A DNA stretch of 64,000 bases from Daphnia pulex (taxonomy: Eukaryota > Arthropoda > Branchiopoda > Diplostraca > Daphniidae): contig NC_060021.1 in the NCBI RefSeq assembly GCF_021134715.1, forward strand, positions 7,348,501 through 7,412,500, given 5' to 3'. The notes below the pieces were generated by a model. It searched no databases and was not told the origin of the DNA. It worked only from the letters and a program-made list of their open reading frames with translations. Positions 1-64,000 of the stretch are shown one piece after another. The position numbers and the translations under genes were made by a program. How positions within the stretch are numbered: position 1 is the first letter of the stretch; each line of letters begins with the position of its first letter.

Positions 1-36
1 TTTTATCAAGCGTCTTTTCTCCCCTCTAACGTGTAG

Positions 37-2394
37 GCTTAACTGATGACATCACGGCTTTTACATCTTCCGTCGCCCATCTTTACTCTCATCTCACGAA
101 ACCTATTTTAGATCTGGTTCTTATCACCATTTCACTCTACAATATTGGAAAGGGAATGGGAGGATCCGGGGTACCTGGTATGGAATTTTACTACTTTTTT
201 TCTTTATTTTTTTAATTTGCAGTTGTATATTTTTTTTAAAGAAAAAAACTAATAAAATTGTTCTCGTTAAAGGTCCACTTTTGGCAGCTACTGTTATCTT
301 CCTAACTGGTCAAATTTTGAAGGCCGTTTCGCCCAAATTTGGAAAACTGGTAGCGGATGAAGCCAACCTGAAAGGTTATTTACGCTACATTCATTCGCGA
401 ATCATCGCCAATGCGGAAGAAATTGCTTTCTATAATGGGCACAAGGTATCATTATAGCACCGTGTCCCTTCACACATGAATGATGTCCCTTTTGCTAACT
501 GAAATTTGTCGAGGCCATTAGGTTGAGTTGAATCACTTGAACCGAGCCTACAAAGCCGTCTGCGACCAAATGATATCCATTTTCTCTCAAAGACTGTGGT
601 ACATTATGCTGGAGCAGTTTTTGATGAAGTATGTTTGGTCTGGTACAGGAATGGTTATGGTCTCGATTCCCATCATTCTCGGCAACAAAGGTTCGGGATT
701 GTCTCTCAAATTTTCTTGCACTACATTTTTGACTTTTTATTGTTTTATGTACTGCAGACCAGGAACATAGCAAAGACGGAGGTGTGAGTTCTAGAACGCA
801 ATATTTTACAACGGCCAAAAACATGCTAGCCTCCGGCGCTGATGCCGTAGAACGCTTGATGACATCTTACAAAGTGCGTATGACATTCCTACACGAACTG
901 AGAAATCAACAGAATCCTAATTAGTTGTGCTTTTGCAATGCAAATTAGGAAATCGTGGAGCTAGCGGGTTACACATCTCGCGTTGGAAACATGTTGGATG
1001 TTTTTGAGGAAGTCGGACGGGGCCATTACGAAAAGCCATCCATCAAGGGCAATTCAAAATCGGGACAGAGACAGTGGGAGACCCTTCGATTGACTGTGAA
1101 AAATGGTCTACCCATTGCCACGGGTATAAAAACGATAGACGATAGCAATAAAAAAAAAGTCCTTCAAATCAAATTCAAACATTGCAAAACAAATTGTTCA
1201 TTTTAGGTGAGTTGACTGAATATTCTGACGGAGTTATTTCCCTGGATGACGTTCCAATTGTGACACCAAATTTCGATGTTGTCGTCCCCTCATTATCCTT
1301 GAAGGTAACGCGCGGTTGGATTCAGTGCATAGCCTAACCGTTGCACCGGGTTTTGAAACTTTCACTTTTTGTGACGCAGGTTGTCAAGGGTATGCATCTC
1401 TTGATAACTGGACCGAACGGTTGCGGAAAAAGCTCTCTGTTGCGTATCCTCAGTGGCTTGTGGCCCGTTTATAGAGGCAAATTACATAAGCCCCCAACGG
1501 AGGACATGTTTTACATCCCGCAACGGTCGGTCTCTTTTGTTGACTTAACTCGTAACAACTGACAACTAAAACCTTTGTGATTCTAATTTACTTTTTTTTC
1601 CCTAACGCATTATAGCCCCTACATGTCTATCGGCAGTTTAAGGGACCAGATTATTTATCCCGACACGCTAGAAGAGATGAAAAACAAGCGAATTACGGAC
1701 GAACATTTAGATGAGATTTTACAGCAGGTTCACCTTGCTCACATCGTTCGACGTGAAGGTGGCTGGGATGCAGCAGCTGATTGGAAAGATGTCCTCTCAG
1801 GAGGCGAAAAACAACGGATGGGAATGGCCAGGCTTTTTTATCATAAGTAAACATTAAGGGATTTTCATTATCTCAAGTCCAACTATAGCTCAATATCTTT
1901 CCCACAGACCGCAGTTTGCCTTGCTGGACGAGTGTACTAGCGCAGTCAGCATTGACGTCGAAAGCCAAATTTATCAAGCTGCCAAAGATGCTGATATTAC
2001 ACTTCTCACTATCACCCATCGCCCATCTTTATGGTGTGTTCAAAAAAATATCCAAAAATTCTGCTAGTTGAAATTACGCAATCGGATTGTATTTTTTGTA
2101 GGAAATTCCATACGCATCTGCTTCAATTTGATGGTGAAGGCAAGTGGACTTTGGAGCCATTGAATACTGAAACCCGGCTTACGCTCAAGGAAGAGAAACA
2201 GCGTTTGGAGGCGCAGCTGTCTGGCATTCCTCGTATACAGGATCGTCTGAAGGTGACCTTGCCAACTGGTTTGTGCCAATTTCGTGTTAACTAACAATTT
2301 TTTTACTTCTAACAACAAAAAACAGGAATTGTGCGTTCTTTTGGGAGAAGACTCGTCTACACAAGAGGAAGTGGAGTCCAACTCTTCCGATTGA
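37..2394 (+). CDS. Abcd1: Peroxisomal ABC half-transporter, ABCD1/ABCD2 type (3' part)
   Basis: ATP-binding cassette subfamily D half-transporter, which in this family dimerises in the peroxisomal membrane to import very-long-chain fatty acyl-CoA. The 5' end lies outside the window. Exons read: 37-177, 273-445, 522-690, 758-873, 949-1123, 1207-1304, 1380-1525, 1616-1846, 1908-2033, 2102-2252, 2326-2394. The first five carry the C-terminal half of the membrane domain, including [16 protein letters not shown] and [10 protein letters not shown]. The nucleotide-binding domain follows with Walker [10 protein letters not shown], the signature [12 protein letters not shown], Walker [13 protein letters not shown] and the H-loop ITHRP. 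The frame is open across all joins and ends at TGA 2392-2394. The sequence is closer to ABCD1/2 than to ABCD3, but one invertebrate gene may represent both ABCD1 and ABCD2. Confidence 0.93.
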
Positions 2395-3424
2395 TTCAAC
2401 CCATCAAATTCAGTTCAGTTTTTCATGTTTAGCTGAGGAAAAATCATTCAGCAAACTTTACCCTCTTAGTCAATTAATTATGAATTATGATTTAAAAACA
2501 ACATGCGGTGTGATAGCGCGTTAGTCCCAGTCGCTCAGAAAACATATTTTTTGGGGTTCTAGGTTTAGATAGAATACTCCTTTTTTTTCAGTTTTTTTCA
2601 ACAATATTTCCAAATTTAAATTTCCTTGTTAGTTTTTTTGTTGGCTGGCTGGAACCTAGAACCAGTTTCGATTCCTTCTCCCAATTGTACTAGTCCAATT
2701 TGACGGGCACATGTTTTCGGCATATTAACAGTGCTACGTGAAACCCCGTCGTTATTTTTAATTATTTAGTAAAATCCCTTGTTGTTTTGCAAATGACGGA
2801 TCTTTACTGACATTTGCTCGAAATCGTTCATGATAGAAATTACTCCACATTTTCTTTAATCAGGGTCAAAATTGCTGATGATTACGAGAAGGAAGCCGCA
2901 ACCGGAAAACATTTTTGTTGTTAGATTTTAAAAAAAAAAAAAAACCCTTTCACTCAGCAGCACCCAATTGAGACATAATATTTCAATTACGTAATTATCT
3001 TTAGTCACAATTGTTATTCAACTCGAAAGCCAGAAACATCGTGCCATCGTTTCAATTTGTGGAACTTTTATGGCTGGCCGTTTTTCTTTCAAATTTACGC
3101 GGTATTTTACCATGTCAGTCACTTTTCTTTAAGGGCATTGCTTGATCCTGTACAACTTGTTCTTTACTTGATTAGTTTAGTGAAAAATAAATAGATATGC
3201 TGTATATCAATATTTTAGCCTTCAACTCCACTCGCAGTTATTTACATAATATACACGCAATCGGCAGTTCCCATTTCCGCATAAACAATAAACAAAAGAT
3301 CACGTGATTATAATAAAAAAAGTGATTTGATGCGTTGCCGCTAGATGTCGTTTCAAGTTTGAAGCCATCTAGCGCGATCGCCAAGACTTTGGTGCCCAGC
3401 GAATGAAAGGGAAAAAAATAATAA
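2395..3424. other. Intergenic: ABCD 3' flank and Raf upstream region
   Basis: AT-rich, with poly-T and poly-A runs (a 15-base A run near 2930-2944). An AATAAA lies at 3186-3191, late for the ABCD gene but usable as its poly(A) signal. No coding exon was recognised. The Raf promoter should lie in the last few hundred bases, but no TATA box is evident. Confidence 0.6.
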
Positions 3425-6400
3425 ATGGAAGAAGAAGGGGGAGAGAAAAAAAATCGGTCCAAGATGGCCGTGAACGAGACTCTTCTCGGCAGTACAATGA
3501 CGAATTTCACCCTTCCCAGCCCTAAAAGACATCGCAAATATGAAGAAACAGGAACGATTCACGATGAGGTGACTATCTATTTACAGTGTTGTTTGGTTCG
3601 CTCGAAGAATGACATCCAGGAAAGAGATCTCTGAGAAATGTCATTTCGTTTCACTTTCCACCGGGATGTTTGGCTTTATTCTTTTTGACGCTATCGAAGC
3701 ATTCCATCTGCAAAATTAATTCATATCGAAGAGGACCATTCCCGAAAACAAAGTGCTCCAAAAAAGAATCCCAATGGTTTGATCGCTTTAAGTGGAAAAG
3801 TTTCTTGGGAACACTGTCCCACTGAATTGTTTTGATTCAGTGACAGCCTCAAAACAGACATTCAATATCATATCAATTGAGGTCCATCATTGAGCATCAA
3901 CTTCAAAATGCCTACTTATCTTTTCAATAGTGTTTTGCTTGATACAAGGCTTTCTAATTCATTGTTTCTTGTGTTTTCTTTGCAGCTGCGGAACATTCAA
4001 AGTGTCATTCGCCTCACCAAAGAAAATATTGATGCGCTCAATGCACAGTTTGCTGGATTCCAACACCCACCCTTGATGTACATAGCTGTAAGTGCAATTC
4101 AGTTTTCTTTAGTTCCACCCCTCAATTTCCCTTCTGAAAGCTCATTTATCATCAAAAGTCGAATAAAACTACATTTGCAGATTTTCCATAGCGCAGCCAG
4201 TTTTTCCACTAAAACATAGCTGTCTTTGAACAAATCTATAATCTCTATGTCCTACTCATTTCATTATGACATCAGAATGACTTGGTTTTTGTTTTTCAAT
4301 AGGAATACAATGAATTGACAAGCAAATTGCACGAATTCAAAGCCCGAGAGCAAGAACTCATCGAAAGAGTAAGCGCAGCTACGGCATCCAATGGACGACA
4401 AAGTCCTGGTGGTCACGAGTTGGAAGATTGTTCCGATGCTGAATTGCCACCACACCTCAAAACAGGATTTGGGCCAGATGGAGGTGGTCATCATCATGGA
4501 CACCAGCAACAACAAATTCATCATCAACAACAAGCTCCCGGTCCGCCTTTAATTGCTATCCCTCCTCCTCCTCGATCACCTCTAAAGTCGGTAGTGCGAG
4601 CATACCTGCCCAACGAGCAACGGACGATCGTACAAGTCAAACCCGGCCAAACTGTGCGTGAAGCCCTTTCAAAAGCTATGAAGCTGCGCAAGCTGGACCC
4701 GTCCACGTGCGCGGTCTATCGATGCACACAGCCTGAGGTATTACAAAACAAGTTACACGCATAACAATAATGTCAATATTCCCCCATTTTTCTCCCCAAA
4801 GGTTAAAGTACAATGGGATGCCGATATAGCTTCAGTCGAAGGTGGAGAGATTCGTGTTAAACTTAAGGATAATTTCTCAGCCACAACCAGCATATCTCAC
4901 AATTTCGTAAGTTTACAAAAAATCAGACGACATTGGTTTACATTTCAATCGTTAATTTAAAACTTGATTTGAAAAGGTGCGCAAAACATTCTTTTCTTTG
5001 GCTTACTGCGAATCCTGCCGACGCCTGCTCTTTCAAGGCTTCTATTGTCGGACGTGCGGATATCGTTTTCATCAGCGTTGCGCTGCAGCCGTCCCTCCCT
5101 TGTGCAATCCGGCTCACGTAGCCGAAAACACACTCCTACAGATGTGAGTAATCGTGTCGTAAAAGGAAATTGCGTTGGTACATCGTTGCGAGTCTGCTCT
5201 CATCCAATTTTCGCGTTCAAAAGCGTAGAGTGAAAATTTGATTGCATACCTAGAAGACCTTGGCCATAGTTTGAGATCAAAAGACTACGCTGAAGGTCTT
5301 CTAAGTACTTGGGAATTTTTTTTCTTGGAATTAAATTTAGGGGCGTTTTTTTGTCAGCAACAGAAACATTTTTGCTTTTACTTTTGTTAAATTATCAAGT
5401 TCCAGAAAGATTTAAAAAATGGCGAATTTCAAACATTCAATGACCTAATCCTGATTTGTATGGAATATTTGATAGGTTAATATCGTGTCCAGAGGGCCCC
5501 GTACCGTACCCGTACACAGCCGGCCTTACATACCCGCCGACATTCCAGCCGATGCAGATTCCTCGACGCCACCCTCCACCTCTAGCCCAAAGAGAACGAT
5601 CAACATCGGCTCCTAACGTTTGTTACAATATGGTCGGCAATCAAGGCGGCATCGATACCGCGTTAGAGGATTGGTCCTATCGTATCAAAGCTCACAACCT
5701 TGCTGCAACAGGTACGCCAAATTTTCATTATTCTTTTGCAAGTGTTTTATTTATTTTTTAAATCGGCTTGTAAGATGAAGTGGCTGACTCCGTCTTAAAA
5801 TCCCTAACATTGATTCACAATTTTTTGTTTTCGTTTTTATCAACCAAATTATTAAGTGCACGAAATTTTATTTTTTTTTTGCCTCGTTTACATTTGGTTT
5901 TCTTTTCTTTCCGTTTGCCTGTTGCAAATTTTCGTTAAATCCACACAAAAAAAAACCCGAAAACAAAACCCAAAACCATCGAATCCGCTGTGTGTGGGGA
6001 ATCCTGCGTGTACACAAAACCACTGAAACCCGACCTTAAAATCCTCAAACAAAACAAACAAAAAACCACAGAAGCTGGCCTGATCAGTTTAACACGTTTG
6101 GTACAAAACGGCGGAGGCCGGAGCAACAGCAACAAAGGCTTGAATGGCATCCGGGAAGAGCAGCATGAGAATCAGCCCCCTGAGCCGCAACAGCAACAAC
6201 AACAGGCGCATGTTCCCGGGAGGCATGCCTGGGCTCTCCCGTTCACCAACCTGGCTATCGGACTTACGTTGCCCACCTGTGCGTAACCTAACCCCCAAGT
6301 CATTTTTTTTTTCACCTCAGTTTTTCGCGATTATTTTCTGTCCGTCTTATGAATTTGTATTGGATCCAAAATCATAAAAGAACTAATAATCAACAACTCT

Positions 6401-8336
6401 AGTTGCCCTAGTAAAACAACAAAAATCCCAATTCTTGAATTGCGCTTTTCTGCTGATTTTGGATCGTCAATGAAAATGCTTCGACCTTGCTTGCTTCATT
6501 TCCTCCTTTACGTCACCCCTTCTGCACTTCGATTCATATTTGCTTCTACCTTTAATTTACAAATTTTTTTGAGTTTTTTTTTAATTGTTATTTTATTTGA
6601 ACCGCTAATTTGACGCAATTTACTATCACGTTTTTGCATGCTTCGCGCCTTTTGTTAAATCACCACCAGCCAACAACAGCTACTTCCACCGAGGTAAATT
6701 TCAAAGGGCAGACAGTCGTCATTTAACTGAACTTTTTAAAATATTCGTTGGATCAAAAAATGGGGTCGATGTTTCAAACTAATAATCCGCTTCTTAACTT
6801 GATAGTAACAAATTTCATGGGAGGCGGCGGAAGCGGAGGCAACGGAGGAGCCCCACCCACCCTGAGTGGTCTTGGCGGAGCTTCCAGTCCGGGTAGCAGT
6901 CCGACTAAACCGTCGCATAGTCACAGTGCACAGGCCAGCCCAACCAATACTTTACGGCCATGGAGACCACGAGCAAGAAGCGCGGACGAAAGTAGCAAAA
7001 AGGTACAACTCAAAAGGTGGAAAAGTAACAAAAAGTGGATGATTTATCATATTGAAATCAACAGGTGCGAGCGTCTCGCGAATCGATCGAAGATTGGGAG
7101 ATTCCCGCAGACGAGATCCTCATTGGGCCGCGCATTGGTTCTGGCTCCTTCGGAACTGTATATCGCGGACACTGGCACGGCCCAGTCGCTGTCAAAACCC
7201 TCAATGTCAAAGATCCGACACCAGCTCAGTTACAGGCATTCAAAAACGAAGTGGCAGTGTTGCGGAAAACCAGGCAAGTGTTCACATCAGTTGTACTAAG
7301 CAATTAATACTCGTTAATGAACACAATTCATTTAATGGAACCATTTTTCCCGTTAGACATGTCAACATTTTACTCTTTATGGGTTGCGTGAGTAAGCCGC
7401 AATTAGCCATCGTGACGCAATGGTGTGAAGGTTCATCCCTGTACAAACATCTCCACGTTCTCGAGACCAAGTTCGAGCTTCTAACACTCATCGAAACAGC
7501 GCGTCAAACAGCTCAGGGCATGGAGTAAGTTGTGTCGCTAACCAATGTAGACGAGTGAATATTGAATTCTTCTTCTCGTCAATTTTTAGTTATCTTCACG
7601 CCAAGAACATTATCCATCGCGATCTTAAAAGCAACAATATATTCTTGCACGACGACCTAACTGTCAAGATTGGAGATTTCGGTCTTGCCACGGTCAAAAC
7701 ACGCTGGTCAGGATCTCATCAGTTTCAGCAACCTTCGGGTACTTGCTTTTTACCAAAAATTAAGGAAAACACATCCAATTCGTTTGTTTCTATGTTAGGA
7801 TCAATACTTTGGATGGCGCCGGAAGTGATACGCATGAAGGATGAAAATCCGTACAGTTTCCAGTCAGATGTGTACGCTTTCGGTGTTGTCCTCTATGAAC
7901 TGTTTAGTGGCCAGCTACCTTATTCGCACATCAGCAACAAAGATCAGGTATAATTCAATTAGGAATTCAAAAAGGAAAAAAAGTGGTGTTAAAAGTTCAA
8001 TCGAATATTTTCTAGATATTGTTCATGGTGGGCCGAGGATTCCTTCGTCCTGATTTGAGTCACGTTCGATCAGATACACCGAAAGCGCTTCGCAGGCTAC
8101 TGGAATCGTCGATCAAGTTTACGCGAGAGGAACGACCTCTTTTTCGCCAGATACTCGTCTCCCTCGAAAGTCTGTCTCGTTCCTTACCCAAAATCCATCG
8201 CTCCGCTTCGGAACCTACACTGAGTGGAAGTCATTTCCAATCAGAGGATATTTACTTCGCCTACGCCCTGCCCAAGACTCCTATGAACGCCCAATTCGGC
8301 GCCTTTCCTCTATTCAATACGGGAGGTGTCATTTGA
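3425..8336 (+). CDS. Raf: Raf serine/threonine kinase (B-Raf type)
   Basis: MAP kinase kinase kinase that is recruited by Ras-GTP and phosphorylates MEK. Exons: 3425-3568, 3986-4087, 4303-4737, 4802-4906, 4977-5143, 5476-5711, 6806-7002, 7065-7273, 7357-7524, 7590-7738, 7799-7947, 8016-8336; 793 aa. Order: a B-Raf-like N-terminal region ([16 protein letters not shown]), the Ras-binding domain ([20 protein letters not shown]), a C1 zinc finger ([13 protein letters not shown]...HQRCAA), a serine-rich linker with the 14-3-3-like RERSTSAPN, then the kinase domain. Kinase motifs are [37 protein letters not shown] and APEVIR, and the tail holds a second 14-3-3 site (RSASEPT). ATG 3425 opens the first exon; an in-frame ATG at 3464 is a possible alternative start. 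The intron after 7273 is GC-AG. Confidence 0.95.
6072..6278 (+). other. Raf: Candidate in-frame cassette exon of Raf
   Basis: Within the 1.1 kb intron between Raf exons 5476-5711 and 6806-7002, the stretch between CACAG (ending 6071) and a good donor GTGCGT (6279) is exactly 207 nt. It enters and leaves in phase 1 and has no stop in that phase. It would add 69 residues, including a Q-rich run, between the C1 domain and the kinase domain. The acceptor is weak because the 30 bases before it are A/C-rich instead of pyrimidine-rich. Direct splicing 5711 to 6806 also keeps the frame, so the exon may be optional or unused. Confidence 0.4.
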
Positions 8337-10720
8337 AAAGGAAAAAATAACTGGAAAGAAGAAACTAAACCAACAAACTGGAGAAACCGGAATTTTAATC
8401 GATAATTACGTTTAGGAATTCTGCCATTGCGACGCCACTCCTGCCCACTCTTCTTCGTTTCTCTATACTCAAGTTCAAAATATTGTTTCCCTTCTTAAGC
8501 TTTAATTGATAAAAACAAAACAAAAACAGACATACCATAGTCGACGATCCCGTTTTTTTCTTTTCTTTTAAATCAATATTATTTTTTTAGAGGAGTTCGT
8601 GACACTACCTTCAGACAACTCCGATCCTAGCATAGGAATGTACTGTACACAATATTATTGGCACCGTTGGTTGTGTTGTGTAGACTACAAATTGACTGTC
8701 CCCCCCACTCTGCTCGTACACCGGATATATCTATTGTACCTTCTGTCGTCCGTTAGCCCCCAAATCCTTCACCTGTTGACGAGAGCCGTGAAACTTCTCG
8801 CACACTTCAGACTCTTTTCCTTTTTAAAAAAAAAACTTCTCTGTTCCTCCGCCCGGCGCTGTTCATTAAATCCTAATTACTACTATTCCCTCCACCCGAT
8901 ATATGCTCCCTATTCTTCAACTCTCTTTCTCAAAATTCTTCGGTTTCGTGCATGTGTATGTTCCATGTTTTTGTTCTCCCCCTCCCCTCACCCCTAATCC
9001 TTCGTCACGTACAATTCGTCGTCTTGTGCGAAATATGAACATTTCAAGTCCAGCCTACCATGCGAGGTATCCCTGCTACTCGGGGGGAAAGAAGACTGAC
9101 AAAGCAAGAAATACCACAAAACAAAATTGTATCCCTCCACGTTGACGTTATGTATAGGCGAAAACAAAAAACCGAAAAATTAAGACTAATTCAAGAACAC
9201 AAAACAACAAAAAAAGAATAGGTACCAACGGAGAAACAAAAAGAAAAGAAAACATTTAAGTGAATATCCTAGCTGGTTTTCCTGTCCACTTGTGTAATGC
9301 TTTCCTCTCCTCTGCTGTATATATACCCCCGACCGTTGCGATAAACCATTCAAATAAACATGAAATGCCTCAAATTCAACTCTACACTCTTTGTCTTTGT
9401 CGGTTCTTTCCTTTTAAAAAGATGAACACGCTGCGTATCTCTTTGAGCTTCGTTACAATTAAAACCATGTGTCACCAAATAATTATCTTTTCGACAAACT
9501 GATAACAGGCCTGCAACTGGACGTGAATGATTGACGAACCAACAAGAGATGCGACACACGTTCTAATCAGGATCCAGAGGGGAAATGACAATCGGACTAA
9601 AGCTTGAATGAAATAACATCGTTCCTACCTTTATAAATGACTGACGGCCAGGTGATGCAGAGGAATCTGAAGTGCAGTTTAGAAATGTGGTAGGGCAACA
9701 TTTCTGATGGGATGTCTCTCGAGTAGTCATTTGCTGTCCTCCTGTAATTAATTGTAGGGTATTTTAATTTATGTTTGATGATCTTTAAAATTTGTCTATA
9801 AACTTTCAATGAATCAAAGAGCAATCTTGAGAAAGAACTACCACATGGTAATTGGAGCACACCCTCAACATTTTCACAAGAAGCCAAGCAAGCATGCAAA
9901 AAGCTAAAGCACACGTCCCGCACACCATCATACACGTGCAAGATTTTTCTAGGTGATTTAAGGGTCATAGTTGTTCAGTGTTCACCAACTGAATCATTTT
10001 TTCTGACTCACCCCTTCAGTTACTTTTGTAGAATCAGTTTTCAAAAAGGGGAAGGGTCATCAAACAAAAAGAAAATTACCTGCACCAACCACGTGGATCG
10101 ACACTTGATCACTAGTAATTTAACGCAAATATCACAAAAGTTTCTCTTTCAAGTTCATGATGAATTTAACACTTTCGTTAACCGAATTCTGACGGTCGCT
10201 TATCTGAAAAATTTGAATATTATGGACAACGTGCACATTCGGCGCTCAAACTGGAAAGACTGCCGAATGTCGAATGAGATAAGGATTTCCAATTTCCATT
10301 CCTCTTACTTGAGATGCTGCATTGCCAAAAAGGTTTTATGAAACAAAGCATGTGATTTATTTTACAATTTTAGAGCTTATTTTTTTTTTGCAAATCACAT
10401 ATTCACATATTCACATCGTTATTCGTAGAATCGTAACGGCCAAAATAGAACAAAAAAAGAATAACATTGACATCCAGAGCCTAGCGGCAATTAGCGAAAT
10501 TACAGAAATGATTACTCTTCGTCACCAGCGACTTTACTATTTTGCAAATTATATTTTCAATACTATTTAGTAAATCCAGTTAATACATGAATAATAATTT
10601 TAAAATTCCGCTTTAACTAAATTTATAACTAAAATTACATCAAATTAATTTGTTCCCAAGTAAAATCAAGATTTAAAGTGCCAAAATGCACCTGCCAATA
10701 GAATCGTGCTCAAAGTAAGT
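8337..10720. other. Raf 3' UTR and long intergenic stretch
   Basis: About 1 kb after the Raf stop is T/C-rich and leads to an AATAAA at 9353-9358, a reasonable end for the Raf transcript. From about 9400 to 10700 no known protein family, RNA gene or repeat was recognised. A 123-codon open frame on the minus strand (9597-9968) matches nothing I know and is treated as unproven. Confidence 0.5.
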
Positions 10721-10728
10721 TATATAAG
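10721..10728 (+). promoter_or_regulatory. TATA box of orphan membrane gene, copy 1
   Basis: TATATAAG 65 bp before the ATG of the gene at 10793. The GCGGCTG that follows and the CACGATTCGATTCCTTCAA just before the ATG are also present in the paralog upstream of 31002. Confidence 0.6.
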
Positions 10729-10792
10729 AGCGGCTGTTCGACCAACCGAGAATAATTATTTGCATCCTACACCACGATTCGATTCCTTCAAC

Positions 10793-11113
10793 ATGTCTTC
10801 GACTAAAACGAGAATTTCATTCGAGGGTTGGATAACCATAACAGCTTTTGTTTTAATTGTGGCCACTGCAATCGGCATGATATGCGTTGATCAAGTTAAT
10901 CGAGCCTCGATAGAAGAATGCAACAAACGCATCGACTGTTCGTCGTCCCTGAATCCGCAGTCTGCTCAAATGAAAACAGATGAATCCTTGATCAGTGCCG
11001 CACCTGAAGGTAAATCTCCATCGCAACCAGAAACTCGCACAGAAACTTCCGGCATATATCTTCAAACGACTTCCATTCCACCGGAAAAGAGGGGATATAT
11101 CCTTTCCCGCTAA
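10793..11113 (+). CDS. Small single-pass membrane protein of unknown function, copy 1
   Basis: Unrecognised 106-residue protein in one exon, starting MSSTKTRISFEGW. Residues about 13-31 form one hydrophobic segment (ITITAFVLIVATAIGMICV), followed by a polar tail rich in S, T, P and E with two cysteines (CNKRIDC). The start is set by the conserved upstream block ending at the ATG and by agreement with the copy at 30664-31002, which begins MASETKTRISFEGW. The two proteins are nearly identical through the membrane segment and first 60-70 residues, then diverge. Copy 1 ends in a different frame at its C terminus (RGYILSR). Function cannot be assigned; the duplication argues that it is a real gene. 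Confidence 0.65.
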   Translation: MSSTKTRISFEGWITITAFVLIVATAIGMICVDQVNRASIEECNKRIDCSSSLNPQSAQMKTDESLISAAPEGKSPSQPETRTETSGIYLQTTSIPPEKRGYILSR

Positions 11114-11549
11114 AATCGACAGATGATTTTCTCTTCCCAAAGCGCGATCTATCCACTGAAATTAAACTCGCTTCAATATTCTTTGTTTGAATCAACTTCG
11201 CGACATGTCTCTTGATCAGACAGAATAAATGATTTTCTTTAAAAAAATGTTAAACAATCTTATTTTAAAATAATACTTTCATAAACCTTTCTCTTATTAC
11301 TTTAAAACCAATCTTCTATAAGGGTTACCATAACGTGTAGTTGGATGAATGGATATGGTTTTAAAACCATTTGGAAAATTTATCCTCACTAATATTTAGA
11401 ACAGTGTACCACCAAAGAGAATAAGGTGCTGTAAAACATTGTTCTTTTCCATTGATCTTCTAAACCAATTTCATTCGAAATCAACAATAGAAGAATTCTA
11501 CGTGAATGCCGAATAAGGCAGTTGTATTTGCCATGCTTGCGTGATGTCA
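11114..11549. other. Intergenic between orphan gene copy 1 and the ionotropic-receptor pair
   Basis: Convergent 3' flanks. AATAAA near 11225 fits the end of the orphan gene transcript. Otherwise AT-rich with nothing recognised. Confidence 0.5.
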
Positions 11550-13750
11550 TTAGATTATTACTAGACTATTCTTCGATTTTTTAGAGAAATACAGCTCCAA
11601 GAAGAATGTAAAATACGATACAATAATGCCCAGCAGAAGGAGAGCGAAAGCGCTCGCCAATACAGAAAGTGTTAGGGGGTGTTTCGTTTGAGTTTCCGAA
11701 CGATGAAATTTTCGCATTCCATGGCTACATTGATTTGTTTGATTGACATAGCGTTTGATCCATTGATCCACTAGTCCCAACTCGTTCATCTCTATGATCC
11801 TATACATTAGAAAAATGTAAAAATGGAATAATTAAGAATGCATTTTCAGAGGGGTTGGCAACTGATTTGAAAGTTGTAAGGCTACGGCGAAATAATACAG
11901 ATTCGCACTCGATGCAAACAAATTGCCAATCACTAGAAATCTCTAACAGGAAATTCACCCTAGGTTGATTAGATGAGTGTAGGTCGATCCCTTTGGCAGA
12001 GCTAAGCACGTTTTCAAAATTGGCATGAACTGTTGGGGCAAAAGAGTCAAATCGCATCGCCTACTTTTTCTGTAGTCCAACTCCATTAGCATATCCAGTT
12101 GTAATTTTCCCTGCACATATTTAGATTCGATGCTCAAAATTAATTAATGGTTAAAAAAAAATGATTTCGAACTTACCGTTATAAGGGCAAGCCGACCGAA
12201 AACTTTATCTAACAATTTTGCTTGGTTGTAATACTGACCGGTTAATCTATTCTCAGGATTTTTTCGCAAACTGTCTCCTAGGTTCTTCAACGGACCAAAA
12301 TTAGATTGCTGTAATAGAGAATGACAAATTTCATAAGGCAAATATTCGCAGTTTAAAAACAAAATTATGACCAGAGAACTCTAGCTGTTACCAATAAGGT
12401 TGTTTCAAAGATAGAGTTCTTGAGAGTGGCCACTTGAAGGATTTCGCTATTGGCCAATTCCTCAATAGAGTTCACAAGAAGATGCGATTTAGGGATCGTC
12501 AAGTATGCGATTATGCAGCTCGAAAAAGCGTAGACTAGGACGGCCGACATTAGACACCACGATGATGTTGCGATTCGAGTGGAAAAAGAACTACTCGGAA
12601 TCCATTTGGCTATGCACCATGTCACAATGGCAAAATTAAACTGTTATAAATTTGGAGGAAGGGGTGGTATACTTACACTGACTACAAAGAGCTCCAAACG
12701 CGAAGAGAAAATTTTGAGAAAACGGCAAGTGAAAGCGAAGAGTAGCGAGAATGTGAGATCTGTCCAAACTCCATTTCCAATAAGCATTCGTAGTAGTCCA
12801 AGTGGTTATAGCAATGCTAACTAGAGAAAAGATTATCATCAACCAAACCTAATGAATTCATAAATTCGGATTAGTTTATCGATACTTAATTCCGACAGAA
12901 AGGTTATTTATAAAATAATGATGATGAAATACCGTATAATTAAAAGGCCTGAAAACTGCAGTCCATTTATTTCTATCAAAGGTGGGAGCTGGGATTAGAC
13001 AGGCTGCTTGCTCGTCTAAATAACTAATACTAAAGTCTACCACTCGAATTCGGTCTGAAGACGGCACGACTGGTGCTGCAACGAGATCTACTTCCTTTAC
13101 GTGTAACCGTCAGGAAACACAGCATGATTCAATAAGTAAGTAAGTAAAAAAATAAAGGTAAGAAAAAATAATAATAAAAACGGATACATACTCGGATTAT
13201 GGCCATGTGAATCATACCATTCCATGTGTTATTAACTAAAGCTCCGACAGCACCATCCTTGGGTTCAACCACAGTAAATCTAAGCAAAAAAAAGTGTGAC
13301 GTCGTGTTATACGTTAATTACCGAATCTTTTCAAAAGTTTCACTTACGTAAAATTAAACCGAACTGATAGCCACAGAAGCATCTGATAGACGAAGCCATC
13401 CAGCTATAAATTCGTTTGTCAATTAATGGAATATTTTAGGATTCAAAATGAATAATTTTACCTTAAATATCTTTCCTTTGAGATCGTGCTCAATGTGCAT
13501 ATAAGGCCTTATCTAAAAAAATAACAGTGCACCGTTATCAAGTCATACGAAAGCCGCAATATAAAAACAAACTGTAATAAAATCTTACATCCAATGAAGC
13601 GATGGTTAAGTGCTGCCCGTTTAAAATACTAACTCCAGGTTTTCCTGTAAAAGGGGTGCTTGTACACTCAACAATGGGTGTTTTCAAAAGCGATAGCGGG
13701 CAGGTACTAATCAGAATAAAAGTGGCCGAAATGGATTTAAATAATTGCAT
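11550..13750 (-). CDS. Ionotropic receptor (iGluR-like), tandem copy A
   Basis: Ligand-gated channel of the ionotropic receptor/glutamate receptor family. Exons from high to low: 13589-13750, 13462-13512, 13348-13403, 13192-13279, 12933-13094, 12677-12848, 12392-12609, 12177-12308, 11959-12110, 11550-11799; 480 aa. It has a signal peptide (MQLFKSISATFILIS) and a short N terminus without an amino-terminal domain. The S1 half of the ligand-binding domain is followed by M1 (VWLMIIFSLVSIAITTW), a pore region, M3 ending IIAYLTIPK, the S2 half with ALPKGS and LGLVDQW, and M4 near residues 440-470 (ASAFALLLLGIIVSYF). The iGluR SYTANLAAF gate motif is replaced, as in divergent arthropod IRs. Ligand and tissue cannot be read from sequence; a chemosensory role is a family inference. 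Confidence 0.8.
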
Positions 13751-13989
13751 TTTAGTAGAATAGAAGAAAAGGGAAATAGAACTCAACGGGATATGCTTTA
13801 AATTAGAATTTTAGGATTTTAGGAGATTAATGAAAGGGGAATAAAAATGGATAAATAGACGGAGGTTTCGATTTAAAAAAATCAATAAGGATAATGGAAT
13901 AAATAAGCGGACATACAGTGACTACTTCTTAATAACTACAATTCACTAAGCGCAATAAACTAAGACTAGATATATCGTATTTGACGAAT

Positions 13990-16039
13990 TCAATGACGAG
14001 ACTTCATCCGCTGAACGATAGCGATCCAAATTTCGATGACAAATGCGAAAGAAGCAGCTGCAATTCCAACGGCAAGAACAACGAATGCTCCCGACAGATT
14101 GTCCAATGAGATTGGTTTCTTCTTCTGATTTGACATGCCCATTTTTATATTGGTTGGTTCGCAGTTATGAGTTACTGTTCTAGGAGAACGATTCTTCCAA
14201 TAATCAATCAGTCCCACATCGTACATTGCGTAGATGCTTTCGGGGATAGCGGAAAAGAAATAGAATGGAAAATTCAAACTTTGGTCATGACTACCTGATT
14301 AGCGCTTAAGCACGCATACCCTTCACTGATTAGTTTCGAATAAGGAGATTTTTTGGGCAGCGCAAAACAGAATCTAGTTGATTGGATTTTTTCTCGCATG
14401 ATGCTTAGACGACATCGATTCTCTTTTTTCCAACTCATGTTAATCAACGACTCCGCCTGAGATTTGCTCTGAAACCCAACAAACGAGATTTTAAAGCACT
14501 CTAATAGAAAATGCCATTACAATTACCAGGATGATCCCGAATTTTCCTAGCAAGGCTGTTTCCAAAAGTTTGTTTAGGTTATAGTAGTCACCGGGCAAAC
14601 TATTTTCGGGATGCTGACGAAGCTGATTTCCCAAAGACTGCAATGGCCCCGAAGTGCTTTGCTAAATATTAATTGAAAATGTTCTGTATAAGAAGATTCA
14701 TCGTTTCCAGGTGGAATATAATTTCGGTACCAGAAGAGTAGATTCAAAAATAGAATTTTTAATGGCAACCACATGAAGTCTGGTGGATGCGGCCAATTCT
14801 TCAGTCGTCTCAACGATGGGTTGCATCTTTGGAATGGTTAAATAAGAGATGAGGACACCTGTATATAAATAAACCAGAACGACAGTAGACAAACACCACA
14901 CCGAGCCAACGAGCGGACTTGAATTTGGCGATCGTGTAGAACTTTCTTTGGCTGCGATGATAAAACATTACGTGGGATTGGAGAATAAAATCAAAAATCC
15001 TTTGACATTATAAAAAGATAAAAATTAAATTTCTTACGTTGGAGGCAGACAATAGAAAACACAGCGAAAATATGATCCGATAAAGACATTTTCATGTATC
15101 CATTATCAAGCTTAGAATTTTTATCGGCGATATTCTTCTTCATAACCTGACGGATGGGGCCGAACCTAGAAGTGAGCCAAGTGGCGACGGCTACGCTTAG
15201 CATAGAAAATATGATCACTAACCAAACCTGTAAATATATTAGGATCAAAATCATCAGAGTTATGAGAGAAGAAATACATTTGTATGTATTGTAAAACAAT
15301 CATATATAACCCTACTTGATAATCATACGGCTTTGCGATGGCTGACAACGAATTATCTGGTACGGGAGCTGGGATGAGACAAATCATTGGTTCTTCGGAG
15401 AAGGTTGTTGTAAAGTCAAGAACTTTAGCACGGTCGAGAGAAGGGACTACGGGAGCCGCGATTATTTCTACTTGCTACTCCGAAACGACATCGAGAAACA
15501 TTTCACCCATTTTCAATCATTGTTACAAAAAAATTGATTTGTGAAAACTAACATTATTAATGGCCATGCCTATCATCCCGTTCCAGGTGTGATTCACCAA
15601 TGCTCCGAATGTTCCGTCGGGCGGCAAAACCAGCGAAAATCTACGCAACTTACAAATTAGTTTCTATTTTCTTTTCGACACGACTTGAAATATTAAATTT
15701 GAATCATGAATATGTGGTTCTTACGTGAAGTTGTAGCGAATTGAAAGCCAGACGATGATTTGATAAACGATACCATCCGCCCGATAAGTACTTTGGTTCT
15801 TTTCGATAGACATGTACGGCCTTACCTGTTCCAAATTAAAAACAAACCGAGCGTAGTCAAAAGACAATTTCAAAAAATAATACCAGTAAACTTACATCCA
15901 ACGAAGCGATCCGCAGGTGGAGGCCGTTCAAGTTGCTGCCACCATGGCTGCATTCAGCGTCATAAGGAACGAAAAGAAAAACGATGAGTATCCCGATCCA
16001 GGTGCGCTGCTGGTATAAACGAATTTTGAAAAATTCCAT
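13990..16039 (-). CDS. Ionotropic receptor (iGluR-like), tandem copy B
   Basis: Paralog of the gene at 11550-13750, same strand, 239 bp upstream of it. Exons from high to low: 15896-16039, 15725-15825, 15553-15640, 15316-15474, 15038-15227, 14731-14951, 14527-14661, 14320-14468, 13990-14236; 477 aa. Shared landmarks are the signal peptide, NGLHLRIASLD, NHTWNGMI, AAPVVPS, M1 (VWLVIIFSMLSVAVATW), M3 ending LISYLTIPK, ALPKKSPY, DVGLIDYW and a C-terminal M4 (VVLAVGIAAASFAFVIEIWI). It has one intron fewer than copy A because exons 2 and 3 of A are fused here; other intron positions match. The channel core is intact with no stops, so it is likely functional. The ligand is unknown. Confidence 0.8.
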
Positions 16040-16914
16040 AGCCGTCTGTCAAGTCACCTCCTATATGACTGACTAGTCTAGAAATACTACAGTAAAGAGC
16101 AACTTAGATGCTGTAGTGATGTTTAAATTTTGTGGTAGTCATGCAGTCATCCAGGGTCATCAGGTACTACAACAAACAAACAATGAATTGTATAATGTAG
16201 ATCCCAGCTATCCACTACTCAGAAAGGGATTCGGTTAAAATCAATAGCATGCTACATCAAAAATATAATTGGAGATTGGTCGTACAATCAAAAAGTAGTG
16301 ATTGAGATACGCCCATTTGCATGAACTTAATTACACGGAGTACGCAGGAATGATTTCTTTTTTTTTTTTTGAACACGAGAAGGGGTGGGCAACAGCATCA
16401 TTATTGGTAGAAACACGCAATGCTACAGTTTTTTTTTTTACAAAATCAACGTGTTATTAACCGAACTTACCTCCCAGGATTTAGGTGTATGAGACGACGA
16501 TGGCCCTGTGATAAATGAGTAAAATCTTCGCGAGCGATACGGACCTTTCGGTATTAAAAGCTGAACAATAAATCGATTCAGAAGGTTGCAAGCGCTAAGG
16601 AAGATGCTTCAAATATGGACGTTGCTACTTTTGAATATGTATAGCAAATACTTAAGTTCGGCTTTCGACTTGGAACAAAATTATTCAGTGATGACAGAAC
16701 TTATTCCTGTACATTTTCGATCACATCGGTCTTAAGGTCACTTTCCTACATGAAATTGACTTTAAAATTCTGTTGTCCGTCAAACAATGGCGACATTAGA
16801 AATATGATTAATGCTACGCTCGAATTGGTTTGATCACAACACACTTGTTTTTATACCGCATGTATTTCATCCCCGCCATGCTCACAAACATGGGAGCGAG
16901 CGGTCAGTTATACC
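16040..16914. other. Intergenic upstream of the ionotropic-receptor pair
   Basis: AT-rich with two poly-T runs (about 16360 and 16430). It should hold the promoter of receptor copy B and the 3' end of METAP1. No gene, RNA or repeat was recognised. Confidence 0.5.
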
Positions 16915-18456
16915 TTATCGAATAGTCATGAAATAAGGCAAGCCATCCTTTTCCAAACGTCGAGTTAACACTTCGACACCTGTTTCGGTCACGAGCATTG
17001 TATGTTCGAATTGCGCAGATAGTTTACCGTCTTGGGTAACCGCCGTCCAATTGTCCGGCCATTGCTCATCTTTCCATACACCTAAGTAACATTAAAATTG
17101 AGTAGTATTAGTTTCTTGTGATAAATGCAAAAGTTTTGATTCTGAAACGGTAGGCAAGTACATTAGACCATTTACCTTCAGATATCATTGGCTCAATTGT
17201 GAAACAGTGACCAGGCTTCATGATTCCAACGGCTTTATTCTCTGTGAAAACGTACGTAAGTTACTGATCAAGTTTAACAGATGAGTAGTGTAGGGAGCAA
17301 TGAAAGTCACGTACTTGCATAGTGAGGAATATTAGGTGCTGTGTGGAAAAGCTGGTGAATACCATGTCCGCAATAACTCCTAACAACTGAAAATCCATGG
17401 CTTTGGGCGTGTTTTTGAATAACAGCCCCAACATCGCGATACTTAACACCTGGCTTCACTATAGAGAATGAGGGAAAAAAATGACGCATGAAGAGTTTAT
17501 CGGTAAACAAATAACTGAAAGCGCGAAGCTTACAAACCTATTTCGATCGCTTTTTCTAGACATTCCCATGTGACTTGCACTAGCCTCTTGGCAGACTCGC
17601 TAACCTGACCAACGAATAAGGTTTCATTCAGGTCACCATGAAATCCTCGGTGGTAAGCCGTTACATCAACTAATGAATAAAATCTTTTTAATAAACAAGG
17701 ATAACACAAACATTTTTAACAAATGAATTATTATTACTGTTGCATATATCCCCATTTTGCATGGGTCTCTTATCAGGGATACCATGGCAGATAACCTCAT
17801 TGATAGAAGTGCAACAGGATTTTGGGAATTCATAATAATTTAATGGTGATGGATAGCACTCCCGCTCAATGCAGGCTTCATGGACAATCCTATCAATCTC
17901 ATCTGTTGTGACCCCTACGGCCACAGCATTTGCTGCTTCTTCCAAGATTTCTCTACCAAGCTGTAAATAATATTAGTCAATTGCAAATTTCATAATGGGC
18001 AACAATTGATTACCTTGCTGACAACTCTCATTCCTTCTTTCTCTTCATCACTTAAAGCCTTAATATAGGAACTTCCTCTAGCAGACTGTTCTCCAAGTGG
18101 ATGTCCTTCAGGATGATCAGCATAATCTGGTCTAGCAATGTGTGTAGGGATGGTGCGTTTGGGGGTCTGAGGATATGGACGTAAAGTACCTAAAAAAAAA
18201 ACTATAGATAGAGATAATATCCCAACACAAAATAATTTCACATACCGGTAAACGGGAAACCAGGCCAAGGATTGTACGCGACGGGCTCTGTCACTGTTTC
18301 TTTCTTGTGGACACTCTTATGCACATTCCAGTTTTTTTTGAAACATTCTTGTGTACAAAAGAACGATCCTTTAATGCCCAGTTTAATGCAAGTCGGGCAT
18401 TGTAACCGGGCTTCTTGGTCACAACCTGGGGTTTCACAAAGAGCTCCTGCAGACAT
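16915..18456 (-). CDS. Metap1: Methionine aminopeptidase 1
   Basis: Ribosome-associated cytosolic enzyme that removes the initiator methionine from nascent proteins. Exons from high to low: 18246-18456, 18014-18189, 17738-17960, 17538-17669, 17315-17458, 17176-17241, 16915-17081; 372 aa, close to the human 386. The N terminus ([12 protein letters not shown]...CPTC...CTQEC...H) is the type 1 zinc-finger region. The M24 catalytic core shows metal ligands in [27 protein letters not shown] and QFEHTM. The first in-frame ATG of the zinc-finger exon preceding MSAGAL (MKI) is nine bases upstream; MSAGAL fits the family better. It is divergently transcribed from prefoldin 1. Confidence 0.95.
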
Positions 18457-18838
18457 TATTTTCAAACACTTCGCACTTCAATCTTCAAGGCGATTGTTCG
18501 TCAATTCGTGTTCGATTCAGGATAGTCGTCTGCAAAGTTATCAGCACTAAACAACCAAACTATGACGTCATTTCACTTCCCCTTGGTGGCTTACAAAATT
18601 TTCGATCGTTTATAATGATTATCAAAATAAACATTAATCAGTTCAAAAATTAAAACAATTAAAACTTAATTTAAATAAAATTTTAGACATTAATACTTTC
18701 ATAGCGATTTTTATAAAATGTGTGGACTCTGTTTAGTTTAGTCATGCTCTCCTCCCAAATTCCAAAATTGTCTTCTGCTGGTGTCACTTTTATAGTCCTG
18801 CCGGTTGTAATTCATTGACCCGTAATAATATTTAAAAA
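18457..18838. promoter_or_regulatory. Shared divergent promoter region, METAP1 / PFDN1
   Basis: 382 bp separate the two start codons. No TATA box is clear on either strand. The spacing suggests a bidirectional promoter for two co- and post-translational protein-maturation genes; this is inference from layout only. Confidence 0.45.
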
Positions 18839-19369
18839 ATGGCAAAACAAGGACAGATGGATCTTGAACTCAAAAAGGTTATTATTTTTAGTATTTTTGT
18901 CTTATTTTGACATCACATATTCATTCCATTATGACTGTTTTCAGGCATTTGCTGAACTACAGCAAAAAATGGTCGAGACGTCTCAAAAGCTCAAATTAGC
19001 TGATCTACAGATCGAGACGCTCAAAAGAAGTATGACACATGCACAACTAACTGACAAAGAAATAAGTCAACTTCCAACTGATACCAAAACGTATGAAAGT
19101 GTGGGTCGTATGTTTGTATTAAAAGAAGTAACTGTAGCACGAACGAACCTTGAGAACAAAATCAAAGGCTGTGAGGAGAAAGTGAAAACACTTGAGGTTA
19201 GATTTACATTAAATTTAATTGTGCATTTTTGTTTACATTTTTTTCTAATTTCTGTTCAATTAAAAAGGGAACTAAAGCATACTTGGAGCGCAGCTTGAAA
19301 GAAAGTGAGAACAACATTAGAGAAATGATCCAACAAAGAAAAGATGCTAACACTGGGGATCAACATTGA
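18839..19369 (+). CDS. Pfdn1: Prefoldin subunit 1
   Basis: Beta-type subunit of the hexameric prefoldin co-chaperone, which passes unfolded actin and tubulin to CCT. Exons: 18839-18877, 18945-19196, 19268-19369; 130 aa (human 122). Two long amphipathic helices flank a short hairpin, with family residues in AFAELQQKMVETSQKLK, YESVGRMFVL and a C-terminal coiled coil ending at TGDQH. The first exon encodes only MAKQGQMDLELKK. An AATAAA about 80 bp after the stop (near 19450) probably ends the transcript. Confidence 0.93.
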
Positions 19370-19651
19370 AGATTAAATGTTTTTTTGCCTACTTGGATAC
19401 TTGTCTATGCTTTTTTTGTTCGTTTCCATCGATTTTTATGGGGAAACCAAAATAAACTGCTTAAAATACTACGTGGTTAGATTTTTACATAATAGATGGC
19501 CAAGGCAAAAGTCGTCTGCTGACCTTGGAGAAAAACTTCAATAACACAGAAAGAGCTGAAGTGAGAGTAAAAACAGTGATCAACAACAAGTTGGGTTTAA
19601 GAGACCTTTCGTTTTCAATTTTTGGCCTTGAATAAATCTTATTTTCTAAGG

Positions 19652-22600
19652 ATGCTGACTGGCATCAAAAGGTAGGAATGAAATGAAATTAATTTTAAAA
19701 GATGTTATAAAGCAAACATGACGTCGATGTTCGATGACTCCATCGACTTCATTGTAAAAAAAATTGTTTTATTTTCTTGTTGTGTGTGTGCACAATTTGA
19801 ACAGTTTGAACATGATAGGAATTTTATTTACACCTGTGATCTATTAGTCTTCACAACTTTGTAGTAAATTTAATAGTTTTGGTCTAAATTGCTGTTTATA
19901 GTTTAGACATATCAGACTTCATTGGATCTTCTTAGTTAATTTCAGGGGTGAACTAGTGAAAGAAGAGCTGTTTCAGAATGGAAAAAATGCTCCTCAAAAG
20001 GTATTGAAATACTGGGATTAATGGCTTATTCCTAATGAACCAATTAAAATCTGCCTGGAATACTCACATTATTTGTTTGTTGGGTATTTTGTTGCACCAT
20101 TTTATCTCTCTCTCCTGCTCTTTTATTTTTTGTAATTCAACAAACCACTTTTAGGTTTGTTTGATATTCAAAATATTTAAATATGTTTCCATTATTTAAA
20201 ACTAAAGACAGGCATACCTGGCCAGTCATACAGGCCACGGATCAACAAATGGAAATCCCATTTCAGCTGCATCAGAAAAGATTCATTTTGGAGGTGTTCT
20301 TGGACCCTATCAAGAACCTCTAAGTACAGGTTCCAGTGATTTGGATGTTGATACCTGCTTGAAAATAAACAATTATGAGGACACAGTGCGTCAGCTCGAT
20401 ATGTACTATGGACTCGGTAACAAAATGATTTCCAAATAATATTAGAATATAATTTTCAACCATGTTCAAATTAGTTAAGCGGCAGCTATTACACTATCAA
20501 AGCCCTACCACCGGGCTATTTCCTGCCCAGACTGTTGACAAAGAAGTTGGTAGTGTGCGAGATTCTATTTATTGCGCGTCAGCCATTTGGAGTTTATACC
20601 AAGCTTACCGGTACCAAGCTGCAAATGACCTTACTTGACATTGGAAAACAAAATAATATTCCTTTTTATACAGGCGGATAGATGATGATCGCGGTAAATC
20701 ATACGAACTTGGACAGTCAGCTGTTAAATGTTTCCGTGGGATCTTGCGTTGTTGGTTGCAAGTCGCGGACAAAGTAGAGGCTTTTAAAAAGAATCAAGTG
20801 GCACAGAATGCATTGTACACTCGGTATCACCTGCAGACTGGCCAAGTTCTTACAAAAGATCAGGACCCGTGCATGGACAACCATTTGCAGGTATGTTTCT
20901 ATATTTATTTCACACTATTTCGGTATTTCGTAGATGAATGAATTACTTTACTTGCTTACAGTTGGACGTCGTTTCTCTGTATCTTCTCTTCCTCGTGCAA
21001 ATAATCCAGTCAGGCCTTCAGGTTATTTACACCATGGATGAAGTTATTTTTATTCAGAACCTCGTTTACTACGTCGAACGGGCATATCGCACACCTGATT
21101 TTGGATTGTGGCAAAGAGGTTCAAAGTACAATGACGGCACTCCTGAAATACATGCCAGGTTTTTATCTAGAATAAATAACGGGTTAACATTTTTGCTTAT
21201 TCTTCCTTTACCACGCTTTCAGTTCAATTGGAATGGCCAAGGCTGCGCTAGAAGCAATTAATGGTTGCAATCTCTTTGGTGAAAAGGGCTCGTCTGTTTC
21301 CGTAATTTACGTCGACATTGACGCTCATAACCGCAATCGTTCTATTTTTGAAACACTTCTTCCGAGAGAATCAAGTTCCAAAGTAAGCTATTTTAAAAGA
21401 CTTATTTCAATTCAGCGTGTAAACTTCCGTGTAATTTACAGAACACAGATGCGTCTCTACTGCCAACTATCTCTTGGCCATGTTTCGCAACCCATGATGA
21501 TGTCCTTTATAACCGGACTAAGTCAAAGATAATTCGCCGGCTTAAAGGCAGCTTCGGGTTCAAACGCTTTCTTCGGGACGGCTACGGAACAGCTTTGGAA
21601 GATATAAACCGTCGTTATTACAATGAAGGCGAAACACGAGTTAGTCACCGTTCTCTTTCTACCACAATCGAAATGTTTCATCTAATCCTGTTCTAAATAT
21701 TGTAGGATTTTGAAAACATAGAATCTGAATGGCCAATCTTCTATCTTTACATGATGATTGACGGGTTTTTCAAAGTAATTATTCCATCATTATTAATATT
21801 TGTAATGTAGAAATCTTTCTTAATTTAAAAATTCTATTTCTACTGATCAGGGCTTACCAGAACAAGTTGAAGAATACAAAAGACTACTTAAGGCACGAGT
21901 AAGGCATGATCATAGAGGTGATCCTGTCATCCCAAAATACTTTTACGTCCCTCAAGAATCAGTGGATTACGAGAAAATGGAGCCAGGAAGTCAGATGCGC
22001 CACCCTTCCGATGAAGGGGGTTCACATAACTTGTTTCTGTGGGGCCAATCGCTTTACATTACTGCTTCCTTACTGGCCGAAGGACTTGTCCATGTCAATG
22101 AACTTGACCTCATCCGTCGATATCTTCCATCGTATAATCGTCCTAGGAAAATGGGTGGCAGATATTCGGCCTTTCAGGTGATTATCTATCTTGTATCTGC
22201 ATTGCTGTTGTTTAGGTTGTCATCTGAATGCATTGAAGTTGTTTCATGCAGCAACTATGAGGTGAATCTCTTCGATTTAAAAAAGAAATATTGGATTAAC
22301 GAGCTACTACTAAAAAGTGCGCGCATCGTTCGAATTTTATACTAGCTTAAGTCGGACCTTTTTTTTCTAATGGATTTTTGCCACTGTTTTATTGAACAGA
22401 GGTTGAGATCGATGGATAGATTGATTTTTTATTAATATTTATTTTCGTTTACACTGAAACAACGTGGACCGGACATTTTAATGAATCCAGAGTAAACACG
22501 TAAGTGCAAGATTTGTGAATGTTTGCCTGCTGAGATCTGTGATCGAGAACACGCTTTTAAATTTTGGACATGGCATGCTTATTACTTAAGCAATTTTCAG

Positions 22601-25309
22601 TTCTAATTTTCTTTCTGTTACTTTTATCCATTGGGGAACAAAAATAAAACCTAACGGTTATTGCTTTCACTTCGGTATACTCGGGAAATCACCGTATAAT
22701 TATGATTTTCCACAAACTAACTACAAAATGTCCCTATGAAATGCCTAATTCGCAAGTTTTCTCTAAACAGGGTACTGCCAGCGATTTGGTGGTGCAGATC
22801 GTCTTGATAGCCGAATCTATGCGGCTTCAAGGTATGGCAGCCTTACATTTAAAGAATTAATTGACTGTAAAATTTTTGTCGTATTTCTAATATTCAATGC
22901 AGCAATGATGGGCACTTATGGTATTCAAACACAGACACCACACGAAGTTGAGCCAGTACAAATTTGGCCTCCTAAGGAGCTGGTCAAAGTCTACGAGCAT
23001 CTTGGCTTGTCAAAACGATTAGGACTACAGGTATTAATTCTACTCAAAAGAAATGTAAAATTGGCTTTCTAATGTCAAAAACTTGTCGGAAACGCAGGGT
23101 CGCCCAACTCGTCCGATTGGAGCCCTAGGAACTAGCAAAATTTATCGAATCTCTGGACAAACGGTTCTTTGCTACCCACTTATCTTCGAAGTCTCAGATT
23201 TCTACTTGTCACATGATATGTCTCTACTGATCGATGATATCAAAACGGAATTGCACTTTGTTGGGCGTTACTGGCGACTTTCAGGACGCCCAACGGTGTG
23301 CATTCTGATTAGAGAAGAACACATGCGAGATCCGCAGTTTAAGGAGATGTTAGAATTATTAGCAATGTTAAAAAAAGGTCACTGTGATGGTCTCAAAGTC
23401 CGCACTGGAAGACTTCAAAATTTGATTTCATCATCCTGTATAGGTAAATTTTGAAGTGATAGCATTTCTTTTATAAAATGTTTAACTCTTCAATATTTGT
23501 TTCAGAACATTTGGATTTCATGAACCAAGTCGACTTGAAAGAGTTAAACATACAGCCGTTTGGTCAGGTTCATCATGACTACATTGGTTACCAAAGTCTC
23601 ACTGATGTGCCAAAAGCACTTCAGTATTCAGAGGCAGAATTCGACTTCACGCAGTTCAACAAGCTAAATTCTACTGCAGAACTTATCGACTCATTACGCT
23701 GCGTTGAAGGGCTACACACACAAGCTTACATCTTAGGAGTAATTCAGCGGAGGGAGCACCCAGAATTTGTTATTGACAATTTAACTGGTAATAACTAAAA
23801 ATGAAATATCAATATTACAATAGTTAATTGTATCTACTTCAAACGGCAAGTTCGCGAGCGCCTGATTCACGTCAAGCGACTTGCAGGCTCACTTCGTCAC
23901 TGGTCGGCTGTGCGCTTGTCCTCGGCGCTACTTTTCCAACTTGTCGATTCCATTTCACCATTCATCACCACGGGTATTTAAGTGATCTCTTTAACAATTT
24001 TTAAAACTAATTCTCCTGTTCAGTATTGGTCAATGGAAAGCAGCTCACTGTCGGAGTTGTTGGCGGTGTCGAAGTCGTACTAGATAAACCCATGACTCCT
24101 AGCGAAATCCATGTACGCATGAATTGCATTTCCCGTTTTCATCTCAAGCAAACTACATCACAAAGTATTTGATTGGTTTTTTAGGAAGCTATCTACCGCC
24201 ATTGCCCTGTGGATGACCCTGTCCAAGCTGTTTTACAACAAGAAGTTTTACTTTACTGTGGACGACTGATTGCTACCCACCCTAATTATTTTTCTGGAAT
24301 ACTTAAAATTCGAGTCGGGTGAGCATCAACACAATTTTTTACTTTTAAAAATAAAAGAACTTACTAACTTGTTGGATAGTTGGATATTACATGCTATTCG
24401 GTTATACTTGGCTGTACCAACGGATACGGACGAGGACTGCAATCATGAACCATTGGAGAGTCGTAGTCCCAGTGAGATTCGTCGGTTACTCCTTCGGGTC
24501 CTACATCTTAAGAACTGGACAGCAGATGATAACCAATTCGGTTTGCAGTACGTATTCTAACGGTTTCTTCAATCAATTATTAGAATTTGTATCAAATATT
24601 ACTGCTTTTTGAAGACTTACGCCATACAAGCGCCGCCAAATTGAAGGATGCCTTGCTCGAGTCCCAGAAGGATTCTATCAAAAAGTATGGAATGTCTTGA
24701 AGAAAACGCCTGGTGGAATTGTCGTTCAGGGCCATATGTTAGCCCAAGAACCCACTTTATCCCACATGACCATGTCTGAGCTTAATTTCTCCTTGCTAGT
24801 TGAAGATATGCTGTTTAAAGTAATGACTTAAAACTAAACTTCTTTCATTCGCCAAAGCTTATTGATAACAACATTTGTTTGTTTTTAGATCGTTCGTCCT
24901 GAATATCGTCAGTTAGTCGTCGAATTACTTTGTATCGTCAATACTATCCTTTTGCGAAATCCTGAATTACGGTTTAAAATGAAACTTGATTTGGACTTTG
25001 TCATTTCTGAAGCTTTAGCTATGTTTCTGAAGGTAACAGTAGATCGGATCACGAAATAATCAAATTTAATGTACTTAATGGACTAATTTGTTTTCACAGG
25101 ACTTTGGAACAGAAATAGATACGAAAATTTCAAGTAACGATGGTACTCATAAAAAAAGTAGTATTGATCCTGGACTTACCCAATTTTACAACGCGACTGC
25201 AGCTACGACAAACGGTTACCTGGCTCGTGCTGTAGTGAACACTGTACTTCGTGGAGATCTTGGAACTGAGTGCATTGATGACTCGGAGGAATCTTGCCGA
25301 GTATCATAA
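19652..25309 (+). CDS. Phkb: Phosphorylase b kinase regulatory subunit beta
   Basis: Regulatory subunit of the (alpha-beta-gamma-delta)4 phosphorylase kinase that activates glycogen breakdown. Twenty-one exons were joined: 19652-19671, 19946-20000, 20212-20416, 20475-20610, 20674-20890, 20962-21158, 21223-21382, 21442-21639, 21706-21774, 21851-22177, 22771-22831, 22903-23030, 23098-23443, 23506-23787, 23851-23973, 24024-24112, 24185-24318, 24380-24547, 24615-24819, 24889-25032, 25100-25309; 1157 aa (human beta 1093). Beta-specific landmarks include [46 protein letters not shown] and IQTQTP. The glucoamylase-like N-terminal domain comes first and the calmodulin-binding part later. The C terminus CRVS is a CAAX-like farnesylation signal as in vertebrates. 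The tiny first coding exon (MLTGIK) fits the reading phase but is the least certain part. Confidence 0.93.
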
Positions 25310-25504
25310 GAATACTTCAATTATAGTAGAATGGCCCTAGCTCCAATTACCTGTTGCACATTTTTTGTTATCTATTTATGTGCTTAAGTGACATTTCCCC
25401 TCAAAACCCTGTAGCAAATGCATAAGTATGCATGTGTGCTGTGAAAATATTTTTCTTTTGTTGTCACTAGGAAATGATACAAAGAATCATGTATTAATTT
25501 TTTG

Positions 25505-26258
25505 TTACATCTCACCACATTGGGATACAGACACTGGAATCTTGGGTTTGTTGTTCGGCCCAGTAGGGACATTCTCAATTTTCCTCACCACGAGTAAACC
25601 ATCTAGAACTCTGCCAAATACAACATGCTTGCCATCCAAGAAATCACACTTGGAGCAAGTTATGAAGAACTGAGAGCCATTTGTGTCTCGTCCACTATTT
25701 GCCTGTAACAAAATCATTTTCAGACATAAATAGTGAAGTTCAAAGTTAATTAAGATCTGAGCAAACTAATTACCATAGATAGAAGTCCAGGGGAATCATG
25801 CTTCAAGTTGAAATTTTCATCATTGAAAGTATCACCATAAATACTTAAGCAACCAGTTCCATCTCCCTATGTTAAGGAATTAACAGGTTGTAAACCAAAC
25901 TAAAAAATGTTTTACTAAACATTTTACTTACATTAAGAAAATCTCCTCCTTGAATCATGAAATCCTTAATGATCCGATGAAAAGATGTCCCTTTAAAACC
26001 AGTTGGCAACCCGTCTCGTTTGAATTCTCCTGTGCAGAATTGCCGAAAATTCTCAGCTGTCCTTGGTACAACATCAGCAAACAGCTCTATGATGATACGT
26101 CCAATATCCTGTTTTCAACCACTATAATTAAAACAAATGTTTAAGAAAATGGAATAAGCTATATAAAATCTTACTGTTGATCCAACTGTTACATCCAAGA
26201 ACACCACCGGATTATTAGGATGCCTCAATTGCCCTTGAATCTGATTCCATGTCGGCAT
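25505..26258 (-). CDS. Ppih: Peptidyl-prolyl isomerase H (snRNP cyclophilin)
   Basis: Cyclophilin that binds PRPF4 in the U4/U6-U5 tri-snRNP and assists spliceosome assembly. Exons from high to low: 26175-26258, 25932-26108, 25774-25866, 25505-25702; 183 aa. The N terminus [20 protein letters not shown] is followed by the cyclophilin fold with catalytic residues in [15 protein letters not shown], the PPIH-type [33 protein letters not shown] and the C terminus [11 protein letters not shown]. That C-terminal half is diagnostic for PPIH over other cyclophilins. The gene points away from LSM5, with a transposon between them. Confidence 0.95.
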
Positions 26259-26403
26259 TTTAAATCGAACGCACACGTTATGTTGGTCGTTACAGCTTTG
26301 TAGCAGACTACGAGCTGACAAATGAGCGTCCAAGGTTACCTAGCAACGACAGCTGAAGCTCAGTTTTCAGTTTTCGTCTGCTGTCAAAACTTAACGGTCA
26401 CGC

Positions 26404-26504
26404 CTATTGCACTCCGGGGTCCGGAGCGCTCTAGTGTCAAAAGTGGCTATTGCACTCCGGAGTCCGGAGTCCTCTAGCGTCAAAAGTGGCTATTGCACTC
26501 CGGA
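26404..26504 (+). repeat. Left terminal inverted repeat of the transposon
   Basis: 101 bp made of two 43 bp monomers, each beginning CTATTGCACTCCGG and ending CAAAAGTGG, plus a 15 bp start of a third. The monomers differ at a few sites (AGCGCTCTAGTG versus AGTCCTCTAGCG). It matches the right copy at 100 of 101 positions; the mismatch is at 26418. Confidence 0.9.
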
Positions 26505-28086
26505 AATTTATGGCGACGAATGGCAAATAACGACTGATTCTGTGTTTAACATAAATACCATTCAGCCTGAGTTCAGAGTCTGTCTTTCATTCAAGCTTCA
26601 ATTATAGTGTGAAAGAAGAGGGAGTTATGCACTGATCTGTGGTTTCACCTTTGTTACAATATCGTACAACAGGTCAACAGCATGTGATGAGTTTTTGAGA
26701 TTTCCCCAAATGAAAAACAAACCTGATGCCTTCAAGAAATTAGTGTTTGACATTTTGAAAAAAAAAGGATCATGTTTGAAAAGTGAGATTTTACTTATTT
26801 CATCTATAAAAGTTTTAAGGTTTGCAGGATTAGGGGTTTTCGCTATTTCTTTACGTTTACGACCTGATCATGACTTTATATCACATAAGAAGAATGTTCT
26901 TCGATATCATTTAATAATGAAAGAAGTTGAGTGTGTATAAACAAAAACAGTAGGTTTACTTTCTACTCAAATTTAACACAATATATTTCACATAATCAGT
27001 TCAATCCTGGGTTTGTATACATGAGGCTACATAATAAGGTATTTATTTTTTACATTCGTGACAGAACCATTCGTCATCGTCGAGGAATATTCTTTTTACA
27101 ACATAAGGGAGATAGATGTTACAAAATACTGGTAGTCAAAAAGAGGAGTGGTTAACTTTGTTTATGATTATCTCCGCGGCGTTGGAACCTAAAGCAACCC
27201 ATCATCAAAGGACAAGGCGCTTCCATATTCCGCTCTTAAAGGATCTTTGATTGACGCCGCACCATGTGCTAATTCTTTCCCCTTAAAATCAATTACTTTT
27301 TCATTGTCAGTTCATTCATGTGATGACAAAGCACCGAGTGAAACTGAACACGAAAATACCAAGTATTTTTTCGCACTCACAATTCAGTTAAAATGTCTTT
27401 TGATATTCTCACTATAATAAAGTAAACTGCATCTGCATGTTAACTTAGTTTTGTATTGTTTTGTTTCAAGATATGAAAGACGTGTTTAGCTGTTAGTTTA
27501 TTGGAATAAGAGACACGGGCATTGCATGGTTTATAGCGTGAAATCAGCTGAATCACACGTTACGTGTAAATCAGCAGAAATAGTGAGTTGCTGGTCAATG
27601 CGTTTGAAGGTCACAAAGAACCCCTCGAAGCCCCGTTCTGAGAACTCCGGCTCGACTTTCAGGCAGGTAAGGGGCGACAAAGGGTGACTCACTATATGCG
27701 TTTATAACGTGTATAAATCCTTACACTGAGCAAATAGAGCGAGAAATTGAAATGGTTAACAAGAAATATCACCCTGAATTGAAATGTTTATAAATTCTAC
27801 TTTATTCCTGTTGCAAGACACTTAACTATATTTACAATTTGAATTTTAAGGTACTGATTCAATGTTGGACATTGTACTCTAAACTCTAGCTAAGTTAACG
27901 ATAACGAAATAAAAGTTCTTTCTATACACTGACTATTTTTATTTATTAGTGATATTCAAATATATATGATTGTTATAAATACATTTTATTTGAATTTCCA
28001 AAGAAAAAAAATCTAAACCATTCAAATTTCAAAACACAGAAACAGAATGCCATCGGTCGCCAAATGAAAGTACTACATATTTCCAT

Positions 28087-28187
28087 TCCGGAGTGCAATA
28101 GCCACTTTTGACGCTAGAGGACTCCGGACTCCGGAGTGCAATAGCCACTTTTGACACTAGAGCGCTCCGGACTCCGGAGTGCAATAG
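28087..28187 (-). repeat. Right terminal inverted repeat of the transposon
   Basis: Reverse complement of 26404-26504, with the same two 43 bp monomers plus a 15 bp partial in the same order from the outside in. Near identity of the two ends suggests recent insertion or concerted change. Confidence 0.9.
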
Positions 28188-28263
28188 ATTTTACCAAACT
28201 TAACTTACAAATTTTCGAAGTTGGCGTGGAAGACATTTCATTTTTTCCCTCTAATTAAATAAA

Positions 28264-28665
28264 ATGGCTGCACCAGTACCCACGCTTTTACCTCTGGTAA
28301 TACTTTTTTAAAGTTATGCAATTAAATCTTCACCTAAATTTGGTGTGGTATACAGGAGTTGGTTGATAAATGCATTGGTTCAAGGATCCACATTATCATG
28401 AAGAATGACAAGGAAATAGTGGGAACTTTGCTAGGGTTCGACGATTTTGTCAACATGGTGCTGGAAGATGTGTCAGAATTTGAATCTACTCCAGAAGGAA
28501 GACGTGTGACTAAGCTAGACCAGATCCTGTTGAATGGAAACAACATAACTATGGTAAGGATGCTATAGCAACATAATTTATTGTCTTATTACTTGAACTA
28601 ATAGCCATTTCATGATTGATATTTAGTTAGTTCCTGGTGGAGAGGGACCAGAAGCTCATTCATGA
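28264..28665 (+). CDS. Lsm5: U6 snRNA-associated Sm-like protein LSm5
   Basis: Sm-fold subunit shared by the LSm2-8 ring on U6 snRNA and the LSm1-7 mRNA-decay ring. Exons: 28264-28296, 28356-28553, 28627-28665; 89 aa (human 91). The Sm1 motif includes [20 protein letters not shown] and [13 protein letters not shown], and the Sm2 motif is [16 protein letters not shown]. The start encodes [11 protein letters not shown]. It is divergent from PPIH; without the inserted transposon the two start codons would be about 200 bp apart. Confidence 0.96.
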
Positions 28666-28695
28666 ATTTTTCTTTAATTTTCGAAAGACAATACA

Positions 28696-30005
28696 TCATT
28701 CACTCAAATCCTTGAGAATATTTACAATTTCTGACATAGTTGGGCGGTCTTCAGGTTTTGGTTGCCAACAGCTTTGATAAAGCTTACTAAATGTTGTTTC
28801 TTCTTCATTACAATTACTATTGAGGACTGGTCTTTCATCCTTGGCAACAACCTAATAACCAACAAGAAACTTAACAATGAATCACATAAAAAGTCTAAAA
28901 ATGAAATACCAGGTATGCTACAGTGGGCCAGTCCAAGTCAGAAAAAGGTATTTGATTGTGTTCAAATTGCCATAATGTTATACCATAGGAATAGACATCA
29001 GATTTTGTTGAGGGAACATCCCCTTGAAGTATTTCTGGGGAACAGTAAGAAACTGTACCTACTCTTTGTTGGTACTGAAACAGAAATTAAATAGAACACA
29101 AATTACATCCATTTTCAATCACATCAAGATATGACAAGATAAAACTAACCTGGAATAAATCAAGCTGATGAATGTTTGCAGAATTTCCAAAGTCTCCCAA
29201 TTTAATCCATTTTTCACTTTTCACCATAATATTAGCAGGTTTCACATCAAGGTGCAGCACTCCATTTGCATGACAATATTCAAGAGCCATGGCTAATTGT
29301 GTCGAATAGCTGTAAATTAAAAGTATACCATTAATCTAATTGTAATTTGGGGAAAGTCTGATTAAATACCTGAGAATGTCTCCCCATGGAATTTTCAAAG
29401 ACATGCTAAGAAGTTGTTGAAGGTTAAGGGAACCCCAAGGTTCCATTAAAATTAGAACATCATCATCAACTTTCTCTATTTTAAGAGTGCTGATTATGTT
29501 GGGATGTGACAGCTTTTCCCCATTTATTTCATTGACCTGTTCTTTTGCAGCATTCTTTATTATTTTAACAGCAACTTGTGCATCTGGAAAATTAAATTAC
29601 AGTACTGGTTTTTAAGGCTTTCAACTTTGATAAAGCGATCATATTACCTTTATACTTTGCCAACACAACTTGACCAAACCTTCCCCGTCCTAGTACATTA
29701 GATGAGTTGAGAGTGGTCTTAATTTTTGAAGCAAAAAGCAGCCTATGGGGACTATCAACAGAAAGTGAAATACTATCTCGTTTCTGAAAAAAATTATTTG
29801 GACTATTGAAGTTAAAATGGCTAGATGATGGGGATAATGAAGGTGTGGATTGGGGGTTGCACTGTGGAAAAGGTGATAACAAGGTGTGATATTGAGTGTG
29901 ACCAGCTGGAACTGGACTCAACTTCAAATGATTGGGACTTTTAAAATCTTTAATAGGTAAAAAGCTTTTCAAACTAGCAGCTGCGACACACGGAGATCGT
30001 GACAT
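28696..30005 (-). CDS. Mos: Mos serine/threonine kinase
   Basis: Germline MAPKKK that activates MEK/ERK during oocyte meiosis in animals. Exons from high to low: 29648-30005, 29370-29583, 29150-29309, 28910-29074, 28696-28851; 350 aa (human 346). The S/P-rich N terminus starts MSRSPCVAAASLKSF. Kinase motifs are LGRGRFGQVVLAKY, the VAIK-like lysine in AQVAVKII, HLDVKPANIM (Mos-type HLDxKPAN in place of HRDxKxxN), LGDFGNS, CSPEILQGDVPSTKSDVYSYG and the C-lobe CWQPKPEDRPTM. The HLDVKPAN loop and short length are typical of Mos. It converges on LSM5, the stops being 31 bp apart, so the 3' UTRs must overlap. Confidence 0.88.
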
Positions 30006-30663
30006 GTCTTGAAACCCAAAACCCAAAACTGCCCTGTAGAATAAAAAAGGGGGGAGAGCTAAAACACTGTCTCTTTTTAACGTTTTCTAAAACCTTTTCC
30101 AAGATACACCCACCTCGACAAAAATATTCTAATTTAAAAGTGTTTTTCGAACCCACTCCGTATGTTTACTTAATGTCCCCGACGTTGTCATATCATTTTT
30201 AAAAACATAATAATGGAATAATTAATCAGCATGATTTTTTTTTTTAATTGCAAATGTAAAATCGGTAAATTTTGCCATTTTGGGGTGAATTTTCGACTAA
30301 ATGAACCTGACGAGCTTTTCCTTTATTTGCCTCCACAGAACCAACCTGGAAATAACAAACAAAATGTTTCGTGTACATCTCTTGTTGGTTTGTTTTATTC
30401 TTGAGCACTTTTGCATTAAGTCATAGAAGTGTGATTAAGTTCCTTGCTTAATTTAAATGTGATGTGTGATTTAAATGAATATATTATATTTTAAAAATCT
30501 ATAAAGTTAATGAAAGGGATCAGAAACATTAAATTAGAAGAATTCATGTATTACTTCAGACAAGTCACATCGGAATTCGATTGAGTCATAGAGACGAAAT
30601 TTTAATTGAGTGAAAAAGACTTGTGAAATTTGTGAGATCAGGTGAACAGAAAGGAATCATTTT
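30006..30663. other. Intergenic upstream of Mos
   Basis: AT-rich with a T run near 30230. It contains the Mos promoter and the 3' flank of orphan gene copy 2. No core promoter element is obvious and nothing else was recognised. Confidence 0.45.
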
Positions 30664-31002
30664 TTAATTTCTGTTTTGGGGAACGATAGTAGCTTCCCCT
30701 CTTTCAGGTGGAACGGACCTCGTTTGAAGAGTTCCGGTGGAAGTTCCTGGGCGGAGTTCTAGTTCCGGTGGAGATTTACCATCAGGTGCGGCACGGATCA
30801 AGGATTCATCTGCTTTCATTTGAGCAGACTGCGGATTCAGGGACGACGAACAGCAGTCGATGTGTTTGTTGCATTCTTCTATCGAGGCTCGATTAACTTG
30901 ATCAACGTATATCATGCCGATTGCAGAGGCCACAATTAAAACAACAGCTGTGATGATTATCCAACCCTCGAATGAAATTCTCGTTTTAGTCTCAGAAGCC
31001 AT
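30664..31002 (-). CDS. Small single-pass membrane protein of unknown function, copy 2
   Basis: 112-residue paralog of 10793-11113, in the opposite orientation about 20 kb away. Residues 1-70 align almost without gaps: KTRISFEGWIIITAVVLIVA, GMIYVDQVNRASIEECNK and SLNPQSAQMKADESLI. The membrane segment is at about 15-33. The tail diverges and ends VPQNRN. The upstream block GATTCGATTCCTTCAA is shared with copy 1, as is TGCCAAAATGCAC further out, so the promoter was duplicated with the gene. No known family was recognised. Confidence 0.65.
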   Translation of the reverse strand: MASETKTRISFEGWIIITAVVLIVASAIGMIYVDQVNRASIEECNKHIDCCSSSLNPQSAQMKADESLIRAAPDGKSPPELELRPGTSTGTLQTRSVPPERGEATIVPQNRN

Positions 31003-31825
31003 TTTGAAGGAATCGAATCGTGGAATGTAAATCCAATGACCAGCCGCTTCTTATTGCTTTCAGTGGGTACAGCTCGGCTTGCAAGTGCATTTTGGCATTT
31101 AAATCGGAATTTTACTTTCAAACAAATTTATTTCATGCTGTGAAAGTTATAAATTTAGATCAAGTATAATTTTGACAATTTTGTTCACACATTGATGGAT
31201 TATTTGCATGTTGAATTTAAAATTTTAACGCAAAAAAAAAGTTACGCCATCCCCGTTTGTCGAGAAGAAATGTGTGACTTGATTTCTTAGTTATACACCC
31301 GCAATGGAAGAAGTCAAAGGACAATGGAACAATTTAATCATTTTAACTGTTGTTAATTTAATCAAACTCGTGTATTTTATTGGGTTTGACAAATTCAGTC
31401 ACATATGTTGTTGAGAAAAGCGACAAAACACAAATAGACGCAAAGCAAGTATTGAAACACATCACTCAGATTAGAACAAAGATATAAGACATCAAAAGAT
31501 AAAATTATCCAACGGGAAGCTATACAAACAACGGAATGTCCGAGTTCACGCTACGAAAAACAGTGGAGCACATCGTGCAAGGAATACAAACACTTTTGGA
31601 TTATTGACATTTCAATCCTAGGCTTGCTTACTTATGAGTTATATGACTTATGATAGCAATGAGTGCGATGGAAACTTTCGGACAGTTTGAGATCATCATA
31701 CAGTAATAAAACGTGGATCACCGATAGGGAAACTGACAGCAAGCTAATGCGCCATCAAAACTTATAAAATGAATGTCGACTAGTGAAAAAGACATTGGAT
31801 CGTTCCAGTATTTTTCCAGACGACC
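31003..31825. other. Intergenic between orphan gene copy 2 and CP1
   Basis: Divergent upstream regions of orphan copy 2 and of the first carboxypeptidase. The CP1 TATA box lies at its right end (31763-31770). No other feature was recognised. Confidence 0.5.
31763..31770 (+). promoter_or_regulatory. TATA box of CP1
   Basis: TATAAAAT 63 bp before ATG 31826. The following AGTGAAAAAGACATTGGATCG is nearly the same as in CP2, showing a shared core promoter. Confidence 0.7.
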
Positions 31826-33908
31826 ATGAAACTTTTGATCCTTTTGTCCGTTCTAGCGGCTTCGGCCATAGCTTCACAGAAACGCTATGATGGGTATACA
31901 CTCATTCGTCTTTCCAAACATCTTTTTCAATTTCCAAATTTTTAAAATGTCTTTTGTTTTTTCCTCGCAGGTACCAATTGTTCCAGGTAACGCCAAAGGA
32001 TCAGTCCTCGTTCGAGGCTATGGTCCAGCTCTACGAGCAGAGTGAAAATTACGATTTTTGGATCGCACCTCGAGGAATCGACATCGCAATGGACATCATG
32101 GTTCCTCCAGCATACGTCTCAGTCTTTGTCGACCTGATGCACGCTTACAGCATGGAATATCGGGTCAAAATGATTGATGTTCAGACGTAATATTCTATTA
32201 ATAGTCTTCCTATTCTAATGTAAAATTTTGCGTGCTATAATTCGTCACCAGTGTGCTCGATATGGCTCGTGAAGAACGCGAACGTACACCCCGAGTTGCC
32301 ACTCCGCGCTACTCTGTTGACTGGAACACTTATTATGACTTTAACGACGTAAGAATTAATATATTAGGCTAAGCGACTATTTGCGAAATCTAACCAATAA
32401 GTTTGTTTTGAAATTTTATCAAGATTTCCGCTTTCTGTAACGAAATCGCTGCCGCTCACCCCAACATGGTGACAGTTTCCAGCATTGGCAGAAGTTACGA
32501 AAACAGAGCTATTCCGATGGTCAAAATCTCCACTGGAGGGTCAGGCAAAAAGGCGATCGTCGTCGATGGCGGTAAGTTTGATTTACGAAAGCGTTAAAAA
32601 TCGTTTGTGAAATACTGATGTGCAAGTTGTCTTCCGTACTCAGGCATTCACGCCCGTGAGTGGATTTCACCTGCTTTCGTCACATGGTTGATTAACGAAT
32701 TGGTTGAGAACTACGCCGCTCACCCGCAATACGTTGACAATATTGACTGGTATATACTCCACTACAGTTCAGGAAATAGCCGTTGACTAATTTCAATGCT
32801 GATAAAAAAAAAAAAAATATTAGGTACATTATGCCTGTCATCAATCCAGATGGTTACCAATTTACTTTTGCACTCACCGGAGTAAGTTACCGTATAAAAT
32901 GACCGCATGAGGGAAGGAACGAGTCGCTAAATCTTTAAATTATACAGGATCGTTTGTGGCGCAAAAATCGTAGACCAAATAACGACGGAATCGGTGGCAG
33001 CAGCTGCTTGGGAACAGGTAAACTTGGGTAAAAGCCGGAATAATGTGCAACATATTGACGTCCCTATATCATTCCACGAAAAGATATGAACAGGAACTTT
33101 GGTTTCCACTGGAACGAGGGTGGCAGCAGTGCAAACGGATGCTCCGACACTTTCCACGGTGGAGCCGCTTTCAGCGAGGTAGAGACTCAACACGTTCGTG
33201 ACGCTGTTTTGGCTGTCGCTGGTCCAGCTGAGATGTACCTGACCTTCCACGCTTATGGTCAGTACTGGCTCACTCCTTGGGGTTACACTGCTACTCTTCC
33301 CAGTGACTACACACAGCTTGTAAGGATTAATTACTGGTTTAGTATGGACTCAACTTGCCAAGTGGTGAATCGACTAAATCTTGATTCAACAATTTTCAGT
33401 ACAACTTGGCTGTATCAGCTTGTAACAAATTGACTGCTGTCTACGGAACCCGTTATACCATCGGATCTTCGACTAACGTACTCTGTAAGGAAACTTTCTT
33501 TTAACTTTCAAATGCCTGAATTTTGTTACCTATCTACTTATTTCCTCGTTATAATAATTTCAGATGTGGCTTCTGGAGGCAGCGACGATTGGGCAAAGGT
33601 TGCACTAGAATCTATACATTGCTATTAGAGAACAAGTAATTATTTTTAAATTCATTTTCGTAAAGGGTGGAGCTGGAATTCCATTTTCGTATACTGTTGA
33701 GATGCGCGATGAAGGCCTTTACGGATTCGAACTTCCTGCCAGGTAAAATCAGAAGTTACTATGAACCATTATGAGTTTAGCCTCCCCCCCCCCCTTCCGC
33801 CCCAACAATGCAATTTCTTAACTGCTTTTGATGAATTACAGGCAAATTCTTCCAAACAATTTGGAGGTTTGGGAAGGCATTAAGGTGATGGCGGAGTCTC
33901 TCTTTTAA
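31826..33908 (+). CDS. Zinc carboxypeptidase, M14A family (CP1 of a tandem array)
   Basis: Secreted digestive-type carboxypeptidase zymogen. Twelve exons: 31826-31893, 31971-32186, 32252-32348, 32424-32571, 32644-32749, 32824-32881, 32948-33017, 33084-33319, 33400-33484, 33564-33598, 33666-33742, 33842-33908; 420 aa. Signal peptide MKLLILLSVLAASAIA, then an activation peptide (residues about 20-110, with YDFW and DIMVPP), then the catalytic domain. Bovine CPA equivalents seen: zinc ligands H69/E72 in GIHAREW and H196 in TFHAYGQYW, N144-R145 in [10 protein letters not shown]248 in LYVASGG, D255 in SGGSDDW and general base E270 in YTVEMRD. Asp at 255 is the carboxypeptidase-B-like state, suggesting Lys/Arg preference. 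It has an intron inside DDWAK/GGAG, shared only with CP6. Confidence 0.92.
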
Positions 33909-34610
33909 AGAGTTAACTCAATCAGCATCCAAATATCGATGGATTTACGATAGCGGAAAATATTGCATCACCTATCATTTTAAAATCGTCATTACTACAA
34001 TTAGGATGACTAAATACAATTGGAAATTCTGACACGACCTTTACTTGTGTAAAAATATTTACGAATAATTTCCCGGAAGAATTCAAACCTTCCTGAAACT
34101 TTGAAAAACAAATCAAGTTACAATAGACCGTGAATGCAACAATATCTCTCGTACTATAATTTATTCTGTTTTAGACATTTGTGTACGCACAATGGGCTAC
34201 GAGTAGTGAAGCACGTTACCCAATAATGCTTGTTACAAAAATGCAAAGAGAGCGAAGGTGGTACTGGATCACATCACGAGGTAACGCAAGCTATCTCTTG
34301 GTAAAACCGTCCAGCATTGTGTATACAAACAGTGCAATCCGGTTTAGTCCATTTTGTGATAAACATAAGTACATAACAAATTGACGTTGTCTGACATGTG
34401 AAAAAGATTGGCCTGATTGACGTTTCTAAACTTGCTTACTCACGATAACGAGCCTTTGAGCTTTTGGAGTCAGTTACAACCAGATATAGGACACGGGACT
34501 CGAACTGATACGACAAACAAAAGTGCGCCACATCGACAATTGAGTATAAAACGGATTTCGACTAATGAAAAAGACGTTGGATCGTTTTCAGTGTTTCTCT
34601 ATAGACGACC
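33909..34610. other. Spacer CP1-CP2
   Basis: CP1 3' flank and CP2 upstream region, about 700 bp. The CP2 TATA box lies at 34545-34552. No coding remnant was recognised. Confidence 0.5.
34545..34552 (+). promoter_or_regulatory. TATA box of CP2
   Basis: TATAAAAC 66 bp before ATG 34611. A TCAGT initiator-like motif follows near 34588. Flanking bases resemble those of CP1. Confidence 0.7.
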
Positions 34611-36556
34611 ATGAAGCTTTTGATCCTTTTGTCCGTCCTAGCGGCTTCGGCCATTGCTTCGCAGAAGCGTTATGATGGGTAAATATGCGAAACAAAACAA
34701 GAAATTAATGTAAGAATAAAATAATTTAACTTTATTCGGTTGGTTTGCAGCTATCAACTGTTCCAGGTAACGCCAAAGGATGCGGCTTCGTACGACGCCC
34801 TTGCCCGGCTCTCCGACAGCGAAATTTACGATTTCTGGACCGACTTGCGTACCATTGGTCACTCTACAGACATCATGGTTCCACCAGCATACGTCTCGAT
34901 CTTCGTTGACCTGATGCATGCTTACAGCATGGAATATCGAGTCAAGATGGTCAATGTTCAGACGTAACGATCAATTAAAGCACTTTGCTTATGTTCTGGT
35001 TTTGTTAATGACTTTTGTTTAAATTAGCGTTCTCGATATGGCTCGCGACGAGCAAGTGGCTGTCCCCCGCGTCGGTTCTCCCCGTTATTCCGTTACCTGG
35101 GACAACTACTATGACTTCAACGCCGTAAGCAAGCGACAAATTTCAAAATGAATTAATTTTAAACTTGAAATCGACGGATTTTAATAGATCACAGCTTTCA
35201 TCAATGAAATCGCCGCTGCCCACCCCGACAAGGTAACAGTTTCCAGCATTGGCAAGACATTCGAAAACAGGGATATGCCTTTGGTCAAGATCTCCACTGG
35301 TGGTACCGGCAAAAAGGCGATCGTCGTCGATGGCGGTAAATTTAAAAACAAAAATGGCTAACAACAAATGAACTCTGACTGATAATGACGATCCGATTCT
35401 TTCCTTATTTCCTAGGCATTCACGCCCGTGAGTGGATTTCACCTGCTTTCGTCACCTGGTTGATCAACGAATTGGTTGAGAACTACGCCGCCCATCCCCA
35501 ATATGTTGACAATGTCGACTGGTATTTTACTTGCATTGATTTATTATTCTGGAAATAGAAACTTGATTGTCATTCATTATTAGGTACATCATGCCCGTCA
35601 TCAACCCAGATGGTTACCAATTTACTCATGACACAAACGGGGTATGTCATACTTGTTACGAGTAAAATGTATACGAGTAATTCATTTCGTTTTTGGCAGG
35701 ATCGCTTGTGGCGCAAGAACCGCAAACCAAATGCTGGAATCGGCGGCATTCCTTGCATCGGCACAGGTAAATTTGAATGCGACAGTTTTAAAAATAATGG
35801 GAAAATATTCATTGTTATAATTACTCCTCATAAAGATATGAACAGGAATTTTGGTTTCCACTGGAACGAGGGTGGCAGCAGTGCAAATGGATGCTCCGAC
35901 ACTTTCCACGGTGGAGCCGCTTTCAGTGAGATCGAGTCGCAAAATGTCCGTGACGCCATTTTGGCCGTCGCTGGTCAAGCCGAGATGTACCTGACCTTCC
36001 ACTCTTACGGCCAGTACTGGCTCACTCCATGGGGTTACACCTCCGCATTGCCAGATGATTACACCCAGCTCGTAAGAACTTTAAGCTCTTTGGCTCAAAT
36101 GAATTCATTTTCTCATCAACTCGTTTGTTTCAGTACACCTTGGCTGTATCAGCTGTCAACAAATTGACCGCCGTCTACGGAACCCAATACACCATTGGAT
36201 CCTCCACCAACGTACTCTGTAAGAAAAAATTCCCTTTTCAAATGAATTTCAAATGCCTCAAAATGAAAGACTTCCGACCACAATTTTTCTGTCCATAATT
36301 CCAGATGTCGCTTCTGGAGGCAGTGACGACTGGGCAAAGGGTGGAGCCGGTATTCCGTTTTCGTACACCGTCGAGATGCGTGACGAAGGAACTTTCGGAT
36401 TCCAACTTCCCGCTAGGTATAAACTAATGATTTGTCCCTGTTTTATAAAGTATCGATTTTTAAATCAACTTTTATTGGTGAAATTATAGACAAATTCTCC
36501 CCAATAACGAGGAGGTCTGGGAAGGTATCAAGGTTATGGCCGAATCTCTTTTCTAA
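34611..36556 (+). CDS. Zinc carboxypeptidase, M14A family (CP2)
   Basis: Closest paralog of CP1: identical signal peptide core (MKLLILLSVLAASAIASQKR), and blocks such as NEGGSSANGCSDTFHGGAAF are the same. Signal peptide, activation peptide (YDFWTD, DIMVPPAY) and catalytic domain are complete, about 420 aa, with [52 protein letters not shown] and YTVEMRDEGTFGF. All zinc, substrate and catalytic residues are present, and Asp255 predicts B-type specificity. Unlike CP1, the [11 protein letters not shown] block is uninterrupted. The stop TAA 36554-36556 follows EGIKVMAESLF. An AATAAA near 36650 probably ends the transcript. Confidence 0.92.
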
Positions 36557-37670
36557 AGAGATTTTCCTAAACTAACGTTTCAGCATCTGATTGCCGCATC
36601 TGATTTGTGTTGACGGATAGCGAAATTAACAATTGGCTTTTCAATTTAAATAAAAATGTTTCCTTAATACACAGTTATCACATTTATGAAATTGTTGTTT
36701 TTTTTTTAATAGAAGGACAAAATTAGTACTAGACAATAAAATATTATTGCAAATGGTGAAATAAATGAAGGGCACCTTTTTGAAAACATACGGAAGAAAA
36801 TTATTCCGAATTATTCTACGTTATGTTTCTATTCTTTCTTAAAAAGTTTAATACGTGATGTATACTGTGTTCGGAAAAAAAGATATTTTTAAACAAGAAA
36901 CACATACACCAAAAAATAAACTGTATGTGTTGTACGAAAGGTGGGAATTTGACGGCAAGCTTCACGTGATCTCGAGAATGCATTCGCCCCACTCTAACGC
37001 CATGCTCCTTGCACATATAAAAATAGGTACGGTAAATAAAAAGGTCCAAGTGCGAGACAAAGTCACCTGATTTTTTCTCCAATTTCATTTGATAAGCTAC
37101 ACATAAACTCTAAAGCATAAACAAACAAATTCATATCTTTACCACTGGGGCGCTGCCAGATTTGCACGTACTAAGGAAATTCCATCAAATAAATCTTTAA
37201 AAAAAAATCAAATCAAATACAAATTCACAATCTCAATTATAGTAGTGAGGTGGAAGGTCTAAGGCTGAAAACTAAGTTAATTAAGACAATTCTTTTCTAA
37301 AACATTTTAAACAATATAATCTCACATAATTCAATTCAACAATATAATTAACACAATATAATCTCAAGTTAACATGTAACAAATGTTCCCAATAAACTTC
37401 GTTCACCTGTGCCTACATGTCGACGGTATACCAAGTGGAGAAACAACAAAAGCTTGATTGACAGAATTATCTATTTTCTCTTCTCTATTGTAAGTTCAAA
37501 TAATCGTAAACGCAAACGTCAAGCTCAAACAACAAAAGATGGCCAATGAACCACAAGATAAGCATCATGCGCTGCTGTTTTGGGGTGGAGTTCCTAAAGA
37601 AACGGTTGTATAAATACTTGAAATCAAAATCAAACCCTCAAGTACAGAAAAAGATTCAATAGTGACAACC
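36557..37670. other. Spacer CP2-CP3
   Basis: The longest spacer of the array, 1.1 kb and AT-rich. From about 37400 to the CP3 start it is clearly similar to the segment upstream of CP4 (about 40165-40433). The rest holds no recognised feature. Confidence 0.5.
37609..37616 (+). promoter_or_regulatory. TATA box of CP3
   Basis: TATAAATA 62 bp before ATG 37671, within GGTTGTATAAATACTTGAAA, which is identical at CP4. Confidence 0.75.
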
Positions 37671-39719
37671 ATGAAAGTCCTTCTCCTTCTGGCCTTATTG
37701 GCTGTATCGGCTTTAGCCGCTCAAAAGCGCTATGACGGGTAATTAAATTACTTAAAAGAAATTCTGATAATTTTACTAGAGATAAATTTTCATATTCTGA
37801 CTTTTGCAAAAGATACAAGGTTATCCAAGTGAAACCGAAAAATGTGGCTTCATTCAACGCCCTCGCCAAACTTTACAAGGAACAGAACAGCATCTACGAC
37901 TTCTGGACCGAGCCACGAAGCCTCGATGAATCCATCGACATCATGGTTCCACCCACTCATGCCAAGGAATTCGAAAGAATTTTGCGAACATACAATTTGG
38001 AACACCGAGTCAAAATCCAAGATGTCCAAAGGTTAGTTAGTATACAATAGAATTGAAAAATTCCGGAATTGAACTAATTAACAAATAACATACAAAGTGC
38101 CATCGATGTCTCCCGAAAAGACCAGGCTTCTCCAACTAACGTGAAAGATCCTCGTTCCCGTTCTGGCTCTTCTCGTTACGCGGTGAACTGGACTCAATAT
38201 TACGACTACACCGCGGCAAGGAGTTTAATAAAGACGATACTGTAATTAGGGGGAAATAAAACAATAATTTTGATGTTTAGATTTCCGTATTCCTTGCCCA
38301 AATGGCCCAAGCTCACCCTGACATTGTAACTTTAAAAACCATCGGCAAGACGCACGAGAACAGGGAGATGTACATGGTCAAGATTTCCAACACACCAGCC
38401 AACAGCAACGTCACCAAAAACGCCATTATCGTTGATGGAGGTATTATAGCGTGAGATTTAATATGTAATTAGAAGCAATGTGTCGTTCTACACCCAGTAA
38501 AATGAATCAATTTCATATTAAAGGTATTCATGGTCGCGAATGGATTTCCCCTGCCTGGACCACTTGGCTTATTAATGAATTAGCTGAGAATTATGCGGCC
38601 CACCCCCAATACGTTGACAACCTGGACTGGTAACAAACGAATTTTGTTTTAAGAGACAATTTCGACATGCAATTAATTATTCCTTAATTAATTAGGTATA
38701 TTCTGCCCGCAATGAATCCCGACGGTTACGTGTACTCCTTTGCCGACGTAAGACGACCATTCACTTAATTCACTTTTTGGTCATTCACGTTCTATTTTTT
38801 AAAAACTCACTCCTAAACAGGATCGCCTGTGGCGTAAAAACCGCAATCCAGTGAACGGCCCCTGCGTCGGCATTGATCTCAATCGCAACTTTGGATTCCA
38901 CTGGAATGGAAAGTTTTTTTGACGTGATAATATAAATTTACGAATATTTATTGCAACATTGACTGTGCTCAAAATACAGAAGGAGGAGCTGCCGGAAATG
39001 GGTGTGACCAAACCTATCACGGACCATCGGCTTTTAGCGAGGATGAAAGCGCCAATGTTCGTGATGCAATTCTTTCTGTTGCCGATCGCACAAAAGCTTA
39101 CCTCACTATTCACTCTTATGGTCAATATTGGCTTACTCCTTGGGGTTACACAGCCGACTTGCCCGAAGACTATCCTCTGCTTGTACGTTTAAATCAAACC
39201 CTAATGTTTTGAAAGCACCTCATTCTTCCATTACGTTTATTAATGCTGTCAAAATATTCGTTTCAGTTTGATTTGGCCCAAAAGGCTGTAAACAACTTAA
39301 CGGCTGTCTACGGAACTCAGTACACCATTGGATCTTCCACCAATGTTCTTTGTAAGTAGGCTTCAACAAACGAATTTTAAAAAATCACTCAAACGATCCA
39401 ATTGACCAATTTTCATTTTTAAACGTACGAAAACGATGTCGGATTTTAGATGTTGCATCCGGAGGCAGTGATGATTGGGCAAAGGGTGGGGCTGGAATTC
39501 CCTACTCTTATACTGTTGAGCTACGAGACACGGGGGATTTCGGTTTCTTACTTCCAGCTGAGTAAGTTCTATTGAAGATTTTATATTCGCTTAGTGGTGG
39601 AAATCAGTAAAATAAAATTTTCCTTTTAAAAATAAAACAGGCAAATCATCCCAAATAATCTGGAGTTGTGGGAAGCTACAAAGGTCATCGCTGAATTCGT
39701 TATGGAAATCGTTAATTAA
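37671..39719 (+). CDS. Zinc carboxypeptidase, M14A family (CP3), with GC-AG and apparent GA-AG introns
   Basis: Signal peptide [16 protein letters not shown], activation peptide with [12 protein letters not shown], catalytic domain with GIHGREW (H69, E72), [27 protein letters not shown] (H196), [11 protein letters not shown] (Y248, D255) and YTVELRDTG (E270). Predicted B-type. Two introns are unusual. One has donor GC (38216-38280, GCG|GCAAGG). The other can only keep the frame and family alignment ([11 protein letters not shown]) if it runs from GA at 38909 to AG at 38979; its donor GAAAGT is one base from GTAAGT. Retaining either intron gives an in-frame stop. The same GA-AG site occurs in CP4, which argues against a broken gene or sequencing error. 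Confidence 0.85.
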
Positions 39720-40433
39720 TTCCGACATACTAATTTTCCCCTTCCTTCGTCTTGAAAGTATGCCCCGTTACAAATGGCTGTTCGAGTCAATTAATTTTCT
39801 CGACTGCATGTATGTTAGTTATTCCAATAAAATCGTGACAGAGTCCTGCATTCTCCATCTTTTTATCGTTAAAATAAACTCTACTAAAAATAAATGCGCA
39901 AGTTCTTTACTGGAAAGTTTTGATACCAATATAGATGCATGACAATAAATCATTACCTGGATTTCCTTACCAATTCATACACGCGTCAATATCTTTTACA
40001 AATTTAAATATTATAACAACTCACTATAAAAATACAGTATAAAGTTTATCGCCGTAATGAAGCATAAACATCCGTGTTGGGAGTAAACTCATTCCTAACA
40101 TTCAAACGGATCCGTTATCTCAACAGGTTTTTCATGAGTAAACAAAAAAGCAATGTTCCTCATAAACTTGAACTGTGCCTACATTTCGACGGCATGCCAA
40201 GTTCAGAAACAACAACGCCTTGATTGACATAATTATCTATATTCTCTAATGTAAGTTCAAATAATCGTAGACCTAAACTTATTCAAACACCAAAAGATGG
40301 TCAATGCACCGCTTCAAGATACGCATCATAAGCTGCTGTTATTGGGTGAAGTTCTTAAAGAAACGGTTGTATAAATACTTGAAATAAAAATGAAAAACCC
40401 TCAGCTTCAGACAAACGTTCAATTGGGACAACC
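39720..40433. other. Spacer CP3-CP4
   Basis: About 700 bp. The right third duplicates the CP3 upstream region, including the TATA box. No coding remnant was recognised. Confidence 0.5.
40370..40377 (+). promoter_or_regulatory. TATA box of CP4
   Basis: TATAAATA 64 bp before ATG 40434, in a context identical to CP3. Confidence 0.75.
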
Positions 40434-42440
40434 ATGAAAGTCTTACTCCTTCTTGCCTTATTGGCTGTATCGGCTTTAGCCGCTCAAAAGCGCTATGACG
40501 GGTAATTAAATTACTTTAAAGAAATTCTGATAATTTTACTAGAGATAAATTTTCATATTCTGACTTTTGCAAAAGATACAAGGTTATCCAAGTGAAACCG
40601 AAAAATGTGGCTTCATTCAACGCCCTGACTAAACTTTACGAGAGACAGAACAGCATCTACGACTTCTGGACCGAGCCACGAAGCCTCGATGAACCCATCG
40701 ACATCATGGTTCCACCCACTCATGCCAAGGAATTTGAAAAAATTTTGCGAACATACAATTTGGAACACCGAGTCAAAATCCAAGATGTTCAAAGGTTAGT
40801 TATGACCGCATTATTTAAAAAAAAAATAGGAATCACCGATAAAACTAACCGTTACATTGCGCATAAAGTGCAATCGATGTCTCCCGAAAAGACCAGGCTT
40901 CTCCAACTAACGTGAAAGATCCTCGTTCCCGTTCTGGATCTTCTCGTTACGTGGTAAATTGGACTGAATATCACGACTACACCACGGTAAGAAGATGAAT
41001 AAAAAGGTTACTTTGATTTAGGGGGAAACAATAAAATAAAACAATAATTTATAATTCTAGATTTCCGTTTTCCTTGCCCAAATTGCTCAAGCTCACCCTG
41101 ACATTGTAACTTTAAAAACCATCGGCAAGACGCACGAGAACAGGGAGATGTACATGGTCAAGATTTCCAACACACAAGCCAACAGCAACGTCACCAAAAA
41201 CGCCATCCTGGTCGATGGAGGTATGATTTTAAAGAAAGTCAACAATATTGTGGGAGCAACATGTTCAATTTGCTGTGGTAGGTATTCATGCTCGAGAGTG
41301 GATTGCACCTGCTTTCAACACTTGGCTCATTAACGAACTGGTCGAAAATTACGCGGCTCACCCCGAATACCTTGACAACCTTGATTGGTGAGCTATCCTT
41401 ATTTATTCAACATTTAAAAGAATAATAGACATCACTGATTCTTATTTACACCGGAAACAGGTACATCTTGCCCGTCATGAATCCTGATGGATATGTGTAC
41501 TCCTTTGCTGATGTAAGTCTTCTGAATCTAACACAACTGTTTACAATCAAAGGCCATTGATACATGCTAACGAATTGTTTCAAAAACAGGATCGGCTATG
41601 GCGCAAAAACCGCAATCCAGTCAACGGCCCTTGCGTCGGCATTGATCTCAATCGCAACTTTGGATTCCATTGGAATGGAAAGTTATTTTGACTTTTAAAA
41701 ATGTAACGTACAAATACTTATTGAAATATTGACTGTGCTCAAAATACAGAAGGTGGAGCTGCCGGAAATGGCTGTGATGACACTTATCACGGGCCCACAG
41801 CTTTTAGTGAGGATGAAAGTGCCAATGCTCGCGATGCTATTCTTTCAATTGCGGAGCGGACTCAAGTTTACTTGTCCTACCATTCCTACAGCCAAGTTTG
41901 GCTTACTCCTTGGGGCTACACTGTCGATCTACCTGAGGATTACCCCTTACTTGTGAGAACCACTTTTCAAATATTTTTTGAGCAAACTGTAATTTCATAT
42001 TTTCCTTGTTTTAGTTTGATTTGGCCCAGAATGCAGTCAACAACTTGACCGCTGTCTACGGAACTCAATACGCCGTTGGATCTACAACTGGTCTTCTTTG
42101 TAAGTTTACTTTTGTTAGTTATCCTGCTGGCCTTAAAAACTGCCACTACGCTCAAATTTTTAAAATTCTTTATTGATTTTTTCAGACGTAGCATCTGGAG
42201 GTAGCATTGACTGGATCAAAGGCGAAGCCGGAATTCCCTACGCTTATACAGTAGAGCTTCGTGACACCGGAGACTTTGGTTTTCTACTTCCAGCTGAGTA
42301 AGGCCCTTTATTTTCTTTTATCTACGGAAAACTTTAATTCAACGTAATTTTTTGAACTCATCAGTCAAATCCTTCCGAATAATCTGGAAATGTGGGAGGC
42401 TGTCAAGGTCATCGCTGAGTACACCATGAACATCGTCTAA
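40434..42440 (+). CDS. Zinc carboxypeptidase, M14A family (CP4), A-type pocket
   Basis: Sister of CP3, near-identical from promoter through exon 2 and more diverged further on. The signal peptide is the same as in CP3; the activation peptide and catalytic domain are complete. Seen are [34 protein letters not shown]196 in [19 protein letters not shown] and YTVELRDTG. Two changes stand out. Position 255 is Ile (SGGSIDW) where the five other paralogs have Asp, the state of true carboxypeptidase A, which prefers hydrophobic C termini. The usual HSYGQYW is HSYSQVW. It shares the GA-AG intron of CP3 (41678-41749). Catalytic residues are intact, so a working enzyme with altered specificity is likely. 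Confidence 0.87.
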
Positions 42441-42960
42441 CATTTTTTTTTTACATGATTGTGCTCTGCAAAATTCATCTTCAGGGGATCAGAAATATAC
42501 TGACTATTCAAATTCATTTGTTGTTTCCTTCTTTAACGCATTCAACAGAAATGGATAAGAGCAAATTTTACACATTTTGTCCTGATGCGAGTTTAGACAG
42601 TGACATTCGTAGCGTATTTTTTTTATTTTTATTTAAGGTTACTACACCATATCATGCACAGGTGATCGGGTGTGCGTGCATGTATGTTCAAAGTCTCACG
42701 TAACCGTGAGACCAAGACAGGCGGCTCTAAAATGTGAACAAACTATAGGTAAAAATGATTGACATGCTGACCTGTTTTGATAACGACTCGACTAGACGAC
42801 GGACACAAATGACGCAAATAACCAATGCATTTCGACAATCGTGACGGCAAACAAACGATAGTGAAAAATATTCAAAAAATAGTCTAGAGTCTATAAATGA
42901 CGACGACTGTTTCTAGAAATCTATCATCAGTTCCCTACGTTCAGGAGAGACTCTTCAGCT
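42441..42960. other. Spacer CP4-CP5
   Basis: 520 bp, CP4 3' flank and CP5 promoter (TATA at 42892-42899). Nothing else was recognised. Confidence 0.5.
42892..42899 (+). promoter_or_regulatory. TATA box of CP5
   Basis: TATAAATG 69 bp before ATG 42961, spacing as in the other array members. Confidence 0.65.
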
Positions 42961-44988
42961 ATGAAGCTCCTCTTAGTATTGGCATTGGTGGCAACAGCCC
43001 TAGCGGGTCAGAGGCGTTACGATGGGTAAAATAAAATTAATTTGGTAAATTAAACGGTAAATTGATTTGACTAATTTTGCTAATTAAAAAAAAAAAAAAA
43101 AAAAAAGGTATCAAGTGTTTGAGGTGAATGCCAAAAACAAGGTGGCCCTCGAAGTCTTGACTAAGCTTTACAATGAGAGAAGCGACGTTTACGATTTCTG
43201 GACTGAACCTCGAAACATCAACCGCGCCGTCGACATTATGGTTCCTCCAGCCTTTGCTTCCACCTTCACAAGTTTGATGCAAGCGTTCGATGTCGACTAC
43301 AAAGTTAAAATTGCTGATGTTCAGAGGTAAACAAAATTCAAGCCTGAAATGTCAATAAGGCGAATAATTGACATAACATGATGATAATATTTACAGCACA
43401 ATCGAAGAAGGCCGCAAAGATATTGCCAAGCCAGTCATCCGCAAAGAGCCACGCCTTTCTCGCGATGGAACTCCTCGCTATTCGCTCAACTGGGAAACTT
43501 ATTCCGACCTTCCTGCCGTGGGTTTCACTATGCACATTCAAAGACAATTCGAGCAAATATTGAATTTGGGGTTTCATTTGGTGATTTAGATTGAAGAGTT
43601 TCTCACAGAATTGGCCGCTGCCTACCCTAATTTGATGACACACTCCGTTGTTGGACAGAGCTACGAGGGTAACAACATGAACTTTGTCAAGATTTCAACA
43701 GGAGGAACCGGCAAAAAGGCCATTTTCGTTGATGGCGGTAAAATTCAACAATAACTGCAAATTACAACTTAAAGATGATTCAATTCTCAAGAGAAATGTT
43801 CCATTGAAAAGGTATCCACGCTCGCGAATGGATTTCACCGGCCTACGTCACCTGGTTGATCCGTGAGTTGGTTGAGAACTACGCCGCCCATCCCCAATAT
43901 GTTGACAACATCGATTGGTGAGACTTTCCCACAAAATATCTTTGGTTAAAAATAATAATAATAATTTGAATGAATAGGTACATCATGCCAGTCATCAATC
44001 CCGATGGATACCGTCACACTTTTGCTGCCAACGGAGTAAGATGATAAATTTTTTTATCACAAATTAAACAAATTCAAATGTTTCTTTACGTGTCAGGACC
44101 GCTTGTGGCGCAAAACCCGAGCGCCAAATGCTGGCAGCCAATGCATCGGCACTGGTAATTGAATTGATTCAAAGCCTTTTATTTAATATATAATTATGGA
44201 AACCCCAAATTTAACTTTGGAATCATTGAAGACATGAACAGGAACTTTGGATTCCACTGGGATGAAGGAGGCAGTTCAGATCTTCCTTGCGGAGAAACCT
44301 ACAACGGAGGTGCTGCATTCAGCGCCATCGAATCCCAAATCGTCCGCGATGCCATTTTGAGCGTCGCTAGCCAAAGTGTAGTCTACTTGACTGTTCACTC
44401 TTACGGACAGTACTGGCTCACCCCATGGGGCTACACTCCCGAATACCCCGCTGATTACCCTCAACTCGTATGAAGCATTTTATAATAATCAACTGTTTTT
44501 TAAAGAAGTTGTGATAAATCGGGCGAATTTTCTTTGAAATTACAGTACGACTTGGCTGTTCGTGCTGTTGACAAACTCACCGCCGTCTATGGAACACAGT
44601 ACACCATTGGTACCTCGACCAACGTGCTCTGTAAGTTGTTCAAACAAAACAAAAACAAAAAAATTGGGACGGATCTTCAATTATTTTACACACCTTGATT
44701 TTATCCTTTCTAATAAAACTAGACATCGCTTCCGGTGGCAGTGACGACTGGGCCAAGGGAGGAGCCGGAATCCCCTATTCTTACACCGTTGAATTGCGCG
44801 ACACTGGAAAATTCGGATTCGAGTTGCCCGCAACGTAAGTTAAATCAACTTAAAGACACTATTTAGGAAATGCTAAAGAATGACACATTGACACATTTCA
44901 AAATTTGCGATATAGTGAAATCATGCCCAACAACTTGGAAATGTGGGAGGCCTTTAAGGTGGTTGCTGAGGATGTGATGGCAATGTAA
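42961..44988 (+). CDS. Zinc carboxypeptidase, M14A family (CP5)
   Basis: Complete zymogen of about 420 aa: signal peptide [15 protein letters not shown], activation peptide with [11 protein letters not shown] and DIMVPPAF, catalytic domain with [57 protein letters not shown] and [13 protein letters not shown]. All zinc ligands, N144-R145, Y248, D255 and E270 equivalents are present, so B-type specificity is expected. Intron placement before the MNRNF block (G|AT ATG) is as in CP1 and CP2. A run of about 22 A residues in its first intron (43085-43107) is a simple repeat. The stop TAA 44986-44988 follows EDVMAM. Confidence 0.92.
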
Positions 44989-45485
44989 ATCGATTTGATC
45001 AAATTATCACTTTGAGTTACGATGAAGACAAAAATAAAAATAGTTAAAGTATGCAAAATGCCTGTTTCATTTTTTCAAAATGATTTAAAAAATAAAATTT
45101 GAATTTGGGAAAAAACTATGACTCCAAAAAAATAGTCAACAAAGTGAAAGTTATAAAAATCAAGAAACAAATTGTTATCTTTGAAACAAAATTGTTATCT
45201 TACTGAAACAAAGTGCAAAGCTTAATGTACCGTAAGAATCGATCGTGACCCGGATCACTTTCGGTATGGAAAATATAATAACGAATAAAACAAACGAGAC
45301 AAGAATAAAAGTCGATTGGGCTTAACTTGTCACGTTTCAAACGCAACAAACGTCATTGACAAGAGCAGACAAGCTACGCCACGATAAGTTAGAGAGAATC
45401 AAGTTTAGCCTGAGAGACCTTAAGTCAAGCGTTCTCAATTTCAGAACGGTAATCAATACAGTTGCGCTCCTCAAAAAGACTCATA
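44989..45485. other. Spacer CP5-CP6
   Basis: 497 bp. The only TATA-like element is AATAAAAG near 45303, about 180 bp before the CP6 ATG, further than in the other members. CP6 may use a different promoter or a longer leader. Confidence 0.4.
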
Positions 45486-47568
45486 ATGAGATTGCCTTTG
45501 GCATTGGCGTTCTTCGTAGCGTCAGTTTTCGCTACCCAAAGACGTTACGATGGGTGAGTAAACAACTCTACTGTTTCATAATTTAAAAACAAAATTGTCC
45601 GTTTGAAACAAAAACAATCGGTGAATTACAGGTACCAAGTGTACGAAGTGACAGCCAAAAACAAGGCTTCCTTCGACGTCTTGGTGAAGCTCTACAACGA
45701 GAGAAGCGATATTTACGATTTCTGGACCGAGCCACGCAATGTTGATTTCAAGACCGACGTCATGGTCCCTCCTGCTTACACTAAAACGTTCGTCAATTTG
45801 CTGGAAGTTTTCGGCATGGAATACCACATCAAAATCGCCGATGTTCAAGAGTAGCCTACCATAAATTTAAAAAAGGAAAAATTCGCTCTATCTAACTACT
45901 CTATTATGTTTTTAATCATAATAGTGAGATTGAACAAAGTCGAAAAGACATTGCCCCACCTTTGGAAACAAGAAAAGGTTTGTCAAAATCCTCGGGTGAT
46001 TCAAGATATTCGCTAGACTGGACTTCGTATTCTGATTTGCCGGCCGTGAGTTCAAATCCCACGTTACTTTACCACACGGTTGATTGCAAATCTCAAGTAC
46101 TCAAGTTTCATACTTGATCTATAACACAGATTTACGAATTTGTCAATGAAATGGCAGCGACTTACCCCAATTTGGTGACCGTCACGAGCGCTGGGACGAG
46201 TTACGAGGGTAACGATATGCCTCTAGTAAAGATTTCAACTGGAGGCAGCGGGGAAAAAAACGTCATTTTTGCCGAGGGTGGTAAGTCGAGCTGATGTAGT
46301 TTGGCCATCCATTTTCTTCTTACTTAACAGCTGTATATCTAAAAATAAAAGGAATTCATGCTCGTGAGTGGATTGCACCGGCTTATGTAACATGGATGAT
46401 TCGTGAGTTGGTAGAAAATTATGCGGCACATCCCGAATATGTGGATAACATTGACTGGTTTGTTTATAATCATGTAGAATCAATTTGGTAAAAAGCATGT
46501 TAATCCAATCCGTTCGAAATTTAGGTACATAATGCCTATTCTCAATCCAGATGGCTACACTTACACTTTCTCACCAACAGGGGTGACATTTTCTTAATTT
46601 AACCACTCTAATTATCTCAAAATAATGATTCTAATGTTTAAAAACCATTAGGACCGTTTATGGCGAAAAAATCGTGCTCCAAACCAGGGGATTTGTGTCG
46701 GAACAGACTTAAATAGTTAGTATTCCATTTTGTCATTAACTCAGCAGAATTCTGGATTCAATTGTAACTTTTCTACAGGGAATTTTGACTTTCAATGGAA
46801 TACTGGAGGAAGTTCTTCGCTTGAATGTGGTGAGACCTACCACGGAGGAGCTCCTTTCAGCCAGGTGGAAGCCCGGAACGTTCGTGATGCAATTCTCAGT
46901 GTTGCAAACCGAACCAAAGTTTACTTTTCCTTCCACTCGTATGGACAATACTGGCTAACTCCATGGGGTTACACTTCTGCTCTGCCCGATGATTACCAAG
47001 ATCTGGTTCGCCAACTATTAATTAATACCACACTGAATAGTGCGTAAGTGAAAAATTAATCCTTTTTTTTATGTAATTAGTTCGACTTGGCTCAAAGCGC
47101 TGTTGATAAATTGACGGCGGTTGAAGGGACTCCTTACAAGATCGGATCTTCTACTAATCTTTTGGGTATGACGCATATTATAATAAATTACGTAAAAAAT
47201 GATTGCAAAAATTACACGACAAACTTTCTGTGTTGAATATAGGCTTGGCCTCTGGCTGTAGTGACGACTGGGCTAAGGTAACATTAGTGAAATGTAAAAC
47301 AAAATTTAATTTGAGATTAACAAGAAATTTTGATTATGAAAAGGGTGGTGCTGGAATTAAGTACTCGTACACTGTTGAGATGCGTGACAAAGGAACATTT
47401 GGATTTCAGCTTCCTGCAAAGTAAATGTTTTCTACTAGAACATCTAAACTAGCAATTTTACATTTACTAAATGCTATTCTCTGTTGCTTTTACAGCCAAA
47501 TCCTGCCTAACAACTTGGAGGTCTGGGAAGGCGTGAAGGTAGTTGCTGAGGCCGTTATGCTCATGTAA
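45486..47568 (+). CDS. Zinc carboxypeptidase, M14A family (CP6), divergent member
   Basis: Most divergent array member. Signal peptide MRLPLALAFFVASVFA, activation peptide with [11 protein letters not shown], then GIHAREW (H69, E72), NPDGYTYTF, LNRNFDFQW, FHSYGQYW (H196), a short LGLASGCSDDW block and YTVEMRDKGTFGF (E270). Compared with its paralogs, Tyr248 is replaced by Gly (LLGLASG for VLYVASG) and Gly253 by Cys, while Asp255 is kept. FGFHW is FDFQW. Its intron in the N-R-N block lies 9 nt downstream of that in CP1, CP2 and CP5, and it shares the DDWAK/GGAG intron with CP1. Zinc and catalytic residues remain, so activity is plausible, but binding of the substrate carboxylate may differ. 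Confidence 0.88.
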
Positions 47569-48480
47569 AATTACGATAGACGATGAACGTTTTCTTGCAA
47601 TTATGATTACTCGTATAACTAATAATAATAATAGTATGATATGATATAAAATACCATAGTCAAATACAGTCTGAGAATGATAGAAACATTGAAAATCTCG
47701 AGATGTCGGACAAGTAAAAATGGCTGAGGCTTACCATGTGACTGCCAGTCTCCAAAATTCTCGTTCGATCAGCAAAGTTTGTAATCACTACCTCTATAAA
47801 GCCATGTGGATTTCATTTTGGGAAGTAGTTGAGAGGATCACAACAACATGTTCATGGCATAACACTAATCTATAGTCTCGTGTGATCAGTGATCACGACA
47901 ACGTTAAAAGCTTACAGCCATTTTAGTTCACATTCACAAGTCACAACCTGCAAGGCTGCAAGACACACACGTGATTATAATGAAAAATGAAGAAGGAACC
48001 CGCCAGTTTCGTCTCAAGACTTTTACTCAGGGTTGCAAATTCTTTAATGCAGGACAAAGAATGATTTGGTAAAATCCAATTGATCAAATCATCGTCTTGC
48101 CAAAGATAAAACAAAAGCAAATAATAAAAATAATTCATTCTAATAAATTTTTTCAAACGCCTAATGTTAAAACTTCATTAAAAAACACTTCATTTTAAAG
48201 ATAAAAAATATTTGCAAATATTTTCAAACCAATACTCTTTTCTTTTAAGCGTGAAAAATAATGATATTTTTAAAAAATAATAAAACACGCACGTTCGACA
48301 GGGAACTTGCGGCAGTTTTTGAATGCGTGAACAAATCAATGAAGCTCCATCAATCCCGCGTTGAGATTATTTGGCAACACTGCCGGGCCTTTGGTGTTTT
48401 GATTACATAGACGGTGGGCGACAGAGCTCACGTCAGATTCACATTTCACAATTTCTTAATCGGTAGGACGATTTTCCCTA
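47569..48480. other. Intergenic between the carboxypeptidase array and VPS35
   Basis: 912 bp, AT-rich in the middle. A TATAAAG at about 47793 has no gene behind it. No carboxypeptidase remnant or other feature was recognised. Confidence 0.45.
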
Positions 48481-51846
<3,366 letters not shown>

Positions 51847-52108
51847 AAAATTATTAAATTTCTCATATATAAAAAAAACCTTCCGTTTAAATTTTTCCAC
51901 CCGTTAATAATGAAAAAATTATGAATTTTTCCTTATAATTTTCTATTCTATATCCACGTCGTTCATATTCATGCGCTAGATGTCCTTCTCGAGTCTTTAC
52001 AGTGCACGTGGTTTGGCTGGTTACTGTTTAGTCTTTAGTGTTGAATCGTTCCCTGCTCCATTAGTGTGGCTTTTTGGTTTATCCTTGCTACTTCAATCTC
52101 GCAGTAAA

Positions 52109-53913
52109 ATGGTAAATACAAGAAGAAAAAGCCAAGTTTTACCAATTGATCCATTAGCTGCGGAGCAATCTGATTCATCGACGACAAGTGCGACCAGAAG
52201 ATCCACGAGACGTTCAGTCGGAAACGTACTAGCAACCCCCGTGGAAATTCCCACGCCAACTAGAAGATCAAGGCGCCTGTCAAATTCCTCGGTAGAATCA
52301 GCTAATAATGACACACCAAGACCAGGTACACGTCGTTCTTCCAGGATTAACAAAACTGCTGGAAGTGACGCTGAAACAAGTGATGTAGAATTAGTTGTCA
52401 TTAAAAGGCGTAAGTTGGGGGAAGGTGTGGACACATTAATACCAATCAGGGAAGAAAAAAATGAAGATCGTGCCAATCCTTCTGAAGACAAGGAAAAGCA
52501 CATTTTGGTTGAACTCGAAGAAGAGATTGAAGATGAAATAAAGAAAAAGAGCAATGAAGTCGAAGAACTTAACAAAAGCATTCAAGCTGAAGTTGATGAC
52601 AAGATCATTAAAACTGAAGTAGTTTGCAAAACTATTGAAGCTGAAGTTGATAGCAAAACCATCAAAGTTGAAGTTGAAAGCAAGACCAACGAAGCTGAAA
52701 TTGATAGTAAATGTAAAGAATCTGAAATAGAAGTTGTACTTCCGAGTAAAGAAATTGAAGATAAAATCATCAGGCAAGAATCACCTGTAAAAGCAAGTAA
52801 GGCTGAAGAGCTGAAGACTGAAGATACTGATAGTCATGAAGACAAACTGGTAAACATCAAGTTGGATGAAGTTGACAATAGCAGTTTGAAATCTGAAATT
52901 GCCATTGAAATCATTGAAGCTTGTAAGGAAAACTCACATTCCAGTGAGGAAAATCATGAAAAATATTTCACTCCAGTATCCACTCCAACAAACTTGATTG
53001 AAGTTGAAGATGCTACTAAGCAAACTGAGAAGATGGATTGCTCAACAAGTGAAGAGCAGCAACCTTTGACAACAGCTGAGGTTGCATCTCCAAAAAGCCG
53101 TGATGGGGAACAGCAGCAAGAAGAAAATAAATGCCTACAGAGTCCACTTAAAGAAACCAATGTAAAAGCTGATTCACCTGTAAAGTCTGATGTTGAGAAG
53201 CCTCGTATGTTGTTTGGTGTTCCAGTAGAAAAAATCACAATTGGTACAACATTAAATATGAAAAAAATTGGTAAGCATCTTGATTTTTCTATAATGACTT
53301 AATTTTTTAAGTACATACATCATATTTTTACAGGAAAAAAATTGAGGGATGAAAAGAGGAAAATGCGCATAGCACACAAAGTTCGAGTGAAAAAAATCGA
53401 ACCTCCCAAAGAAAGTCTACCGTGTGGTGCTGATGTAATGCGGAATATTCCCAGAGGGAAATCAAAATCTGGACGCGAGTGGAAAGAACCAAAATCCAAG
53501 TATGTTTGTGTCCTTATTTGTAGTTCAAAATGACGGTAAAATAATTCTCTGATTTTGTTTTCCAGTCCTCGATATTTATACCAGGACAAAGGTTTGAAAA
53601 TGCCCTTTGAAAAGATCACACAGTTGAGACAAGAGCGTCAACGAGTTAAAGAGTTGGAAAACCGCATGAAGGAAGAAGAGCGAGCCCGCCGAGCTGAAAT
53701 TACTCGTCGTCGTGAAGTAAATAAGAAACGCGAAGAAGAAAATGCTCGTCGTGGAGAAGTTGTTCAAGTGGTAAGATGTCTTCCATCTAATATAATTAAC
53801 TTTGTATCTAATAATTTATAATCTTTCAGATTCGAAATACCAACAAAATAAAAAGGATGAAGAAAAAGCAGCTGAAGTTGATTCAAAAGCGGGATACAAC
53901 AAAAGTGGTGTAA
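52109..53913 (+). CDS. Ccdc86: CCDC86/Cgr1-domain nucleolar protein
   Basis: Homolog of coiled-coil protein CCDC86 (cyclon), a nuclear protein with the Cgr1 domain of yeast rRNA-processing factor Cgr1. Exons: 52109-53270, 53334-53499, 53566-53770, 53830-53913; 538 aa. The long N-terminal part is low in complexity: arginine/serine-rich (TRRSTRRS) then highly acidic, with degenerate repeats. The conserved part is C-terminal: RGKSKSGREWKEP, a K/E/R-rich coiled coil (KMPFEKITQLRQERQRVKEL) and EVVQVIRNTNKIKRMKKKQL, diagnostic of the family. ATG 52109 (MVNTRRKS) is chosen because it opens basic nuclear-type sequence; an in-frame ATG at 51980 would add a hydrophobic 43 residues unlike the family. 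Confidence 0.85.
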
Positions 53914-54173
53914 ATTTTCTATCGTTGCAACAGTAACAAGTTCTTGACCATGAATAAAAAAATTGAACGATTAATTTGGTTATTTACTTTTAGTAACATG
54001 AACGAAATTTATCTTGTTTGTTGATTCTTTAATTTCCCTATTTCAACACTCCGGCTTAATCAATTAAAAATAAAAACAAGTATATGCTGCAATTATGTAT
54101 TGAAGATCCATATCGGTCAAAGCGAAGTAAATGCTACTGCCAGGAATTCAATTAAAGGAAAGGTAACATTGAA

Positions 54174-55971
<1,798 letters not shown>

Positions 55972-56862
55972 TTTGTTTAATTAGATGAGAATCAACGATA
56001 AATTGCAAATTTAAAAAGTTGGGAGAATTCGGCTTCCACAGAGCGACGTAGTTATGAAGTCCTCTATAGAGTGAACAATGCCGTTCGGTTCGTGTGGGGC
56101 TAGCATTTATACCAACGAAAAGGAGGCTCGCCAACTAGCTATACTGCAGAAACCTTAGTGGAAGCCAAGGGAATTACTAATAAAACAAGTCTACAACAGA
56201 TATTGACCAATCATGAGAGACCTTCTTTCCCCTAACTTCTCCCCCAAAGCGGCTTTTTTCCCGCTGATTTTTTTTTGTCAACGGTTTTATGTATTGATCG
56301 CTCTATTCTTACTGCCAAAATATTGCAAAAGGGCGGCGTAGGCCTTGTGATACTGAAAGATCAAATTTTCATGCATATTTTACTACTAACTTAAGCATTT
56401 CCAATAATGTTATTGATAAGCAAAACCCGATTACTGTTTTGGCGAGTTTCAAAGACATTTAGAAAGTCATCAGCCGGCTTCACAGCGACCTACAAACCTC
56501 ATAATATATTTTTTCTTTGTAGACAGTTCAGGTTAGGAGAGACGGGCGTCAGAATAAGTCCCCCTCCCGTAAAAGGTGAGGTGATGCGTGAATAGCGTGA
56601 TGGTCGAGCTATTTTATGAAGGGGTCGCCCTTACCTTATAAGGCTCGATGTAGCGCACCCCACTCCTGTGTAGTATATAATGCATCCGGAGCTCTCGCTA
56701 GAAATCCGGTAATTTTGGTTGCCATGGGTTACGTTTGACTAGTACAATTGAATGATGAATAACAGTCAATTTAAATATGTCCATCAAGTTGATCACACAA
56801 AAGAGATACAAATGCACGTATAATATATAAATGTTGTTTCAGTTGTATTTATAAGTCAAATT
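55972..56862. other. Alpha-tubulin upstream region and ALKBH4 3' flank
   Basis: The left part is the tubulin leader and promoter. The rest up to 56862 is unique sequence with no recognised gene or RNA. Confidence 0.5.
56104..56111 (-). promoter_or_regulatory. TATA box of alpha-tubulin
   Basis: Read on the minus strand as TATAAATG within GGTATAAATGC, 133 bp before the ATG, leaving room for a leader of roughly 100 nt. Confidence 0.6.
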
Positions 56863-58053
56863 TCAAAAATAGTTCGAGGCTGCTTGCAAAACTATTTGCC
56901 CCATGAGGTGGTTCGGATTCAAAAACTGTTTTGTAAATTCTCTTAAGGCGATACAAACTCGACGTTCTTTAATATCACGGCGCAACACACAATGAAGCCA
57001 CTGGTAACGGGCTGAACCATAAATCATCACTAACGACCTTGCCGGTTGTGGAATTCTAACACAGATGTCAGGAATATCTTCAGTTTTAAGGAGCTCTATA
57101 TCAACATCTTGTAAATTATATTTTTCAACGCCTCCATGGTATTTAGTCATCGTAAGAACGCTGTCGCCAGCTAAATTGAGGGTCACAATACGTTCACCCC
57201 TACAATGAAAAAAAAGTTAGTAATTTATTATCCTTCTAAAAAGTCAAGTAGCGCGGGTATAATCACAGTTTACCATCACCCAATAATGAATTATTTTAGC
57301 TGCTTACCAAACCCAGCAGTCATCTATGTGTGGCTCAATGGAGGCACCTCTTTCTGGATCATATTCTAAACTACATTGTTCAATAGTATGATAATCCTTC
57401 AGAAGAGGAACACTTTCAATCCTGTCATGAAATATTTTAGAAAAGCTGGGGACTCCTTTAAAACTACCAAGTTGTAGTTTTCTCTTCTTAAAATTGGTTT
57501 TTGGTCCAAAGTTCTAAAATAATCATAATTATCATATGCTCAACTATAGCTCATTAAGCAAAGGAAGATAATTTACCTGCTTACGTCTTCCACTAACAGA
57601 ATACTCCCAAGGAATAGAGTCAAATGAACTCATGAGTTTAACCATTTCTTCTTCACTGAAAAAATCTTGCTGTTAATCACAGATTAAATTTAGAAGATTT
57701 GTTGAACAATGTATAGACTAAAAGCTGAATTTTACCTGAATGTAAATCCCAGGAAATTCAATTGGTTCACCACGATGGTTTGGATGATGTGTTGGATCAA
57801 AGTCCCAACCTGGCCAGGCTAAATTACAAGCTGGGCAAAACACATACGATTGAATCCCCTGAAATTATAGAGTTGATTTATCAACATGAAACTTAGAAAG
57901 CAGAAGACACATTTAAAATTTTTAATATACTTTTTCTTCCAGCGACTCTGCTGTAAATGAGTCATCCTTAAAAGGTAATAGATTAAATTCTTTTTCACAT
58001 AGCAAGCAAGAGCGGTACCCTTTGCATCCACAAGGACGTGGTTTACCTGACAT
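56863..58053 (-). CDS. Alkbh4: ALKBH4 Fe(II)/2-oxoglutarate dioxygenase
   Basis: AlkB-family dioxygenase; the vertebrate protein demethylates actin K84me1 and supports actomyosin function. Exons from high to low: 57931-58053, 57736-57858, 57577-57669, 57308-57513, 56863-57199; 293 aa (human 302). The N-terminal cysteine motif CGCKGYRSCLLCE is diagnostic of ALKBH4. The catalytic core has the iron ligands in EPHIDDCWVWGERIVTLNL (HxD) and the distal His in YQWLHCVLRRDI, followed by the 2-oxoglutarate-binding RRVCIALREF. NFGPKTNFKKRKL matches the family substrate-lid region. It is divergently arranged with the septin gene. Confidence 0.92.
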
Positions 58054-58458
58054 CGTTTATAGTTTGTTAACAAAACGTTTACTTCCGAACTTTTTTAACT
58101 GTCAACAAAAGTCAACGCAAACGAAATTAAGGAACACATGACAAAAAAATCGTCTGCTGACTGGTTGAAGTTTCCAGCGTTGAAGTTTTTTGATTTTGTG
58201 TTACATTCTTCTTTTTCTAATAATAAATTGCGATCTAATAAGATGATTCATTACACAAATTTTTTTCCTTTTTTATTTTTTTGTCTTTTTAAATTCAAAA
58301 TTCATGAAATAACAAGAGCGTTTTGGGTCGTACACACCCATAAGATTGCAGCGCCGCCACTACGGTTTTCGGTCGTGGACTTGATATTTGATAACTGTCA
58401 CTCTGTTTTTTGATTATTTTTATCTTCTTCAAACTCTTGTTTATATTATCTTCATATA
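58054..58458. promoter_or_regulatory. Divergent promoter region, ALKBH4 / septin
   Basis: 405 bp between start codons, AT-rich, no TATA box recognised. Bidirectional use is inferred from layout. Confidence 0.4.
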
Positions 58459-60208
58459 ATGTCTGCTGAGTCAATTAAAAATCCTGGCGGGGTAACGGTT
58501 ATTTGTTTTCTTAATTTTTTCGTGCGATTTGTTTACTGTCTAAATGAAACACGAATGATACTTAAACATGTACTCTCTTATTGAAACAGTTTACCAACCC
58601 GGAAATGCCGGGATACGTAGGGTTCGCGAATTTGCCTAACCAAGTTCACAGAAAATCTGTTAAAAAAGGGTTTGAGTTTACTCTGATGGTTGTCGGTAAT
58701 GACAAAGCAATTGTATTTCATGTCATCAACTCTAAAGATTTTTATTTTGAATCCATTAGGAGAAACTGGGCTTGGCAAGTCAACACTAGTCAATAGTTTA
58801 TTCTTGACTGATCTTTATCCTGAACGAAATATTCCATCAGCTGGAGGTTGGTGCTTAGAATTTAGCTAGAAAATGCTTCAACGGTCATAATAGAATAATT
58901 TTTTCACAGAACGCACAAAGCAGACAGTCAAAATTGATGCTTCTACTGTGGAAATTGAAGAAAGGGGAGTCAAGCTCCGCCTTACAGTGGTTGATACACC
59001 TGGATTTGGAGATGCTATTGATAATACAGATTGGTAATGAAAAAAAATCACTTTTTAAGGCCCATTTTTGATTTAATTTTAAATTGTCTTAATTTTGTTT
59101 AGCTTCAGATCAATAATTCAGTATATTGATGACCAATTTGAGCGTTTCCTGCGCGATGAGAGTGGGTTAAACCGCCGTAACATAGTCGATAACCGGGTCC
59201 ATTGCTGTTTCTACTTCATTTCTCCATATGGACATGGGTATGATAGATTCCACTCGTGATTCAACTAGATTTCACAGAATGTATTGGCTAATCTTTTCCT
59301 AAATAGGCTTAAACCCCTTGATACGCAATTTATGAAAATGCTGCATCACAAAGTCAACATCGTGCCTGTAATCGCTAAAGCAGATATGCTAACAAAGAAA
59401 GAAATTGCTCGGTTGAAGAAAAGGGTAAAATTGTGACCAACATTTAGATTTATTATAAACTTGTTTAACTAAAAAATTATTAGGTCATGGAAGAAATTGA
59501 GGCAAACGGAATTCGTATTTACCCACTTCCCGATTGCGATTCGGATGAAGACGAAGACTACAAAGAGCAAGTTCGTCAGCTTAAAGACGCAGTGTATGTA
59601 ATAATTCATTCAGACTAATAACAATTATAATTCATTCATAATAATAATAATAATATAATTCATTTATTCAGACCTTTTGCTGTATGTGGGGCCAATACGT
59701 TGATTGAAGTTAAGGGCCGAAAGGTCCGCGGACGGCAGTATCCATGGGGTGTCGTTGAAGTTGAAAATCCTGAACACTGCGATTTCATTAAACTCCGAAC
59801 GATGCTGATGTAACTTGTTTGACTCGTCAAAGATCGAAAATCTTGCATTGCACTAACGTTTAATTCTTTCATTATTTAGTCAACAGCTACAAGATTTACA
59901 GGAAGTAACACAAGATGTTCACTATGAGAACTACCGATCAGAACGTCTTGCTAAAGGTGTAGCTTCGAATCGAAAAACCGCTGGGCCAACTAATTCCACC
60001 GCGCCATCGGCTGCTCCGGAGCAGATTAGTGAGAAAGAAAAAATACTTCAGGTTAGTAACTATTGTGTTATTAATAGACAATGGAAATAGTGTTTCGACC
60101 GTTTGCATCATTGTTTTGTTCTCACAGGAAAAAGAGGCGGAGCTACGACGTATGCAACAGATGTTGGCTCAAATGCAAGCACAAATGCAACAACAACAAC
60201 CTCAATAG
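58459..60208 (+). CDS. Septin, SEPT2 group
   Basis: Filament-forming GTP-binding protein of the cell cortex and cytokinesis ring. Exons: 58459-58491, 58590-58695, 58760-58846, 58910-59033, 59103-59237, 59307-59424, 59484-59593, 59672-59809, 59880-60051, 60128-60208; 367 aa. N-terminal [20 protein letters not shown] is a SEPT2-group signature. GTPase motifs are GETGLGKST (G1), DTPGFGDA (G3) and AKAD (G4). The septin unique element is present ([20 protein letters not shown]), and a C-terminal coiled coil ends in a Q-rich tail. Closest in type to Drosophila Septin 1 and vertebrate SEPT2/SEPT5. Confidence 0.95.
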
Positions 60209-60825
60209 CACTGTGCGTCGTCTTTAACAGCAATTTTCAGTTGTCACTTAAACCAAAAGGAATTCTTCTCTACTGTTTTGACTGTTTATTCAGCTTTGAT
60301 TGCTGTTTCAACACCCTTGGCACTCTTACCTTCCAATGTGAAGATCTTAGGTTTCCTCGATAAAATCCCATTCAAGTGCCAACATTTAACAAATTCGCTG
60401 TGCTTCATTATTTGGTCACTTCACTAGTAATTTTCCTCATTTGCGTACATTCGAATTTTTCTTCCATGTAGGGCAATTAAAGCCCAGATGCGCCTCGAAT
60501 ATCCTACCCAATCATTTTCTTTTTAGTGTCTCGGACTCTCGGTACTGGTCGCAGTATTTCAATATACAATTTTTTCAGACTCTTGCTTCCTTTTTCCCAT
60601 TAAAAGATTTAATTTTTCTTAGTTTTCTTGAAGTGAAACCAAACCTTTATGAATGGAAGTCTTGTAAATTTTTATATAATGCGCCAACAAACTCCTTTCC
60701 CGCTCAATTTAAGACGCCACCTACCGACGCCAATCAAAAGCTGGAAGTGCTGAAAGAAGATGCCAAAAATCCAAAATGGTGATCAGACGATCAGTTACTT
60801 ACTTACTTTTTACCAATGGGGCAAG
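60209..60825. other. Septin 3' UTR and GTF2H5 upstream region
   Basis: 617 bp on the shared plus strand. It includes a 113-codon open frame (60441-60782) that matches nothing and is probably untranslated sequence. No clear poly(A) signal or TATA box separates the two genes. Confidence 0.45.
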
Positions 60826-61404
60826 ATGGTAAACGTAACTAAAGGAATTCTGGTAATAATTTACGGTAAAACTTATAAATGCCACTTGATTTATTATATC
60901 TTTGTATTTGAAGTATGGTATTTTAACTTACTTCAATCACTAGTGAAATTGACTGTGCTGGTAAAAGTTTCTTGTCAGAAAGAAAGCACAAAATATTCGA
61001 TCGGACTATCCCGTGGAAATAGTCATAGATTTAGAAATTAATAAGTATCTCAGGTGGCAACTTATAATGGTTTACCTTTTCTTTACATGGTGCTTAATTG
61101 TTAAATTTATACTTGAATTTGTATTATTACCCAAAGGTTGAATGTGATGCTGCTATGAAACAATTGCTTCTTCATTTAGACGAGACACATGCTCTAGGCA
61201 ACAAATTCATAGTTCAAGATTTGGATGAAACTCACGTTTTCATTGTAAAATTTAAAAAATACTTCTATTTTCTCATATTTTGTATTTTTATCTTTTTGAC
61301 ATTTTCTCTGTTAGGCACCTGAATATCTGGAAGTTTTGCAGTCTAGAATTGATGATTTGATGGACAGGATCAGTTTTCCTTTGGCAGAAAGAGAAATCGA
61401 GTAA
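60826..61404 (+). CDS. Gtf2h5: TFIIH subunit GTF2H5 (p8/TTDA/Tfb5)
   Basis: Smallest TFIIH core subunit; it stabilises p52 and stimulates XPB in nucleotide excision repair. Exons: 60826-60852, 61137-61244, 61315-61404; 74 aa (human 71). The family pattern is clear: [39 protein letters not shown], then [17 protein letters not shown]. The frame ends at TAA 61402-61404, only 13 bp before the ATG of ZNHIT1 on the same strand. Confidence 0.93.
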
Positions 61405-61417
61405 ATTATCTATCATC

Positions 61418-62015
61418 ATGAATTCATCTCAGAGAGAGTCAGCCCGTCAGAAGGATGCCAATTCCAGAAGGGTTTTGGATGAGGCAGCTCGTAGGAGAAG
61501 AGCAAGGAAAGCATTGGAAGCACTTGAGCAAGATAATTTTCATGATGACCCTCATGCCAATTTAGGTATTTTTGTAAGTTGGCTAGTTTTCAGATCTTTC
61601 ATTAATTCTGGATATTTATGCAGTACTAAGCAAAAAGATCCCCAAGTTTGAAGAGTCTCTTGATGGTAAACAAACAAGAAGAAGGAAATCTAAAAATTTC
61701 GAAATTTTCAAACAACGGTATTTTGTTTAATATTAATTGCTGAAACGAAGTGTAATTCTATTGAAGTAATTTCTCCTCTTTTACAGGTTTCGAAAATCCT
61801 TTGCACAGCTGTTGGAGGAAGAACAGGTTAATCGCCCAGAGCCCCCAAATTATGTTTCAGCTCAAGTTCCACCATCTAAGTTTCCCGAACGTCATTTTTG
61901 TGCTGTTTGTGGATTTACTTGTAGTTACACCTGTTTATCTTGTGGCGCAAGGTACTGTAGCGTCAAATGCTTAGGTACTCATCAAGACACGCGTTGCTTG
62001 AAGTGGACCGCCTAA
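61418..62015 (+). CDS. Znhit1: Zinc finger HIT domain protein 1 (SRCAP/SWR1 subunit)
   Basis: Homolog of p18Hamlet/VPS71, a subunit of the SRCAP chromatin remodeller that loads histone H2A.Z. Exons: 61418-61565, 61624-61717, 61787-62015; 156 aa (human 154). The N-terminal R/K-rich helix (RRVLDEAARRRRARKALEAL) and DNFHDDPHANL are conserved. The C-terminal HIT zinc finger is complete: FCAVCGFTCSYTCLSCGARY, then CSVKCLGTHQDTRCLKW. The start fits the family length and lies just downstream of the GTF2H5 stop, so its promoter must lie inside GTF2H5 or the two share a transcript. An AATAAA about 35 bp after the stop probably ends the mRNA. Confidence 0.95.
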
Positions 62016-62847
62016 TAATATTCCATTGCTTTCTTACTTGTCATCTCATCAATAAACCCTTTTCGATTATACTTTTTCTTATTAAATGAACAAATAAATC
62101 AGCGCTCCTCTAACTATGATTAAAGTGTATTAAAATGCTCATATAAAAATCCTTTTGATTTTGGGCAAATTATAAATATGGAGCAACAGCACAAATTACA
62201 TGAAGCTCGGTAGTCCTAGAAAATTTCATTTGCTGAAGCCTGAAGGCTTGATTATTAAGGAGGTAGGGGGCAATGCACGTGTTGGGGAAGAGGGTTGAAA
62301 AGACAGTCACAACAAATACTTAGAAAATGACACGAGGCGACGAAATACATAAGCCTATAAATGACCTTGATAGTACGTCTGAATAACGCTAAAGAAACTC
62401 GACCCCTTTTTATCAGATCGAATGGTTTCTCCTTTTCTTCCCATCCTTCTTGCACTTGCGTCCCATTTGTCGCATTTCAGGCGCATTTATTTTAGTATAT
62501 ATATTCGTCGAGATCTCGTTTCTTCATTCAGTCATCGTGTTCCGTCGTCTTGAGTGGATCTCTCCAGAGTTCCAGCGTCTACGGTATACAATTAGCGTGA
62601 GTCTGTTTTATTTTAAATACAATAAGGTAATAGAAATTGATTGATGTTTAATTAAGCTGTGTATAAATAAGTTGTATTAGAGTACTTTGTTTTAGTTTCT
62701 GGAGTTGCAATTAGAGTTAAATAACTGAGAATTTATTAAATAAGAAATTGTTTCACTTTGGAGTGTTGATAAGTGAGAAATTAGTCATAAAAGTTAACAG
62801 TATGCTATTTATTCGTATTTATTACGATGTTTATTTTTTAAGTGATC
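62016..62847. other. Intergenic and perilipin leader region
   Basis: ZNHIT1 3' flank followed by the perilipin promoter near 62496-62532. A probable untranslated first exon begins about 62530 and is spliced to the coding exon through an acceptor just before 62848 (TTTTTTAAG). No other gene was seen. Confidence 0.5.
62496..62532 (+). promoter_or_regulatory. TATA box plus initiator of the perilipin gene
   Basis: TATATATAT at 62496-62504 and TCAGT at 62528-62532. The A of the initiator (62530) is 26-34 bp after the TATA element, the normal arthropod TATA-Inr spacing. The coding exon starts 300 bp further on, so a 5' UTR intron is expected. Confidence 0.6.
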
Positions 62848-64000
62848 ATGCATCATAAATATCATCTTAAAGGGAAAAGAAACAAGGGCAAGCAAGCACC
62901 ACAAACACCAGCAGCACCAAACTTCAAGAAGATGGTTCATTCTGACATCCCACAAACCCCAGAGTTCATCTCTCGAGTTGCCAATCTTCCTGTTGTTCAC
63001 TCTGCTATTGACTATGCTTCTGATGCATACATCAAAGCCAAGGTAAAATTTTCAAGTAATCTTGTGTGTCTCTGTGATCGTGATTCTTACATGTATAATA
63101 TAATTGCAGGATTACAGCCCGTCGCTGATCAAAAAGACATGGTCTACCGCCGAAGACACTATAAACTATGCTGCTAGTTGTGTTTTGCCGATCGTTCAAA
63201 CAACGTTTGAAAAACCTATTCACGCTGTGGATACATTGGCCTGCAAAACTCTTAACAAAGTAGAGGAAACATTACCAGTTGTCACAAAGACTCCAGAAGA
63301 GGTATCTTTTTTAGTGCAGTTACACAGTCATTGTAAAGATAATCATGTATTTAATTTAATTTTGTTTAATTATTTACAGATCATGACAAATACTCGTTCA
63401 TATGTCAGCGACAAACTGCAACCGGTACAAACAGGTGTTTCGTCTGCTGTCAACTTGGTTTCCGGGGCAACGGATAAGCTGCTAAACAACCGTCTCGCCC
63501 GTCTCACGCTCCATACCGCGGAATTTACCGTGGCCACTGTTCACGAATGTATCGACTACATCATCCCGCCGATCACTAAAGAAAACATTTCTGATGAATG
63601 TAAGCATTATCTGAAACAATTGTGTTCCCGTTTTAAATTATTTTAATTCCTGCCCCATTGTCTCAGGTCACGTAATTCCTCCCGAACCTTCCGGACAAAT
63701 TATGTGGACCATTCGCAGAAGCTTTGATGCTGCTTTCAAAATTCAGAATCGTCTCTTATCCCGTGCCCAGCGAAGTCTACACGATCAAGCTCGTAACGCA
63801 CTTGTTGCTGTTGGTGGTCTTGTAGATCTTCTTGGATGGGTAATTTTTAAATATTTAACTCAAGTCTTTATAGTTTGATGTTCATATTTTGGTATATTAT
63901 TTAATAACAGGTTCAATTGAATTGGCAAGAGCTGATGCAGAGAAATGTAACTGACAAGTTACATGAACTTGCTAATTATTATCGTGGTTCGGTTGATGGC
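62848..64000 (+). CDS. Perilipin (lipid droplet surface protein), 5' part
   Basis: PAT-family protein coating lipid droplets and controlling access of lipases (Drosophila Lsd-1/Lsd-2, vertebrate PLIN). Coding exons: 62848-63042, 63110-63301, 63380-63599, 63667-63839, 63911 onward; the gene runs past the window end. PAT-domain landmarks are FISRVANLPVVHSAIDYASD, the 11-mer-repeat-like stretch LPIVQTTFEKPIHAVDTLAC and LNKVEETLPVVTKTPEE. ATG 62848 gives MHHKYHLKGKRNKG; the in-frame ATG at 62932 (MVHSDIPQTPEF) is an equally possible start and is closer to the usual family N terminus. Confidence 0.85.

Follow-up and report, generated by a model that had tools for sequence, protein, structure and literature searches.

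A Probable Non-Autonomous, Internally Deleted Mutator-Like Transposon in the PPIH-LSM5 Promoter of Daphnia pulex

Introduction

Cut-and-paste DDE transposases bind both ends of an element, cut, and insert it at a staggered cut. Muta1 provides a precedent for an active Mutator-like element (MULE) in animals (PMC5225508), and several described groups share parts of their anatomy or coding capacity with the element presented here. Rehavkus, a Repbase group reported from arthropods and annelids and used as a MULE outgroup in one published comparison, is characterized there by a 9-bp target duplication, terminal inverted repeats (TIRs) of 26-400 bp, a PHD finger, and a minisatellite before the 3' TIR (PMC6446971). 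In Rehavkus-1_TC of Tribolium, a repeat with a 164-bp unit is described in the inverted termini (PMC10218199). A minisatellite after the ORF is also mentioned for some Phantom elements, so the feature is not exclusive to Rehavkus (PMC6446971). Tm1 of root-knot nematodes is assigned to the Phantom subclass of Mutator/Foldback (PMC3169594). MULEs associated with a Ulp1 protease are named from hydra, lancelet, Arabidopsis, maize, rice, and melon, and, according to a figure legend of the same paper, Ulp1 and PHD domains from the transposases of Ginger1 and of Mutator are aligned there (PMC2836005). From D. pulex itself, Schaack et al. (2010) described ten Mutator families, MutatorA1-A10, all of them called similar to Phantom (PMC2884549). 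Tetris, a foldback element of Drosophila virilis with duplications of 8-10 bp, was assigned to Mutator by the length of its duplication (PMC4079207), and Galileo is classed in the P superfamily (PMC3573991; PMC4079207).

The window analyzed here is a stretch of 64,000 nucleotides of the D. pulex genome (C5:7,348,501-7,412,500), in which a sequence-only reading had noticed an inverted-repeat transposon of Mutator- or Foldback-like anatomy. We are highly confident that a young MULE family is represented here by a DNA transposon that is internally deleted and non-autonomous, because the ends and 9-bp duplication of the element are those of the family, and because it has sister copies and full-length relatives with transposase exons in the same genome.

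Anatomy of the Element

The element occupies positions 26396-28195 of the window (1,800 bp, read from the sequence to the base) and is flanked on both sides by a perfect 9-bp direct repeat, the target-site duplication AAACTTAAC, whose left and right copies lie at 26387-26395 and 28196-28204, respectively. The left TIR (26404-26504, plus strand) and the inverted right TIR (28087-28187, minus strand) are 101 bp long and consist of two 43-bp monomers and 15 bp of a third, i.e., 2.35 monomer copies. The inverted-repeat search delimited arms at 26404-26505 and 28086-28187 (102 nt, 99% complementary, with a spacing of 1,580 nt), and the tandem-repeat search returned a period of 43 bp repeated 2.3 times in each. 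The single difference between the left and right TIRs, GGGG versus GGAG, lies in the first monomer. Outside the TIRs proper, eight more bases form the left tip GGTCACGC (26396-26403, plus strand) and the right tip ATTTTACC (28188-28195, minus strand; GGTAAAAT when read inward). The outer GGT of the tips is inverted (GGT...ACC), and the remaining five bases are mostly unlike between the ends. With three mismatches allowed at most, a search with 22 nt of the monomer matched the window at four places, all inside the TIRs, versus 0.00 expected from 100 shuffles. No Rfam match at gathering scores was obtained across the window. The sub-repeated TIRs with their one-base difference, the additional terminal bases, and the 1,800-bp element with its exact duplication had all been proposed from the letters alone, and they hold to the base in the repeat searches and in the comparison with other copies.

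Copies of the Family in the Genome

The search covered the genome to which the window belongs (133,188,837 bases, 133.2 Mb, in 13 contigs). Twelve contigs measure 6.6-16.3 Mb. The thirteenth has 15,333 bp, and translation of its first 5,000 bases with the invertebrate mitochondrial code gives long frames recognizable by eye as mitochondrial proteins, including cox1. An array of (CCTAA)n, corresponding to (TTAGG)n, the common telomere repeat of arthropods, stands at the start of C9 and C10; it is not seen in the first bases of the ten other large contigs, one of which starts with N. The left 125 bases of the element matched at least 37 places, a lower bound; 30 of these matches pair into 15 copies with two TIRs, namely the window copy and L031-L044. 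The other seven, L045-L050 and a piece at C3:7,786,522, hold one TIR or a fragment by an exact 14-mer criterion and stand outside the 15. Other copies with 9-bp duplications, which the sequence-only reading had recommended looking for, are thus present in number: such a duplication flanks all 15 two-TIR copies, exact in 14 and with one mismatch in L031 (ATCCACTTA/ATCAACTTA). Thirteen of the exact duplications, that of the window copy included, were established by comparison, and the one of L042, TTACGTCTT, was read by eye, as was the loss of approximately 9 bp of one tip in this copy. The 15 duplications are all distinct sequences, with an A+T content of 73% overall.

The ends of the copies are equally uniform. 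The 8-mer of the right tip recurs at one end of all 15 copies and that of the left tip at the other end of 14, so that the pair GGTCACGC and GGTAAAAT is incomplete only in L042. Two and a third monomers (2.35) are found at both ends of every copy, when point variants and the tip missing from L042 are included. In nine of the 15 copies (L034 and L037-L044), the arms are prolonged inward by an inverted, imperfect repeat of the right end; they reach approximately 290-435 bp including the TIR, with 71-78% identity, and in this respect they resemble foldback elements. Viral contigs were also searched for relatives of the element; 11 pattern matches were obtained, and none of them was confirmed.

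The joined flanks of 14 of the 15 loci (L042 excluded) were used as queries for empty sites genome-wide, and 40 of 248 candidates were scored. Paralogous matches that span the junction were found for at least four of the 14 sites, although they are of unequal quality. They occur for L034 at no fewer than five places (79-92% identity), for L044 at six or more (73-79%), and for L041 (77%) and L032 (95%) at one or more each; three places were aligned for L034, three for L044, and single ones for L041 and L032. The best paralog of L034 (C8:6,927,496, 92%) carries a single, uninterrupted ATTTACCAT, versus the two copies of this sequence that enclose the element in L034. The second aligned paralog of L034 shows a short gap at the site, and the third has one base altered within the nine. 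The alignments for L044 cross the site and show substitutions there. Weaker matches are those of L041, whose alignment is gapped at the duplication, and of L032, whose alignment covers just 22 bases on the left side and has a T stretch interrupted by single-base gaps. Empty sites exist as paralogous sequences for other loci of the family, but for the site of the window copy, where the earlier reading had recommended looking for one, only the locus itself was present among the scored matches (40 of 248 candidates).

These data bear on the idea that the segment is not a mobile element but an old palindromic or duplicated piece of host DNA, or else an artefact of assembly. An assembly artefact may exist in this genome, as suggested by features of C2 that recur at a distance of exactly 194,000 bp. 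Nevertheless, 15 two-TIR copies with 15 different 9-bp duplications, together with the paralogous empty sites, refute such an origin of the window element, and we consider its probability virtually nil.

Full-Length Copies with Transposase Exons

Three of the copies are full-length: L031 (C5:259 kb) and L032 (C3:125 kb), both of 6,835 bp, and L033 (C9:155 kb), of 6,997 bp. Two of the 6,835 bases distinguish L032 from L031 (99.97% identity). The identity between L031 and L033 is 99.58% over 6,597 bp, with a difference of one unit in an internal array of 162-bp period. This minisatellite comprises 4.4 units in L031 (oriented 264-977) and 5.4 units in L033 (264-1139); it follows the last exon found and precedes the 3' TIR, and it is missing in the window copy. 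The difference of one unit between otherwise nearly identical copies raises the possibility that the array changes fast. The TIRs of the full-length copies differ from those of the window copy at one of 101 bases on the left and at none on the right.

The stop-free frames of L031 are found again in L032 and L033. L031 was searched against Pfam in ten pieces, five of which yielded either no match at 0.1 or a single weak one of an unrelated kind. Among the others, exons matching ZSWIM3_N (4.8e-7) and ZSWIM1-3_RNaseH-like (PF21056, 1.6e-18) were identified, as well as two DDE exons matching MULE (PF10551). The first DDE exon scored under the cut-off of 27.6 bits (8.3e-5, 23.4 bits) and the second, which includes the second D, just over it (3.1e-6, 28.0 bits). 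A SWIM match fell just under its cut-off (0.0011; 18.9 versus 19.6 bits), a Peptidase_C48 match exceeded its own (1.2e-5), and a PHD match in the last exon remained under the cut-off of 24 (0.0011, 19.3 bits). In the PDB, this last exon matched a Ulp1-like SUMO protease (8e-5) and PHD fingers of the ING4 type (approximately 2e-4, best 1.9e-4). Candidate acidic residues of the DDE triad were located by eye in VEVDGTY, in TISDKD, which is followed by CQFH (CxxH), and in TTNRLE, and the protease exon, likewise examined by eye, has the H, D, Q, and C residues expected of Ulp1. In a genome-wide scan, the RNase H-like match in all three copies crosses two TAA past the exon frame, as it would at an intron. 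The DDE, SWIM-like, Ulp1, and PHD domains of the L031-type gene may be parts of one protein, and judging by these matches L031-L033 appear to encode a Mutator-type transposase. For the autonomous relatives that the sequence-only reading had recommended looking for, candidates with exons of the MULE/ZSWIM-type DDE class are present in the same genome.

Mutator-like anatomy was proposed before these copies were known, and it is borne out by the two features by which MULEs are recognized: a target duplication of 8-10 bp, mostly 9 bp, which is 9 bp at all 15 loci, and a relative that shares these ends and carries an RNase H-like DDE transposase, represented here by L031 (PF21056, PF10551). Long TIRs with internal tandem repeats, as in the structural definition of Foldback, are also present. 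Such TIRs occur outside MULEs, and the likeness to MULEs could in principle have arisen by convergence of the TIRs in an element from a different superfamily (e.g., P), of the Foldback type or similar to Galileo. However, the full-length copies with almost the same TIRs hold MULE/ZSWIM-type DDE exons, and 14 of the 15 duplications of 9 bp are exact, which makes a different superfamily very improbable. It is doubtful, though conceivable, that the family comes from a branch of the MULEs that stands closer to the ZSWIM1/3 proteins of animals than to the classical MULE profile, and that its window copy is now a component of the promoter shared by two spliceosome genes; if this were true, the family would be a live transposon relative of the host ZSWIM1/3 genes.

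Counted per exon, the genome holds at least 80 matches to the Ulp1-PHD exon and at least 55 to the Pfam MULE model, and MULE relatives with a Ulp1-PHD tail may accordingly be numerous. At C2:5,607,426-5,610,398, a MULE domain and a Ulp1-PHD match lie within 3 kb. None of the three full-length copies is more than 266 kb away from the start of its contig; C9 starts with telomere repeats, and C3 and C5 do not. One of the 12 shorter two-TIR copies, L042, lies less than 0.5 Mb from a contig end (approximately 0.3 Mb from the end of C11).

Comparison with Known Systems

In its sequence features, the element resembles Rehavkus, Tm1, and the foldback-like MULEs. With Rehavkus, as tabulated in PMC6446971, the family shares an arthropod host, a 9-bp duplication, a TIR length within 26-400 bp, and a minisatellite before the 3' TIR (the 162-bp array of L031 and L033, beside the 164-bp unit of Rehavkus-1_TC). 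The putative PHD finger in the last exon, recognized by the ING4 match and by a Pfam score under the cut-off, may be a further common feature if it is spliced to the DDE exons. Whereas the zinc finger listed in that table is PHD, and Ulp1 is not named, L031 also has ZSWIM3_N, SWIM-like, and Ulp1 matches; the comparison is one of descriptions. The likeness to Tm1 as described in PMC3169594 concerns the asymmetric short end motifs (7 bp in Tm1, 8 bp here), which lie external to TIRs composed of tandem repeats, the prevalence of 9-bp duplications, and the existence of non-coding copies beside coding ones, a single one with a MULE transposase in the case of Tm1. The repeats themselves are different, with a unit of approximately 14 bp and a variable number in Tm1, as opposed to 43 bp and a constant 2.35 copies at both ends of the 15 copies, and the variable TIR repeat number of Tm1 has no counterpart in this family. 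The term 'ulp' is absent from the main text of the Tm1 paper (PMC3169594).

The combination of a MULE transposase with a Ulp1 protease is shared with the hydra, lancelet, and plant elements named in PMC2836005, although the host is different. MutatorA1-A10 belong to the same species and superfamily and, compared by description, may include this family (PMC2884549). Tetris has a similar foldback anatomy, but no coding copy of it is reported in PMC4079207, whereas coding copies exist here. No description of this MULE family was found in the open-access literature searched; Daphnia was absent from the titles of the open-access Rehavkus papers and from their main text where searched, and nothing in the open-access literature was found to join ZSWIM or ZSWIM3 with a Mutator transposase, or to combine Ulp1, a PHD finger, and SWIM in a MULE. 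The family is possibly catalogued in Repbase already. The suggestion of a new family may hold at the level of the family only, as composite TIRs have been published for MULEs before, and so have Ulp1 or PHD domains.

The Window Copy as a Deleted Derivative

Compared with L031, the window copy has kept both ends and element positions 5543 to 6835. The corresponding part of the window (27082-28195, minus strand), which extends from a point upstream of the first transposase exon found to the terminus, is 85-93% identical to the full-length element and lacks one unit of an internal repeat of approximately 223-229 bp. The retained region starts just upstream of this exon (L031 1826-2242, approximately 5121-5537 in the orientation of the element), and none of the exons searched for is left in the window copy. 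The sequence-only reading had seen no transposase and considered the element potentially non-autonomous, which agrees with these results: no transposase was seen in the window copy, where the longest stop-free frame has 110 aa, and the coding relatives lie elsewhere. Five frames of the window copy gave nothing in Pfam but one weak unrelated match at 0.024.

An internal segment of 534 bp (26548-27081) is missing from L031-L033 and is common to L035 and L036 (98.5-98.7%). Two frames in it, of 110 aa and 80 aa, matched nothing in Pfam. The segment partly matches a piece at C10:1,806,300-1,807,300 (78% over 153 bp), and its 110-aa frame has four matches in the genome: its own, those in L035 and L036, and a weak one at C10:1,806,842. 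A captured host gene was considered for this segment and rejected, as the 110-aa frame is without a Pfam match and has no genome matches beyond these four. The alignment to L035 covers all 1,800 bases of the window copy with 14 mismatches (99.2% identity) and one gap of 229 bp, about one unit of the internal repeat. The shared segment and this alignment place the window copy in a small subfamily of three deleted elements, together with L035 and L036. On the basis of these alignments, we regard the window copy as an internally deleted, non-coding derivative of the full-length element.

Timing and Mechanism of Movement

The high identity of the two TIRs had been read as a sign of recent activity. 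Eight of the 14 other copies (L031-L033, L035, L036, and L042-L044) carry the GGGG/GGAG difference at their left ends too; hence, it was inherited and is not a mutation that followed insertion. Dating by the divergence of the left and right TIRs was rejected for the same reason. The recency itself is supported by the identity between copies: L040 and L041 are 100% identical over 1,612 bp, L037 and L038 are 99.9% identical, and L031 and L032 are 99.97% identical. Since the copies in each pair have different target duplications, this points to recent movement of the family. Recency thus stands, on grounds other than TIR identity.

The transposase from a full-length copy would bind the repeated 43-bp monomers at both ends and cut at the GGT...ACC tips. 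The element would then be joined into staggered cuts 9 bp apart, and gap repair would create the 9-bp duplication. Deleted copies could move in trans by means of the enzyme of the full-length copies, and the window copy was probably mobilized in this way; the family may still be active at present. A non-coding element is in this manner linked to its likely enzyme source within one genome. The full-length copies, deleted derivatives, duplications, and empty sites together make the history of transposition and deletion traceable, and the family looks young enough for polymorphism among isolates.

The Host Locus

PPIH and LSM5 are divergent genes, and the window copy is inserted in the short promoter between them. 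The first exon of PPIH (cyclophilin H; 26175-26258, minus strand) was delimited by its ATG and splice site, both recognized by eye, and exon 2 (searched as 25935-26102) matches PPIH (1mzw) at 2e-28. The first two exons of LSM5 span 28264-28553 (plus strand), with the ATG recognized by eye and exon 2 (28356-28553) matching LSm5 at 5.8e-37. The left duplication is 128 bp from the ATG of PPIH (start at 26258), and the right one is 59 bp from the ATG of LSM5 (start at 28264). Without the element and the extra copy of the duplication, the two start codons would be 196 bp apart (128 + 9 + 59). With the short promoter of these two conserved splicing genes divided by the element, the locus offers a simple test of the effects of insertion. 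A TIR, or the retained region upstream of the transposase, might by now have become part of the LSM5 and/or PPIH promoter. The short distances to both start codons and the retention of the segment upstream of the transposase exons speak for such co-option, but the window copy is young, as its 99.2% identity to the sister copy L035 indicates, and we consider co-option rather unlikely.

Other Observations

On C2, the members of three pairs of features are separated by exactly 194,000 bp: 10,898,620/11,092,620, 10,958,099/11,152,099 (L046/L045), and 11,040,924/11,234,924. L045 and L046 are identical over 8,001 bases. The pairs probably reflect a duplicated assembly block, or else a very recent tandem duplication. 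L034 contains a nested insertion of 3,908 bp (oriented 695-4602) with the ends CAGAGTTGCCG...CGGCAACTCTG and a 7-bp repeat GGAAACT, recognized by eye. It holds a 434-aa frame without a significant Pfam match and appears hAT-like by eye only. Elsewhere in the window, at 51980-53302, a 440-aa frame without a Pfam match holds tandem repeats of 27/54 bp at approximately 52570-52711.
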